A model generated the notes under the pieces. It searched no databases, was not told the DNA's origin, and worked only from the letters and a program-made list of their open reading frames with translations. This document shows, piece after piece, positions 1 through 54,421 of a stretch of 54,421 nucleotides of DNA. Positions within the stretch are counted from its first letter, which is position 1, and each line of letters begins with the position of its first letter. The DNA is from Oscillospiraceae bacterium (GTDB taxonomy: Bacteria > Bacillota > Clostridia > Oscillospirales > Oscillospiraceae), in contig JAJQBY010000128.1 in NCBI GenBank assembly GCA_021203045.1, positions 2,737 through 57,157 on the forward strand, in the 5' to 3' direction. Position numbers and translations under genes: made by a program.

Positions 1-75
1 CCTCAGCGCCCGCTTAATATACCATAAATGAGTGTTTTTGTCAACGCTTAATTTTCAATTTTTGAAAACTTTTTC

Positions 76-1842
76 TCAGCCCACCCAGGCTTCCAGATCC
101 TTCAGGCAGTCCAGGAGCGGCTGGGGTATCTTATCCCCGAATTTCTTGTAGTGCTCCTCGATATGCCGCACCTCCTGGCGCCACAGGTCAGGGTCCACCC
201 GGAGAAGCTCGCGGAGATCATCCTCCGTCACGCCCTCCAGACCGTTGGTGTCGATATCCTCCGGCTGAGGCAGATAGCCCAGGATGCAGGGCTCCGCGTC
301 GATCACGCCCACGCAGCGCTTCATAATCCACTCCAGAACGCGCAGGTTCTCGCCGAAGCCCGGCCACAGGAAGCGGCCGTTGTCGTCTACCCGGAACCAG
401 TTGACGGTGAAGATCTTGGGAGGATTCGTCAGCAGCTTTTCCATATCCAGCCAATGCTGCCAATAGTCCGCCATATGATAGCCGCAGAAAGGCAGCATAG
501 CCATGGGATCATGACGCAGCTCGCCTACGGTGCCCTCAGAGGCGGCCGTCTTCTCCGACGCCATAACGGAGCCGGTGAACACGCCATGGGTCCAGCTCTT
601 GCTCTGACATACCAGGGGCGCAGTCTTTGCCCGGCGGCCGCCGAATATGCTGGCCGACATCGGCACGCCCGGGGGGTGGTCGAATTCCGGGCTGATGCAG
701 GGGCAGTTCGTGCTGGGGGCGGTAAAGCGGGAGTTGGGATGAGCCGCAGGCGCACCGGAGGCGGGGTCCCAGGGCCGTCCCTGCCAATCCAGGGCGTTCT
801 CAGGCGGGTTTTTATCCATGCCCTCCCACCAGACGGTGCCGTCCTCCTTCAGGGCCACATTCGTAAAGATGGTGTTCTTATGGGTGCTCGCCATAGCATT
901 GGGGTTAGACTTCACGCTCGTTCCGGGAGCCACGCCGAAGAAGCCGTTTTCCGGGTTCACCGCCCAAAGACGGCCGTCCGGGCCGGGGCGAAGCCAAGCG
1001 ATGTCATCGCCCACAGTCCAGCATTTCCAGCCCTTTTTCCGATAATAGGCCGGCGGGATGGGCATGGCGAGGTTCGTCTTGCCGCAGGCAGAGGGGAACG
1101 CGCCGCAGACATAGCTGACCTCCCCCTGAGGATTTTCGATACCCAGGATCAACATATGCTCGGCAAGCCATCCCTCCTCCCGGCCAAGGCAGGAGGCGAT
1201 GCGCAGGGCAAAGCATTTCTTTCCCAGCAGTGCGTTTCCGCCATAGGCGGAGTTGACGGACATGATGTAGTCCTCCTCCGGGAACTGGACGATATACCGT
1301 TTTTCAGGGTCCAGCTCAGCAGAGGCATGCAGGCCGCGGATATAGTCCGCGCTGTCCCCAATAGCGGCATATACCTCCTTACCCATACGGGTCATGATGG
1401 CCATGGACACCACCACATAAATGCTGTCCGTCAGCTCAATGCCGTATTTGGCAAAGGGCGAGCCGATCACGCCCATGGAGTAGGGGATCACATACATAGT
1501 GCGCCCGGCCATGCAGCCGTCATAGATCCCATGCAGCTTGGCCTTCATCTCGTCCGGGTCCATCCAGTTGTTGGTGGGACCGGCATCCTCCTTCTTCCGG
1601 CTGCAAATGAAGGTTCGGCCCTCCACGCGGGCTACGTCGCTGGGATCGCTGCGGTGCAAATAGCAGCCGGGCAGCTTCTCCTCATTCAGGCGGATGAGCT
1701 CGCCGGTGGAGACCGCCTCCGCCCGAAGCTGCTCCAGCTGCTCCTCGCTTCCGTCGATCCAGACGACCTGATCCGGCCGGCACAGCTCGACGCAGTCCTT
1801 TATCCAATCAAGGATATGTCTGTTGCTGGTAAGTGGTGTCAT
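76..1842 (-). CDS. pckG: Phosphoenolpyruvate carboxykinase, GTP-type
   Basis: 588 aa, normal length for the GTP-dependent family. It interconverts oxaloacetate + GTP with phosphoenolpyruvate + CO2 + GDP in the cytosol. The PEPCK-specific P-loop FPSACGKTN lies at about residues 249-257, with the active-site cysteine C253 and lysine K256. The kinase-2 motif VGDDIAW follows at 277-283. The ATG is preceded by a GGAGAGG ribosome site in the 10-nt gap after rsmA, so the gene is probably the last of an AEC-rsmA-pckG unit. Many Clostridia carry the unrelated-looking ATP-type enzyme (pckA), so a GTP-type enzyme is worth noting. In a fermenter it could run in the carboxylating direction, which is inference. 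Downstream (1-75) only AT-rich sequence with a weak inverted repeat near 53-69 is seen. Confidence 0.96.
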   Translation of the reverse strand: MTPLTSNRHILDWIKDCVELCRPDQVVWIDGSEEQLEQLRAEAVSTGELIRLNEEKLPGCYLHRSDPSDVARVEGRTFICSRKKEDAGPTNNWMDPDEMKAKLHGIYDGCMAGRTMYVIPYSMGVIGSPFAKYGIELTDSIYVVVSMAIMTRMGKEVYAAIGDSADYIRGLHASAELDPEKRYIVQFPEEDYIMSVNSAYGGNALLGKKCFALRIASCLGREEGWLAEHMLILGIENPQGEVSYVCGAFPSACGKTNLAMPIPPAYYRKKGWKCWTVGDDIAWLRPGPDGRLWAVNPENGFFGVAPGTSVKSNPNAMASTHKNTIFTNVALKEDGTVWWEGMDKNPPENALDWQGRPWDPASGAPAAHPNSRFTAPSTNCPCISPEFDHPPGVPMSASIFGGRRAKTAPLVCQSKSWTHGVFTGSVMASEKTAASEGTVGELRHDPMAMLPFCGYHMADYWQHWLDMEKLLTNPPKIFTVNWFRVDDNGRFLWPGFGENLRVLEWIMKRCVGVIDAEPCILGYLPQPEDIDTNGLEGVTEDDLRELLRVDPDLWRQEVRHIEEHYKKFGDKIPQPLLDCLKDLEAWVG

Positions 1843-1852
1843 AGCCTCTCCT

Positions 1853-2713
1853 TTATGTATCTGATAATTTTCCGATTTCTGTTGTCAGGGCGGCAAAGGC
1901 CGCCAGATCCAGGGCCTCCCCGCGCACCCGTTCGTCCAGGCCGCAGGCGGCGATGGCGCAGGCCGCTGTTTCCCGGCCGCACACTCCATCCAGGGCGTTG
2001 GCCAGGGTCTTGCGCCGCTGGTTAAAGGCCGCCCGTATGACCCTGAACAGCGTCTTTTCGTTCACATCCAGGGGCGGCTTCTCACGCATTTCCAGTCGCA
2101 CCACCGCGCTGGTCACCTTTGGGCGGGGCACAAAGCACTCCGGCCCCACATCGAACAATATCTCTCCTGCCCCGTACCACTCCGTTAGCAGGGAAAAGGC
2201 GCTGTAGTCCTTCCCCCCCGGCCCGGAGCACATCCGAAGGGCCATTTCCTTCTGCACCATGACCGTGATGGTCTTAAAGCAGCGCGCCTGATACAGCTTT
2301 GTCAGCACCGGGCTCGTAATGCTGTAGGGAAGATTCGCGCATACCACCGGCCGCAGACCGGCCAGCTTCTCCTGCACATCCGCTGCCAGATCACGGCGCA
2401 ACACATCCTCAAATAAAATCTCTATATTCTCCCGCCCGGCCATGGTCCTGGCCAGGACAGGGCGCAGCGCTTCATCCGTCTCATAGGCCAGCACCCGATC
2501 CGCCCGTTCTGCCAGCCGCTCCGTCAGGCAGCCCACGCCGGGACCGATCTCCACCACTCCGTCGCCACAGGTGACGCCGCTCTCCGCGGCGATGCGCTCC
2601 GGGACCCAGGAGGCAATGAGAAAGTTCTGGCCCTTGGCCTTGGAGAAGTGAAAATCCACCTCCGCCAGAAGGCCGCGTATCCGCGTATAATCACACAAGT
2701 CGATATGTTCCAT
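1853..2713 (-). CDS. rsmA: 16S rRNA (adenine-1518/1519-N6)-dimethyltransferase
   Basis: 286 aa, typical for RsmA/KsgA, which uses S-adenosylmethionine to dimethylate two adjacent adenines in the 3' hairpin of 16S rRNA late in 30S assembly. The N-terminal GQNFL segment (about 28-32), the SAM-binding motif VVEIGPGVG (about 53-61) and the catalytic NLPY motif (127-130) are all present, followed by the small C-terminal RNA-binding domain. The gene starts 6 nt after the stop of the upstream permease and ends 10 nt before pckG, so co-transcription is likely. Loss of this enzyme gives kasugamycin resistance in well-studied bacteria (family knowledge). Confidence 0.96.
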   Translation of the reverse strand: MEHIDLCDYTRIRGLLAEVDFHFSKAKGQNFLIASWVPERIAAESGVTCGDGVVEIGPGVGCLTERLAERADRVLAYETDEALRPVLARTMAGRENIEILFEDVLRRDLAADVQEKLAGLRPVVCANLPYSITSPVLTKLYQARCFKTITVMVQKEMALRMCSGPGGKDYSAFSLLTEWYGAGEILFDVGPECFVPRPKVTSAVVRLEMREKPPLDVNEKTLFRVIRAAFNQRRKTLANALDGVCGRETAACAIAACGLDERVRGEALDLAAFAALTTEIGKLSDT

Positions 2714-2719
2714 GACCCG

Positions 2720-3646
2720 TCACCCGATAGGCAAAAGCCAGCATACGATCGGTATCGTCACTACAGACAGCACCGTAGTCACAAACACGGTCCGGGAGGC
2801 GATGCGCTCGTTGCCGCCGTATTGGATGGACAGCATGGTGGCAAAGGATGCCACCGGCATGGCCGCCAGCACCGTCATCGTCCCCAGCAGCACCGTATCC
2901 GTTATAAACAGGCGCAGCGCCGCCCACACGAGCACCGGCGCGACCAGCAGCCGCACGGGAGCAAAGGCATAGGACCGCCAATCGCCGAACACCTCGCCCA
3001 GCTTCTGGCTTCCCAGGGATGCGCCGATGATGATCATAGCCAGCGGAACGATCGTATCCCCCAGAAGATCGATGGCATCCGCCACCGGCTCCGGGATATG
3101 CAGCTTCGTCAGAAGAAGGATAATGGCTATCACTGCCGATACCAGCGGCGCATTCACCAGCTGCCGCCAGCTTATTTTCGTCTTGCCCTGGCCCTTATGC
3201 AGCAGGCTGATGCCCAGCGTATAGGCCAGCAGGTTGAACGGCATATTCAATATCGCCGCATAAAACAGCCCCTTGCTCCCAAAAAGGGTCTCCGCCACGG
3301 GAAAGCCCATGAAGCCCACGTTTCCGAAAATGGTCATGAAGCTGTATATGCCCCGATCTTCTTTTTTAAATCGATAAAGCACGGGAGTCAAAAAACCCAG
3401 GGCGATCAGCACGCCATACATAACGCAGGCCGCGCCAAACACGCCCACAAGCTGTCCCGCCGTAATATCCAAATCCTCGCCCACAACGCTGCTGATAATC
3501 TGCGCGCTTTGAGGGAACACAAGCGCGAACCGGGTGAGACGGCGGTTCGTCTCCTGATCCACTACCCCTGTCTTGGCCGCCGCCACACCGACCAGCAGCA
3601 GGATGAGCAGGACGAGCATTTGCTCAAAAACTGATGAAATCTCCAT
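2720..3646 (-). CDS. AEC-family (auxin efflux carrier-like) permease
   Basis: 308 aa integral membrane protein with about ten hydrophobic segments in the two-times-five arrangement of the AEC/malonate-carrier-like family. Glycine- and proline-containing stretches such as FGNVGFMGFPVAE (about 105-117) and the C-terminal half-repeat containing MPVASFATM are typical. The family exports or imports small organic acids, but the substrate cannot be predicted. It is first in a tight unit with rsmA and pckG. A good promoter lies just upstream at 3656-3684. The neighbouring PEPCK makes an organic-acid substrate plausible, as inference only. Confidence 0.85.
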   Translation of the reverse strand: MEISSVFEQMLVLLILLLVGVAAAKTGVVDQETNRRLTRFALVFPQSAQIISSVVGEDLDITAGQLVGVFGAACVMYGVLIALGFLTPVLYRFKKEDRGIYSFMTIFGNVGFMGFPVAETLFGSKGLFYAAILNMPFNLLAYTLGISLLHKGQGKTKISWRQLVNAPLVSAVIAIILLLTKLHIPEPVADAIDLLGDTIVPLAMIIIGASLGSQKLGEVFGDWRSYAFAPVRLLVAPVLVWAALRLFITDTVLLGTMTVLAAMPVASFATMLSIQYGGNERIASRTVFVTTVLSVVTIPIVCWLLPIG

Positions 3647-3655
3647 AATTCTATT

Positions 3656-3684
3656 ATATTACCATCGCTATGGAGCAAATGCAA
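3656..3684 (-). promoter_or_regulatory. SigA-type promoter for the AEC permease-rsmA-pckG unit
   Basis: On the minus strand a -35 TTGCAT (3679-3684) and a -10 TAATAT (3656-3661) are separated by 17 nt. The -10 lies just ahead of the AEC start codon, leaving a very short leader. Confidence 0.6.
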
Positions 3685-3774
3685 CAAAAATTTTTAAAAT
3701 ACAGGTAAAATAAATAGCTCAGAGTGTTAAAACCACAGGTAAAACCGTTTCTCTCTCCATGCAAACGGCGCGCC

Positions 3775-3803
3775 GCAGCCCCTTATCCCGGCGCTGGGGC
3801 TGC
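3775..3803 (-). terminator. GC-rich hairpin downstream of the small membrane protein
   Basis: GCAGCCCC (3775-3782) pairs perfectly with GGGGCTGC (3796-3803). There is no clear U-tract on the minus strand, so termination is uncertain. Confidence 0.3.
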
Positions 3804-3809
3804 TTCTCA

Positions 3810-4094
3810 TCAGATCACGCCGGCAAAGTGAGCCGTGACCCAGACAAGGCCCGCCGCCGCTGTGCCTGCGGCAGCCAGGAGCTTGCCGGAGACCCGGTCC
3901 TTTCTCCTGCCCCGGCGTCCCATGGTCTTTTTCAAATAAGCGTCGGCGGCCTGCCGGGCCTCCGCCAGTACCTTATCGGGACTGCTCTCCCTGTGAAACG
4001 CATCGTCCCGAATGACGAATATGGCCTCCTCAAATATTCGCGGGTCCGGAGACCGTACCACCACGACCCGCCGGTTCGTTCCTTTTACCATCAT
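3810..4094 (-). CDS. Small protein with one C-terminal membrane segment, unknown function
   Basis: 94 aa if translation starts at the double-methionine MMVKGTNRR, which has an AGGGAGG ribosome site about 7 nt upstream. The N-terminal half (about 8-55) is soluble, with a beta-strand VVVV followed by a helix. A basic stretch (GRRGRRKDR, about 59-67) precedes one hydrophobic C-terminal segment (about 71-90), so it is probably a tail-anchored cytosolic domain. An alternative start at 4205 overlaps the spoIIE stop (ATGA) and would add about 37 residues; the internal start has the better ribosome site. It sits where tilS is often found after spoIIE. Function unknown. Confidence 0.65.
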   Translation of the reverse strand: MMVKGTNRRVVVVRSPDPRIFEEAIFVIRDDAFHRESSPDKVLAEARQAADAYLKKTMGRRGRRKDRVSGKLLAAAGTAAAGLVWVTAHFAGVI

Positions 4095-4201
4095 AGCAGC
4101 CTCCCTGTTGTCCCGATGCTTCCAGTCTAACCGGCTGCTGCCAGGATTATACCGCTTTGCATGATTTTTCCATGGGACCCTGATCCGTATCTTCGCCCCG
4201 C

Positions 4202-5307
4202 TCATTGCCGCTCCTCCACCCGGATCGCCAGGGCCGTCATATCGTCCGTGTGTCCAAAGCGCTCCGCAGCCGCCTTCAGGGCCGTGCGGGCCAGTGTCTT
4301 GGTCTCCACGCCATCGCTGGCGTTCAGAATATCCCGGAGCCACTGGTCGTTCTTTTCCGCCAGGACTCCGTCGGAGGCGATCAGCGCCACATTTCCTGGC
4401 CGCAGGCGCATTTTTATCATATCCGGGCTAGACCCCTCCCCCGCCAGCATACCTGCCACCAGGGACGTGCAGCGCACCCGCCGGATGGCCCGGCCGGTCT
4501 TTACATAGGACGGGGCCGCGCCGTATTTATAAAAGCTGGTCTGCCCCGTGAACAGATCGATGCAGCACAGATCTACGGTAGCATAGCCCCAGTCCTCTCC
4601 ATTTTTCAGCATGGCGGCGGAGTTCAGAAGCCGCATGGCGCAGCCGGGCTCCGTTCCGGCTTTTAAAAGCTCCTCCAATATCTCCACCGTGGCAATGCTC
4701 TCATGGGCCGCCTGCTCTCCGGTGCCCATTCCATCGGACAGGATGACGCACAGTAGGCCGCTGTCCGTCTTGAAATAGGTTCCCCGGTCGCCGGATACGT
4801 TCTCTCCCTCCTTTTTCATGGAGGCGATGCCCACGGACACGGCCAGGGGCTCCGCCTGCCGCAGGATAAGCCGCCCCGCTTCCCCTGTCTTTATCCGGCA
4901 CAGGCGCGTTCCGGCCACATCGGACAGCCGTTCCAGATAATCCGGTTCCTCCGCCAGGGCCTCCATCCCCGCGCCCTCCAGGATGGCGTGGAGACGCCCA
5001 TGACCGTCCCGAAAGGCGGAGCAGGTACCCTCTATCTCCTTTGCCTTTAAAAAGCGTATCAGCCGCCGTTCTACGGCTCCATCCGGCCCGGCAGATCCGC
5101 CCAGCTCCCCGGCGGCATCGCTGATCACCGCCGCCATGTCCACAAACTGCCCATAGGCGGCGGCGCGGCTCTCCTGGAGCCGTGCCCGGTACTGCCGCCG
5201 GTACAGAAGCCCCCGCAGTTCTCCGTTCACAGCGCTGACGAATGCCTCCGACGCCACACACCGCTGCCGGAACGCCACCGGCATATCCTGCACAGGCAGG
5301 GCCCCCG
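4202..5307 (-). CDS. SpoIIE C-terminal half: regulatory linker and PP2C phosphatase domain
   Basis: From the frameshift onward this frame carries the helical linker (LLYRRQYRARLQESR) and a complete PP2C-type phosphatase domain. Metal-binding signatures visible are VSGDRG (near 4795), LSDGMGTGE (near 4735) and ASDGVLAE (near 4375). It has no clear start of its own; an internal ATG at 5284 lacks a convincing ribosome site. Without the N-terminal half it would be unanchored. The stop overlaps an upstream alternative start of the next gene (ATGA). Confidence 0.75.
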
Positions 5308-6513
5308 GCGGAGCATGCCCGGCGTCAGCCCCTGAAGGCTCTGGACCGTCTCCGCATAGTCCTTTTTCCAGCACTGCTCCTTCCCGGCGCAGGAGCGGCA
5401 CACGATATCCGCCGCCCGATCAAAAACCGCATCCGCCTCCCGGTCATCGTCCCACCTCGGCTCTGACCGGGCGGCGCAGTCGTATAAATGCCGGAAGCCC
5501 GCACTCAAATGCTCCAACCGCCTGGCCTGGTAATAGCGAAACGCCGTCTCTCCCCTTCCGCGGCCTATCCGCAGCAGCGCCCCCACCGGCGTCAGCAGCC
5601 CCTGGGGGATGATCATAAACAGCACCGAGGCCACAAAGCACTCATACAGCGCGGCGATATGCGCCCCATCGCTCCAGGCCAGCAGCACCGCCACAGAGTT
5701 CGCCGCGCAGAAGGCGACAGAAAACACCAGCCGTCCATAGCGATACAGCGCCCCTGCGATCAGCCCTGCCAGGGCATAGGCCGCCCCGTAAAACAGCGAC
5801 GCCCCCGCCGCCATATCCATCCCCAGTCCCAGCGCCGTCCCGGCAGCGCACCCGGGCATCGGACCGCCGCAGAAGCCCGCCGCCATGACCAATAGCAGCG
5901 CCAGAAACCGGCCCACGGACACGATATGAAACAGCTCCATGGACGCAAGGCCCATCAGCACACAGGCCGCCAGCACCGCCACGCTGATCGTCCGCCGCAC
6001 CTCCGCCGCCTCGGTCGCAATCCTTTCCGGCTCCAGGACCAGTCCATAGAAATAGGTACAGCCTATGGACAGTATCACCTCCATAAACATCCGCATCAGG
6101 CCGGGAATGCCCCCAATGCTCTCCTGCCGGTATAATATCCCTGTTCCCGCCGCCAGCACCGCCGCCACAAGAGGCATGAACCATCGCTTTTTCCGGCAGG
6201 CGACCCCCTGGGTGACAAAGCCGACGGTAAATATCAAAAGTGAGGTAGCGATATACCGGATTCCCACCAGCATGGCTCCGGAGAGCAAATATCCAATGCT
6301 TGCCCCCACCAGGCACAAAAAACCATCTATCCCAAAGCCGGAAGCCCCCACCGCAGCGTACCCAAAGGGTCCGCAGCTCCCGAACAGCTGTCCTGCGCCT
6401 GTAGCCAGGCCCAGGACAAAATAGCCTCCGCGTATCAGCACCGCCTTCAGCCTGGGCCTGCGCCGGAGCAGCTCCCCCCATGTCAGCGTCGGTCGTTTCA
6501 CCTTTACAGCCAT
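5302..6513 (-). CDS. SpoIIE N-terminal half: membrane domain and start of the regulatory region
   Basis: This frame is homologous up to the frameshift; the frame itself runs on to 5227 with about 25 unrelated residues. After a basic N-terminus (RRRPRLK near residue 20) come roughly ten hydrophobic membrane segments (about 27-320), the hallmark of the SpoIIE N-terminus that anchors it in the septal membrane. A soluble part follows with cysteine-containing CRSCAGKEQCW (about 381-391), seen in Clostridial SpoIIE proteins. Alone it would lack the phosphatase domain and could not activate SigF. Confidence 0.75.
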
Positions 6514-6592
6514 CGTCGATCCTCCGTGTATATTTCGTTGACATAATGATACCCTTTCCCGGTGAAAATTCCCGTCGTATACTGTAAGACCA

Positions 6593-6626
6593 ATAAAAAA
6601 TTCGCCTGGATAAAATATCCAGGCGA
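6593..6626 (-). terminator. Rho-independent terminator after murC
   Basis: Perfect 11-bp stem TCGCCTGGATA (6602-6612) / TATCCAGGCGA (6616-6626) with an AAA loop. On the minus strand it is followed by a T-rich tail (ATTTTTTATT), ending the murC transcript upstream of spoIIE. Confidence 0.85.
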
Positions 6627-6644
6627 CATAATCTCATATAAAAT

Positions 6645-8027
6645 TTATTCCTGCGCCGTCTCGCGCACCAGATCCTCTCCGATTTTATATACATCTCCCG
6701 CTCCCACAGTCAGCACCACGTCCCCGGGGGCCACCGTCCAGCGGAGGGCGGTCTCCAGCTCCTCAAAGGAGGGGAAGAACAGACTATTCGGTATCTGCTT
6801 CGCCAGGTCCTCCGAGGATATGCCCAAGGTGTTCTTCTCCCGGGCAGCATATATCTCCGCCAGGTAGGTCAGGTCAGGACGCTTCAGCTGCTGGACAAAA
6901 TCATCGAACAGCGCCTGCGTCCGGGAGAAGGTATGAGGCTGGAACACCAGTATCACCCGCTTATAGCCCAGAGGCTCCACCGCGTCCAGCAGGGCCTTCA
7001 GCTCCCCCGGGTGGTGGGCATAGTCATCATAGATATCGGCCCCGTTATATTTTCCCTTGAACTCAAAGCGCCGGTTGGCCCCCTGGAATCCGGCCAGACC
7101 GTAGGTCACAGCGGTGGCGGATATCCCCAGGGTGATAGCGGCAGCTGCCGCCGCCAGAGCATTTTTTATATTGTGCAGCCCCGGAACCTGAAGATGCAGG
7201 TGGGCGAACAGCTTACCGTGGTCCAGCACGTCGAACTCCGTCTTCGCCCCCCGGCTGATGATGTTCACGGCCTGGACATCCGCCTCCGGCGACAGGCCGA
7301 AGGTAACGATGCTCCTGTCGATTCCGGCCAGGGCCTCCATCGTATTCGCATCGTCCCGGTTTGCAATGGCCGTCCCCTCCGAGGGGACCAGCTGGGCAAA
7401 TTTACGGAAGGAGGCCTTCACCGCTTCCAGATCGTGGAAATAATCCAGGTGATCCGCCTCGATATCCAAAATCACCGCCACCGTAGGATAGAAGGACAGA
7501 AAGCTGTCATAGTACTCGCAGGACTCCAGGACGATGGTATCGCCCTTCCCCACCCGATGACCGGCGTTCAGCAGCGGCAGCGTGCCGCCGATCATGACCG
7601 TGGGGTCCTTCTCTGCCGCCATCAGGATATGGGTGCACATGGAGGTAGTGGTGGTCTTGCCATGGGTGCCTGCAATACACAGGGCGTTTTTATAGCCCTT
7701 CATCAGGGAGCCCCACGCCTGGGTGCGCTCAAAAACCGGGATTCCCAGGGCCCGGGCGGCCTGGATCTCCGGGTTGTCGTCCCGCACGGCGGCGGTGCGC
7801 ACAACAAAATCTATTTCCGGCAGGATGTTCTCACTGCGGTGCCCGATGTTCACCCAGATGCCCCGGGATTCCAGATGAGATACCTTCTCACTGCGCTGCA
7901 TATCGCTGCCTGTGATAACAAGTCCCTCATCCTGCAAAACCTCCGCCAGCGGGGACATAGACACTCCGCCGATGCCAATAAGATAGCCCCTCTTTCCGGG
8001 GATCAGATAATCGTCAAAAGAAGACAT
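6645..8027 (-). CDS. murC: UDP-N-acetylmuramate--L-alanine ligase
   Basis: 460 aa, normal for MurC, the cytosolic ATP-dependent ligase that adds L-alanine to UDP-MurNAc, the first peptide step of peptidoglycan synthesis. The N-terminal Rossmann glycine loop IGIGGVSMSPLA (about 17-28) binds UDP-MurNAc. The ATP-binding P-loop GTHGKTTTT is at 120-128, and the C-terminal substrate domain contains DDYAHHPGE (about 334-342). The ATG follows an AAGGAG-type site. It stands alone, divergent from the TIR gene and ended by its own terminator, not inside a dcw cluster. Confidence 0.97.
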   Translation of the reverse strand: MSSFDDYLIPGKRGYLIGIGGVSMSPLAEVLQDEGLVITGSDMQRSEKVSHLESRGIWVNIGHRSENILPEIDFVVRTAAVRDDNPEIQAARALGIPVFERTQAWGSLMKGYKNALCIAGTHGKTTTTSMCTHILMAAEKDPTVMIGGTLPLLNAGHRVGKGDTIVLESCEYYDSFLSFYPTVAVILDIEADHLDYFHDLEAVKASFRKFAQLVPSEGTAIANRDDANTMEALAGIDRSIVTFGLSPEADVQAVNIISRGAKTEFDVLDHGKLFAHLHLQVPGLHNIKNALAAAAAAITLGISATAVTYGLAGFQGANRRFEFKGKYNGADIYDDYAHHPGELKALLDAVEPLGYKRVILVFQPHTFSRTQALFDDFVQQLKRPDLTYLAEIYAAREKNTLGISSEDLAKQIPNSLFFPSFEELETALRWTVAPGDVVLTVGAGDVYKIGEDLVRETAQE

Positions 8028-8246
8028 AGTCGCTCCTTACATATATACTATCAATGAGCTGCTTGCAAAATCATTTCATTATATCCCCTTCCCAGGGATT
8101 TTACAAGTCTATCATAAGACCGAAATCGCTTTGCTATCCATTCTGCCGTCACGAGGCGGCACACCGAAAAGAAAAACTCTGACAAAATACACCACCCCGA
8201 TATGCTATATTCCATCATACATTACTATTAGTATGACTTTTCCCTC

Positions 8247-8275
8247 TTCAAAATTTTCCCTCATTATGGTATAGT
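8247..8275 (+). promoter_or_regulatory. Promoter of the TIR-DUF218 gene
   Basis: -35-like TTCAAA (8247-8252), 17-nt spacer, -10 TATAGT (8270-8275). Transcription would start near 8282, giving a leader of about 25 nt before the ribosome site AAGGAG at 8291-8296. Confidence 0.55.
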
Positions 8276-8305
8276 TATGGCATACAAAGCAAGGAGTATA
8301 GCAAT

Positions 8306-10162
8306 ACGAAGTTGTTTCTAAGTCACTGCACCGACGATCGGAATACGGTGGATATACTCGCAGGAGCTATGCAAACCTACTGTCCCGATCTGACATTGTT
8401 TCTCTCCTCGCGTTCGGATACAGGCATCGATGCAGGCGATTATCTGCATGACAGGATAGATCAGGAGCTGAAAGACTGCGATTGTGTGATCGCCGTCATC
8501 ACAAAAAACTATTTGCGCAGCATGTACTGCATGTACGAGTTCAGTTTGGCCTTATATATGAGCCGGGGCAATCAACAAAAACGATTTATTCCTATTTTTC
8601 AGAGCACTGCAGAAAAGGAGCATTGCGCCAAATTGCTTGGGGACATCACTTACATAATCGCTGATTCCGAAATGGACAATCTGACCAACACTCTTGTAAA
8701 TACACTTCCCCCCGCCCATCCGGATAAACTGCCCGCACTACAAGTCGGCACATTCCATTTTCTGGAGGCGTTAAGCAGCGCTTCTGTCTCACAGCGGCCA
8801 TACATCGGAATGCAGAGAGAGGAATATCAGCGAATCCAGCTTTTTTGTGAAAACAATGGCATCATTCAATTTTGCAATGATGGCTTTTCCGGAGAATATA
8901 TCAAATCAAAGCTTCTATCTCCAGGTACACCGCTGGAAGATATCTACATTCTTTCCACCACCGGAGCCAGCATAATAAAGGCCCTATCTCAGGATGCTTT
9001 TGTGCAGGCGCTTCAACATGGCGTCAACATCCATGTTATCATCCCCAATCAATACTCGGACTTTTGCCGCGATGTGGCGGACATCGAGTCCATGGGCAAG
9101 CCTCAACAGATCAAAGATGAGAACAGTCAGCGCCTAGCAGGGGAATACAACTCTGTTATGGTATATTTACAAGACGCTTGCAGCGAAGCCCGCAAGGGCG
9201 CACATGATGCGCCCCTCGGCCATATAACCTGTTATTGCAGCTTCACCATTCTGCGGCAGACCATTTTCCTCGCCCGCCGCAGTGACGGAAGTCTATGGGG
9301 CACTTGCTCCATGACCACACCGCCCAAGAAGACCATTGATAAGACCCTGATGTTTGAGTTTCAAGGGCGGGAAGGCGTTGGCACTCCGGATACGCTTCTG
9401 GGGCATTGCCGCGCCATAATGGCTCTCGCCAAGGAACGGGACGCCTTTTTTACCATCTCCGCTGAAACCTCCGGCAAGCCCTTTTTTGCAGAAAGCCACC
9501 ACGCCCGCCAATACTGGGCCATGAAAGTTTCCGACGCGAGAGCCGAAATGGAAGAGGCGCTGTTAAACGGAGATGACATTTTAATAGAGGTAGCAGCGCA
9601 ACATCCTTTAAAACTCGGCACAAAACCTGGCAGCGAATTCCGCGCTCGACTGGATCGTGCCATCGAATTATATACACAATATCAAAAGGACGGCATACAA
9701 ACATATATTTACGTTCCCGGAAGCCGCCATATGTATAACGGCAAGGCAGACAAAATATCTCTTGGTGAAGCCGGAAAGCAATATCTTCTTTCCAAAGGGA
9801 TACCGGAGGATGATATTCTGGCTGATGAGACATCCCAGGAATACATGTCTCAGCATGGTGTTTATAACTCTGCAGATGAATGCTATGTTGCCTCCAGGAT
9901 TTTTCATGATGGAGATTTTCGCGGCCTGATGTGCGTATGTTCACCCAATCAGGTAGCCCGTAAGACTCTTTTCTATATCGAAAACGGCATTATCCCTCAA
10001 TGCTACTCTGTGCCAATGCCAAATATGTTCCACAACATATTTAATGAACTATTTGACACAATCCCCCATGTGCTTTACCGCGATCACTCCTGGCAGGATC
10101 ATGACACCTCGCAGGCCTCCATCAATTCCCGGCTGGAACGCATGCCCAAAGACGGACAATAA
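8306..10162 (+). CDS. TIR-domain protein with a C-terminal DUF218/YdcF-like domain, putative immune effector
   Basis: About 616-618 aa. Residues (numbered from TTG at 8312) 1-120 form a TIR domain: FLSHC strand, then KNYLRSMYCMYEF with the expected NADase glutamate E76. The middle (about 200-390) has an ILSTTGAS...VIIPN pattern loosely like phospholipase-D-type or DUF5919 sensor domains. The C-terminus (about 424-590) resembles DUF218/ElyC-SanA folds, with IYVPGSRHM, SLGEAGKQYLLSKGIPEDDIL and an SPNQVAR segment. Bacterial TIR domains often degrade NAD+ in anti-phage defence; the sensor role of the rest is inference. No ATG exists: ACG at 8306 sits 9 nt after AAGGAG and gives the usual TIR beginning (M)KLFLSH, while TTG at 8312 is 15 nt away. 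Base composition is more AT-rich than the neighbours, suggesting transfer. Confidence 0.8.
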   Translation, partial: TKLFLSHCTDDRNTVDILAGAMQTYCPDLTLFLSSRSDTGIDAGDYLHDRIDQELKDCDCVIAVITKNYLRSMYCMYEFSLALYMSRGNQQKRFIPIFQSTAEKEHCAKLLGDITYIIADSEMDNLTNTLVNTLPPAHPDKLPALQVGTFHFLEALSSASVSQRPYIGMQREEYQRIQLFCENNGIIQFCNDGFSGEYIKSKLLSPGTPLEDIYILSTTGASIIKALSQDAFVQALQHGVNIHVIIPNQYSDFCRDVADIESMGKPQQIKDENSQRLAGEYNSVMVYLQDACSEARKGAHDAPLGHITCYCSFTILRQTIFLARRSDGSLWGTCSMTTPPKKTIDKTLMFEFQGREGVGTPDTLLGHCRAIMALAKERDAFFTISAETSGKPFFAESHHARQYWAMKVSDARAEMEEALLNGDDILIEVAAQHPLKLGTKPGSEFRARLDRAIELYTQYQKDGIQTYIYVPGSRHMYNGKADKISLGEAGKQYLLSKGIPEDDILADETSQEYMSQHGVYNSADECYVASRIFHDGDFRGLMCVCSPNQVARKTLFYIENGIIPQCYSVPMPNMFHNIFNELFDTIPHVLYRDHSWQDHDTSQASINSRLERMPKDGQ

Positions 10163-10165
10163 AAC

Positions 10166-10200
10166 TGCCCCCTGTACCGCAATATGCTGCACAGGGGGCA
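10166..10200. terminator. Bidirectional terminator between convergent genes
   Basis: Perfect 10-bp stem TGCCCCCTGT (10166-10175) / ACAGGGGGCA (10191-10200). On the minus strand it is followed by AGTTTTATT, so it best serves the beta-helix gene. On the plus strand the tail is only TTACTATTT. Confidence 0.75.
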
Positions 10201-10220
10201 TTACTATTTCCCGGAAACAA

Positions 10221-13200
10221 TCACTCCTGACTGGCAAGCCAGGTGTCGTAGTCGTCGGCGCCGAACTGGGAGACGAACATCTCAAAGGGGAAGTCGTTCA
10301 CGTCGTCCCCATAGGCGACTGTATCCAGCTCGCCCAGGGCCATGGTCTTGGCGCTGTCGTCGAAGCCGGAGCCGTCGCCGTCGCCCTCATAGGTATCCAT
10401 GTAGTCCCGCAGGTACTGGACATAGGCATCGAAGGCGTCCTTGCCCTCCAGCGCCGTGGACTCGGCAGCGGTTTCAGCCGCGCCGCCGGCGCTGGCCTGG
10501 AAGTCACTGTAGGACACGATATCCCCGAACTCGATCAGCATGGCGAAGGGGGCCGCATCGTCGGAATAGTCGGCCTCGTCCATCGCCTCGATCTCGGCGA
10601 TGGCCATCTGGGCCACCTCCTCGTTGGTGGAGTTGCCCAGGCAGTCGATGCAGTAGGCCTGATAGCCGGCCCAGTCGGCGGTGTAGGCGGCGGGCTCGAC
10701 TGCGGCAGCGGCGCTCTCCTCCACCTCGGCGGAAGCGTCAGCCTCAGCAGAGGCTGCGTCCTCAGCGGCCTCGATGCCGGAGGTAGCTTCCTCGGACGGG
10801 GTGATGGTATAGGTGCCGTCCTCATTCTCGGTGACGGTGCCGATGATGGTGCTGGTCTCGTCCACGGTCAGGCCGTTGACGGTGCACTCCTCGGTGACGG
10901 TCCAGACGGAGCCCTCGGTCAGCACGATATAAGCGGTGCCGATGGTATCCTCCTCAGAGGAAGGCTCCTCGAAGATGATGGTGCCGGTCCACTCGGAGTT
11001 TATGAAGGTGGCGTTGATGCCGTTGGTGGACTTGCCGCCCACATAGAAGTCGCCGTTCATCTCGCAGGTCTCGTCGGACTCGCCGGTCACGTCCCAATAG
11101 GTAGAGGAGTTCTCATCCGTAAAGGTGACGTTCAGCTGGCCGCCGTTCTCTGCAGATGCGATCAGGTTATCGGCGGGGGTATAGTAGCTCTGCTCCTCCT
11201 CGGTCAGGCTGTTCCACCACTCGGACTCGGGGCCGTAGTAGGTGTAGTTGTCGTTGACCAGCAGGGAGGCGGTGATATTCACAACGGCGGGAGAGCCGTC
11301 AGAGTAGATGACCGCGAACTTGTTGCCGCCGGAATAGCCGGGGGTCTTGGAGCGGTCCAGATACCACCAGAGGATGCCGTTCTCGTTGTAGTGGGGGGTA
11401 TTGGCGGAGTCGATGAAGATGTTCATGCTGGTGCCGTAGGAGTTGCCCTCCTCCACGATGTACTGATACAGGGCCTCATCGGCGCGGGTCAGATATTCGG
11501 CGTAGGTCTCATCCTCGCCCTGGGGCTCGATACCGGCCTCCTCGCCGATCAGCGCCAGGAACTCGTCGGGGGAGCCGACCAGATAGGCGTTCTCCTCCTC
11601 CTCTGCGTCATAGTAAGCGGAAACGCGGCAGTTCTCTACCCAGATACCGGCGTCTTCCGTGCCGCTGGTGCCGGAGGCACGGACCTTGATGCCCATGCAG
11701 CCCTGGAGGCGGCAGTTGAACGCATAGCCATAGCCCGCAGAGGCGGAGCAGAGGGCGGCGTCCAGATTAGAGGTGCAGTTGGAGTTGAACACATAGACCC
11801 AGCTCTCGGAATAGCCGATGGTGTAAACACCGGCGGAGCGCAGGCCATAGCACTTGGTCACGACCCGGTTGGCAACGATGGTGCCGCCGCCCTTATCGGT
11901 GGCCAGGGCGGTGCCGGCGTCCAGACCGGACACGATGACGGTCACATCGTCGGGATGCTCGGTGATGTCCAGAACATTCTCCCCGTCCTCATCCTGGGTC
12001 ATGGCAGCGTAGCTGTAATCGGGGATCTCGGTGGCTTCGGGGTCGATAATGTTGACGGAGCCGTCCTCATTGATGAGGTTGGTGCCCTCCACATTGATGA
12101 TGATCTGTCCCCCCTGGGAGACATAGGGGCCGTGGCCGCCGGAGGAGCAGGCGAAGATATCGCCGCCGTTAATGATGGCGAGGCCGCTGCCGGTGGCATA
12201 GATGGAGTTGTTGGTGCCAAGGATCTGGGGCTGATTCAGCACCAGGGTGGCGGTATCATAGTGGATATCGCTGGTTGTGATCTTGCCCTCGGTGCCGCCG
12301 TCCACATGGACCTGAGAGCCGACGCCGTAGAAGTTGCCGGACTCAGAGGGGCCGCGGCCGCTGGTATAGCAGAACACAGTCAGATTGTCGATGGTATAGG
12401 AGCCGGTCCCCTGGACAAAGACAGAGGCGTGGTCCACGTTATCGGCGGAATAGACGGTCTCTCCATCCAGGACAGAGCCGTCCTCGCTGGTCTCGTCCAC
12501 CTGCTTATAGAGATAGGTGCAGTACATGATCACAACGCCGCTGGACGGGCCGCTGGTGATGTTAGCATAGTAGTTGTGCAGGCGGATGATGTCGTAATCC
12601 TCGCCATACACCAGACCCTCGGTCTCATAGATACCGTTGATGACCTCGGCCTTGGTGAGATATTCCACCTCATCGCTGGCCTGAGAGCAGTAGACCTCCT
12701 CATACAGGGAGTCCTCATAGACGTAATACACGCCGGTGGATACGCCCAGGGCGTGGACGTAATCGGTCACAGAGGTATTGGGATTCTGTACCTCATACAG
12801 ATCGTCCGGCAGCTCAGTGCCATCGGCCACAGCGCCGTCCACGAGGTCCACATAGGAATATTCCTCGCCGGTGCTGAAGGAGCGGGTCTCGGTCTCATCC
12901 TCGCCCAGCGCCACGAATTCGGCCTCCACAGAGACGGAATCCGCGCTGAAGGTGTATTCCAGGGTGAGCTCCTGGGTGAACTCGTCGATGGCGGTGGTCT
13001 CGCCGTCCACGGTGATGGAGGCGATCTTATACCCCTCCGCCGCGCTGACGGTCAGCTCAGTGGACAGGCCATAGACATCCTCCGGGATGTAATAGGTGCC
13101 GGCGGGAGTGATGGTGCCGTTCTCCCCGGCGGCCACCACGAAGGCGGTGCAGCCCTCGATGGATACGACCTCCTTGCCGTTGAACTCGGCGGCCTCGGCA

Positions 13201-13700
13201 GCGGAGGAGCCCTCCTCCGTGATGACATAGCCGGAGCAGCTCAGCCAGGGCGAGTCGGAGACCTCCACCGTGGCGGGGATGACCCAGGCGATGGTGTCGT
13301 TGAAGTCATGGATGGCGCTGTCGGCGATATAGCCCAGCTCCTCGGGGAACAGGACATAGGTGCCTTCCAGCTTGTTGTTGGACATGACGGCGCCGCCGTT
13401 GCCCAGCGCATCCACAGTCTCCGTGCCCACATAGCCCGGGACCAGGACGACCATCTCCGACTTCACGGACTGGGGCGCCTGGATGATGGTGATGACGCCA
13501 TCCTCCTCGGTGTACATCCAACCGCTCTGCTCGGCGGTGGTGGGGCCGCTGATCTCCACCACGGGAGCATCAGAGGTGCTGGCGGTCTCAGAAGACGCGC
13601 TGGCGGTGGCTTCACCGGAAGCCTCCTCCGAGGCGAACACCGAAACGCCCATCATCATGACCATAGCAATGACCAGGATGACGCTTACTAGTTTCTTCAT
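10221..13700 (-). CDS. Large secreted beta-helix surface protein with duplicated C-terminal module
   Basis: 1159 aa from the MKK start, chosen because AAGGAGG lies just upstream. A classical signal peptide (about 1-22, ending VFA-SEE) is followed by an Ala/Ser/Glu linker. A very long acidic region follows, with many short Thr/Val/Asn/Gly strands (about 380-930) typical of right-handed parallel beta-helix proteins. An Ala/Glu-rich linker (about 980-1003) leads to two related modules of about 78 residues (1004-1082 and 1083-1159), which also occur once at the end of the protein at 42697-45321. No LPXTG, lipobox or SH3/LysM anchor is visible. Probably an adhesin or glycan-interacting surface protein. 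The very biased codon use produces long meaningless frames on the opposite strand. Confidence 0.8.
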   Translation of the reverse strand: MKKLVSVILVIAMVMMMGVSVFASEEASGEATASASSETASTSDAPVVEISGPTTAEQSGWMYTEEDGVITIIQAPQSVKSEMVVLVPGYVGTETVDALGNGGAVMSNNKLEGTYVLFPEELGYIADSAIHDFNDTIAWVIPATVEVSDSPWLSCSGYVITEEGSSAAEAAEFNGKEVVSIEGCTAFVVAAGENGTITPAGTYYIPEDVYGLSTELTVSAAEGYKIASITVDGETTAIDEFTQELTLEYTFSADSVSVEAEFVALGEDETETRSFSTGEEYSYVDLVDGAVADGTELPDDLYEVQNPNTSVTDYVHALGVSTGVYYVYEDSLYEEVYCSQASDEVEYLTKAEVINGIYETEGLVYGEDYDIIRLHNYYANITSGPSSGVVIMYCTYLYKQVDETSEDGSVLDGETVYSADNVDHASVFVQGTGSYTIDNLTVFCYTSGRGPSESGNFYGVGSQVHVDGGTEGKITTSDIHYDTATLVLNQPQILGTNNSIYATGSGLAIINGGDIFACSSGGHGPYVSQGGQIIINVEGTNLINEDGSVNIIDPEATEIPDYSYAAMTQDEDGENVLDITEHPDDVTVIVSGLDAGTALATDKGGGTIVANRVVTKCYGLRSAGVYTIGYSESWVYVFNSNCTSNLDAALCSASAGYGYAFNCRLQGCMGIKVRASGTSGTEDAGIWVENCRVSAYYDAEEEENAYLVGSPDEFLALIGEEAGIEPQGEDETYAEYLTRADEALYQYIVEEGNSYGTSMNIFIDSANTPHYNENGILWWYLDRSKTPGYSGGNKFAVIYSDGSPAVVNITASLLVNDNYTYYGPESEWWNSLTEEEQSYYTPADNLIASAENGGQLNVTFTDENSSTYWDVTGESDETCEMNGDFYVGGKSTNGINATFINSEWTGTIIFEEPSSEEDTIGTAYIVLTEGSVWTVTEECTVNGLTVDETSTIIGTVTENEDGTYTITPSEEATSGIEAAEDAASAEADASAEVEESAAAAVEPAAYTADWAGYQAYCIDCLGNSTNEEVAQMAIAEIEAMDEADYSDDAAPFAMLIEFGDIVSYSDFQASAGGAAETAAESTALEGKDAFDAYVQYLRDYMDTYEGDGDGSGFDDSAKTMALGELDTVAYGDDVNDFPFEMFVSQFGADDYDTWLASQE

Positions 13701-13761
13701 TACGTTCCTCCTTAGAATTTTGCGAAATGCTCCGAAAAACATTTCACAAGGTTACATTGGA

Positions 13762-13770
13762 ATTATACCA
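13762..13770 (-). promoter_or_regulatory. Extended -10 element upstream of the large beta-helix gene
   Basis: TGGTATAAT on the minus strand (TG-N-TATAAT extended -10). The hexamer 17 nt upstream (TATCTT) is a weak -35. It lies about 60 nt before the chosen start codon. Confidence 0.5.
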
Positions 13771-13874
13771 TAGTTTCCGCTGGGAAGATAGTGACAACGA
13801 TTACAGTTTCAATGCTTAAATAACAAATTTGTTACTTTGATACACATAATCCATTAATGCCGTTAACGAAAAAC

Positions 13875-13901
13875 TCCCCCGAAAACTACCGTTTTCGGGG
13901 G
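13875..13901 (-). terminator. Rho-independent terminator after the HTH gene
   Basis: CCCCCGAAAAC / GTTTTCGGGGG perfect stem with a 4-nt loop, followed on the minus strand by AGTTTTTCG. It ends the adhesin-HTH transcript. Confidence 0.85.
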
Positions 13902-13912
13902 AAGCTGTCTGT

Positions 13913-14296
13913 TTATCTGTTCTTGCACCAGCGGAGGAAGGTGTCCTGGCTGATGCCAAGCCTTTTGGCCCCCTCGCGGGAGGATATCTCCCGGGCGTAC
14001 CACAGGGCCTTGACCTCCTCAAAATCGTCCGGCACGGGCATACGGGGCCGGCCGAAGCTCACGCCCCGCTTCTGGGCCGCCTGGATGCCCTCCATCTGGC
14101 GCTCCTTGCGCCACTGCCTCCGTTCCTCCACGGCGGCCAGCTCGTCCTCCAGCTCGGTCACCCGGCCTTGCAGGGCGGATATGGCCTCTATGGCCTCCCC
14201 CACCGGCCCCGCAGAGGCGGGGTCGGTTTCGGTCAGTCCGGCGCGGATACGTTCCAGGTCGGTCAGAAGCGTTTTATAGGTCACAGGCTCTGTCAT
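13913..14296 (-). CDS. Stand-alone resolvase-type HTH protein with N-terminal coiled coil
   Basis: 127 aa. Residues about 10-65 are a charged helical coiled coil. Residues about 70-125 match the C-terminal DNA-binding end of serine resolvases/invertases: a QKRGVSFGRPR arm then an HTH (SSREGAKRLGISQDTFLRW). The catalytic serine domain is absent. The start ATG overlaps the stop of the upstream adhesin gene as TAATG, with AAGGAAAG upstream, so translation is probably coupled and the proteins made together. It could be a regulator of the surface locus or a domesticated recombinase remnant; target sites are unknown. A strong terminator follows. Confidence 0.75.
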   Translation of the reverse strand: MTEPVTYKTLLTDLERIRAGLTETDPASAGPVGEAIEAISALQGRVTELEDELAAVEERRQWRKERQMEGIQAAQKRGVSFGRPRMPVPDDFEEVKALWYAREISSREGAKRLGISQDTFLRWCKNR

Positions 14297-17200
14297 TACT
14301 GGTCTTTCCTTTTCTTCACAACGGTCACCGCCGCGACGCCGCCGGCGCACAGGAGCAGGAGAGCCAGCCACAGCATGGCGTTGCTCTCATCCCCGGTGGA
14401 CGGGGCGGAGCCCGTAGTGGTAGGCGTCACCACGATCGGGGTAGCGCTGGCGCCCGGGTCCGTGGGTTCAGCGGTCTCGGTGGGCGTGGGGCTGGGAGTA
14501 GGCGTCACAGTGGGCGTATGGCTGTTGGTGATCACATAGCCCGTGGCCATATCGCCGGTGACGGTGCTGGTATAGCCCTCCGCCGTTACCTCCCGCACGG
14601 TGTAGGCGTTCAGAACGCCGTCCGTATACTCATCCAGTCCGGTGAAGCTGGCCGTCCAGCCGTTCGCCTCGCTCAGGGTCACGGTCTCGGTTGTGGCCTC
14701 GCCGTTTTTCACCAGGGTCACGGTGACGGAAGCGGGACGGATGCCGTCCTGGTCATTCCCGTCGTCCCAGGCCTTGGTCACGGTGACGCTCACCTGACCG
14801 GGAGTGTAGCTGTTGGTGATGTCATAGCCGTCATAGGTGGTGGTGTAGCCTGTCACAGCATCCTCGGTGACGGTATAGGTGACGCCATCCTCAGCGGGGA
14901 GCACGAACCGATAGGCCCAGCCGTCCGCCTCGGTGATCTCGGCGCTGGCCACCTCCACACCGTCCGCCAGCAGCCGGACGATAACGCTATCCGGCCGCTT
15001 GCCGTCCTGGTCGTTGGCGTCGTCCCAGGTCTTGGTGACGTTAATGACCGCATAGGACACCGTGGGCTTCTGGAAGTCCTCGGGCGGCAGGCTGTTGCCG
15101 TTGGAATCCACGGGATACAGACGGGCCACGTTGTTGGTATACAGCCCATAGCTCTCGCTGCCGTCGTTATTGTCGCCATACCGGTCATATGTGCCATAGA
15201 CGCCGGTCTCGGTCTGAGGGTTCGTCAGCACCACGCCATAGGTCAGCTTCACCTGGTCGTTTTTGGTGATGGGCACATTGATCGCCAGCACATAGCACTC
15301 GTTATACGCTGTGCCGCCATAGGTGGTGCCATCGGGATAATAGGTGAGCACGAAGGGATAGGTCGTCCCGTCGGAGCTACCAGTGGAGGAGCCGAAGCCA
15401 TAGGTGTACTCGTCGATCTGCGTCACAGCCAGAGCCTCGCCGTCCACCGTAAGGGTCAGACGGTCGATATCGTTGATGAAATCGAAATCATAGTCGTCCG
15501 TCTCGCCGATCTCATCCACCACAGCGCTCCCCGCGTCTACCAGCTGGATGAGCTGGTCTTTGACGGCGGAGAACACCTGTGCCGCAGTTTCCGCATCGAT
15601 ATCTTCTGCCTGTGCGATGTCATAACGGGTCACATAGCTTTCCAGCCAGGTCTTAAATTGCTCTGTAAACGTGGTATAAGTTGTGTCGGTGTAATACTGG
15701 TATGTCACCATGCAGACATTCACTTCCTGCGAAGCCGCAACGATCGAAGTAGCTGCATAATAGCAGGCAGCCTCATAGGTAGTATAGTAATCGTCTGCAT
15801 GCATGGCAGTGTCCCAAGAAGCATAGTAAATGCTGTCATCGCCGTTAACCGCACTTTGCCATTGACTGTAAGTCAGGCCATATGCGCCGATATCTGCACC
15901 GCCTTGTCCTTCCGCCCAGACACTTTCAAACGTGGGTGCAGTTTCACTTACATATGACTCACTCCCGGTGACGCCGTAGCGATTGCACCAATCCTCATTG
16001 CTGTTCCACCACACGCTGGTTCCATACGCATAAGCATCCGACATGGCTTCACCGGATTCACTGTCATACCACATTCTGGCACCGCCGTCGGTCAGGATGA
16101 TCATATATTTGTCGCTCCCGTCCACAGCGGTATCCGCATTCAGCAGGGCACGGGCCTTTTCCACACCGGCCTGCAGGTTACTGCCGGAACGACCGGCCAG
16201 GCTCTTGTAATCTGTCGTCAGGAATTCCTTCAATTCCGCTACATTTTCCTCTGTTAATTCAAGGAGTTCAGTCGTTTTCAGAATAGGATTATACCCGCCA
16301 AAAACGGTGATGCTCACTTTAACGGTCAGATTCTCATACTCAAGCAATTCATCCAGTAATGCCGCTGCCTGTGCCGCCAGATTCGTGTTGTCATGGCTGG
16401 TGGAGCCGTCCAGTACGAAGGCCACATCCAGATAACCTGTATAGCTGGCAGAGGGCAGGGAGATGGTCACATCAGACTCGTAGTTTTCATCCAGCTGAGT
16501 GGCTTCCTTGGACTTGGAGATATCAAAGTCCGCTGCGGAGCCGGAGCCGGGGCTGCTGTAGGTATTGGTATAGGAGACGGTGGTACCGGTGCTTACGACC
16601 TTGCCGGTCACAACAGCGCCGTTCACCTCGGCCGTCTCATCATCCACCGTAGCCTCGGCCGTATAATTCGCGGCAGTGGTCTCCGCCACTGTGTAGGTCG
16701 CACCGACGGGCAGGTTCTCAAGCGTCACGGACTCCCCGTCGGACAGGGTGAAGGTGGCTACGCTGTTGGTGAATTCAACCTCCTCCGTATTATCCTCGGC
16801 GTCCGTTTTGGTGCCATACACACCGTTCAGGACAAGGTTTTCCAACCCCTCCACATCGCTGGTGTCAATCGTCACCGTAAAGGTGAATTCCTTGGAGGAA
16901 TTGCCGTATACGATATCCTTCTCCACCGTCAGGGAGCCGGTGTCACTGCTGACATAATAAACAGCATCCTTGAACCAGGTAAAGGTCTTTATTACCGTAT
17001 CCACATCGCCGTCACCTGTTGAATCCAGACCGGTGATCTCAAGGGTAGTGGAACCGCTGGCATTTGCCGCATCAATAGCGGCCTGCACTGCCTCAATAGT
17101 CCCCTCCGGGTTGTAGCCCCAGCTGACCTCCAGGTCATCAATGCCGGTCAGCACCCAGTAGCCCGTGCCATTGCTGGGCGCCTGATAGGAGGCATAAGTA

Positions 17201-17496
17201 ACATCAATGCTGCCTGGCTCCACAGCATCTACATAGAAGCTGCTATCACCGAAGGTATTGCTTGTGAGAACGTCAGACACCGTTTCGCCGTCTTCCCGGA
17301 GATTCACAAGACCAACAAGTGCATAGGTAAGGATATTATCATGCACATCGACCTTGATGGCCCCGGTGTTGTTCTGGTCCTGAACAACGACTTTACAGCG
17401 CAAATCGCTGGTGCCGGTTACAGTGTTGTAGGCAAAGGTCAAAGTCCCGGCATCCCCCGTGCCGCCATAATAGCCGTGCATGGCAAAGGCACAAGT
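14296..17496 (-). CDS. Adhesin C-terminal part: beta-helix end, pilin-like, vWA, two Cna-B, sorting signal
   Basis: From the frameshift onward: rest of the beta-helix (to about 17050); a domain with SLTVEKDIVYG...FTFTVTID and ending NTYSSP (about 16550-16960), like streptococcal pilin isopeptide-linker domains. Next is a vWA domain with the MIDAS motif DGSTS (near 16405) and LTDGG (near 16100). Two Cna-B domains each start with VTKTWDDANDQDG or VTKAWDDGNDQDG (14810-15070 and 14520-14790). A TPTPSPTPTE stalk follows. The C-terminus is APSTGDESN, a hydrophobic stretch and KKRKDQ, a sorting signal with APSTG in place of LPXTG. Isopeptide-stabilised, metal-dependent binding to host matrix or neighbouring cells is inferred. 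Confidence 0.75.
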   Translation of the reverse strand, partial: TCAFAMHGYYGGTGDAGTLTFAYNTVTGTSDLRCKVVVQDQNNTGAIKVDVHDNILTYALVGLVNLREDGETVSDVLTSNTFGDSSFYVDAVEPGSIDVTYASYQAPSNGTGYWVLTGIDDLEVSWGYNPEGTIEAVQAAIDAANASGSTTLEITGLDSTGDGDVDTVIKTFTWFKDAVYYVSSDTGSLTVEKDIVYGNSSKEFTFTVTIDTSDVEGLENLVLNGVYGTKTDAEDNTEEVEFTNSVATFTLSDGESVTLENLPVGATYTVAETTAANYTAEATVDDETAEVNGAVVTGKVVSTGTTVSYTNTYSSPGSGSAADFDISKSKEATQLDENYESDVTISLPSASYTGYLDVAFVLDGSTSHDNTNLAAQAAALLDELLEYENLTVKVSITVFGGYNPILKTTELLELTEENVAELKEFLTTDYKSLAGRSGSNLQAGVEKARALLNADTAVDGSDKYMIILTDGGARMWYDSESGEAMSDAYAYGTSVWWNSNEDWCNRYGVTGSESYVSETAPTFESVWAEGQGGADIGAYGLTYSQWQSAVNGDDSIYYASWDTAMHADDYYTTYEAACYYAATSIVAASQEVNVCMVTYQYYTDTTYTTFTEQFKTWLESYVTRYDIAQAEDIDAETAAQVFSAVKDQLIQLVDAGSAVVDEIGETDDYDFDFINDIDRLTLTVDGEALAVTQIDEYTYGFGSSTGSSDGTTYPFVLTYYPDGTTYGGTAYNECYVLAINVPITKNDQVKLTYGVVLTNPQTETGVYGTYDRYGDNNDGSESYGLYTNNVARLYPVDSNGNSLPPEDFQKPTVSYAVINVTKTWDDANDQDGKRPDSVIVRLLADGVEVASAEITEADGWAYRFVLPAEDGVTYTVTEDAVTGYTTTYDGYDITNSYTPGQVSVTVTKAWDDGNDQDGIRPASVTVTLVKNGEATTETVTLSEANGWTASFTGLDEYTDGVLNAYTVREVTAEGYTSTVTGDMATGYVITNSHTPTVTPTPSPTPTETAEPTDPGASATPIVVTPTTTGSAPSTGDESNAMLWLALLLLCAGGVAAVTVVKKRKDQ

Positions 17497-18595
17497 TGGT
17501 GAAAGTGTTATAGGTAACGGACGCGCCGAGCATGAGGGTGCCATCGCCGAACATCTCTACACCATCATAAACATTATTAAAGGTACAGCCGGTTACAGTA
17601 AATGCAGTAGTGCCGGTGTTGATAAAGACCGCATAGCCCGTTCCGGAGCCCTGGAAAGTGCAGTTCTTTACTGTCAGGTTATCACCTTTTTTACTCTGCT
17701 CTGTGTAGTTGGAAACGCCTGCCGCGACCCAACTCGTCTTGGTGGTCCCCATGGTGATCGTCAGGCCATCCAGCGTCACATTCTGGGCATTGCGGATCAA
17801 AATACCGTCTGTTTCCGGACTTGCGCCGGACACTTTGTCCGGGTTTTCACTTCCGTCCATAGTGAAAATGGTGACCGTCTCGCCTGCTGCTGCCTGAACA
17901 GTCAGATTATCCATTCCATTCAGAACGGTAAAGCGTGCATAACTTCCAGCCTTGACAGTAATCGTCCAGCCGGTTATATCTTCCTGTGTGTTAATGTAGT
18001 TAATCGCCGCCTGGATAGTGGTATAGGTATCGCCCTCCACCTCCGTTGCACTAGCATTCACAGTAAGGGTCTTATCCGAATCGTCTACCACAGTTGGGGT
18101 GCTAATATACGCACTCAAAGCATCAGCAATGCTGTACAGCTCGTCATATTCATCCTCTGAGAGCGTTCCACTCTCCGCGGCAGCCTCCATCTTATCCCAC
18201 AAGGTATAGAGACTCTCCAGGATAGCCAATGCGGTGTCCGTATCTCCCGCCTCGATGGCGGCAGTGGCCTGGGCCTCCAGGTCCGCCAGCTGCGCTACAT
18301 AGCTGTCATAGACAGAGGTGTCCGCCTCCGTCAGTTGCTGAGCTACGGCAGCGCTGCCGTCCTCATCGTCGGTAGCGTCTTCGTCCTCGGCGTCATCGTC
18401 GCCTTCGGTGGCGCTGCTGTCTCCGGTAGTATCGCCGCTTTCTCCGCCGGTCTCGTCCTGGGAGGTGGTTTCCGCGTCCTCCGTGGTCTCCGCAGTCTCT
18501 CCGTCGGCACCGTCTACTGCAAACGCAGACGACACGCCGCCCAGAGAGAGCACCATGACCAGGACCAGCACAAGGCTTATCAACCGTTTGCGCAT
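17484..18595 (-). CDS. Adhesin N-terminal part: signal peptide, linker and beta-helix start
   Basis: Starts MRKRLISLVLVLVMV, with a signal peptide cleaved near SSAFA-VDG (about residue 26) and AAGGAGGACA-type spacing before the ATG. A Glu/Asp/Thr-rich disordered linker (about 27-90) is followed by a helical region (about 95-170, DSYVAQLADLEAQATAAIEAG). A beta-helix beginning with YTTIQAAINYIN (about 194) has repeated N-V-T-L-D-G-L-T type coils, as in pectate-lyase-like proteins. The frame runs past the frameshift to 17393 with unrelated residues. Alone this piece would be secreted but not anchored. Confidence 0.75.
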
Positions 18596-18705
18596 TTCAT
18601 TGTCCTCCTTAAAATTGGTGATTGCTGCCCCTTATTCACCGGGGAATAATTATTCCGTGGTTTACTGGAGCGCAAAAAAATCCCTTTGCCTGAAATAATG
18701 TAAAC

Positions 18706-18734
18706 ATTATACGCTTGAACGTCAGGAAAAGCAA
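18706..18734 (-). promoter_or_regulatory. Promoter of the adhesin gene
   Basis: -35 TTGCTT (18729-18734), 17-nt spacer, perfect -10 TATAAT (18706-18711) on the minus strand. It leaves a leader of about 100 nt before the start codon at 18595. Confidence 0.65.
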
Positions 18735-18988
18735 GCATTTCCGAATAAAAATATTTGTTGAATTTCCCACAGAAACTTTGGAATTCCCGGTGCCTTCGGG
18801 AAAAACCCACCTCCCGGGGCCCCTCATGGCAAAAAGCGGCCATTAAAAGCCGAATTCACATCGTTTTTTGCGATTTTTCGAATAACATCAACACCTCCCA
18901 GCCAAGAAAACGAGCCAAATCCGAACTACGGAAAATCAATTCCGGCAATCTCCATCGGCCGCAGGCGGCGGGCCGAATGTTTACAAAA

Positions 18989-19026
18989 TGTTAACTGCCA
19001 CACCACTTAACAAAATCAAGTTGTTA
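18989..19026 (+). promoter_or_regulatory. Candidate BusR operator
   Basis: Two interlocking inverted repeats: TGTTAA (18989-18994) with TTAACA (19007-19012), and TAACAA (19008-19013) with TTGTTA (19021-19026). They lie about 60-90 nt before busR. BusR-type tetramers are known to bind paired palindromes near their target promoters. The half-site differs from the published lactococcal one, so this is inference. Confidence 0.35.
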
Positions 19027-19082
19027 GTTTAAAATAGAATACAGTCGTCATTCATTTACTATACTGGGGAGATGATGTTCAG

Positions 19083-19718
19083 ATGTGCACAGCCGCATCC
19101 CCGCAATATTTGCAGATCGCGCTGGATATTGCCGCGCGTATCGCCCGGGGCGAGCTGCCGGAGGGCAGCGTTGTCTATGGCCGGTCCGTCATGGCGTCGG
19201 AATACGGCGTATCGCCGGAGACCATCCGGCGGTCGCTCCATCTGCTGGCGGATATGAAGGTGGTGGAGATCAAGCAGCAGACCGGCGTAAGGGTCATATC
19301 CGCCGACAACGCCAGGCGCTATATCGCCAATTTTTCCGAGTCCAGCGAGGTATATAAGCTGCGGGAGCAGCTGCGGTCGCTTCTGGCGGAGCACCAGGCG
19401 CTGAACCAGCGCATCGGGGACACGGTGACCGCCCTGCTCCGGGCCAGGGAGACCTTCTCCGCCGCCCATGACCCTCTGCCCAACTATGAGGTGCCGGTTC
19501 CCGCCGACTCCCCGGTCATCGGAAAGAGCATCGGCTGTCTGAATTTCTGGCAGAGCACCGGCGCCACCATCACCGGCATCCGCCGGGGTAAGAATCTCAT
19601 CGTCTCTCCCGGCCCCTATGCAGAGCTGTACGGCGGAGACGTGCTCCTGATCGTCGGCTCCTCCGGCGCCGTGTCAGCCGCCCAAAGTCTTGTATCCGCG
19701 AAGGAGGAATCATATTGA
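19083..19718 (+). CDS. busR: GntR-family regulator with RCK_C/TrkA-C domain (BusR-like)
   Basis: 211 aa: winged-helix GntR domain (about 8-75, with VSPETIRRSLHLLADMKVV), a helical coiled coil (about 85-125, VYKLREQLRSLLAEHQ), then an RCK_C/TrkA-C domain (about 135-205, SPVIGKSIG...YAELYGGDVLLIVG). This order defines BusR, a c-di-AMP-dependent tetrameric repressor of the glycine-betaine transporter genes in lactic acid bacteria. The ABC osmolyte genes follow immediately (stop and next start overlap), as expected for the BusR regulon. So c-di-AMP, high at low ionic stress, probably shuts this operon; that is inference from the family. A GGGGAGA ribosome site precedes the ATG. Confidence 0.85.
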   Translation: MCTAASPQYLQIALDIAARIARGELPEGSVVYGRSVMASEYGVSPETIRRSLHLLADMKVVEIKQQTGVRVISADNARRYIANFSESSEVYKLREQLRSLLAEHQALNQRIGDTVTALLRARETFSAAHDPLPNYEVPVPADSPVIGKSIGCLNFWQSTGATITGIRRGKNLIVSPGPYAELYGGDVLLIVGSSGAVSAAQSLVSAKEESY

Positions 19719-20824
19719 TTGAATTCAAAAACGTATGTAAAAGCTATGGAAAAACACAGATTCTGAAGGATCTGAGCTTCACCATCCAGGATGGGGAGTT
19801 TATCGTCCTCATAGGCCCGTCCGGCTGCGGCAAGACGACCACCCTGAAAACCATCAACCGGCTCATCGAGCCGGACGGCGGCACAGTCTATATAGACGGC
19901 CGGGACATCCGGGAGACGGACAAGGACGACCTGCGCCGGCATATCGGATATGTCATCCAGCAGATCGGCCTGTTTCCCAATATGACCGTGGCCCAGAATA
20001 TATGCGTTGTCCCGAAGCTGCTGAAATACAGCAAGGAGGACTGCGCCCGGATCGTATCCGATATGCTGAAAATGGTGGGCATGGAGGAATACGCGGACAA
20101 ATATCCCAACCAGCTCTCCGGCGGGCAGCAGCAGCGTATCGGCGTTCTGCGGGCACTGGCCGCCTCCCCGCCCATCGTGCTGATGGATGAGCCCTTCGGC
20201 GCTCTCGACCCCCAGACCCGGGAGGTCCTGCAGGACGAGGTGAAGAATCTCCAGAAGAAGCTGAACAAGACCTTCGTGTTCGTCACCCACGACATGGATG
20301 AGGCTCTGAAAATGGCCGACAGGATATTCTTCATGGACGAGGGCTGTATCGTCCAGATGGCCACACCGGAGGAGATGCTGGAGCACCCGGCCACCGAGCG
20401 GGTGCAGAGCTTCCTCGGCAAGCACACCGCCGAGGCCGCCGCCCCCTCCAGGGTGGAGGATTATATGCGCACCAACATCCGCACCATGCGCAAGGGCCGG
20501 GGCTGCCGGGAATGCGCGGAGCGCATGGCCCGCTATAACGTGGACACCCTTATCATCTCCGATGACGACGGCCGCTACGTCGGCACCGTATCCATCGGCG
20601 ATATCCGGAAATGGGGCCGTGACCTGCAGAGCATCGACCCGATCATCCGCAACACCACCCGCACCGTCCGCCTGGGCGACGACGCCCGGGAGTGCTTCGA
20701 TTATCTACTGGAGGCCGACGCAGGATATGTAGTGGTCCTGCGGGAGGATGACACCATCGCCGGTATCGTGACCAAGACCAGCATCGCCAAGTCCGTGGCC
20801 GAGAATCTGTGGGAAAATACATGA
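19715..20824 (+). CDS. opuCA: Osmolyte (betaine/carnitine/choline-type) ABC transporter ATP-binding protein with CBS domains
   Basis: 369 aa. The Walker A GPSGCGKTT (about 34-42), signature LSGGQQQR (about 136-143) and Walker B IVLMDEPFGALD (about 156-167) form a full ABC ATPase. A CBS pair fills the C-terminus (about 248-365), which in OpuA/OpuC transporters senses ionic strength or c-di-AMP. The start is a TTG overlapping the busR stop (TTGA), 7 nt after a strong AAGGAGG. The 3' end overlaps the permease start as ATGA. It supplies energy to the two membrane subunits encoded next. Confidence 0.93.
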   Translation: MIEFKNVCKSYGKTQILKDLSFTIQDGEFIVLIGPSGCGKTTTLKTINRLIEPDGGTVYIDGRDIRETDKDDLRRHIGYVIQQIGLFPNMTVAQNICVVPKLLKYSKEDCARIVSDMLKMVGMEEYADKYPNQLSGGQQQRIGVLRALAASPPIVLMDEPFGALDPQTREVLQDEVKNLQKKLNKTFVFVTHDMDEALKMADRIFFMDEGCIVQMATPEEMLEHPATERVQSFLGKHTAEAAAPSRVEDYMRTNIRTMRKGRGCRECAERMARYNVDTLIISDDDGRYVGTVSIGDIRKWGRDLQSIDPIIRNTTRTVRLGDDARECFDYLLEADAGYVVVLREDDTIAGIVTKTSIAKSVAENLWENT

Positions 20825-21465
20825 TGAAGGAGCTTATCTCTACCTACGGCTCTATGCTGGCCAACGCGATCGTCACCCACACCATCTATGTCATCATATG
20901 CGTCGCCATCGGCTTTGTCCTGGGCCTGACGCTGGGCGTGGCCCTGTCCCGGATACCCCGGTGCGCCGGTATCATCATGCCGGTCATATCCGTGTTCCAG
21001 ACCATCCCCGGTCTGGTGTTCATCGGCATACTGTTTTTGTGGCTCGGCATGGTGCCCGCCACGGTCATCATCGCACTGTCGATCTATGCCCTGTTCCCGG
21101 TGCTGAAAAATACCTATGCAGGGCTCCTCAGCATAGACCCGAAATATATCGAGGCCGCCAAGGGCTGCGGCATGTCCGCCATTCAGTCTATTTTCCGGGT
21201 GGAGCTGCCCCTGGCCATGCCCACGATTATCGCCGGCCTGCGGATGTCCGCCATATACACCGTGTCCTGGACCGTGCTGGCCTCTATGATCGGCCTGGGC
21301 GGGCTGGGTGATTTCATCTATCAGGGCACCGCCTCCAACAACAACACGCTGATACTGCTGGGAGCGATACCGGCAGCCATACTGGCTATCCTGATCGGGG
21401 CGCTGATCGACCTGCTGCAAAAGAAGGTCACGCCCCGGGGCCTGCGCAAGGGGGTGACCAAATGA
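20821..21465 (+). CDS. opuCB: Osmolyte ABC transporter permease
   Basis: 214 aa, five or six hydrophobic segments, with the binding-protein-dependent permease EAA loop (EAAKGCGMSAIQSIFRVELP, about 117-136) that docks on the ATPase. The ATG overlaps the ATPase stop (ATGA) and the gene's own stop overlaps the next start, so the operon is translationally coupled. Matches OpuCB/ProW-type permeases for quaternary ammonium osmolytes; the exact substrate is unknown. Confidence 0.9.
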   Translation: MMKELISTYGSMLANAIVTHTIYVIICVAIGFVLGLTLGVALSRIPRCAGIIMPVISVFQTIPGLVFIGILFLWLGMVPATVIIALSIYALFPVLKNTYAGLLSIDPKYIEAAKGCGMSAIQSIFRVELPLAMPTIIAGLRMSAIYTVSWTVLASMIGLGGLGDFIYQGTASNNNTLILLGAIPAAILAILIGALIDLLQKKVTPRGLRKGVTK

Positions 21466-22979
21466 GCGTAAGTCTGATTTTGGAGCACCTTTACATTGTA
21501 TTTTTCTCAAGCCTGCTGTCTGTCGCCGTGGGCCTGCCGCTGGGGCTTCTCGCCTATCTGTTCCCTAAGGTGCGGGGGCTTATCCTGAAGCTGGTGGATC
21601 TGCTGCAAACGATCCCCGCCCTGGCGCTGCTGGGCATCATCATGGTGTTCGTGGGCGCGGGCAAGGTCACGGTCATCACCGGCATCACGCTGTATTCCCT
21701 CCTCCCCATCGTGCGGAACACCTGCCTGGGTCTGGAGGAGGTAGACCCGGGCGTGAAGGAGGCCGCCCGGGGCATGGGCATGAGCAAGATATACCGGACG
21801 CTGTTCATTGAGCTTCCCCTGGCTTTTCCCACCGTGTTCACCGGCATCCGCATCGCGGTGGTGAACGCCATTGGCACAGCGGTATTCGCTGCCTTCGTGG
21901 GCGGCGGTGGTCTGGGCAGCATTATCACCCGGGGCATCCGCATACAGGATATGTCCCTGGTTCTGGCCGGCACAGGCGCACTGATGGCCATTGCCATCAT
22001 CGCTGATCTGCTCATGGGCACCCTCGAAAACAGCATGCGAAAAAACAAGGGCTCCGCCAAAAGGCGCTGGCTCCCGACCCTGGCGGTGCTCCTGGTCTGT
22101 CTGGCGGTCCTTATGCCCTATGGTATCAGCTCCGCCGGCAGCGACGAGCTGCTGATCTATGACGGCAACTACTCTGAAATGCAGATCATGTACCGCATGG
22201 CAAAATATCTCATCGAGGACCAAACCGACGTAACCGTCACCATCCAGGATGAGATGTCCCAGGTGAACAGCTTCAAATCGCTCATCGGCGACGATCACAG
22301 CTGCGATCTGATGTTCTCCTACGACGGCACGCTGCTGACCACCTTCCTGGGTCTGGACCCCACCGATGTGCCGGAGGGCGAGACCCTTTATGATTATGCA
22401 AATCAGGTGGCCGGAGAGGAATACGGCCTCCGCCTGCTGGCGAAGGTGGGCTTCGACAACACCTATGCCATCGCCGTGACCCGTGAGGTCGCGGATGAAT
22501 ATAGTCTGGAGACCATAAGCGACCTGGTCCCCGTAGCGGGCGAGCTGATCTTCGGCGCGGAGCACGAGTTCTTCACCCAGGAGGGCAGCATGAAATACGG
22601 GCCGTTCACTGAATATTACGGCCTGACCTTCAAGGACGCGGTCTCCGTGGACGTCAGTCTGAAATATGCCGCCATAGAGAACGGCAGCTTTGAGGTCACA
22701 GAGGTCTACGCCACGGACGGCCTCAACCGGCAGGCTGATCTTGTAATACTGGAGGACGATCTATCCTTTTTCCCGGAATATAACGGCGCCTTCCTCATCC
22801 GAGAGGACACCCTGACCCGCTTTTCCGATGCGCCGCTGGAGGACATTCTGAACGAGCTGGCCGGTTTGATCTCCAACGATGATATGATGGATATGACCTA
22901 TCAGACGGACGTTCTGGGCCGCAGCGCTGACGACGTCGCCCGGGAATTTCTGGTCGAGCGCGGCCTCCTTGCGGAATGA
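21462..22979 (+). CDS. Fused osmolyte permease and substrate-binding protein
   Basis: 505 aa. Residues 1-200 are a second OpuC-type permease with an EAA loop (EAARGMGMSKIYRTLFIELP, about 106-125). A basic hinge (RKNKGSAKRRW, about 191-201) and one further membrane segment (about 203-222) lead to an extracellular OpuAC-type binding domain (about 228-505). The permease-receptor fusion is known in OpuA/BusAB transporters, where receptors are tethered to the complex. Here it is combined with a separate permease, so the complex would be heterodimeric in the membrane. The binding domain has few tryptophans, so a canonical Trp-lined betaine box is not obvious, and a non-betaine substrate is possible. 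Confidence 0.88.
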   Translation: MSVSLILEHLYIVFFSSLLSVAVGLPLGLLAYLFPKVRGLILKLVDLLQTIPALALLGIIMVFVGAGKVTVITGITLYSLLPIVRNTCLGLEEVDPGVKEAARGMGMSKIYRTLFIELPLAFPTVFTGIRIAVVNAIGTAVFAAFVGGGGLGSIITRGIRIQDMSLVLAGTGALMAIAIIADLLMGTLENSMRKNKGSAKRRWLPTLAVLLVCLAVLMPYGISSAGSDELLIYDGNYSEMQIMYRMAKYLIEDQTDVTVTIQDEMSQVNSFKSLIGDDHSCDLMFSYDGTLLTTFLGLDPTDVPEGETLYDYANQVAGEEYGLRLLAKVGFDNTYAIAVTREVADEYSLETISDLVPVAGELIFGAEHEFFTQEGSMKYGPFTEYYGLTFKDAVSVDVSLKYAAIENGSFEVTEVYATDGLNRQADLVILEDDLSFFPEYNGAFLIREDTLTRFSDAPLEDILNELAGLISNDDMMDMTYQTDVLGRSADDVAREFLVERGLLAE

Positions 22980-23130
22980 CGCGCCGACCCGCTCTGAAAA
23001 AATAATGGCCGCTTCGCTGTAAATTCCGGCCCCGGCGCCGCTTATCAGAGGAATATCCCCGTTTTTCTCAATTTTGCAGTAGAAATTTGCAAATACCTGT
23101 GGTATTATTATCTGGCAAAAAATATAGATA

Positions 23131-23184
23131 CTGACCGGAAAGCATGCCTTCCGGTCAGTCCCGCGCCCTGTTTACAGAGCGGGA
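23131..23184 (+). terminator. Tandem hairpins after the osmolyte operon
   Basis: First hairpin CTGACCGGAA (23131-23140) / TTCCGGTCAG (23149-23158). Second hairpin TCCCGC (23159-23164) / GCGGGA (23179-23184) with an inner CTGT/ACAG pairing, followed by ATATTATTTT. They end the operon or act as leader elements of the next gene. The rest of 22980-23261 shows no gene. Confidence 0.6.
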
Positions 23185-23261
23185 ATATTATTTTCGAAAA
23201 CGCACATACCTATTGCTGAGACCATGCTTCCGGCATAGAGAACGTGCGGGGAGGGGATATT

Positions 23262-23969
23262 ATGGAGTCTGTGCTGACACCAAACGAAAACAAAAAGCTG
23301 CGGATAGAGACAAGCTTCGGGGCTTATGACCGGGGGGCCATCCAGACGCATTTCGTCCAGATCGGAGAGGACTACTGCGATCTGGTGCGCCAGTATGTGT
23401 TGCCCGTATATCAGGAGGGGGACATCCTCTCTGTGGCAGAGAAGATCATCTCCCTGTGCCAGAAGAATATCATCTATAAAAAGGACATGAAGCTGACCTG
23501 GCTGGCAAAATTCCTGTCCAAATTCGCCTCCCACAGTCCCTATGGAATCGGTGTGGACAACCCCTGGAAGATGCAGTTCGCCATCGATCACTGCGGAGCG
23601 CCCAAGATCATATGGGCCTCCATCGCCGGGGGCGTGGGCAAGCTGTTCGGCAAGAAGGGCGTGTTCTATAAGATCGCCGGGCCGGAGGTGGCGGGGCTGG
23701 ATGGATTTTACACCGCCTCCTTCCAGGAATACGGGGATTTCTGCATGATGCTGCCCAAGGAGCCCCAGGAGGTCTGCCGCCGCATCAAGGAGGAGACCGG
23801 CGTCACCTGCATGCTGGTGGATGCCAACGACTTCGAGCGGGACATTCTTGGAAAGAGCCCTGACCTGACCCTGTCGGACGGGCAGTGCGCCGAGCTGATA
23901 CAGGACAATCCCTCCGGAAACTCCACCCAGCTCACGCCCTTCGTTCTCATCCGCAAGGCAGCGGAATAA
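23262..23969 (+). CDS. CofE-like (F420-0:gamma-glutamyl ligase domain) protein
   Basis: 235 aa starting at the ATG 5 nt after GGAGGGG; an upstream GTG at 23244 has no good ribosome site. The fold signature of the CofE family is recognisable: an N-terminal strand with conserved acidic residues, a central NPWKMQFAIDHCGAPKIIWA-like segment, and a C-terminal MLVDANDFERDILGKSPDL. CofE adds glutamates to coenzyme F420 in archaea and actinobacteria. No other F420 gene is visible and Clostridia generally lack F420, so the real reaction is probably another amide ligation. Function unknown. Confidence 0.65.
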   Translation: MESVLTPNENKKLRIETSFGAYDRGAIQTHFVQIGEDYCDLVRQYVLPVYQEGDILSVAEKIISLCQKNIIYKKDMKLTWLAKFLSKFASHSPYGIGVDNPWKMQFAIDHCGAPKIIWASIAGGVGKLFGKKGVFYKIAGPEVAGLDGFYTASFQEYGDFCMMLPKEPQEVCRRIKEETGVTCMLVDANDFERDILGKSPDLTLSDGQCAELIQDNPSGNSTQLTPFVLIRKAAE

Positions 23970-24043
23970 AAAAGCATACTCAGCAAAATACCCGCGCCGG
24001 AGAAGCGTTTCAGCTTCTTCGACGCGGGTATTTATCATGCTTT

Positions 24044-24046
<3 letters not shown>
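23968..24046. terminator. Bidirectional terminator between the CofE-like gene and the ClpE-like gene
   Basis: AATACCCGCG (23987-23996) pairs with CGCGGGTATT (24023-24032), with an inner AGAAGC/GCTTCT stem and an outer AAAAAGCAT/ATGCTTTTT pairing. U-tracts exist in both directions, as expected for convergent genes. Confidence 0.85.
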
Positions 24047-26395
<2,349 letters not shown>

Positions 26396-26451
26396 GGATG
26401 TCTCCTTACGGTTATACCGTTCTTAAAAGCTCTTTTTTGTCTGCCTTCAAA

Positions 26452-27195
26452 TCAGAAGGTTATATAATTTGACAGCATATTCTTGTCCAGCAGATAGGAC
26501 GCCACCTTGGCGGTGCGAAGGGTCTCCTCCGGGATGAGCAGCCCCGCAAACTGCAGCGCCCAGACGATGATGGCGCAGAGCAGCAGTCCCGTGAAGATGC
26601 CGATGCCAAGACCGACCACATCGTTCACGATGCCCACATAGGGCAGACGGAAGCTGAGATTCGGGATATTGACAAGGACGGTCAGCAGCGCATAAATGAT
26701 GATGAAAAACAGCAGGAATCCACCATACCAGGTGACGGCCTGACACAGGATAGTGATGACGGAGGAGGAGATGGTAGCATCGTTTTCGTCCATATACTCC
26801 ACCGCTCTGGCACCCAGATCCTCGGCAATGGCGTCATAAAAGCCCAGGCTCTTATAGGTCTGGACGGCCACCGTCTCCTCGATGCCCGGGTTCTGCTCCA
26901 GCAGATCGGACAGAGAATAATCGACAACATAGTTTTCGTTCTCGTCCATTTCATAGCCCAGCAGCTCATAGGTGGTGTTCTCCACCTGATTTTCCATATA
27001 ACCGCTGATGAAGGGCTTCAGCACCGGGATTACCTCATAGGAGAAGGTATCGCTGAGAAGCTGGCCGCCATACAGGGATAGTATGATCACCAGCACCCCG
27101 ACGATTCCCATGATGATGCCCTTTTTGAATCCCTGCCAGGCACAGACGACGATGATGACCACCAGGATAAGGTTGATGATAGTAGCCAGAGCCAT
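26452..27195 (-). CDS. CvpA-family membrane protein
   Basis: 247 aa from MALATIINLI, chosen for its GAGGT site 9 nt upstream; an upstream in-frame ATG at 27279 would overlap the next gene. Three hydrophobic segments open the protein (about 3-50), an acidic extracellular insertion spans about 70-140, and two or three more membrane segments follow, with the family's GxxxGxxxGLLL pattern (about 200-225). CvpA is known for colicin V production and envelope or bile tolerance; its molecular role is unclear. It follows the DUF5711 gene by about 60 nt, likely in one unit. Confidence 0.8.
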   Translation of the reverse strand: MALATIINLILVVIIVVCAWQGFKKGIIMGIVGVLVIILSLYGGQLLSDTFSYEVIPVLKPFISGYMENQVENTTYELLGYEMDENENYVVDYSLSDLLEQNPGIEETVAVQTYKSLGFYDAIAEDLGARAVEYMDENDATISSSVITILCQAVTWYGGFLLFFIIIYALLTVLVNIPNLSFRLPYVGIVNDVVGLGIGIFTGLLLCAIIVWALQFAGLLIPEETLRTAKVASYLLDKNMLSNYITF

Positions 27196-27256
27196 AAGAC
27201 ATACCTCGTTATCAGTAACAATTTGGATGGACGCCCCCAGCGGGCGCGTGTGGATA

Positions 27257-28489
27257 TCAGAAACTGTATACCTCCGCATAATTGGAGGCGGCCAGAACGG
27301 CCTCTCCCCTGGAGCGGAGCATGGCGTATTTAAAGCCGGTCAAACCGGTGAGACGGCCCTTCTCCTCCAGGGAATCGCTGTATAGAATGGCGCTGTCGGA
27401 TACGAGCACCAGTATCTCCGAATCCGATGCGTTCAGGCAGATAATGCCGCTTTGCAGCTCCGCCTGTCCCTGCTCCCGGCCGGATGCATCCAGCGACACG
27501 AGGACAGAGGAGGTTCCCGCCCGGTAGGGGCTGAGAGCCAGGGTCAGAAAGCCGTCCCCAAAGGCATAGCCCGTCAGGTATTGGCCGCCGTAATCATATG
27601 TATTCTGCCACTGACCGTTCCCGTCAAAGTAAATGACCTGCTCCGCGCTGATGGCACAGAGCCGGTTGGAGGAGAACCAGTGTACATCCAGCAGGATGGT
27701 GTCCGACACGGAAAAGGCCGCCTGCTGCTCCGACTGGGAGAGATCGAACAGCCGCACCTCGCTGCCGCTGGAGGTGTAGGACAGCACGGCCAGATCTTTG
27801 CCGTCCGGAGATACCAGGCCGCTCATGACCCAGGCCGAGGAGGAATACCACTGGTATACCAGCTCCAAAGATGGATCATATACCTCCACCAGCGCCCGGT
27901 AGCCGGTGTATTCTGTCGTCACGGTCACATAGCCGCTCTCCGACACGGTCAGAGAGATGATGGTGTCCGCCGGGGTCATAGTCTGGATGCTTCCGTTCAG
28001 GTCCACCACCGTGATCGACGTTCCGCCCAGGTCATAGAATACCGCAAAGCTGTCGCAGACAGCGATGGCCGGGGAGTCCATGGGCGTGACCGTGCTGGCC
28101 ACGGTATTTCCCTCCCCGTCCAGCAGCTCGATCCCGGTGGAGGTGGCCACAGCCAGCCCGTCTCCTACGGCGGCAAATACCTGCCCGGAGCCGGCATCGA
28201 AAATATATTCCTCCTCCGCCACGGCCTCCGTGGAGACAGACAGGGTCAGATCGTCCGTATTGAAGCTGCTTTCATTTAACCATATGATGATGCAGGCGGC
28301 AAACAGAAGCAAAGCTGCGCCCAGCGCGATCAGCGCGCCCCGGATATCCCGCCTGGAAAGCTTTTCCGCAGCAGGGGCTCCCGTCTCAGAGGGGGGAGTC
28401 TTTTTCTTTTCCGGCCCCTTTTTCCTTTTGGGCTCCTCCGGCGGCGTCTCCGGCATGTTATTGACTTTTTTCAGATGCTTGTTTGCCAT
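27257..28489 (-). CDS. DUF5711-family membrane-anchored beta-propeller protein
   Basis: 410 aa. A basic, Pro/Lys-rich cytosolic tail (about 1-50) and one transmembrane segment (about 51-70) are followed by an extracellular domain of repeated short beta-strand blades (about 80-410, e.g. VFAAVGDGLAVATSTGIELLD). This matches the DUF5711 family of Clostridia. The function is unknown; propellers of this kind usually sense or scaffold at the cell surface. The adjacent cvpA gene also encodes an envelope protein. A promoter is at 28520-28549. Confidence 0.75.
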   Translation of the reverse strand: MANKHLKKVNNMPETPPEEPKRKKGPEKKKTPPSETGAPAAEKLSRRDIRGALIALGAALLLFAACIIIWLNESSFNTDDLTLSVSTEAVAEEEYIFDAGSGQVFAAVGDGLAVATSTGIELLDGEGNTVASTVTPMDSPAIAVCDSFAVFYDLGGTSITVVDLNGSIQTMTPADTIISLTVSESGYVTVTTEYTGYRALVEVYDPSLELVYQWYSSSAWVMSGLVSPDGKDLAVLSYTSSGSEVRLFDLSQSEQQAAFSVSDTILLDVHWFSSNRLCAISAEQVIYFDGNGQWQNTYDYGGQYLTGYAFGDGFLTLALSPYRAGTSSVLVSLDASGREQGQAELQSGIICLNASDSEILVLVSDSAILYSDSLEEKGRLTGLTGFKYAMLRSRGEAVLAASNYAEVYSF

Positions 28490-28519
28490 AGAACGCCCCT
28501 CTGGTATTGGTGACTATAT

Positions 28520-28549
28520 ATTTTATCATATCCCGTCAAGGTTTGTCTA
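28520..28549 (-). promoter_or_regulatory. Promoter of the DUF5711-cvpA unit
   Basis: TAGACA (28544-28549), 18-nt spacer, TAAAAT (28520-28525) on the minus strand. A second -35-like TTGACG overlaps the spacer. Confidence 0.5.
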
Positions 28550-28563
28550 TTGCTTTTCGAGAA

Positions 28564-28872
28564 TCATACCAAAAACAGTTCCAAAACCAGCACCGTCAGA
28601 CAGCAGGCAACAGCCACCAGGAACAGGCTCTTACCCCGCCAGGCCAGAATCATGCCAACGACCAGCGCCGCCAGCCCCGCCCAGGGAGAGGTGGTAGCAT
28701 CCATGATGGCAGGAAAGGTCATCACCGCCAGGGTCACATAGGGAACATAGTATAAAAATGAGCGGACGACCGTATTTTTGATCTCCCGGCGTATCAGCAC
28801 CAGGGGCAGCACCCGGACGGCATAGGTCACGGCGGCCATGACCAGGATATATATCCATACGTTACCCTTCAT
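28564..28872 (-). CDS. azlD: Branched-chain amino acid export subunit AzlD
   Basis: 102 aa, four hydrophobic segments with the AzlD motif TYAVRVLPLVL (about 13-23). AzlD pairs with AzlC to export branched-chain amino acids or analogues. The start at MKGNVW overlaps the azlC end by 11 nt, the normal azlCD overlap. Confidence 0.9.
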   Translation of the reverse strand: MKGNVWIYILVMAAVTYAVRVLPLVLIRREIKNTVVRSFLYYVPYVTLAVMTFPAIMDATTSPWAGLAALVVGMILAWRGKSLFLVAVACCLTVLVLELFLV

Positions 28873-29590
28873 GACCTTCCGCCTCCTTATCATCCTTCAC
28901 CGGGAACAGCAGCGCCGCCGCCAGAGATATAAGGACGGTCAGCACGATGGTCTTCACCCCGGAGGATATGCCGGCCAGCAGCTCCATCCGGCTTGCCAGG
29001 TAGCTCAGCAGAAAGCTGACGGTGACCAGCGCCGCCACGATACGGCTCTCCCTGGCCTTTGGAATGATGACAGCCAGGAACATTCCGAACAGTCCTACGC
29101 TGAGGGCGCTTACGATGCGGGCAGGGAGAAACTCCCCCATCAGCACACCGAAAAAGGTACCAAGGCTCCACCCGGCGGTGGCGATCAGGGTAGACCCGTA
29201 GGAATAACGGGGGTCGAGCCGCCCCGGCACGCCGATGGCAAGGCCGAACAGCTCATCCGTAATACCTTGAGCAACGAAAAACCGGTGGAAAAAGCGGGCA
29301 TCCGGGTCCAGCTTCTGGCTGACGGAGCAGCTCATCAGCATATAGCGGGCGTTGGCCACCAGGGTCATCACCGCCACCTCCCAATAGCCGCCTCCGGCGG
29401 CGATGATGGAGAAGGCCGCAAACTGCCCGGCGGAGGTCAGGTTCGTCATGCTGGCGATCATGGCTTGAAAGGCCGTGAAGCCCGCCCGCTTCGCGGTGAT
29501 GCCGATGGTAAGCGCCACAGCGAAATAGCCCAGTCCCACCGGGATACCGTCCCGCAGTCCCCGGCCGAACCAGCCCCTTGTCTTTTCCAT
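28862..29590 (-). CDS. azlC: Branched-chain amino acid exporter AzlC
   Basis: 242 aa from MEKTRGW, which has a GGAGG site about 11 nt upstream; the earlier ATG at 29608 has its site too close. About seven hydrophobic segments and the family features DGIPVGLGYFAV and NARYMLMS (about 90-97) identify it. It overlaps truA upstream by a few bases and azlD downstream, so it is part of the long minus-strand operon that starts with the ECF genes. Confidence 0.9.
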   Translation of the reverse strand: MEKTRGWFGRGLRDGIPVGLGYFAVALTIGITAKRAGFTAFQAMIASMTNLTSAGQFAAFSIIAAGGGYWEVAVMTLVANARYMLMSCSVSQKLDPDARFFHRFFVAQGITDELFGLAIGVPGRLDPRYSYGSTLIATAGWSLGTFFGVLMGEFLPARIVSALSVGLFGMFLAVIIPKARESRIVAALVTVSFLLSYLASRMELLAGISSGVKTIVLTVLISLAAALLFPVKDDKEAEGHEG

Positions 29591-29595
29591 TGCGT

Positions 29596-30387
29596 CTATG
29601 GCCTCCATTCCTCACCGCAGCACGCCGCATCCATCATCTCCCCCACCGGCCCGTCGTACCAAAGCCTGTTCATCGCCAGACCCTGAGGCGGCATGGTGGG
29701 TCCGGTCAGACGGCGGTTGCCCTTTTCCAGCAGGGCCGGGATATCCTCCGGCTCCAGCTTGCCGTAGGAGGCATAGACCAGCGTACCCACGATAGCCCGC
29801 ACCATGTTATATAAAAATCCGTTGGCGCAGACCGCCACGGTGATGATATCGCCCCGGCGGGCCACATCGCACCAGTATATGGTGCGGACGGTAGTCCTCG
29901 TCTCCGTCCCCACGCTGCGAACGGCGGCAAAATCATGGGTGCCCACAAAGGCCGACGCCGCCCGGGCCATGCGGTCCGTATCCAGCGGCTGTGGGTAAAA
30001 GCAGGCCCGCCGGCTGAGAAAGGGGTCCCGGATGGGACTGTTGTGGATAGTGTATACATACTCCTTTTTGATGCAGGAGCCGATGGCGTTAAAATCCTCC
30101 GAGGCCTCCACGGCGGCAGATACGGCAATATCCCCCGGCAGGCGGCTGTTCAGCGCCAGGGGGATGCGATCAGCGGGGATAGGGCAGTCTGTGCGGAAAT
30201 TGGCGCAGTAGCGCAATGCGTGGACCCCGGCGTCCGTCCGGCCGCAGCCGGTGACATGGGCGGAATGCTTGCATATTTTTGCCACGGCCTGCTCCACCGT
30301 CTGCTGGACGGTGATATCCCTGGCCTGGGTCTGCCAGCCGTGATAGCCCGTCCCGTCATAGGACAGGCACAAAGCGATATTTCTCAT
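29596..30387 (-). CDS. truA: tRNA pseudouridine(38-40) synthase TruA
   Basis: 263 aa from MRNIALCLSYDG, whose ATG overlaps the ecfT stop (ATGA). The catalytic GRTDAGVHA motif with the essential aspartate is at about residues 50-58. TruA converts uridines 38-40 of the anticodon arm to pseudouridine. The order ecfA1-ecfA2-ecfT-truA is classical for Firmicutes. Confidence 0.95.
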   Translation of the reverse strand: MRNIALCLSYDGTGYHGWQTQARDITVQQTVEQAVAKICKHSAHVTGCGRTDAGVHALRYCANFRTDCPIPADRIPLALNSRLPGDIAVSAAVEASEDFNAIGSCIKKEYVYTIHNSPIRDPFLSRRACFYPQPLDTDRMARAASAFVGTHDFAAVRSVGTETRTTVRTIYWCDVARRGDIITVAVCANGFLYNMVRAIVGTLVYASYGKLEPEDIPALLEKGNRRLTGPTMPPQGLAMNRLWYDGPVGEMMDAACCGEEWRP

Positions 30388-31190
30388 ATGCCAAACCTCC
30401 GCAACAGCAGCACACCGGCCACCAGCGCAGCCCCCAGCAAAAGCGCGGCCCCGTCTCCCCGCTTCATGCGAAGCTGCTTCATTCTGGTGCGCCCTTCTCC
30501 CCCATTGTAGCACCGGCATTCCATGGCCAGGGCCAGCTCGTCCGCCCGCCGGAAGGCAGATACGAAAAGAGGTATCAGCAGGGGCAGCAGCGCCTTCGCC
30601 CGCTCCACCAGGGAGCCGGTCTCCAGATCGGCCCCGCGGGCCTTCTGCGCGGACATGATACGGTCGGTCTCCTCGATCAGCGTGGGGATAAACCGCAGGG
30701 CGATGGACATCATCAGGCTCAGCTCATATACCGGCACATGGAGCTTTTTCAGGGGGTTCAGCAGCCGTTCCAGTCCGTCTGTAATGGACAGAGGCGAGGT
30801 CGTATAGGTCAGCATGAAGGTGCCGGACACCAGCAGCATCACCCGCACTACCATGACTATGGCGTTTTTCAATCCCGTATAGGTGATTTTGATGAACCGC
30901 CACTGGATAAGGTAATCCTCTCCGCTGGTAAAAAAGAGATTGATCACCGCTGTGAAAATGATAAGAAACAGCAGAGGCTTCAGGCCCTTGAACAACGCCT
31001 TCGGCTTAATGTGACTGATACCGGCTGCGGCAGCCAGCCACAGCGCCACCAGCATATAGCCTCCCACGGAGCCTGCCATGAACAGGGCGGCGATGTATAC
31101 GACGGTCAAAATCAGCTTTGTCCGGGGGTCCAGGCAGTGGACAGGCGTATCGTCCGGAAAATACTGGCCGAGGGTGATATCCTTCAGCAT
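30384..31190 (-). CDS. ecfT: Energy-coupling factor transporter transmembrane protein EcfT
   Basis: 268 aa: several membrane helices, the N-terminal DPRTKL signature (about 21-26), and the coupling helices with ARG motifs (e.g. AQKARGAD, about 187-194) that dock on the two ATPases. EcfT is the shared scaffold for group II ECF vitamin and metal importers, whose S-components are encoded elsewhere. It overlaps ecfA2 by 7 nt and truA by 4 nt. Confidence 0.95.
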   Translation of the reverse strand: MLKDITLGQYFPDDTPVHCLDPRTKLILTVVYIAALFMAGSVGGYMLVALWLAAAAGISHIKPKALFKGLKPLLFLIIFTAVINLFFTSGEDYLIQWRFIKITYTGLKNAIVMVVRVMLLVSGTFMLTYTTSPLSITDGLERLLNPLKKLHVPVYELSLMMSIALRFIPTLIEETDRIMSAQKARGADLETGSLVERAKALLPLLIPLFVSAFRRADELALAMECRCYNGGEGRTRMKQLRMKRGDGAALLLGAALVAGVLLLRRFGI

Positions 31191-32050
31191 GGCCGCCCCT
31201 CCTTCCCCCGCAGGGTCAGGATGGCCTCCCGGAGCCTGTCCGTGGTGTAGATGTCCTCCGGCAGGGCAGCGCCCTTCCGGCGCAAGAGCATGGCGATGCG
31301 GGCAGCGCCCGGCAGATCAAGGCCCATAGCCTGAAGCCGGTCTCCCTGGGAGAATATCTCCGCCGGTCCCCCGTCCATGACGATGCGGCCCCCGTCCATG
31401 ACCAGAAGCCTCTCGCAGCAGCCGGCGGCGATGTCCATGTCATGGGTCACCAGCAGGATGGTGGCGTTCCGGGCCTTTTTCCAGGCCAGCAGCCGTTCCA
31501 GCAGATCGGCCCGCCCGGCGGGATCGAGCCCGGCGGTGGGCTCATCCAGCACCAGCAGCTCCGGCTCCATGGCCAGCACCCCGGCAATGGCCGCCCGCCG
31601 CTTCTGTCCTCCGGAGATCTCCAGGGGAGACTGGGAAAATGTATCTTCCCCCAGTCCCACAAATGCAGCAGCCTCCCGCACCCGGCGGTCTATCTCCTCC
31701 GGTGGGAGCTTCTGGTTTTTAGGGCCGAAGGCGATATCGTCAAAGACGTTCTCCTCAAAAAGCTGATACTCCGGGTACTGGAACACCAGCCCTACCCGGA
31801 ACCGGGCGGCGCGCATGGCCTCCTTGGAGGCATAGATATCCTGCCCGTCCAGAAGGACGGCCCCCTCCGTGGGCTTCAGCAGGGCGTTCATATGCTGTAT
31901 CAGCGTACTCTTGCCGCTGCCGGTATGGCCCAGCAGTCCCACGGTCTGTCCCTGACAAATCGTCAGATCGATGTGATCGACAGCCGCCTTTTCAAAGGGC
32001 GTGCCCTGGCTGTATATATGGGTCAGGCCCCGTAATTCCATCAGCGGCAT
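31184..32050 (-). CDS. ecfA2: Energy-coupling factor ATPase EcfA2
   Basis: 288 aa from MPLMELRG, 10 nt inside the end of ecfA1 and with GGGAGGG just upstream. Walker A GHTGSGKST, signature ISGGQKRR, Walker B LLVLDEPTAGLD and the switch histidine (TLLVTHDM-like) are all present. It forms the ATPase heterodimer with EcfA1 to drive vitamin uptake. No S-component gene is nearby, as usual for this shared module. Confidence 0.94.
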   Translation of the reverse strand: MPLMELRGLTHIYSQGTPFEKAAVDHIDLTICQGQTVGLLGHTGSGKSTLIQHMNALLKPTEGAVLLDGQDIYASKEAMRAARFRVGLVFQYPEYQLFEENVFDDIAFGPKNQKLPPEEIDRRVREAAAFVGLGEDTFSQSPLEISGGQKRRAAIAGVLAMEPELLVLDEPTAGLDPAGRADLLERLLAWKKARNATILLVTHDMDIAAGCCERLLVMDGGRIVMDGGPAEIFSQGDRLQAMGLDLPGAARIAMLLRRKGAALPEDIYTTDRLREAILTLRGKEGRPC

Positions 32051-32877
32051 AGTCCCTCCCATATGATCGAGGCGCACTCCTCGTCTGTCAGCCCATCCAT
32101 CGGAAGCTCCATCCCGGCGGCGTTCAGGCTCTCTATCAGCTCTGTCCCGTCCGGCACCGCCAGAGAAAGGCTTCTGAGCCGTTCCGCCTGGGGAAATATC
32201 TCCCTGGGCGTGCCGTCCATAACAAGGCGGCCTGCCGCCAGCACGATAATCCGGTCAGCCCGGGCGGCCTCCTCCATGTGATGGGTAATCAGCACCACGG
32301 TGATGCCCCGGTCCCGGCACAGCGCCTCCACCGCATCCATAACCTCCCGGCGGCCCCGGGGGTCCAGCATGGCGGTAGGCTCATCCAGCACCAGCACCTC
32401 CGGCTCCATAGCCAGGATACCGGCGATGGCAACCCGCTGCTTCTGTCCCCCGGAGAGCAGATGGGGCGCGTGCATACGCAGCTCATACATCCCCACCTGA
32501 CGGAGGGCGCTGTCCACCCGGCGGCGTATCTCCTCCGACGGGACACCCAGGTTCTCCGGGGCAAAGGCCACGTCGTCCTCCACCACGTTCGCCACGATCT
32601 GGTTGTCCGGATTCTGGAACACCATTCCCACCCGGCGGCGGATACCCAGGAGGTCGTCCTCATTGGCCGTGTCCAGTCCGTCCACCAACACCTGTCCGGC
32701 GGTGGGGACGAGGATGGCGTTCAAATGCTTTGCCAGGGTGGACTTTCCGCTGCCGTTGGCCCCCAGCACCGCCACAAAGCTCCCCTGTTCGATGGTCAGG
32801 TCGATGTCCGACAGGGCCGGGGCCGCCGTCTCCGGATAAGAGAAGGACAGGCCCCGTATTTGAATCACAGGCTCCAT
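32041..32877 (-). CDS. ecfA1: Energy-coupling factor ATPase EcfA1
   Basis: 278 aa from MEPVIQIRGLSF; the long upstream extension of this frame overlaps the methyltransferase and is not coding. Walker A GANGSGKST (about 41-49), signature LSGGQKQR (about 140-147), Walker B VLVLDEPTAMLD and ITHHMEEA complete the ATPase. The ribosome site GAGG lies about 12 nt upstream, rather far. There is a 77-nt gap to the upstream methyltransferase. rplQ, the usual upstream neighbour of this cluster, is not here. Confidence 0.94.
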   Translation of the reverse strand: MEPVIQIRGLSFSYPETAAPALSDIDLTIEQGSFVAVLGANGSGKSTLAKHLNAILVPTAGQVLVDGLDTANEDDLLGIRRRVGMVFQNPDNQIVANVVEDDVAFAPENLGVPSEEIRRRVDSALRQVGMYELRMHAPHLLSGGQKQRVAIAGILAMEPEVLVLDEPTAMLDPRGRREVMDAVEALCRDRGITVVLITHHMEEAARADRIIVLAAGRLVMDGTPREIFPQAERLRSLSLAVPDGTELIESLNAAGMELPMDGLTDEECASIIWEGLCR

Positions 32878-32954
32878 GCTGTATATTACCTCGCAAGAAT
32901 TCGGAAAGGGCCGTATTCCGAAACGTCCCAATAAACCGGAAAATTTGATGAAAT

Positions 32955-33818
32955 TTAATATTCCCACCGGCAGCTCGCCCCGCAGGGAAGCACAAGACCG
33001 GACGCTGTGGCCCGCAGGCCCAGCTCCTGAGCGTCGCTGCGGCCGGCGGCGTATTTTTTTGTGAAAAGGCTTTCGGATATATAGGCCAGCACCGAGGGAG
33101 ACAGGCCCGTGGTATAGGAGTTTATCAGAACAAACAAGGGCTCGTCGCTCAGAAGCTGGCTCACGGTCTGGCACAGAGGCCAGAGATTGTCCTCCAGCCG
33201 CCACACCTCGCCCCCCGGCCCACGGCCATAGGAGGGCGGGTCCATGATGATAGCGTCGTATACATGGCCCCGGCGAATCTCCCGCTGGCAGAACTTCACG
33301 CAGTCGTCCACAATCCAGCGGACGCTTCTGTCCGCCACACCGCAGAGTGCGGCGTTCTCCCTGGCCCACTGCACCATGCCCTTGGCAGCGTCCACATGGC
33401 ACACGCTGGCCCCGGCCCGGAGGCAGGCACAGGTGGCGGCCCCCGTATAGGCAAACAGGTTCAGCACCCGGATGGGCCGGCCTGCGGCGCGTATCCTTTC
33501 CATAGCCCAGTCCCAGTTGGACGCCTGCTCCGGAAACAGGCCGGTGTGCTTAAAGCTCATGGGCTTCACCTGAAAGGTCAGGGGTCCGTAGGCGATCCTC
33601 CAGCTCTGGGGCAGGCGGTTTTTCTCCCACGCGCCGCCCCCGGCGGAGCTGCGGCGATAGACAGCCTCCGGCGTTTTCCACCGGGGGTCCCGCCGGTCCG
33701 TAGCCCAGATGGCCTGGGGATCGGGTCGCAGAAGGATATGACTGCCCCACCGCTCCAGCTTCTCGCCTCCCGAGGCGTCGATCAGCTCATAGTCCTTCCA
33801 TTTATCAGATATCCACAT
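32955..33818 (-). CDS. Class I SAM-dependent methyltransferase, RlmI/RlmK-like
   Basis: 287 aa. SAM-binding motif VLNLFAYTGAATCACLRAGA (about 117-136), an aspartate after VCHVDAAKG, and the catalytic-type MDPPSYG (about 194-200) match the 23S rRNA methyltransferase group (RlmI, and the methyltransferase half of RlmKL). The N-terminal PUA domain of RlmI is missing, replaced by a short beta-rich region (about 1-85). RNA is the likely substrate, but the exact base is unknown. It precedes ecfA1 in the same direction and may lead the operon. Confidence 0.8.
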   Translation of the reverse strand: MWISDKWKDYELIDASGGEKLERWGSHILLRPDPQAIWATDRRDPRWKTPEAVYRRSSAGGGAWEKNRLPQSWRIAYGPLTFQVKPMSFKHTGLFPEQASNWDWAMERIRAAGRPIRVLNLFAYTGAATCACLRAGASVCHVDAAKGMVQWARENAALCGVADRSVRWIVDDCVKFCQREIRRGHVYDAIIMDPPSYGRGPGGEVWRLEDNLWPLCQTVSQLLSDEPLFVLINSYTTGLSPSVLAYISESLFTKKYAAGRSDAQELGLRATASGLVLPCGASCRWEY

Positions 33819-33855
33819 AATAATACCATCATAAAATCAATTTCGTGTCAATGCG

Positions 33856-34653
33856 TTAGTTCATATAATAGGCCGCCACCACGCTGGAGACCAGGATGCC
33901 GTCCACCTCGCCGTTTTTCAGGGCCTGGAAAAGCCCGTCCGTATCGGTCTGATAGACCACGGCCCCCAGGCTGCTCATAAAGCTCGCATCCTGCTGCAGG
34001 ACGGATATATCGGCCACCGTCACGCCCAGCGTCTTGTTCCGCAGGCCGGATTTCCGATGGATGCGGGTGCTGGTGCTGGTGACGAGCACATACTGGCTTG
34101 TCAGATAGGCGGGAGAGTAGTCGAAGCCGGAGGTCTGATTCGCGCCGGAAACGCCCATGGCCATATCGATATTCCCGGAATTCAGCTCTATGTCCGCATC
34201 GGCGATATTGATAGGATACAGGTCCATGCTCCAGCCAAGATAACCGCATATATAGCTGGCAAGCTCCACGTCAAAGCCGCTGTAGCCATCCCCGGAGGCG
34301 TAGCTCATGGGCATATTGGTGATATCGATGCCCACAATGATGGTGCGCTCCGGCACAGTATCCCACAGCTCGTCCATAGCCCCGGACTGGCCCCGGATGG
34401 CGATCAGGTTTTCCCCAAACCAGCTGTTGGAAAGGGAACGGAGAGACCCGCTGGCCGCCAGCTCATACAGGGCAGCGGTAACGTAGTCCGCGATCTGATC
34501 TCCCTCCCGAAAGCCGATAACATAGCTGCCCTCGGCAGTAAAGGAGTCGATCACCCTGTAGCCGTTGCCGCTGTCGCCGCCGGAGCAGGCCGCAAGACCC
34601 AGCAGCAGCGCCAAACACAGAAGCAGACACAGGATTCGGACAGATCGCAGCAT
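33856..34653 (-). CDS. Circularly permuted family-3 solute-binding lipoprotein
   Basis: 265 aa lipoprotein: signal peptide with lipobox GLAAC, Cys23. Residues 33-86 (SYVIGFREGDQIADYVTAAL...WFGENLIAI) correspond to the C-terminal end of ordinary SBP3 proteins. Residues 103-265 (IIVGIDITNMPMSY..., GFDVELASYI..., NSGNIDMAMG..., ALKNGEVDGIL...AYY) correspond to the N-terminus and middle. A linker (about 87-102) joins them. The order is thus swapped relative to the neighbour at 36346-37164. All pieces of one domain seem present once, so it may fold as a permuted binding protein. It sits downstream of the ATPase with its own promoter, probably feeding the same amino-acid transporter. Confidence 0.8.
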   Translation of the reverse strand: MLRSVRILCLLLCLALLLGLAACSGGDSGNGYRVIDSFTAEGSYVIGFREGDQIADYVTAALYELAASGSLRSLSNSWFGENLIAIRGQSGAMDELWDTVPERTIIVGIDITNMPMSYASGDGYSGFDVELASYICGYLGWSMDLYPINIADADIELNSGNIDMAMGVSGANQTSGFDYSPAYLTSQYVLVTSTSTRIHRKSGLRNKTLGVTVADISVLQQDASFMSSLGAVVYQTDTDGLFQALKNGEVDGILVSSVVAAYYMN

Positions 34654-34700
34654 GAGAGACCTCCTCGTAAAATAAAATCCATGCGGCAGGCACGGATTTT

Positions 34701-34730
34701 ATAGTATCATGATGTATGGTATGAAATCAA
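34701..34730 (-). promoter_or_regulatory. Promoter of the permuted binding-protein gene
   Basis: TTGATT (34725-34730), 18-nt spacer, TACTAT (34701-34706) on the minus strand, about 50 nt before the start codon. Confidence 0.55.
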
Positions 34731-34765
34731 GTGCTTATATCTTAAAGTTTCCGCAAATCTCCCGC

Positions 34766-35548
34766 TCACTGGTTATAGCTGTCCAGGAACCGGCGGGTGC
34801 GCTCCTGGGTGGGAGCGCTGATGACCTGCTCAGGGGGGCCCTCCTCCACGATGCGGCCATCATCCATGAAAATAACCTGGCTCGCCACGTCCCGGGCGAA
34901 GGCGATCTCATGGGTCACGATGATCATAGTGGTCTTCCGCTCCGCCAGTTCCCGGATGACCCGCAAAACCTCCTGGGTAAGCTCCGGGTCCAGAGCGCTG
35001 GTGGGCTCGTCAAAGCAGAGGATGTCCGGCTGAAGCGCCAGCGCCCGGGCGATAGCCACCCGCTGCTGCTGGCCGCCGGAGAGCTGATGGGGATAATTGC
35101 TCATACGGTCGGCAAGACCCATCTGCTCCAGAAGCTGACGGGCCTCCGCCTCGATCTGCCGGTGCAGCTCCTTTTTCCGGCTTTTATAGTCCGGCAGCTC
35201 CTTTGCCAGAAGCTCCCGCGCCAGCATGACGTTTCCAAGGGCCGTATACTGGGGGAACAGATTGAAGGACTGGAACACCAGGCCAAAATGGAGCCGTTTT
35301 TTCCGTATTTCCGCCTCCCGCCGGGTATCCGGCTGGTCTCCGCTGAACAGAAGCTCACCGTTCACGGTGATGGAGCCGCTGTCCGGATGCTCCAGGAAAT
35401 TCAGGCAGCGGAGCAGGGTGGTCTTGCCGGAGCCGGAGGACCCGATGATGGACAGGATCTCGCCCTTTTCCAGGGAGAAGCTGATGCCCTTGAGAATCTC
35501 GGTTTTATCGAAGGATTTTCGGATGTCCTTTACTTCAAGAATCGCCAT
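34766..35548 (-). CDS. Polar amino acid ABC transporter ATP-binding protein
   Basis: 260 aa. Walker A GSSGSGKTT (about 36-44), signature LSGGQQQR (about 149-156), Walker B ILCFDEPTSALD (about 168-179) and the switch histidine in IIVTHEI. Closely follows the GlnQ/ArtP/HisP pattern. It lies 10 nt after the permease gene; together with the binding protein at 36346-37164 it completes an importer for polar amino acids (substrate unknown). Confidence 0.93.
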   Translation of the reverse strand: MAILEVKDIRKSFDKTEILKGISFSLEKGEILSIIGSSGSGKTTLLRCLNFLEHPDSGSITVNGELLFSGDQPDTRREAEIRKKRLHFGLVFQSFNLFPQYTALGNVMLARELLAKELPDYKSRKKELHRQIEAEARQLLEQMGLADRMSNYPHQLSGGQQQRVAIARALALQPDILCFDEPTSALDPELTQEVLRVIRELAERKTTMIIVTHEIAFARDVASQVIFMDDGRIVEEGPPEQVISAPTQERTRRFLDSYNQ

Positions 35549-35558
35549 AGCTGCCTCC

Positions 35559-36245
35559 TTACCGGAAATAGTCCAGCCGCTTTTCCAGCCGGCCGAGCAG
35601 GACGGTCAGCACTCCTGTGAACAGGAGATAGTATACCGCCGTGAAAAACAGGGGCCAAATCACGCCCGAAATCCCCTGGGAGCCCTTCAAAAATGCCTGA
35701 CCGGCCCAGATGATCTCCTGCAATGCGATGATACGGGCCAGAGACGTATCCTTCACCAGGGTGATAATCTCATTGGACATAGGGGGCACGATACGCTTGA
35801 CAACCTGCAGCAGGGTGACCCGGCAGAAGATCTGCCGTTTGGTCATTCCCAGGACCAGGCCCGCCTCCTGTTGTCCCTTGGGGATGCTCTGGATGCCGCC
35901 CCGGTATATCTCCGAAAAATAGCAGGCATAATTGAGGATGAAGGCAATGGATGCGGCCAGAAAACGGCCGGATTCCCCGCTGCCCCAGATGTTGTTGCCC
36001 ATCACCAGGCCGGGAAAATAATATACGATAAGAAGCTGTATCATCAGAGGCGTGCCCCGGACGATCCATACGATCGTGCGCGTCAGCCAGCTCAGCGGAC
36101 GAAAACGGGACATGGAGCCGAAGGAAATGACAAGCCCCAGGGGCATGGCCCCCAACAGGGTGACAAAAAACAGCCTGAGTGTTTGAAGAAAGCCTGTGTT
36201 CAGCGACTGAACAACGATGGGGAACTGCTCCAGGAACAATTCCAT
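35559..36245 (-). CDS. Polar amino acid ABC transporter permease
   Basis: 228 aa from MELFLEQF, whose AGGAG site is 9 nt upstream; a second ATG two codons earlier is too close to it. About five membrane segments, with the HisM/GlnP family motif RGTPLMIQL (about 64-72) and the EAA-type loop QEAGLVLGMTKRQIFCRVTL (about 125-144). It pairs with the downstream ATPase. Confidence 0.92.
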   Translation of the reverse strand: MELFLEQFPIVVQSLNTGFLQTLRLFFVTLLGAMPLGLVISFGSMSRFRPLSWLTRTIVWIVRGTPLMIQLLIVYYFPGLVMGNNIWGSGESGRFLAASIAFILNYACYFSEIYRGGIQSIPKGQQEAGLVLGMTKRQIFCRVTLLQVVKRIVPPMSNEIITLVKDTSLARIIALQEIIWAGQAFLKGSQGISGVIWPLFFTAVYYLLFTGVLTVLLGRLEKRLDYFR

Positions 36246-36284
36246 GGACATCCACTCCTTTCCGGTGGTCTGCGGTCATAAGAA

Positions 36285-36315
36285 ATTTTCCCGGCGAGCA
36301 CGCCGCCGGGAAAAT
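36285..36315 (-). terminator. Attenuator hairpin between binding protein and permease
   Basis: Perfect 12-bp stem ATTTTCCCGGCG (36285-36296) / CGCCGGGAAAAT (36304-36315). Only a modest T-rich tail follows on the minus strand, so partial termination or mRNA stabilisation is likely. This gives the binding protein in excess over the membrane subunits, a common arrangement. Confidence 0.65.
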
Positions 36316-36345
36316 CATAACGGATAGGTCTTTGCGCGGCTTCGA

Positions 36346-37164
36346 TCACTGCGCGATTATAGCGGCCTGAACGCCGTATTTCTCTGCGATCTCCATCATG
36401 GTGCCGTCGGCATAGCTCTCAGCGAAGAATTCATTCAGCGCCTCAGCCAGGTCGGAGCCCTTGCGGAAGCCGACACCGTACTGCTCGCCCTCATCCTCAT
36501 TCAGAGAGATGGTGTAGGTCAGGTCAGCATAGCTGGTACCCTCGCCCACCATGGCGCCGGCCATCAGCGCGTCGATGACAGCGGCGTCGGAGGTGCCGGC
36601 AGCGACCTCCATCAGCGCGTCAGCCTGAGAGGTGACAGGAGTGGTGGCGAAGCCGTTGGCCTCAGCCTGGCTCTCGCCGGCGCTGCCGGCCTCCACGGCG
36701 AAGGTCAGGTCGGCCATGGATTCCACCGTGTCATACTGATCTGCGACGTCCGCAGGCAGAACCACCACCTGGGTGTTGTTGCAGTAGGCATTGGAGCACT
36801 CCATGGAGGAGGTGACCTCATCGGTCAGGGTCATGCCGTTCCATACGCAGTCGATGCTCCCGGCATCCAGCTCAAGGATCTTGTTGTCCCAGTTGATCTC
36901 CACGAACTCCACGGTAACGCCCAGGCTCTCGGCAAAGGCGGTGGCCATGTCGGCATCGAAGCCGATCCAGTTGCCGTCCTCGTCCTTGTAGTCCATGGGC
37001 TCGAAATCGGTGATGCCCACCACCAGGACGCCCTGGTCCTGGATATAGGCTACCTCGCTCTCCTCCTCGGAGCTGTCATCGGAGCTGGAAGAGGAGCAGG
37101 CAGCCAGGGCGAATACCATCATTATTGCCAGCAGCAGAGCCAGCATCTTTTTCATCGTTTTCAT
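36346..37164 (-). CDS. Family-3 amino acid-binding lipoprotein
   Basis: 272 aa. Signal peptide with lipobox ALAAC (Cys23), Ser/Asp/Glu linker, then a normal-order SBP3 domain: VVGITDFEPMDY (about 48-59), WIGFDADMATAFAESLG, LDAGSIDCVWNGMT, DAAVIDALMA, and YGVGFRKGSDLAEALNEF near the C-terminus. It delivers a polar amino acid to the permease encoded next. It is the intact-order relative of the permuted protein at 33856-34653. A promoter with 17-nt spacing lies at 37210-37238. Confidence 0.92.
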   Translation of the reverse strand: MKTMKKMLALLLAIMMVFALAACSSSSSDDSSEEESEVAYIQDQGVLVVGITDFEPMDYKDEDGNWIGFDADMATAFAESLGVTVEFVEINWDNKILELDAGSIDCVWNGMTLTDEVTSSMECSNAYCNNTQVVVLPADVADQYDTVESMADLTFAVEAGSAGESQAEANGFATTPVTSQADALMEVAAGTSDAAVIDALMAGAMVGEGTSYADLTYTISLNEDEGEQYGVGFRKGSDLAEALNEFFAESYADGTMMEIAEKYGVQAAIIAQ

Positions 37165-37209
37165 ATTTGGTTTATCCTCCTTAATGGTTTTTCTGTTTGT
37201 CCGCTGAGT

Positions 37210-37238
37210 ATTTTACTACATTACCACACTAAAGTAAA
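37210..37238 (-). promoter_or_regulatory. Promoter of the amino acid transporter operon
   Basis: TTTACT (37233-37238), 17-nt spacer, TAAAAT (37210-37215) on the minus strand. The -35 lies inside an 8-base inverted repeat, AAAGTAAA (37231-37238) / TTTACTTT (37257-37264), a possible operator. Confidence 0.5.
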
Positions 37239-37385
37239 GAGCTTTTTTCCTCCGACTTTACTTTTTTTACATTTTGTTCACCTAAGTTGAACGGGCCGGT
37301 ATATAATTAGGGTAGATTGAACAACAGGGGCTCCAGCCCCGGTTTTTAAAGCAGCATATATTACATGCACAGGAGGCACGTTGCC

Positions 37386-38075
37386 ATGGGAAAAAAAGCG
37401 CTTATCATCGAGGATGACGGCAGTATCGCGGAGCTGCTGCGGCTGTATCTGGAAAAGGACGGCTTCGAGGTGGCCCAGGCCGGGGACGGAGGCCAGGGAA
37501 CGGAGCTGGCCCAGAGCTTTGAGCCGGATGTGATTCTGCTGGATATCATGCTGCCCGTAAAGGACGGGTGGCAGGTATGCCGCGAGGTGCGCAGCTTCTC
37601 CAAGACGCCCATCATCATGCTGACCGCCAAGGGCGAGACGGCGGATAAGGTGGCCGGCCTGGAGATGGGGGCGGACGACTATCTCACCAAGCCCTTTGAG
37701 GTAAAAGAGCTGCTGGCCCGGGTACACGCCATAATGCGCCGCACCGCTGAGGACGAGGGAGACAAGCCCAAGCGCCTGAGCTTTGATAAGCTGGTCATCG
37801 ACCTGGATTCCTATGAGCTGATCGTAGACGGAAAAAAGGTGGACACACCTCCCAAGGAGATGGAGCTGCTGTTCCATCTGGCTTCCTCCCCCAACCGGGT
37901 ATACACCAGAAATCAGCTACTGGATGAGGTATGGGGCTTCGACTACTTCGGCGATTCCCGGACGGTGGATGTCCACGTCAAGCGGCTGCGGGAGAAGCTG
38001 GAGGGCGTATCCGACCAGTGGCGCCTGAAGACCGTCTGGGGCGTGGGCTATAAATTCGAGGTGGGAGCGGCCTGA
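37386..38075 (+). CDS. OmpR-family response regulator
   Basis: 229 aa from MGKKALII, chosen because GGAGG lies 9 nt upstream. Receiver domain (1-120) with the acidic pocket ED, phospho-acceptor D53 in LLDIMLP, and the switch lysine in TKPF. Winged-helix output domain (about 130-225) ends VWGVGYKFE. The turn DEVWGFDYFGDSRTVDVHVKRLREK resembles PhoB/WalR-type regulators. A -10-like TATAAT (37302-37307) lies upstream without a clear -35. The histidine kinase starts 1 nt after its stop. Confidence 0.93.
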   Translation: MGKKALIIEDDGSIAELLRLYLEKDGFEVAQAGDGGQGTELAQSFEPDVILLDIMLPVKDGWQVCREVRSFSKTPIIMLTAKGETADKVAGLEMGADDYLTKPFEVKELLARVHAIMRRTAEDEGDKPKRLSFDKLVIDLDSYELIVDGKKVDTPPKEMELLFHLASSPNRVYTRNQLLDEVWGFDYFGDSRTVDVHVKRLREKLEGVSDQWRLKTVWGVGYKFEVGAA

Positions 38076-38076
38076 G

Positions 38077-39495
38077 GTGAGAAAGAGCGTCTTTTTCAGG
38101 AGCTTTCTCGTCACCGCCTGCATGCTCATTATCTGCTTCGTGGCATTCGGGATCATCATGTTCGTCATGGGCCGGTCCGTCATGATGCAGGACAAGGCGG
38201 AGTCCCTCTATACGAACGCCGATGAGGTGAAGCGCTTCACGGAGGCGCTCGGGACAGAGACCGAGCTGGATAATCTTGTGCTGCGGATGAATCTGTCCAT
38301 CATCGCCCAATGCACAGGCAACCATATCCTTCTCTGTGATGAGGACGGCAGCGTGGTCACAAGCTCTGACGAGACCTGGGTGTCCCCCTACATGGGCAGC
38401 CAAATCAGCAGCAGCGTTCTGTCCACGCTCCAGGAGGAGGGCGTCTATGTGGGCCTGACCGACCTGGGCGGAGTTTACGACGGACTTCACTATGTAGTGG
38501 CAGAAAGCATTGAATCCTATAGCGGGTCCGTGATGGGATATGTGATTGTCAGCTACCCCAGCAGCGGCTTTTTCAGCGCCTGGAGCGGCTTTTTCATGAT
38601 GTTCATCCTGATCGCCGTGGCAGTGCTGGTGGTGGTGGTGCTCCTTGAATACGCCCACGCCCGGCGTCTGGCCCGTCCCCTGCTGGAGATGTCCGAGGCG
38701 GCCCACAACTTCGCTCGGGGAGATTATTCCGCCCGTGTCACCCCCTACCAGCGGGAGGATGAGATCGGTACCCTGACGGAGGCGTTCAACGCCATGGCGG
38801 AGAGCCTGGAGAGGAACGAGGCCCGGCGGCAGGAATTCGTGGCCAACATCTCTCATGAGCTGCGCACACCCATGACCTCCATCGCCGGCTTTGCGGACGG
38901 TCTGCTGGACGGCACCATTCCCCAGTCGGAGGAGAAAAAATATCTCCAGACCATCTCCTCGGAGACCAAGCGGCTCAGCCGCCTGGTGCGGAGCATGCTG
39001 GATGTGTCCCGGCTCCAGGACGGGGGCCAGGTGCGTATGCAGAAATTCGACCTGACGGAAATGGTAGTGCAGACCCTCCTGAACTTCGAGGAGCGTGTGA
39101 ACGGCAAGGGCATGAACGTGGAGCTGAACGTGCCGGAGGGCACGCTTTCCGTAATGGGAGACCTGGACTCCTTGACGCGAGTGGTGTATAATCTTATCGA
39201 CAACGCCATAAAATTCGCCGGACAAGGAACAGATCTGGTCATCAGCATCTGGAAGGAGGACGACCGGGCCTATACCCGGGTGCAGGACACCGGAGCCACC
39301 ATCCCCCAGTCAGAGCTGCCCCTGATCTTCGACCGCTTCCACAAGGCCGATCACTCACGCAGCATGGATAAGGACGGGGTGGGCCTGGGTCTTTATATGG
39401 TGCGGCAGATACTGGCCGCCCACGACCAGGACATCTTCGTGACCAGCGAGAACGGCGTTACCGCCTTTACCTTTACCCTCGCTTTAGCAGAATAA
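38077..39495 (+). CDS. Sensor histidine kinase
   Basis: 472 aa starting with GTG, almost touching the response regulator stop. Membrane segment 1 (about 10-33), extracellular sensor (about 34-168), segment 2 (about 169-191), HAMP (about 192-245), HisKA with phospho-acceptor H260 in NISHELRTPM, then HATPase_c with the N-box NLIDNAIKFA, the G1 box as QDTGATI, and the G2 box GVGLGL. A ~130-residue sensor of this type is seen in envelope-stress kinases. With HtrA next door, a role in sensing misfolded secreted proteins (CssS-like) is plausible inference. Confidence 0.93.
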   Translation: MRKSVFFRSFLVTACMLIICFVAFGIIMFVMGRSVMMQDKAESLYTNADEVKRFTEALGTETELDNLVLRMNLSIIAQCTGNHILLCDEDGSVVTSSDETWVSPYMGSQISSSVLSTLQEEGVYVGLTDLGGVYDGLHYVVAESIESYSGSVMGYVIVSYPSSGFFSAWSGFFMMFILIAVAVLVVVVLLEYAHARRLARPLLEMSEAAHNFARGDYSARVTPYQREDEIGTLTEAFNAMAESLERNEARRQEFVANISHELRTPMTSIAGFADGLLDGTIPQSEEKKYLQTISSETKRLSRLVRSMLDVSRLQDGGQVRMQKFDLTEMVVQTLLNFEERVNGKGMNVELNVPEGTLSVMGDLDSLTRVVYNLIDNAIKFAGQGTDLVISIWKEDDRAYTRVQDTGATIPQSELPLIFDRFHKADHSRSMDKDGVGLGLYMVRQILAAHDQDIFVTSENGVTAFTFTLALAE

Positions 39496-39531
39496 AATTA
39501 TATTACTACTCATTTATATAAAGAACAAAGC

Positions 39532-39571
39532 ATTCATATTTTACAGTTTGTTAATATTTAATTCATATTTT
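39532..39571 (+). promoter_or_regulatory. Direct repeat in front of htrA, candidate response-regulator site
   Basis: The 11-mer ATTCATATTTT occurs twice, at 39532-39542 and 39561-39571, 29 nt apart. The second copy overlaps a weak promoter (TTCATA at 39562-39567, 17-nt spacer, TAGTAT at 39585-39590). Direct repeats are typical OmpR-family operators. Confidence 0.4.
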
Positions 39572-39619
39572 GACGGCCGGTATGTAGTATACTGAATCCG
39601 GCCCTAAGGAGGACTTTCA

Positions 39620-41026
39620 ATGCCTGAGCACAGCACACGCCGTCCGGCGGATTGGTACACTTCATCCCCGGAGCAGGCAAACTGGTATAAAGATCCGTCC
39701 CATGTGGTCATACCCCAGCCGGCGGAAGCGGGTTGTTCCACACACCAACCTCCCCCCCGCTCCGCTGGTTTTGAGGGGCACAAAGCCAAAAAGCGGCGGA
39801 GAACGAAAATTATTTCGCTCTCCGTTTGTGCGTTTCTGGTGTGTGCGGCTCTGGTCGTGGCCCTGTGGCAGATCACCGTCCAGCTGAAAAGCCTTTCCAG
39901 CCAGACGACGGAAAGCGCTTCAGCCCCGACCATCGTCATTCCCAACGGTGATGATAGCTCCGGCTCGGACAGCGGCAGCATATATGACGACTATCAGGAA
40001 TATTTTGAGGCCTATTACTCCACCTCCAGCGAGATCACTATCCCGGCGGCGGAAAACGGGACCGGCGTCACCCTTACCTTGGCAGAGGCCCAGGGTGAGG
40101 AGCTGTCCCTTCAGGATATTTACGATCAGGTCAGCCCTGCGGTAGTGGGCATCACCGCCTATATCGAGGGATATGAATACAGCTATGGCACCGGCGTGGT
40201 GTTCACCTCCGATGGATACATTATTACTAACACCCATGTGCTGGAGGGCTGCGATGCCGCCGTGGTGAAATTCTCTGACGGGACGGAGTACGACGCCTAT
40301 CTGGTAGGCTCGGACGACGCCAGCGACATCGCCGTGCTGTATATCGAGGGAGAGGATCTCCCCTATGCGGAGTTCGGCGATTCCGATGCCCTCCGGGTGG
40401 GCGATCAGGCCATCGCCATCGGAAACCCTTTGGGAGAGACCTATTCCGGCACCATGACGAACGGCATCATCTCCGCCATCAACCGGAATATCACCTATAA
40501 CGGTCACACCATGACCCTTCTGCAAACAAACGCCGCCCTGAACGAGGGCAACTCCGGCGGTCCCCTGATAAACGCCTACGGACAGGTCATCGGCATCACC
40601 AACATGAAGATCATGTCCACCTATTACTCCACAGTGGAGGGCATCGGCTTTGCCATTCCATCCTCGGTGGTGAAGGAGGTGGCCGACCAGCTGATCGAAT
40701 ACGGCGTGGTCCTGGGAGAGCCCACCATCGGCATCGTGGCCGGCTCCGTCAGCGCCGAGGCCATGGAGCTGTACGGCCTGCCGGAGGGAATATATGTCTC
40801 CGAGGTCAGCGAGGGCTCCGACGCCCTGGAAAAGGGCCTGCAGGTGGGCGATGTCATCGTCGCTGTGAACGGCGAGACCGTCACCTCCGTGGCCGATGTA
40901 AACCTGATAAAAGAGGGCTACGAGGTAGGCGATACCATCACCCTGACCGTCTATCGGGACGGGGAAACCTTTGATCTGGAAATAGAGCTGGTGGATAAGA
41001 GCCAGATAGAGCAAACCGCACCATAA
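39620..41026 (+). CDS. HtrA/DegP-type membrane-anchored serine protease with PDZ domain
   Basis: 468 aa. A cytosolic N-terminal tail (1-60, Pro-rich and basic), one membrane segment (about 63-83), an acidic linker, a trypsin-like domain (about 162-355) with catalytic triad H206 (ITNTHVLEG), D236 (SDIAVL) and S312 (NEGNSGGP), and one PDZ domain (about 365-460, VSEGSDALEKGLQVGDVIVAV). HtrA proteases degrade or refold misfolded secreted proteins outside the membrane. The start follows AAGGAGG. In Bacillus the CssRS two-component system induces htrA; the same pairing is seen here. Confidence 0.94.
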   Translation: MPEHSTRRPADWYTSSPEQANWYKDPSHVVIPQPAEAGCSTHQPPPRSAGFEGHKAKKRRRTKIISLSVCAFLVCAALVVALWQITVQLKSLSSQTTESASAPTIVIPNGDDSSGSDSGSIYDDYQEYFEAYYSTSSEITIPAAENGTGVTLTLAEAQGEELSLQDIYDQVSPAVVGITAYIEGYEYSYGTGVVFTSDGYIITNTHVLEGCDAAVVKFSDGTEYDAYLVGSDDASDIAVLYIEGEDLPYAEFGDSDALRVGDQAIAIGNPLGETYSGTMTNGIISAINRNITYNGHTMTLLQTNAALNEGNSGGPLINAYGQVIGITNMKIMSTYYSTVEGIGFAIPSSVVKEVADQLIEYGVVLGEPTIGIVAGSVSAEAMELYGLPEGIYVSEVSEGSDALEKGLQVGDVIVAVNGETVTSVADVNLIKEGYEVGDTITLTVYRDGETFDLEIELVDKSQIEQTAP

Positions 41027-41032
41027 GAACGC

Positions 41033-41070
41033 AGGGCGGCAGCAAAACGATCGTTTTTTGCTGCCGCCCT
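41033..41070 (+). terminator. Terminator after htrA
   Basis: Perfect 15-bp stem AGGGCGGCAGCAAAA (41033-41047) / TTTTGCTGCCGCCCT (41056-41070), followed by TTTCTG. Confidence 0.85.
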
Positions 41071-41125
41071 TTTCTGCTGCCAGTCCGTCCCCTTCCGGAG
41101 GCAGGGAATGTAATGACATAAAGAT

Positions 41126-41157
41126 GCGCCCCGACCGCCTTGAGCGGCCGGGGCGCA
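41126..41157 (-). terminator. Hairpin after the thiolase gene
   Basis: GCGCCCCG-A-CCGC pairs with GCGG-CC-GGGGCGC around a CTTGA loop. The minus-strand tail is ATCTTTATG, a weak U-tract. Confidence 0.55.
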
Positions 41158-41188
41158 AAATGATTTGTCCTTTAACGGAAGGCCGGTA

Positions 41189-42448
41189 TCAGCACTTCTC
41201 CCAGATGGTAGCAACGCCCATGCCGCCGCCGATGCAGAGGGTGGCAAGGCCGCGCTTGGCGTCGGGACGCTTGAGCATCTCGTGCACCAGGGTGACGATG
41301 ATACGGGCGCCGGAAGCGCCGACGGGGTGACCGATGGACAGCGCGCCGCCGTTGACGTTCACCTTGTCCATATCGAAGCCCAGCTCCCGGGCCACAGCGA
41401 TGGACTGAGCGGCGAAGGCCTCATTGGCCTCGATCAGGTCGATGTCGTCGATGGTCAGGCCGGCCTTGGCCAGCGCGTTGCGGGTAGCGGGGACGGGGCC
41501 GGTGCCCATGACCTTGGGATCGACGCCGCCCTGGCCGTAGCTGACCAGCTTCGCCATGGGCTTCAGGCCGTACTTCTCAACAGCCTCAGCACTGGCCAGA
41601 ATGACGCAGGCCGCGCCGTCGTTGATGCCGGAGGCGTTACCGGCGGTGACGCGCTGCTTGCCGTAATCGGCCTGGGGCTCCTTGCGGGCGTGAGCCTCGA
41701 AGGTATCCACGATCTTGTCAGGCGTGTTGTCCTGGCTGACAGGGAAAGCGCCGCGGAGCTTTGCCAGGCTCTCGGCAGTGGTGTCGTTCTTGGGGAACTC
41801 GTCCACCTTGAACTCTACCATTTCCTTTTTCTTCTTCACCATAACGGGGACGATCTCATCGTCGAAACGGCCGGAAGCCTGGGCCGCAGCGCACTTCTGC
41901 TGGCTGGACAGGGCGAAGGCGTCCAGATCCTCACGGGTGATGCCCCAGATGTCGCAGATGTTCTCAGCGGTGGTGCCCATGTGATAGTTGTTGTAAGCGT
42001 CCCACAGGCCGTCGTTGACCATGGTGTCCACCATGGTGGTGTTGAACATACGGGCGCCGCCACGGGCAGAGGGGACAGCGTAAGGAGCCATGGTCATGTT
42101 CTCAGCGCCGCCGGCCACAATGATGTCGGCATCGCCGCAGGCGATGGCGCGGGCCGCCTCGATAACGCTCTTCATGCCGGAGCCGCAGACCATGCCCACG
42201 GTATAGGCAGGGACGGAGAAGGGCAGGCCGGCCTTGATGCCCACCTGGCGGGCAGGGTTCTGGCCCTGGCCGGCGGTCAGGATGCAGCCGAACATCAGCT
42301 CGTCCACGTTCTCCGGGGCCACATTGCCCCGCTTCAGGGCCTCCTTCACGACCACAGCGCCCAGGTCAGAGGCGGGGGTGTTGGACAGGCTGCCCTGGAA
42401 TTTTCCCACTGCCGTACGGCAGCAGGAAACCAAATAAATATCTTTCAT
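41189..42448 (-). CDS. Acetyl-CoA acetyltransferase (thiolase)
   Basis: 419 aa, about 25 residues longer than the usual 390-395. Catalytic residues are in place: C88 (VCGSGMKS), the [16 protein letters not shown] segment with H374, and C405 (CIGGGMG). The extra length includes a Lys/Glu-rich and [10 protein letters not shown]...KEPQADY region (about 205-255). The enzyme condenses two acetyl-CoA to acetoacetyl-CoA, the entry to butyrate and related fermentation, or cleaves the reverse. No crotonase, HBD or butyryl-CoA dehydrogenase gene is next to it. A good promoter is upstream. Confidence 0.93.
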
Positions 42449-42519
42449 CGGGGGATCCTCCTTTAATATCGTGCTCCCCGCAGGGAGCGTAATGTAAGAG
42501 CATACGAATGCTATTTTTC

Positions 42520-42548
42520 AGTATAGTACACCTTTAATTAAAAATCAA
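42520..42548 (-). promoter_or_regulatory. Promoter of the thiolase gene
   Basis: TTGATT (42543-42548), 17-nt spacer, TATACT (42520-42525) on the minus strand. Confidence 0.6.
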
Positions 42549-42611
42549 GACCTTCCTCCGCCCACCGGCAAAAAGTCCGACGCATATATTACGAATTTTT
42601 AACGATTCCAA

Positions 42612-42640
42612 TTGACAGATTATTAATGAAGTGATACACT
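42612..42640 (+). promoter_or_regulatory. Promoter of the second beta-helix gene
   Basis: Consensus -35 TTGACA (42612-42617), 17-nt spacer, -10 TACACT (42635-42640) with a TG extension (TGATACACT). One of the strongest-looking promoters in the window. Confidence 0.72.
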
Positions 42641-42696
42641 GTTAATGAATCTACGCCTGCTGGCGCAGAAATACTTGTGAAGGGACTTACATCAGT

Positions 42697-45321
42697 ATGA
42701 AAAAAGCAGCAAGAGTGCTGGCGCTTTTCATAGTCCTGTGCATGGCACTGACGATGACTGCGCTGGCAGACGACTTTGAAACGACCGTCAATGTAGACGG
42801 CACCGACATAGTCGTTACAGGCGATGTGGACGCCAACGGCAGCATTACCCTGGCGACCATCAACGGCATGGACGCCTCCGAATTCCCGGAGGACGACGAA
42901 ATCACCCAGGCCATCATTGCGGCAGCCCTGGAAAACGTCTATGATGCGGATGCGGCCCGGGCGGAGACCTTCGGCATCGGCGGCAGCGACAGCGACAGCG
43001 CTTCCGGCGAAAGCTCCGGGGAGGTTTACGACATCTACATAGACGAGAGCGCCTCCTATGATGTCTACACCTTCGATGGCAGCACCTACGGCGCTACGGA
43101 GGGCAACCTGACCGTCACCGTGGGCGGCGTGGAGGTTGACCCCGCCGACCTGGAGGGTGAGTATGAGGACGTGGTCTTCACCGTCACCGCCCAGATCCCC
43201 GCCTTTGTGGACGACATCGAGGAGAACTACCGCACCGCCCTGTATGTGGACGCAGACGGCGTCAATGAGGATCTCTCTGTCACCGCCGCCATCATTGAAG
43301 GCGAGTATGACGACGAGGGCGCCTCCGGCCTTTACATCAACTCCCAGAACGATTTGTTCAACGGCGTCACAGTAGTCTCCGGGGAGTACACTATCGACGG
43401 CCTGACCATGATCGCCGAGGGCAACGGCGAGGACGACTTCGCCGGCTACGGCGTGGGCATCGCCGTGGGCGGCGACGCACGGGTCACCCTGAACAACTAT
43501 GTGTACCTGGCCCACGGCGTCATCCGCTACGGTATGTTCATCGGCGGCGACGATTTGGATAATCCCCCTGAGCTGACCGTGAACGACGGCATCATCCTCA
43601 CCGGCAACCCGGAGGACGAGGACGGCAACTATATGTATGAGTCCAACTCCAACATGAGCATGTCCTCCAGCCCCTGGATGCTGGGCATCATCGCCACCCC
43701 GGAGGTTCGCACCCAGCTCATCGCCTCCACCGGCATTTCCAACTATAACAACTGCGTTATCGTCTCCTCCGGCTGGGGTATTGTCTCCTCCGACGCGGTG
43801 GACAGCCCCGCCGAGTGGGGTGAATACACTGTCCAGATGAATCTGACCGACTGCATCCTGGACTTCACCGGCTACAGCGGCTATGTGTCCTACGCCATCG
43901 GCGCGACCCATAACACTTTCACGGACTGCATTATCGGCAACGCCATCAACTCCGGCGTGCTGGATGAGGTCATCGAGTCTGTCAAGACCGATTACGACTA
44001 CGACCTGGAGTATGAATCCACCGTGGAGATCGCCGAGGACGGCCGGGCCTACAACACCACCTATGCCCTGATCGTCGCCAACGAGACCTCCGGCGGCACC
44101 TTCGACAATGTCCTCTACACCGGCGAATACGGCGTTATGTATCACAAGACCAACAACGTCCGCTATGTCCCCGGCGACACCGACAATACCTCTGACATTT
44201 ACACCGACGAGGACTATGCCGGCGGCTACACCCTGATCAAGGATTCCACCTTCTACACCAACGGCGCGGCCATCCTGGTGAAGGCCTGCACCCCCGCTAT
44301 CTATGTGGAGAACACTGAGTTTATCGCCAACGACGGTGTCATCGTCCAGCTCATGACCTGCGACGACCCCGGCATGGGCAGCGAGTACTTCTCCGAGGTG
44401 CTGGATCTGACTGCCGAGGTGGAGGCAGACCCGGACTATGACCCCTATGACTACAACACCAAGGATCTGACCGTCTTCGACTATGCAATCGAGGGCATGA
44501 TCAACGACGTGCAGATCGAGTTTGCCGGCTGCACCGGCGACACCGCTCTGAACGGCGACTTCTATAACTCCATCTCCGTCTCCACCACCGGCGAGGGCAT
44601 GACCTGGTGGGGCCAGAGCCTGATTCTCTCCTTCGACAACTGCGAGATCAACGGCGCCATCTCCTCCTCCAGCGCTCTGCACAACGCTTACAGCGGCTAT
44701 TATGACGCAGAGGGCAACGAGGTGGAGGCTGACTCCATCGACGAGGCCATCGCTGCCGGTGCTGTGGAAGGCCGGATCACCTCCGACAACGCCACCTATC
44801 TCGGCAACCTGACCAACTACACCAGCCCCACCGTGAACAACGGCGTTTGGGTCACCCTGACCAACGGCTCCGTCTGGACGCCTGACGACACCTGCTACAT
44901 CACCCGCCTGTATGTGGATGAGACCTCTGCCATCAACGGCACCGTCACCATCGACGGCGAGGCTGTTGAGCTCGAGGCCGGCGTCACCTACACCGGTGCG
45001 ATCGTCGTCACCCCCGCCGAGGGCGAGGCTGATGCTTCCGGCGAAGCCACTGCCGAGACCGCTGCTGCCGCCGGCGACACCAGCGAGGAAGCTTACCACG
45101 CCTATCTGAAGGAGTATGTGGCCGCCTGCCCCGCCGTCTCCGATGAGCAGTATCTGGAGTTCGAGGCTCTGATCGACGCTTCCGACTACACCACCATGCC
45201 CGCCGACATGATGTTCGACGCGACCTGGTGGGGTTATGCCGCCATGACCTATGATGAGTTCGTGGCCGCCGGCGGCGTCTACGAGATCCCCGAATTTGAC
45301 CCCAGTCTGACCGCAGACTGA
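42697..45321 (+). CDS. Secreted beta-helix surface protein, paralogue of the 10221-13700 protein
   Basis: 874 aa. Signal peptide (about 1-24, ending TALA-DDF), then an acidic Thr/Asn/Gly-rich protein with the short-strand pattern of a right-handed beta-helix (about 240-720; many NC-x-I/V...NDG, DCIL and FDNC turns). A segment WVTLTNGSVWTPDDTCYITRLYVDET (about 727-752) corresponds to a similar one near the end of the 1159-residue paralogue. The last 82 residues (793-874) match its duplicated terminal module. No classical wall anchor is visible. Probably an abundant surface or secreted adhesin; codon use is strongly biased to GCC/ACC/GAC. A terminator pair follows. Confidence 0.8.
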   Translation: MKKAARVLALFIVLCMALTMTALADDFETTVNVDGTDIVVTGDVDANGSITLATINGMDASEFPEDDEITQAIIAAALENVYDADAARAETFGIGGSDSDSASGESSGEVYDIYIDESASYDVYTFDGSTYGATEGNLTVTVGGVEVDPADLEGEYEDVVFTVTAQIPAFVDDIEENYRTALYVDADGVNEDLSVTAAIIEGEYDDEGASGLYINSQNDLFNGVTVVSGEYTIDGLTMIAEGNGEDDFAGYGVGIAVGGDARVTLNNYVYLAHGVIRYGMFIGGDDLDNPPELTVNDGIILTGNPEDEDGNYMYESNSNMSMSSSPWMLGIIATPEVRTQLIASTGISNYNNCVIVSSGWGIVSSDAVDSPAEWGEYTVQMNLTDCILDFTGYSGYVSYAIGATHNTFTDCIIGNAINSGVLDEVIESVKTDYDYDLEYESTVEIAEDGRAYNTTYALIVANETSGGTFDNVLYTGEYGVMYHKTNNVRYVPGDTDNTSDIYTDEDYAGGYTLIKDSTFYTNGAAILVKACTPAIYVENTEFIANDGVIVQLMTCDDPGMGSEYFSEVLDLTAEVEADPDYDPYDYNTKDLTVFDYAIEGMINDVQIEFAGCTGDTALNGDFYNSISVSTTGEGMTWWGQSLILSFDNCEINGAISSSSALHNAYSGYYDAEGNEVEADSIDEAIAAGAVEGRITSDNATYLGNLTNYTSPTVNNGVWVTLTNGSVWTPDDTCYITRLYVDETSAINGTVTIDGEAVELEAGVTYTGAIVVTPAEGEADASGEATAETAAAAGDTSEEAYHAYLKEYVAACPAVSDEQYLEFEALIDASDYTTMPADMMFDATWWGYAAMTYDEFVAAGGVYEIPEFDPSLTAD

Positions 45322-45332
45322 TCTGACGATAA

Positions 45333-45360
45333 AGAAAAGGCGGGTCCTCCCGCCTTTTCT
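45333..45360 (+). terminator. Terminator of the second beta-helix gene
   Basis: Perfect 12-bp stem AGAAAAGGCGGG (45333-45344) / CCCGCCTTTTCT (45349-45360) with a TCCT loop. Confidence 0.85.
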
Positions 45361-45413
45361 AGAAAAACCTCCCCATTTTTCCTAATTTTGGTAAAAATGG
45401 GGAGGTTTTTTCT
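45361..45413. terminator. Bidirectional terminator between convergent genes
   Basis: A 20-base arm (45361-45380, AACCTCCCCATT core) pairs with 45393-45413 around a 12-nt loop, with T-runs in both directions. It ends the AT-rich minus-strand gene and backs up the previous terminator. Confidence 0.85.
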
Positions 45414-45422
45414 AGGTATTCC

Positions 45423-46535
45423 TTACTTATCTCTATATTCTGTATTGTCTATACCTTTGTTATTTAAGTTTCTTACCATTATGTCAAGGCATGATTTCCA
45501 GAAAAATCTAAATAATTTTGTTTGTCCAAACCATCTAACAAGGGTGGGACTTATTGCATAATAGCATTTAATAAATGTTCTGCCATAACATGTGCCGCTT
45601 AGTGTATAATCTCTAAAACGTCTAAGGGTCCACACTTGAGGACAATCGTAAGAACCATAAACACAGGTTGCAATATAACAATTTCCCTCATTATTGTTCT
45701 CAACACGTTTACCATCTATCTCTTTTAGCTTTTCTTCTGGCGCCCCCTTCATGAATGCTTCAAGCGTTGTTTTTCGAGATGTTATTGCTTCCGGCAATAA
45801 TTTTGAACCATATATTTTTAGCCTTTCTACGTCCGCTTCACACATTTCTAAATATGCTTTGGCAAGCAATACCAACTTATTCTGCATATCTTCGTGTTCG
45901 TTAATGTATTTTTCATCCACTTTAAGTTTTAACATCAATGCAGACATTGACAGCCTTATATATAAGTTTCTTACTTCGCCATCCCCATTTGCAACACCTT
46001 TCATTGCTGAAACACCGATACTCGCTAGTTGTTTAATCTTCGCTACATCCCTGAGATGACTTGTAGCTATAACAACCAATGCAATCGCCCTGTCAATATA
46101 ATACTCATAAACTTCTGACATTACCTTCTCTGGATCGGCAGCATATTTTATTGCGTTGTCCCCATAGCTAATCGCTTCCGTCACCCGAGGGTTTCCTATA
46201 GTTCCAACATATTCGATTGCTCGCATTTTAAGTAGCCAGGCCTCAGACGATTCCGGATCCACTTCTAACACCTTGTTAGCATAATTAACAGCTTCCTTGC
46301 CGTTACCTGCGTTAATCGCATTCCTTGCCATTTTTATAAAGTTGTCAATGTTTATAACTGGAGCATTTCCATTAGAACCAGTTGAATTATCACTTGCTAC
46401 ATATATAGCATACCTATTTACCGCCTTTTCAGTAACAAATGCTGTACCACATTCTTGACATATTCCCGCCTCATGGGTGTCTTCTACTTCAATCTTTGCG
46501 CCACATTGGGGGCATATTGCTAGTACAATCGCCAT
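45423..46535 (-). CDS. Zinc-ribbon / helical-repeat / CFI-box protein, AT-rich
   Basis: 370 aa. An N-terminal zinc ribbon (CPQCG...CQECG, about 8-30) is followed by helical TPR-like repeats (about 65-280; AINAGNGKEAVNYANKVLEVDPESSEAWLLK is a clear TPR). The C-terminal CFI-box has CYIATCVYGSYDCPQV, LRRFRDYTLSGT, GRTFIKCYYAISP (about 300-345). CFI-box domains occur at the C-termini of diverse bacterial proteins of unknown function. Base composition is visibly more AT-rich and codon use differs from every neighbour, suggesting acquisition by transfer. Function unknown. Confidence 0.75.
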   Translation of the reverse strand: MAIVLAICPQCGAKIEVEDTHEAGICQECGTAFVTEKAVNRYAIYVASDNSTGSNGNAPVINIDNFIKMARNAINAGNGKEAVNYANKVLEVDPESSEAWLLKMRAIEYVGTIGNPRVTEAISYGDNAIKYAADPEKVMSEVYEYYIDRAIALVVIATSHLRDVAKIKQLASIGVSAMKGVANGDGEVRNLYIRLSMSALMLKLKVDEKYINEHEDMQNKLVLLAKAYLEMCEADVERLKIYGSKLLPEAITSRKTTLEAFMKGAPEEKLKEIDGKRVENNNEGNCYIATCVYGSYDCPQVWTLRRFRDYTLSGTCYGRTFIKCYYAISPTLVRWFGQTKLFRFFWKSCLDIMVRNLNNKGIDNTEYRDK

Positions 46536-46880
46536 AAGAAATTCCTCTCTAGTGCATATTTTCTTTATTGTAACATATTAGTATGATATTTGTCATCTAT
46601 CTCTGAAATTTCTAAAAATATTTTATTCCAATTGAATACCACTGTTTTTTGCAGTAGTTTGTGCTAACACCGGGAACCCCCTCCACCATCCTTACGTATG
46701 GCCCTCTCCTCCTTTTACGGTAGTTTATAGACGGGCAACAGAATTCTAACGGTCATCTTTGCAAAGTGGACTCGGTAAAATAGAATTGAAATATTTCGCG
46801 ATGGTGGCTAAAGGAATCTCTCCGCAAGGTACCACAAACGGCGGAGGAATCTCCTCCGCCGTGATGGGATTATTGTATTT
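46536..46880. other. AT-rich non-coding stretch
   Basis: About 345 bases with no convincing gene, repeat end or RNA fold, sharing the AT-rich character of the gene at 45423-46535. Composition returns to the GC-rich background near 46830. No target-site duplication or integrase was seen. Confidence 0.5.
46838..46862 (-). terminator. Terminator of the wall-hydrolase operon
   Basis: Perfect 11-bp stem ACGGCGGAGGA (46838-46848) / TCCTCCGCCGT (46852-46862). The minus-strand tail is TTGTGG, a weak U-tract. Confidence 0.6.
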
Positions 46881-48335
46881 TTAGCTCACGATCCGGCGGG
46901 CGCTGTAGTAGTGGGAATTATAATAGGTCGCGGACAGGCTGGAAATAACCACCTTGCCGGAGCCGGAGGAGGCATGGATGAACTGGCCGTCTCCGATGTA
47001 GATGCCCACATGGCCGATGCCGGTCATGGCGCTGTTATAGAACACGATAATATCGCCGGGCTGAAGATTGTCCCGGGAGACATAGGTGCCGTCGGAATTC
47101 TGGGAGCTGGCGGTGCGGGTGATGGAATAGCCGCACTGGCACTGTTTATAGACATAGTACACAAGCCCGGAGCAGTCAAAGCCGGAGGGCGAGGTACCGC
47201 CGTATACATAGCTGACGCCCAGGTATTTCTTGGCCTCAGCCACGATAGCCTCTCCCGCGCTGGTCGAAGTGGAGCTGGAGCTGCTGGACAGGCTGGAAGC
47301 CGTGCTGCTGGTGTCCGTAGTGACATAGCTGCCGTATACATAGCCGGTAGAGCCGTTATAGCTGATGCGATACCAGTTGCCGGAGTAGCCGGTGATGGTA
47401 ACGCTTGTCCCGGCGGACAGCACCTGCAGGCTCGCGTAAGAGGTAGAGGGGCCGGTGCGCATATGGACGGCACTCGTCACCGTGGCCGCAGTGTCATCCA
47501 TCTCTGTGACGGTGAAGCTGCTGGTGCTGGTGCCGGACGAACTGGAGCTTGTACTTGTACTTGCGCTGGTGCTGGTGCTGCCGCTGTCCAGTGTCAGATA
47601 AAGGCTGTATACATAACCGGTGGTGCCGTTATAGCTGACCTGATACCAGTCGCCGGAGGTGCCGGTGACCGTCATAGTGGTGCCGCTGTTATATGTCCCC
47701 AGGATGGAATAGGAAGTGGAGGGACCAGAACGCATCCGCACATAATTGCCGTTGATGGTGCCTGTCCCCGTGGCGGCTACCGCAAGAGGTGCCTCCTCCG
47801 TGGTCGAGGTGGACGTGGATGCAGACGTAGAACTGCTGCCATAGGAAATGGTCATATAGGCGCTGTGCACATAGCCGACAGAGCCGTTATAGCTGACCCT
47901 GTACCATTCGCCGGACACGCCGGTGACGGACATGGTCTCCCCGGAATTCACCGTAGCCAGGATGGTATCCGAGGTGGAGGGGCCGGAGCGGACGCGCACG
48001 CTGTTGGCGCTGATGGTGCCGGTGCCGAAGGCGGACTCCGCGCTGGTGGAGAAGGAAAGATAATCAGCGCTCATATAGCCCGACTGGCCCTGATACCAGA
48101 CCTGGTACCAGCCGTCGGAGGAGCCGGTCACCAGCACCACCGTCCCCTTGGAAACACAGGTCACGATGGAGCTGGAGGTGGACGCCTCGCTGCGCATATT
48201 CAGGGCGGAGGCCGTTACCGTGGCCGCGCCCTCACTGTCCGCCCGGGCTGTTATGCCCACGGAAAGGAGCAGGCAGATAAAGACTGCCAGGGTGACGAAC
48301 AGCTTTTGCAGGGTATCTCTGTTCAGATGCTTCAT
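46881..48335 (-). CDS. Secreted cell-wall hydrolase with four SH3b repeats and NlpC/P60 domain
   Basis: 484 aa. Signal peptide (about 1-32), four bacterial SH3 repeats (about 36-95, 104-163, 186-245, 278-340), each with the N-x-R-x-G-P-S-T-S and W-Y-x-V/I-x-Y-x-G pattern, separated by Ser/Thr linkers. A C-terminal NlpC/P60 endopeptidase follows (about 363-484) with catalytic C388 (FDCSGL), H442 (GHVGIYIG) and H454. SH3b domains bind peptidoglycan; NlpC/P60 cleaves D-gamma-Glu-diaminopimelate peptide bonds. The start is 2 nt after the stop of the small upstream gene, so the two are co-translated. A WalR-box-like site lies in their promoter. Confidence 0.93.
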   Translation of the reverse strand: MKHLNRDTLQKLFVTLAVFICLLLSVGITARADSEGAATVTASALNMRSEASTSSSIVTCVSKGTVVLVTGSSDGWYQVWYQGQSGYMSADYLSFSTSAESAFGTGTISANSVRVRSGPSTSDTILATVNSGETMSVTGVSGEWYRVSYNGSVGYVHSAYMTISYGSSSTSASTSTSTTEEAPLAVAATGTGTINGNYVRMRSGPSTSYSILGTYNSGTTMTVTGTSGDWYQVSYNGTTGYVYSLYLTLDSGSTSTSASTSTSSSSSGTSTSSFTVTEMDDTAATVTSAVHMRTGPSTSYASLQVLSAGTSVTITGYSGNWYRISYNGSTGYVYGSYVTTDTSSTASSLSSSSSSTSTSAGEAIVAEAKKYLGVSYVYGGTSPSGFDCSGLVYYVYKQCQCGYSITRTASSQNSDGTYVSRDNLQPGDIIVFYNSAMTGIGHVGIYIGDGQFIHASSGSGKVVISSLSATYYNSHYYSARRIVS

Positions 48336-48337
48336 GA

Positions 48338-48631
48338 TTACCGCGTGGCCAGGGCCCGATCCAGCCAGACGGACGCTACGTCCATGGCCGCATACAGACT
48401 ATCCTTCTCACTCTTTTTTACGACCCGGTCACGGCTTTTCAGGTCAGGGTCCGTCAGCTGAAGCTGCACAGAGACCTTGGTGGCTACGTCCATATCCTTG
48501 ATCTTTTTGGTGTCCAGGATCTGGAGCATGATGATATACTTGTCGGCCATGCTGCCGAAGTAAATAAGGTTATCCTTCCTGCGGAGAGGATGGCCCTTAT
48601 ATTGCAGCGCTGCCGTTTTATTATCTGGCAT
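48338..48631 (-). CDS. Small conserved cytosolic protein, partner of the wall hydrolase, unknown function
   Basis: 97 aa, no signal peptide or membrane segment. A beta-rich N-terminal half (HPLRRKDNLIYFGSMADKYIIMLQIL) and a helical C-terminus (VVKKSEKDSLYAAMDVASVWLDRAL). Ribosome site AGGAGGT is 8 nt upstream, an excellent match. It leads the operon with the hydrolase. I do not recognise the family with confidence. Confidence 0.7.
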   Translation of the reverse strand: MPDNKTAALQYKGHPLRRKDNLIYFGSMADKYIIMLQILDTKKIKDMDVATKVSVQLQLTDPDLKSRDRVVKKSEKDSLYAAMDVASVWLDRALATR

Positions 48632-48654
48632 GATATGTTACCTCCTGAATCTTT

Positions 48655-48692
48655 TGTAACTGGATTGTAACATATTGTATCCAGTATGTCAA
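48655..48692 (-). promoter_or_regulatory. Strong promoter with WalR-box-like and palindromic sites
   Basis: Minus strand: -35 TTGACA (48687-48692), 17-nt spacer, -10 TACAAT (48664-48669), with TG extension. TGTAAC-N5-TGTAAC on the plus strand (48655-48660 and 48666-48671) matches the WalR (YycF) box TGTWAH-N5-TGTWAH and overlaps the -10. An inverted repeat ACTGGAT (48659-48665) / ATCCAGT (48679-48685) also overlaps. Confidence 0.65.
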
Positions 48693-48723
48693 TAGCCGGA
48701 AGCAGGAAATAAAAGGAAACCGT

Positions 48724-48770
48724 CCGCATCTTTCCCCATTTTTCAACAAAAAAACGGGAAAGATACGGGC
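48724..48770 (-). terminator. Terminator-like hairpin after the PBP gene
   Basis: CCGCATCTTTCCCC (from 48724) pairs imperfectly with GGGAAAGATACGGG (to 48770); the loop is T/A-rich and the minus-strand tail is TTTCCTTTTATTT. Confidence 0.55.
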
Positions 48771-48825
48771 GTCAGGATCTTGTTTCCAGATTGTAACTTG
48801 TTGTAACTCTTTATAGGCGCAACGC

Positions 48826-51189
48826 TTATCCTATGGCATCCGGCGGCGTGTTTGTGTCTGTGCCGCCGGTATCCACCGGGGTGTCTGTGTCTGTGCCGCC
48901 GGTATCCACAGGAGTGTCGGTGACGACTGCCGTGGGCTCCACCGGCGTATCGGTGGCGACTGCCGTGGGCTCCACCGGCGTATCGGTAGCCGTCGGCTCA
49001 TCGGTCGTCACGGCATCCGGCGGGCTTGCCTCCGGAGTCTCTGTCACCTCCGGGGTCTCCGTGGGCTCCGGGGTCTCCGTGGCCGTGGCGGCGAACAGAT
49101 TGGTGGTGCTGGTAGAGCCGGTGGGCTCCGGGAAGCTCTTATATTCATAGCCGCTGAGCACCTGGCTCATAATGCTTTTGAATATCTGCGCGGCGGGGTT
49201 GCCGGAGAAGTACATCTGGGACGGGGTATCGTAGCCGGTCCAGACGGCGGCCACATAATAGGATGTGATGCCCACGAAATAGCGGTCATAGTCGTCGGAG
49301 GTAGTACCGGTCTTGCCGCCCACAGCGGTGGTGCTGAAATAGGCGTCCGTGCCGGTGCCGTAGCTGACGGCGTCCTGGAGCATGAGGGCCATATTCCGGG
49401 CGGTATCCACCTTCAGGGCGCTGATGGTCTCCGTATCGTTCTGGAGGACCACCTCGCCGTCGGCGTCGGTCACCATATAATAGCTGCGGCCATAGGTCAT
49501 GACGCCATCGTTCACGAAGGCGGTGTAGGCCTGAGCCATTTCCAGCACCGTGACGCCATAGGAGAACTGGCCCAGGGCCAGCGGCGCATAGGCATAGTCC
49601 GTAAGGGTCTGACCTGTGCTCTCATCATAATAATCCCTGACAAGGCTGGTGAAGCCGAAATGCTCCGTCAGGTAGCTCCAGGAGGCGTCCAGCCCCAGCT
49701 TATCCAGCAGCTGGGCGGCCACGGTGTTTTTGGAGTTCACCAGAGCCTGGCGGATGGTGATCAGGCCGCTGTAGGAGTTGCCAGAGTTGGAGGGGTACCA
49801 GCTGGTGCCGCTGAGGGTGATATTGGGGGAGTCATTTATATAGTCGTCCGGCGTGACCAGCCCCAGGTCGATGGCCGGGGCATATACGCTCAGAGGCTTG
49901 ATGGATGAACCGGGCGGTCGTTTGGATTGAGTAGCTCTGTTCAGAGACAGGGTGTATTCCTTCTCACCCGTTCCACCGGAAATGGCCACGATGTCCCCGT
50001 TGGAGGGGTCGATGATGACGATGGCGGACTGGAGCTGCTGGCTGGAGCTGCGGTAGCTGGAGGGCAGGTTGTAGACATTTTCATACATATTATCCACGAT
50101 GTCCTGGATGCGGGTATCGATGCAGGCATAGATATTGTAGCCGCCGTTATACAGCAGCCGGGTGGCCACATCCTCAGACACGCTCTTTTCCTCCATCAGG
50201 TCTGCGATGACCTCCCGGATAACCGTGTCCTCATAATAGGAGGTGACCTCCGTGGTGCGGGTATAGGTCTCGTCCTTCTGGAAAACCAGCTCCTCGTTCA
50301 CCGCTTCGATGTATTCCTCATAGGTGATATAGCCCTGGTCGTACATCTCCCACAGGATCGTTTCCTGCCTGGTCTTATTCGCCTCTCTGGTGCTGTCGCT
50401 GATATAGGGGTCGTACATAGAGGGGTTATTGGTAATGCCGATCAGACTGGCGCACTCCGCCAGCGACAGCTCGGACACATCCTTTCCGAAATACATCTGG
50501 GCCGCCGTGCCCACGCCGTAACACTGCTCTCCCAGGTATATCTCGTTCAGGTACCAGGTCATGATCTCCTGCTTCGTATATTTCTTCTCAAATTCCAGAG
50601 CGCTGAATATCTCCAGCAGCTTTCGCTGGACGGTAACATCGTCATATTCCGTCAGGTTTTTGATGAGCTGCTGGGTGATGGTGGAGCCGCCGAAGGTGTT
50701 TTTCATCCCCACGAACATATTGACGAAGGCGCCCACGGTCCGGTACCAGTCCACGCCCTTGTGGGTATAGAACCGGGCATCCTCGATAGCTACCGCGGCG
50801 TATTCCAGGTAGGCAGGGATGTCCTCATAATCCACCCAGACGCGGTTCTCATCGGAATAAAGGGTGGTCAGCTCCTGCAGCTCGCCGTTGCTGTCCGTAT
50901 ACCAGATGATACTGGACTGAGCCATAGAGACCTCCTCCAGCGTCACGTCCACGATCTCCTCGGACAGGCAGGTCTTGACATAAAAGGCAAAGATGCAGAT
51001 CAGCAGTACCGCCGTGGTCATCACCACCAGCAGCACGGTCAGTATCACCCGCAGGCTCAGCCGCAGGACCAGGCCCACTCCCGCGGCGGCGGTGTCCGTC
51101 ACCGTCTCTGCCGCGCGGCGGCGCTTCCGGGCCTTGCGGGTATTCATCCTTGCCTGCCATTCTTTCAGTTTTTCGTTGAATTTATTCAA
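48826..51189 (-). CDS. Class A penicillin-binding protein (bifunctional transglycosylase/transpeptidase)
   Basis: About 787 aa. I prefer the TTG start at 51189, 8 nt after CGGAGG; an ATG at 51216 adds nine residues but has a poor site. Numbered from that ATG: cytosolic basic tail, membrane segment (about 52-79), GT51 transglycosylase with catalytic E145 (EDARFYTHKG) and GGSTITQQL, linker, then transpeptidase with S437xxK (GSSIK), SKN, and KTGTT. A Thr/Pro/Asp-rich tail (about 715-796) contains 11-residue tandem repeats. It polymerises glycan strands and cross-links peptides during wall growth; lies next to a wall hydrolase. Beta-lactams target the serine. Confidence 0.95.
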   Translation of the reverse strand: MNKFNEKLKEWQARMNTRKARKRRRAAETVTDTAAAGVGLVLRLSLRVILTVLLVVMTTAVLLICIFAFYVKTCLSEEIVDVTLEEVSMAQSSIIWYTDSNGELQELTTLYSDENRVWVDYEDIPAYLEYAAVAIEDARFYTHKGVDWYRTVGAFVNMFVGMKNTFGGSTITQQLIKNLTEYDDVTVQRKLLEIFSALEFEKKYTKQEIMTWYLNEIYLGEQCYGVGTAAQMYFGKDVSELSLAECASLIGITNNPSMYDPYISDSTREANKTRQETILWEMYDQGYITYEEYIEAVNEELVFQKDETYTRTTEVTSYYEDTVIREVIADLMEEKSVSEDVATRLLYNGGYNIYACIDTRIQDIVDNMYENVYNLPSSYRSSSQQLQSAIVIIDPSNGDIVAISGGTGEKEYTLSLNRATQSKRPPGSSIKPLSVYAPAIDLGLVTPDDYINDSPNITLSGTSWYPSNSGNSYSGLITIRQALVNSKNTVAAQLLDKLGLDASWSYLTEHFGFTSLVRDYYDESTGQTLTDYAYAPLALGQFSYGVTVLEMAQAYTAFVNDGVMTYGRSYYMVTDADGEVVLQNDTETISALKVDTARNMALMLQDAVSYGTGTDAYFSTTAVGGKTGTTSDDYDRYFVGITSYYVAAVWTGYDTPSQMYFSGNPAAQIFKSIMSQVLSGYEYKSFPEPTGSTSTTNLFAATATETPEPTETPEVTETPEASPPDAVTTDEPTATDTPVEPTAVATDTPVEPTAVVTDTPVDTGGTDTDTPVDTGGTDTNTPPDAIG
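48854..48987. repeat. Four 33-nt tandem repeats in the PBP tail
   Basis: Two copies of a GTGTCTGTGCCGCCGG-type unit (33 nt apart, from 48854) and two copies of a CGACTGCCGTGGGCTCC-type unit (48924 and 48957). They encode 11-residue blocks of the type TDTPVDTGGTD and TDTPVEPTAVA. In-frame units make copy-number change harmless to the frame. Confidence 0.85.
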
Positions 51190-51347
51190 AGGCTCATTCC
51201 TCCGGGTATGGCGCATTCGGTATGGATTGTTCCTGTGTTATTTGAGCGCGGGGATATCCGGCTGATAACAACAGCCGCCTCATCCCCGTTACAGCGCCGC
51301 CCCGCTCCCGGCGGCGCGGTCAGCCATGCGCAAATCATGGATTATGT

Positions 51348-51376
51348 ATTATAACACATTTTCGCCGGGTTGCCTA
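51348..51376 (-). promoter_or_regulatory. Promoter of the PBP gene
   Basis: -35-like TAGGCA (51371-51376), 17-nt spacer, perfect -10 TATAAT (51348-51353) with a TG extension. The leader (about 150 nt) contains a GC-rich hairpin GCGCCGCC/GGCGGCGC near 51294-51317. Confidence 0.6.
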
Positions 51377-51460
51377 TAGGCGTTTTCCAAAATTAACAAT
51401 TTGGCCCGGCGCATGACCGCGCCGGCAACGGGGCATACTGCCTCCAAGGAGAGGAAGGAT

Positions 51461-51775
51461 ATGAGAGCGCGGATAAAGATCATATTGTGCTTGCTGCTGG
51501 CGCTGTTCGCCATAGTCAGTCTTGGGGCCGTGCTGGCCGGATTGGGGCTTCTGCCGGAGGAGGACGTATCCGCCTCCGCGGAGCAGGGCTATCTGCTGCG
51601 GGAATGGAACGGCTATGTGGGGGTCTTCTGTCCGCCGGACGCCGAATCACCGGTCATGATCACGGACATCCCGGTAAGGGCCCTGCCGATCAGCGACAGG
51701 CTGTCCCTGGCCGGCGGCATCGGCGCGGAGGACTACGGGAGCGTCATCCAGCTGCTGGAGGACTTTGGCTCGTGA
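51461..51775 (+). CDS. BofC C-terminal-like secreted protein
   Basis: 104 aa from MRARIKII, chosen for the GGAAGGAT site. Signal anchor or peptide (about 5-28), then a domain of about 60 residues: YLLREWNGYVGVF, TDIPVRALPISDRLSLAGGI, VIQLLEDFGS. This pattern matches the BofC C-terminal domain. BofC of Bacillus controls the SpoIVB protease in sigmaK signalling; many Clostridial proteins share just this domain, where the role is unproven. Small, alone, upstream of the DUF1292 gene. Confidence 0.75.
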   Translation: MRARIKIILCLLLALFAIVSLGAVLAGLGLLPEEDVSASAEQGYLLREWNGYVGVFCPPDAESPVMITDIPVRALPISDRLSLAGGIGAEDYGSVIQLLEDFGS

Positions 51776-51874
51776 CAATTTTGGCAGAAGTTTCTGCATC
51801 TTCCCTCTTGCAATATTCCGCCGCAGGCGTTACAATATAGGCAATCAAACAGTGTGCGGCACAGGAGGTGGCAT

Positions 51875-52168
51875 ATGGACGACGAATTCGGCGCCAGCTA
51901 TATCACCATCGAGGACGATGAGGGAAACGAGTTCGAGCTGGAGCATCTGGGCACCCTGGAATACGAGGGAGAGGAATATATGGTGTTCCTGCCCGCCGAC
52001 ATGGATGAGGACGACCCGGATTACGGCTTCATCATCCTACAGGTAGTGGAGGAAAACGGCGAGGAGCAGTTCGCCTCCGTAGACGGCGAGGAAAAGCTCC
52101 AGAGGGTATATGAATATTATATGGAGACAGTGTTTTCCGACGATGAGGAGGAAGCACCGGCGGACTGA
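51875..52168 (+). CDS. DUF1292 family protein
   Basis: 97 aa from MDDEFG, with AGGAGGTGGC just upstream; an earlier in-frame ATG (51854) lacks a site. Very acidic, with the family core ITIEDDEGNEFELEHLGTLE and EYMVFLPAD...GFIILQVVEENGEEQFASVDGEEKLQRVYE. DUF1292 proteins are small cytosolic Firmicute proteins, often near yrrK/mreB-type or sporulation genes, without a known activity. The 6S-type RNA starts about 30 nt after its stop. Confidence 0.9.
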   Translation: MDDEFGASYITIEDDEGNEFELEHLGTLEYEGEEYMVFLPADMDEDDPDYGFIILQVVEENGEEQFASVDGEEKLQRVYEYYMETVFSDDEEEAPAD

Positions 52169-52195
52169 GCGCCCAGAGCGCACAGCATGATAAAA

Positions 52196-52382
52196 AACCT
52201 GCCCTGTTCGAGGTTTCAAGGGCTCGGTTGGACCCACAATTATCAAACGGGACGCCATATACGGATGCGGAGCGCAGGCCTCCCGGCTTCGGCCGGACGT
52301 TGGAAGCACAGAAACATCCATGAGGCGACCCACCTGCAATCTGTGCAGGTTGTATATCGGGCCTCCACGGCAGGGCAGGCAT
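52196..52382 (+). ncRNA. ssrS: 6S RNA (SsrS-type)
   Basis: A single long interrupted hairpin of about 185 nt fits 6S RNA, which mimics an open promoter and binds SigA-RNA polymerase. Closing stem: CCTGCCCTG (52198-52206) with CAGGGCAGG (52371-52379), continued by GAGG (52210-52213) / CCTC (52362-52365). A large central bubble follows (52214-52249 / 52332-52361), whose 3' side holds a small hairpin ACCTGCA/TGCAGGT (about 52332-52350). The terminal stem uses GGGACGCC (52250-52257) with GGCGACCC (52324-52331) and GGATG/CATCC, capped by CCGGC-TTCG-GCCGG. The call rests on architecture; ends are approximate. Confidence 0.75.
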
Positions 52383-52394
52383 TTATATTATAAT

Positions 52395-52447
52395 GATATC
52401 CGGGCAGAACAGGGACTAATCCCCTCCGCCTGGATATCGTTTTTTTC
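52395..52447 (+). terminator. Terminator of the 6S-type RNA
   Basis: GATATCCGGGC (52395-52405) pairs with GCCTGGATATC (about 52428-52438, one wobble), followed by GTTTTTTT. Confidence 0.85.
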
Positions 52448-52579
52448 TCCTTGCAGCGTGAGATACCCCGCGCCGGAGCATAGCCGAAGGCTATAATATT
52501 TTCTTCCGAAAGCGGTTACAATTTGTTTACAAATTATTACGGTTTTATTCATGAAATCGATTTGCGGATGCTGTATTAT

Positions 52580-52740
52580 ACACTTGCGAGGGACAAAAGG
52601 CGTTGAGAAACGCCGGCAGGACACGCAATCGGGTTTGTGACAATACCAATGTCACTGAGTTTGCTACTTTTCATTTTTTCACTCCTCTCTTCTTTGTTTG
52701 CAAGGACGGGCGTCTTCGGACGTCCGTTCTTGTTTTTTAT
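52580..52740 (+). ncRNA. Structured small RNA or leader of unknown class
   Basis: After a -10-like TATTATAC the sequence has a stem GGCGTT-GAGA-AACGCC (about 52599-52614), a stem GTGACA/TGTCAC (about 52637-52656) flanked by GCAA/TTGC, a pyrimidine-rich stretch, then a strong terminator. This is the layout of a riboswitch-type attenuator or a short sRNA. It does not match the consensus of the common riboswitches I compared by eye (TPP, SAM, c-di-GMP, c-di-AMP, cobalamin, glycine, lysine, ZTP). Boundaries are approximate. Confidence 0.4.
52701..52740 (+). terminator. Strong terminator in the leader of the sulfatase-like gene
   Basis: 14-bp stem CAAGGACGGGCGTC (52701-52714) / GACGTCCGTTCTTG (52719-52732), two G-U wobbles, TTCG tetraloop, then TTTTTTAT. 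The next coding start is 180 nt downstream. Confidence 0.85.
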
Positions 52741-52919
52741 TATCGGCAATAGCCCCGGCCGTCGCCTTGCGCCTCACACATCATATACCATACATCAAAA
52801 AATTTTTCCCCTACGACGATTTGCGGTTGGGTTCGCAGGCGAACTGCTCCATTCTTATAAGGAGGGGACCGCCGGATACCACGGGGCTTCCTTAAAAATT
52901 TGCAGATGGGAGTGGTCGT

Positions 52920-54116
52920 ATGCGGCGGGGCGTATTGAGCGCGCTTTGCGCGCTGCTGGCAGGACTGGTGATCGCGCGGGCGCTGCTGCCTACGTCTGCC
53001 CGAGCCCAGGATATCCAGGCCGCAGGCGCAGACAGCGGGAGCTATAATCTTCTGGAGCTGGAGCTTGCCAGCACGGAAACAGCCGGCAGCGGCATGATCA
53101 GGGAGATCACCGATTATTTCCTCTCCTGCACTCCCACAGCTAAGAGCGAATATACCGGCCTGCTGGCCGGAAAAAACCTCATCCTCATCTGCGCGCCGGC
53201 ATGGGAGCCCACGCTGGACGAAACCGGCACGCCGGGCCTATACCGTCTCTGGTCGGAAGGCGTCCGGCTGGGGGAGGTATACGCGCCCGACTGGTATCAG
53301 GAGCTGGACGGGATAGAATTTGCCCTGCTGACCGGCCTGATCCCTACCAGCCTCCACGGACAGACGGCTCTGGCCTGGACGGGGCGGCAGGAGATATATC
53401 TCCCCTACGCCCTGCCGGCGGCCCTGGCCGATGCAGGCTATACCTGTCTGGCCTTCGCCGGGGACGACAGCCGCCTGGCTGCCTATCAGGCCCTGGGCTT
53501 TGAGACGATCTCCCTTTCCGGCGAAACGGACGCTGCCGCAGCAGCGGCGTCCTGCGCAGAAGCGCAGCCCTTTTTCGCCTACTTCGTCTGGACAGGGCAG
53601 GACTGTGAGGCAGACCTGAGCTCCCTGATAGCGGCACTGGGCGTCTATGGTCTCGAGGAGGACACGGTCATATGTCTTCTCACCGGTCAGGAAACGGAGT
53701 GCCGGGCCTGCCTGTTCCTGTGGGGGTCGGGACTGGAGGGAAGCCGGGTGGAAACCCCCTGCTCCGAGCTTGACGTGACCCCTACTCTTTTGAATCTGCT
53801 GGGCATCGACTACGACTCCCGCTTCCTGTGCGGCCGCGATCTCTTTGCCGCCGTGTCCTCCGCCGGCAGCGCCTCCGCCGCTATGCCTCTGGTCAGCCTT
53901 TACGGCAGCGCCTATTCCGACTGGGTGACGGATGCGGGATATTACAGCGCCGCCGGAAACATCTTTTTTCTGTCCGGCGACTGGTTTTTCAGCGATCAGG
54001 AGGCGGCCCGCTACGTCCAGCAGGTCCGGCGCATCGTCTATGAGCGCTACGCCTTCTCCCGCAGGGTGCTGGAGTATGATTACTTCCGGGCAGTCTTTCC
54101 CGGCTCCGGAGCATAA
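52920..54116 (+). CDS. Degenerate LTA-synthase/sulfatase-like secreted protein
   Basis: 398 aa. Signal peptide (about 1-29, ending ARA-QDI). The extracellular part follows the alkaline-phosphatase/sulfatase layout of LTA synthases: YTGLLAGKNLILI (about 79-91), TPGLYRLWSEG (about 105-115), DGIEFALLTGLIP (about 133-145), FAYFVWTG, and DVTPTLLNLLGIDYDSRFLCGRDLF (about 287-311). Key metal ligands are not where expected: the acidic residue after NLILI is replaced (CAPAW) and the usual D-H pair reads TGQETE. It is therefore probably a non-catalytic relative, perhaps a regulator or binding protein. The start follows GGGAG. Confidence 0.65.
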   Translation: MRRGVLSALCALLAGLVIARALLPTSARAQDIQAAGADSGSYNLLELELASTETAGSGMIREITDYFLSCTPTAKSEYTGLLAGKNLILICAPAWEPTLDETGTPGLYRLWSEGVRLGEVYAPDWYQELDGIEFALLTGLIPTSLHGQTALAWTGRQEIYLPYALPAALADAGYTCLAFAGDDSRLAAYQALGFETISLSGETDAAAAAASCAEAQPFFAYFVWTGQDCEADLSSLIAALGVYGLEEDTVICLLTGQETECRACLFLWGSGLEGSRVETPCSELDVTPTLLNLLGIDYDSRFLCGRDLFAAVSSAGSASAAMPLVSLYGSAYSDWVTDAGYYSAAGNIFFLSGDWFFSDQEAARYVQQVRRIVYERYAFSRRVLEYDYFRAVFPGSGA

Positions 54117-54201
54117 TATCGGAACATATTTTTTATAATAGGTTTGATTTTATCCCCGTACCGGCGTATAATGGAGGAAATTCCCTTGGGAGGTCTGCTC
54201 T

Positions 54202-54421
54202 ATGGAAAGACGGCGTGTTATAGCGCTTTTCTGCGTATTGATCATCATCGTGCTGGCACTGGTGCTTTTGCTGACCCATTGCGGCAAATCGGACACTGCG
54301 GACGCAGCGTCCACGCCGGAGGCGGAAGCCACCGTCACCCCGGAAGCGTCTGTTACCGTCATCACCCCACCGGCAGAGACAGGCTCGGCCTATACGCCGG
54401 AGCCCTCGCCCACCGCTACCC
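54202..54421 (+). CDS. Membrane-anchored protein, truncated by the window edge
   Basis: The first 73 codons are visible. ATG follows GGGAGG by 8 nt. A short basic N-terminus (MERRR) and one hydrophobic segment (about 6-25, ending LLLTHCGK) lead to a Thr/Pro/Glu/Ala-rich linker. THC is not a good lipobox, so a signal anchor is more likely than a lipoprotein. The remaining domain is outside the window. Confidence 0.7.
   Translation, partial: MERRRVIALFCVLIIIVLALVLLLTHCGKSDTADAASTPEAEATVTPEASVTVITPPAETGSAYTPEPSPTAT

Follow-up and report, generated by a model that had tools for sequence, protein, structure and literature searches.

A circularly permuted family-3 solute-binding lipoprotein beside an amino-acid ABC importer of an Oscillospiraceae bacterium, and the likely recurrence of the rearrangement in Clostridia

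The gene P0001 of an Oscillospiraceae bacterium, selected and long conserved, encodes a circularly permuted family-3 solute-binding protein (SBP3) lipoprotein. It lies in a 54,421-nucleotide stretch of DNA, the window (GenBank assembly GCA_021203045.1, contig JAJQBY010000128.1, positions 2,737 to 57,157). Judging from the sequence and a predicted structure, a linker of ~17 residues connects the former N and C termini, which both belong to lobe 1. The break lies instead at hinge 2, where lobe 2 would recross to lobe 1, and each lobe is therefore one continuous stretch, with one covalent crossing between the two instead of two. The lipid-anchor Cys stands 9 residues ahead of the hinge strand. 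That P0001 is a naturally permuted SBP3 lipoprotein is close to certain. The full explanation favoured here, which adds recurrence of the permutation and an accessory, ligand-altered role for the protein, is given a probability of roughly 60%.

P0001 matches Pfam SBP_bac_3 (PF00497) with 66.7 bits against a gathering score of 26.4, the best stretch being residues 105-246, and it has the features of the lipoprotein SBP of a Gram-positive ABC importer, namely a lipobox signal peptide and adjoining permease and ATPase genes (Table 1). The two-lobed alpha/beta binding-protein fold of the family is present. The canonical order of SBP_bac_3, in which the N part of lobe 1 is followed by lobe 2 and then by the C part of lobe 1, is absent, and P0001 is therefore described as a permuted derivative rather than as a standard member.

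Table 1. Features of the permuted gene, its product and the adjoining importer genes, in window positions.
Feature	Positions	Strand	Basis
Circularly permuted SBP3 lipoprotein gene P0001, 265 aa	33856..34653	-	ORF, Pfam, module profiles, rotation scan, model
Signal peptide and lipobox of P0001, residues 1-23 (LAAC at 20-23, Cys23)	34585..34653	-	Sequence; model helix 2-21
AGGAGG, six bases 5' of the P0001 ATG	34660..34665	-	Sequence
Moved segment of P0001, residues 32-86, normally at the C-terminal end of lobe 1 (strand 32-49, helices 54-68 and 70-79)	34396..34560	-	Profiles, rotation scan, model
Linker from old C terminus to old N terminus, residues 87-103, ends approximate	34345..34395	-	Profiles, alignment, model
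Part of lobe 1 that is usually N-terminal, ~residues 104-188, as far as hinge 1 (approximate boundary)	34090..34344	-	Pfam, profiles, model
Lobe 2, ~residues 189-265, with the stop codon; the new C terminus falls at the usual recrossing through hinge 2	33856..34089	-	Profiles, model
Ser256 of P0001, at the position of the conserved Asp	33886..33888	-	Column count over alignment rows
ATPase of an ABC transporter of polar amino-acid type; best NCBIfam matches TcyN and GlnQ, under cut-off	34766..35548	-	ORF, profile scan
ABC transporter permease, polar amino-acid type	35559..36251	-	ORF, profile scan
Normal-order SBP3 lipoprotein P0002 of the same gene set, internal control	36346..37164	-	Pfam, profiles, rotation scan, model

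The rotated order is seen with two module profiles, N (lobe 2 and the N part of lobe 1 that precedes it) and C (the remainder of lobe 1, at the C-terminal end), both built from 11 normal-order proteins, P0002 included. On P0001 the C module falls at residues 32-86 (i-E 1e-9) and the N module at 105-265 (2e-30); P0002 carries the two in the usual order, N then C. An earlier note on this DNA, made from the letters alone, had called P0001 a circular permutation with the usual tail placed first and had taken the neighbour as an internal control. Both points hold, with the boundaries slightly moved: the transposed segment is 32-86 rather than 33-86, and the usual start lies at about residue 104 rather than 107. 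In four normal-order proteins encoded by single ORFs (L032, L033, L034 and L046), the part resembling query residues ~85-264 precedes that resembling ~27-89.

A rotation scan, in which every rotation of the mature protein was scored against a full-length normal-order profile by its best domain, raises P0001 from 105.9 bits in its native order to 148.6 bits when started at residues 93-97. The control P0002, excluded from its own profile, gains 0.1 bit, and the maximum over 300 shuffles is 3.4 bits. Among six other permuted proteins, L031, L085_4843, L104 and L081_7944 gain ~30-61 bits; by best single domain the gain is tiny for L041 (1.6 bits) and L095 (0.8 bits), perhaps due to longer linkers. 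An AlphaFold2 model of P0001 has a pLDDT of 90.0, with block values of 86-98 over residues 31-80, and its secondary-structure elements are largely those of the likewise confident P0002 model in rotated order; the outcome of structure prediction, a check that the earlier note had proposed, thus agrees with the permutation. Packing of residues 32-86 within lobe 1 is suggested by the confidence scores and element order of this model.

The permuted gene is widespread in the genus. Orthologues of 57-100% identity and nearly full length occur in 32 of 35 genus genomes; none was found in G004, G014 and G033 (64, 82 and 84% complete), and G005 carries a second copy. Scanning genome contigs gave 45 loci. 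Thirty-two of these (L049-L080), all from Oscillospiraceae MAGs, hold orthologues of the genus type that are apparently identical with the genes found in the genus genomes, and window-class members at 33-38% identity occur in distant Clostridia (L081-L085 and L087). Homologues with the same permutation, for which the earlier note had advised a search, thus exist both within the genus and beyond it. In genus members the chain runs on for one to a few residues after the last lobe-2 helix, and in distant members it stops near the same place. Pairwise dN/dS values of 0.052-0.092 (10 pairs of five orthologues) indicate strong purifying selection. The genus genomes are draft assemblies, a circumstance in which an artefact of sequencing, assembly or gene calling, or a decaying remnant, might be suspected. 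This explanation is ruled out for practical purposes by the same order, uninterrupted by stops, in 32 separate genus genomes, by the dN/dS values and by the absence of leftover modules beside the gene: among 102 six-frame fragments of at least 20 aa from 32901-37300, significant matches were confined to the two SBP ORFs.

Permuted SBP3s are not restricted to the window clade. Over the ORFs of 173 fetched loci, a non-random set that was picked by similarity searches and includes duplicates, the module order is C-N in 117 cases and N-C in 93. In a 108-row tree of re-ordered modules, a quick tree with SH-aLRT support only and with the long row L043 dropped, the permuted label changes 12 times, at least 8 of these changes being forced by starred branches; a 74-row tree has 7 changes, 4 of them forced. 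Close normal-order relatives are L037 (of L041), L103 and L105 (of L031), L035 and L036 (of L085_4843) and L136 (of L125, L126 and L086). The normal L136:1375-2211 and the permuted L125:1330-2229 and L126:1330-2229 share one clade and one bacterial family and make good matched pairs. A single origin of 12 permuted rows was rejected: forcing their grouping costs 657 log-likelihood (p-AU 0.0001), in a test of 29 rows that were picked after the trees were seen and that leave out the window clade. Independent recurrence of the permutation in Clostridia is very likely, each change on the tree being either a gain or a reversal. A phylum sample of 119 genomes, 45 of them with a match, yielded one genome with the other cut (L180) and, among the matches listed, no new full-length same-cut protein outside the class.

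The halves of these proteins also bear on a chimeric origin, in which the C-terminal segment of one SBP would have been fused ahead of a different, C-terminally truncated SBP. When ten permuted rows were compared module by module, L031, L041 and L085_4843 alone pointed with both halves to one normal-order group: the halves of L031 are both nearest to L103/L105 (63-65% and 67-69%), those of L085_4843 to the L035/L081/L082 group and those of L041 to L037 and its relatives. Such agreement fits permutation rather than shuffled parts, and one intact N module with one intact C module, free of overlap, likewise suits permutation better. The halves of L104, in contrast, are nearest to different normal-order genes. 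Of the remaining six rows, L043 and L086 are unclear and the others are nearest to other permuted rows. The window clade joins racemase-linked normal-order SBPs at 86 support in one tree and stands apart in another, and its own event is too old for both halves to be traced to one normal-order gene. On balance a chimera, which the earlier note had named as the finding that would speak against it, is highly improbable.

Natural circular permutation is thus the preferred account, and it could plausibly have come about by a tandem duplication whose two ends were then lost. The starting point would have been a duplicated SBP gene or an array of SBPs in tandem; removal of the first N-terminal part together with lobe 2, and of the final C-terminal segment, would then leave the C-first order. 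SBP arrays are seen as fusions to a permease in L048:2440-5871, which also has an ATPase, and L038:620-4291; the binding-domain array there starts in lobe 2, and its last element, ahead of the permease, is a lobe-1 N part, a hinge-1 cut in array form. Several genus genomes also have ORFs of ~1130-1170 aa that give similar matches.

The cut at hinge 2 is one of three. Nine proteins are cut at hinge 1, starting in lobe 2 and ending in the N part of lobe 1 (L033_9130, L162, L172, L173, L180, L181, L182, L185 and L187), and one of them, L162 (2185-3024), comes from the bacterial family of the window and is 65% identical to P0002 after re-ordering. A third cut, inside lobe 2, is found in L183 (1367-2212) and L184 (1596-2519). 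Cuts at hinge 1 and hinge 2 both keep each lobe continuous. The spacing between the lipobox Cys, located by a simple pattern, and the first module is 13-82 residues in normal-order proteins (median 24, n=72), 6-9 in window-class proteins for which the match to the C module starts at its first position, and 7-12 in many other permuted rows; others are longer, up to 38-39 in L086 and L124-L127 and 60 in L041. Short tethers at the hinge strand are common among permuted SBP3s but not universal. A different arrangement occurs in L164:99-1106, where the permuted SBP module belongs to a protein of 335 aa that has a hydrophobic stretch at its N terminus and a charged linker, and in which no lipobox was found.

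The position of P0001 behind an importer is largely conserved. In the interval between the ATPase gene and P0001 no terminator-like site was found, and there is one weak promoter-like site at 34725-34696. Of 32 genus loci, 28 have the permuted gene after the ATPase gene and in line with it; in the exceptions, L060, L061, L064 and L071, it is not behind the transporter. All six window-class loci of other Clostridia again place it behind an SBP-permease-ATPase set, the first SBP being itself permuted in L085. The partner transporter of the window clade is of two types, and this, together with the four loci off the transporter, weakens a tight functional link. Beside the operon, at 37365-41026, lie genes that we take from their sequences to encode a response regulator, a histidine kinase and an HtrA-like protein. 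On the other side, 3' of the permuted gene at 29596-33818, are genes presumably for ECF-transporter ATPases and a permease, truA and an rRNA-type methyltransferase, of which the methyltransferase alone was profile-scanned; the order of these genes is kept in several loci.

These surroundings leave some room for a lipoprotein of signalling or sensing that has no part in transport and is perhaps tied to the adjoining two-component system and HtrA-like protein. A response-regulator gene like that of the window is near the permuted gene in 27 of 32 genus loci, and the permuted gene persists while the type of its partner transporter changes. The six distant loci weigh on the other side, since every one of them has the gene behind an importer set and no relatives of the window regulator genes were found in their fetched flanks. 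A purely signalling role is accordingly rather improbable.

A racemase connection was considered as well. At L081:7139-7954, and also in L083, L085, L087, L035-L037 and L056, a racemase-like gene lies close to the ATPase and permuted genes or between the two; an ORF with racemase motifs is in the gap or flank of seven of eight loci read and absent from L086. The ORFs of L081 and L087 score 110-125 bits with the CntK/HisR histidine racemase models, far under the cut-offs of 300 and 400. A CntK-like gene occurs in 5 of 35 genus genomes, and the window genome has none at E 1e-20, which excludes a racemase link as the explanation of the window gene.

The predicted ligand site sets the window clade apart. 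In amino-acid-binding SBP3s a conserved Asp binds the alpha-amino group and a conserved Arg the alpha-carboxylate. The Asp column holds D in 65 of 65 other normal-order rows, in 33 of 34 genus partner rows and in 45 of 47 other permuted rows (the remaining two being gaps). None of the 33 genus window-class rows has Asp (Ser in 32, Thr in one), and the six distant window-class rows have Thr in three, Ser in one and a gap in two. In the clade, the loop bearing the conserved Gly, Ser/Thr and Arg has become shorter or otherwise changed. In the Arg column, made unsure by loop gaps, 52 of 65 other normal-order rows have R, as do 3 of 33 genus window-class rows; with the same uncertainty, the genus partner SBPs have V in 29 of 34. 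The window-clade protein is permuted like apparently functional cousins and has lost the canonical contact in addition. Of its changes, loss of the Asp, on which the earlier note is silent, is the likeliest to alter function.

Whether P0001 could simply be an ordinary second SBP of the importer, binding a standard amino acid with the permutation neutral, is best judged against these cousins. Same-cut proteins outside the window class keep the Asp in all 45 rows with a letter (of 47), and in 34 of 42 loci the next gene in line encodes a permease (L094, which duplicates L031, being uncounted); the other eight, L086, L124-L127, L161, L163 and L164, have no permease next in line within the flank. 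The window gene is moreover under strong purifying selection. Such a role is nonetheless unlikely for P0001: Asp is absent from all genus rows and from all four distant rows with a letter (of six), the binding loop is changed, and the gene set is already headed by P0002, of normal order. An accessory SBP of the importer with a changed ligand or none, rather than its main amino-acid receptor, is the leading if tentative reading, at slightly below even odds. The permuted copy would have been retained as an extra gene behind the importer and would have lost the conserved Asp.

Circular permutation is usually described as a rare change between distant proteins. A circular permutation study of cpRAS and a study of permuted halves of ribose-binding protein have reportedly been carried out. 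Among natural lipoproteins, TpMglB-2 (Tp0684) is a permuted glucose-binding protein, with the permutation also reported in Gram-positive relatives (PMC4990184). P0001 resembles it as a naturally permuted SBP lipoprotein; TpMglB-2, however, is a type I/cluster B sugar binder in which permutation adds a fourth hinge crossing (PMC4990184), whereas in P0001, of another family, one crossing is removed. The best Pfam and NCBIfam matches of P0001 are family-3 amino-acid binders, and it does not belong to the type Ic permuted sugar-binding family. Permutation among two-lobed binding proteins was likewise reported with CPSARST for glycine betaine-binding proteins compared with molybdate-binding proteins and CysB (PMC2395249). 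Those pairs are <24% identical and were found by structure (PMC2395249), unlike the present case, which lies within one family and between close relatives. In the OpuA paper PMC2861598 none of four terms looked for on permutation occurs.

Within SBP_bac_3 itself, the polar amino-acid binders GlnH, HisJ and S. pneumoniae 4ohn differ from P0001, in which the C segment comes first and lobe 2 last, and from the window clade, which is without the conserved Asp. In BvgS and GlnPQ (4q0c, 6h30) the order of a C segment followed by an N part does arise, across the boundary of tandem binding domains in one chain, and the A3 profile matches 4q0c residues 283-504 in one stretch; P0001, in contrast, has one C and one N module only. 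No solved permuted SBP3 structure was seen among the best 60 of 169 and the best 60 of 182 PDB sequences, except the tandem BvgS in the former list; the longest of the 50 listed VIA alignments to structures covers 173 residues, and a permuted SBP3 structure may still exist. Permuted SBPs of other classes are known, and no paper on permuted SBP3s was met in a literature search outside whose scope most subscription papers fell, which is weak evidence of novelty. Family profiles match permuted SBP3s partly or piecewise, so that the rearrangement is easily missed.

A broader and rather speculative proposal is that the hinges of family 3 are recurrent natural break points, with three cut sites and many permuted versions in Clostridia, and that hinge cuts move the lipid anchor. 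With its anchor at the hinge and its ligand contact lost, the window-clade protein might then serve as a ligand-independent docking partner, a brake or placeholder opposed to the normal SBP; such a function is improbable on present evidence. What the permuted SBP3s do offer is recurrence of the change inside one protein family, where close relatives, such as the normal L136 and the permuted L125 and L126 of one bacterial family, differ by permutation. These natural matched pairs would allow a test of how the number of hinge crossings and the position of the anchor affect folding, ligand closure and transporter docking.
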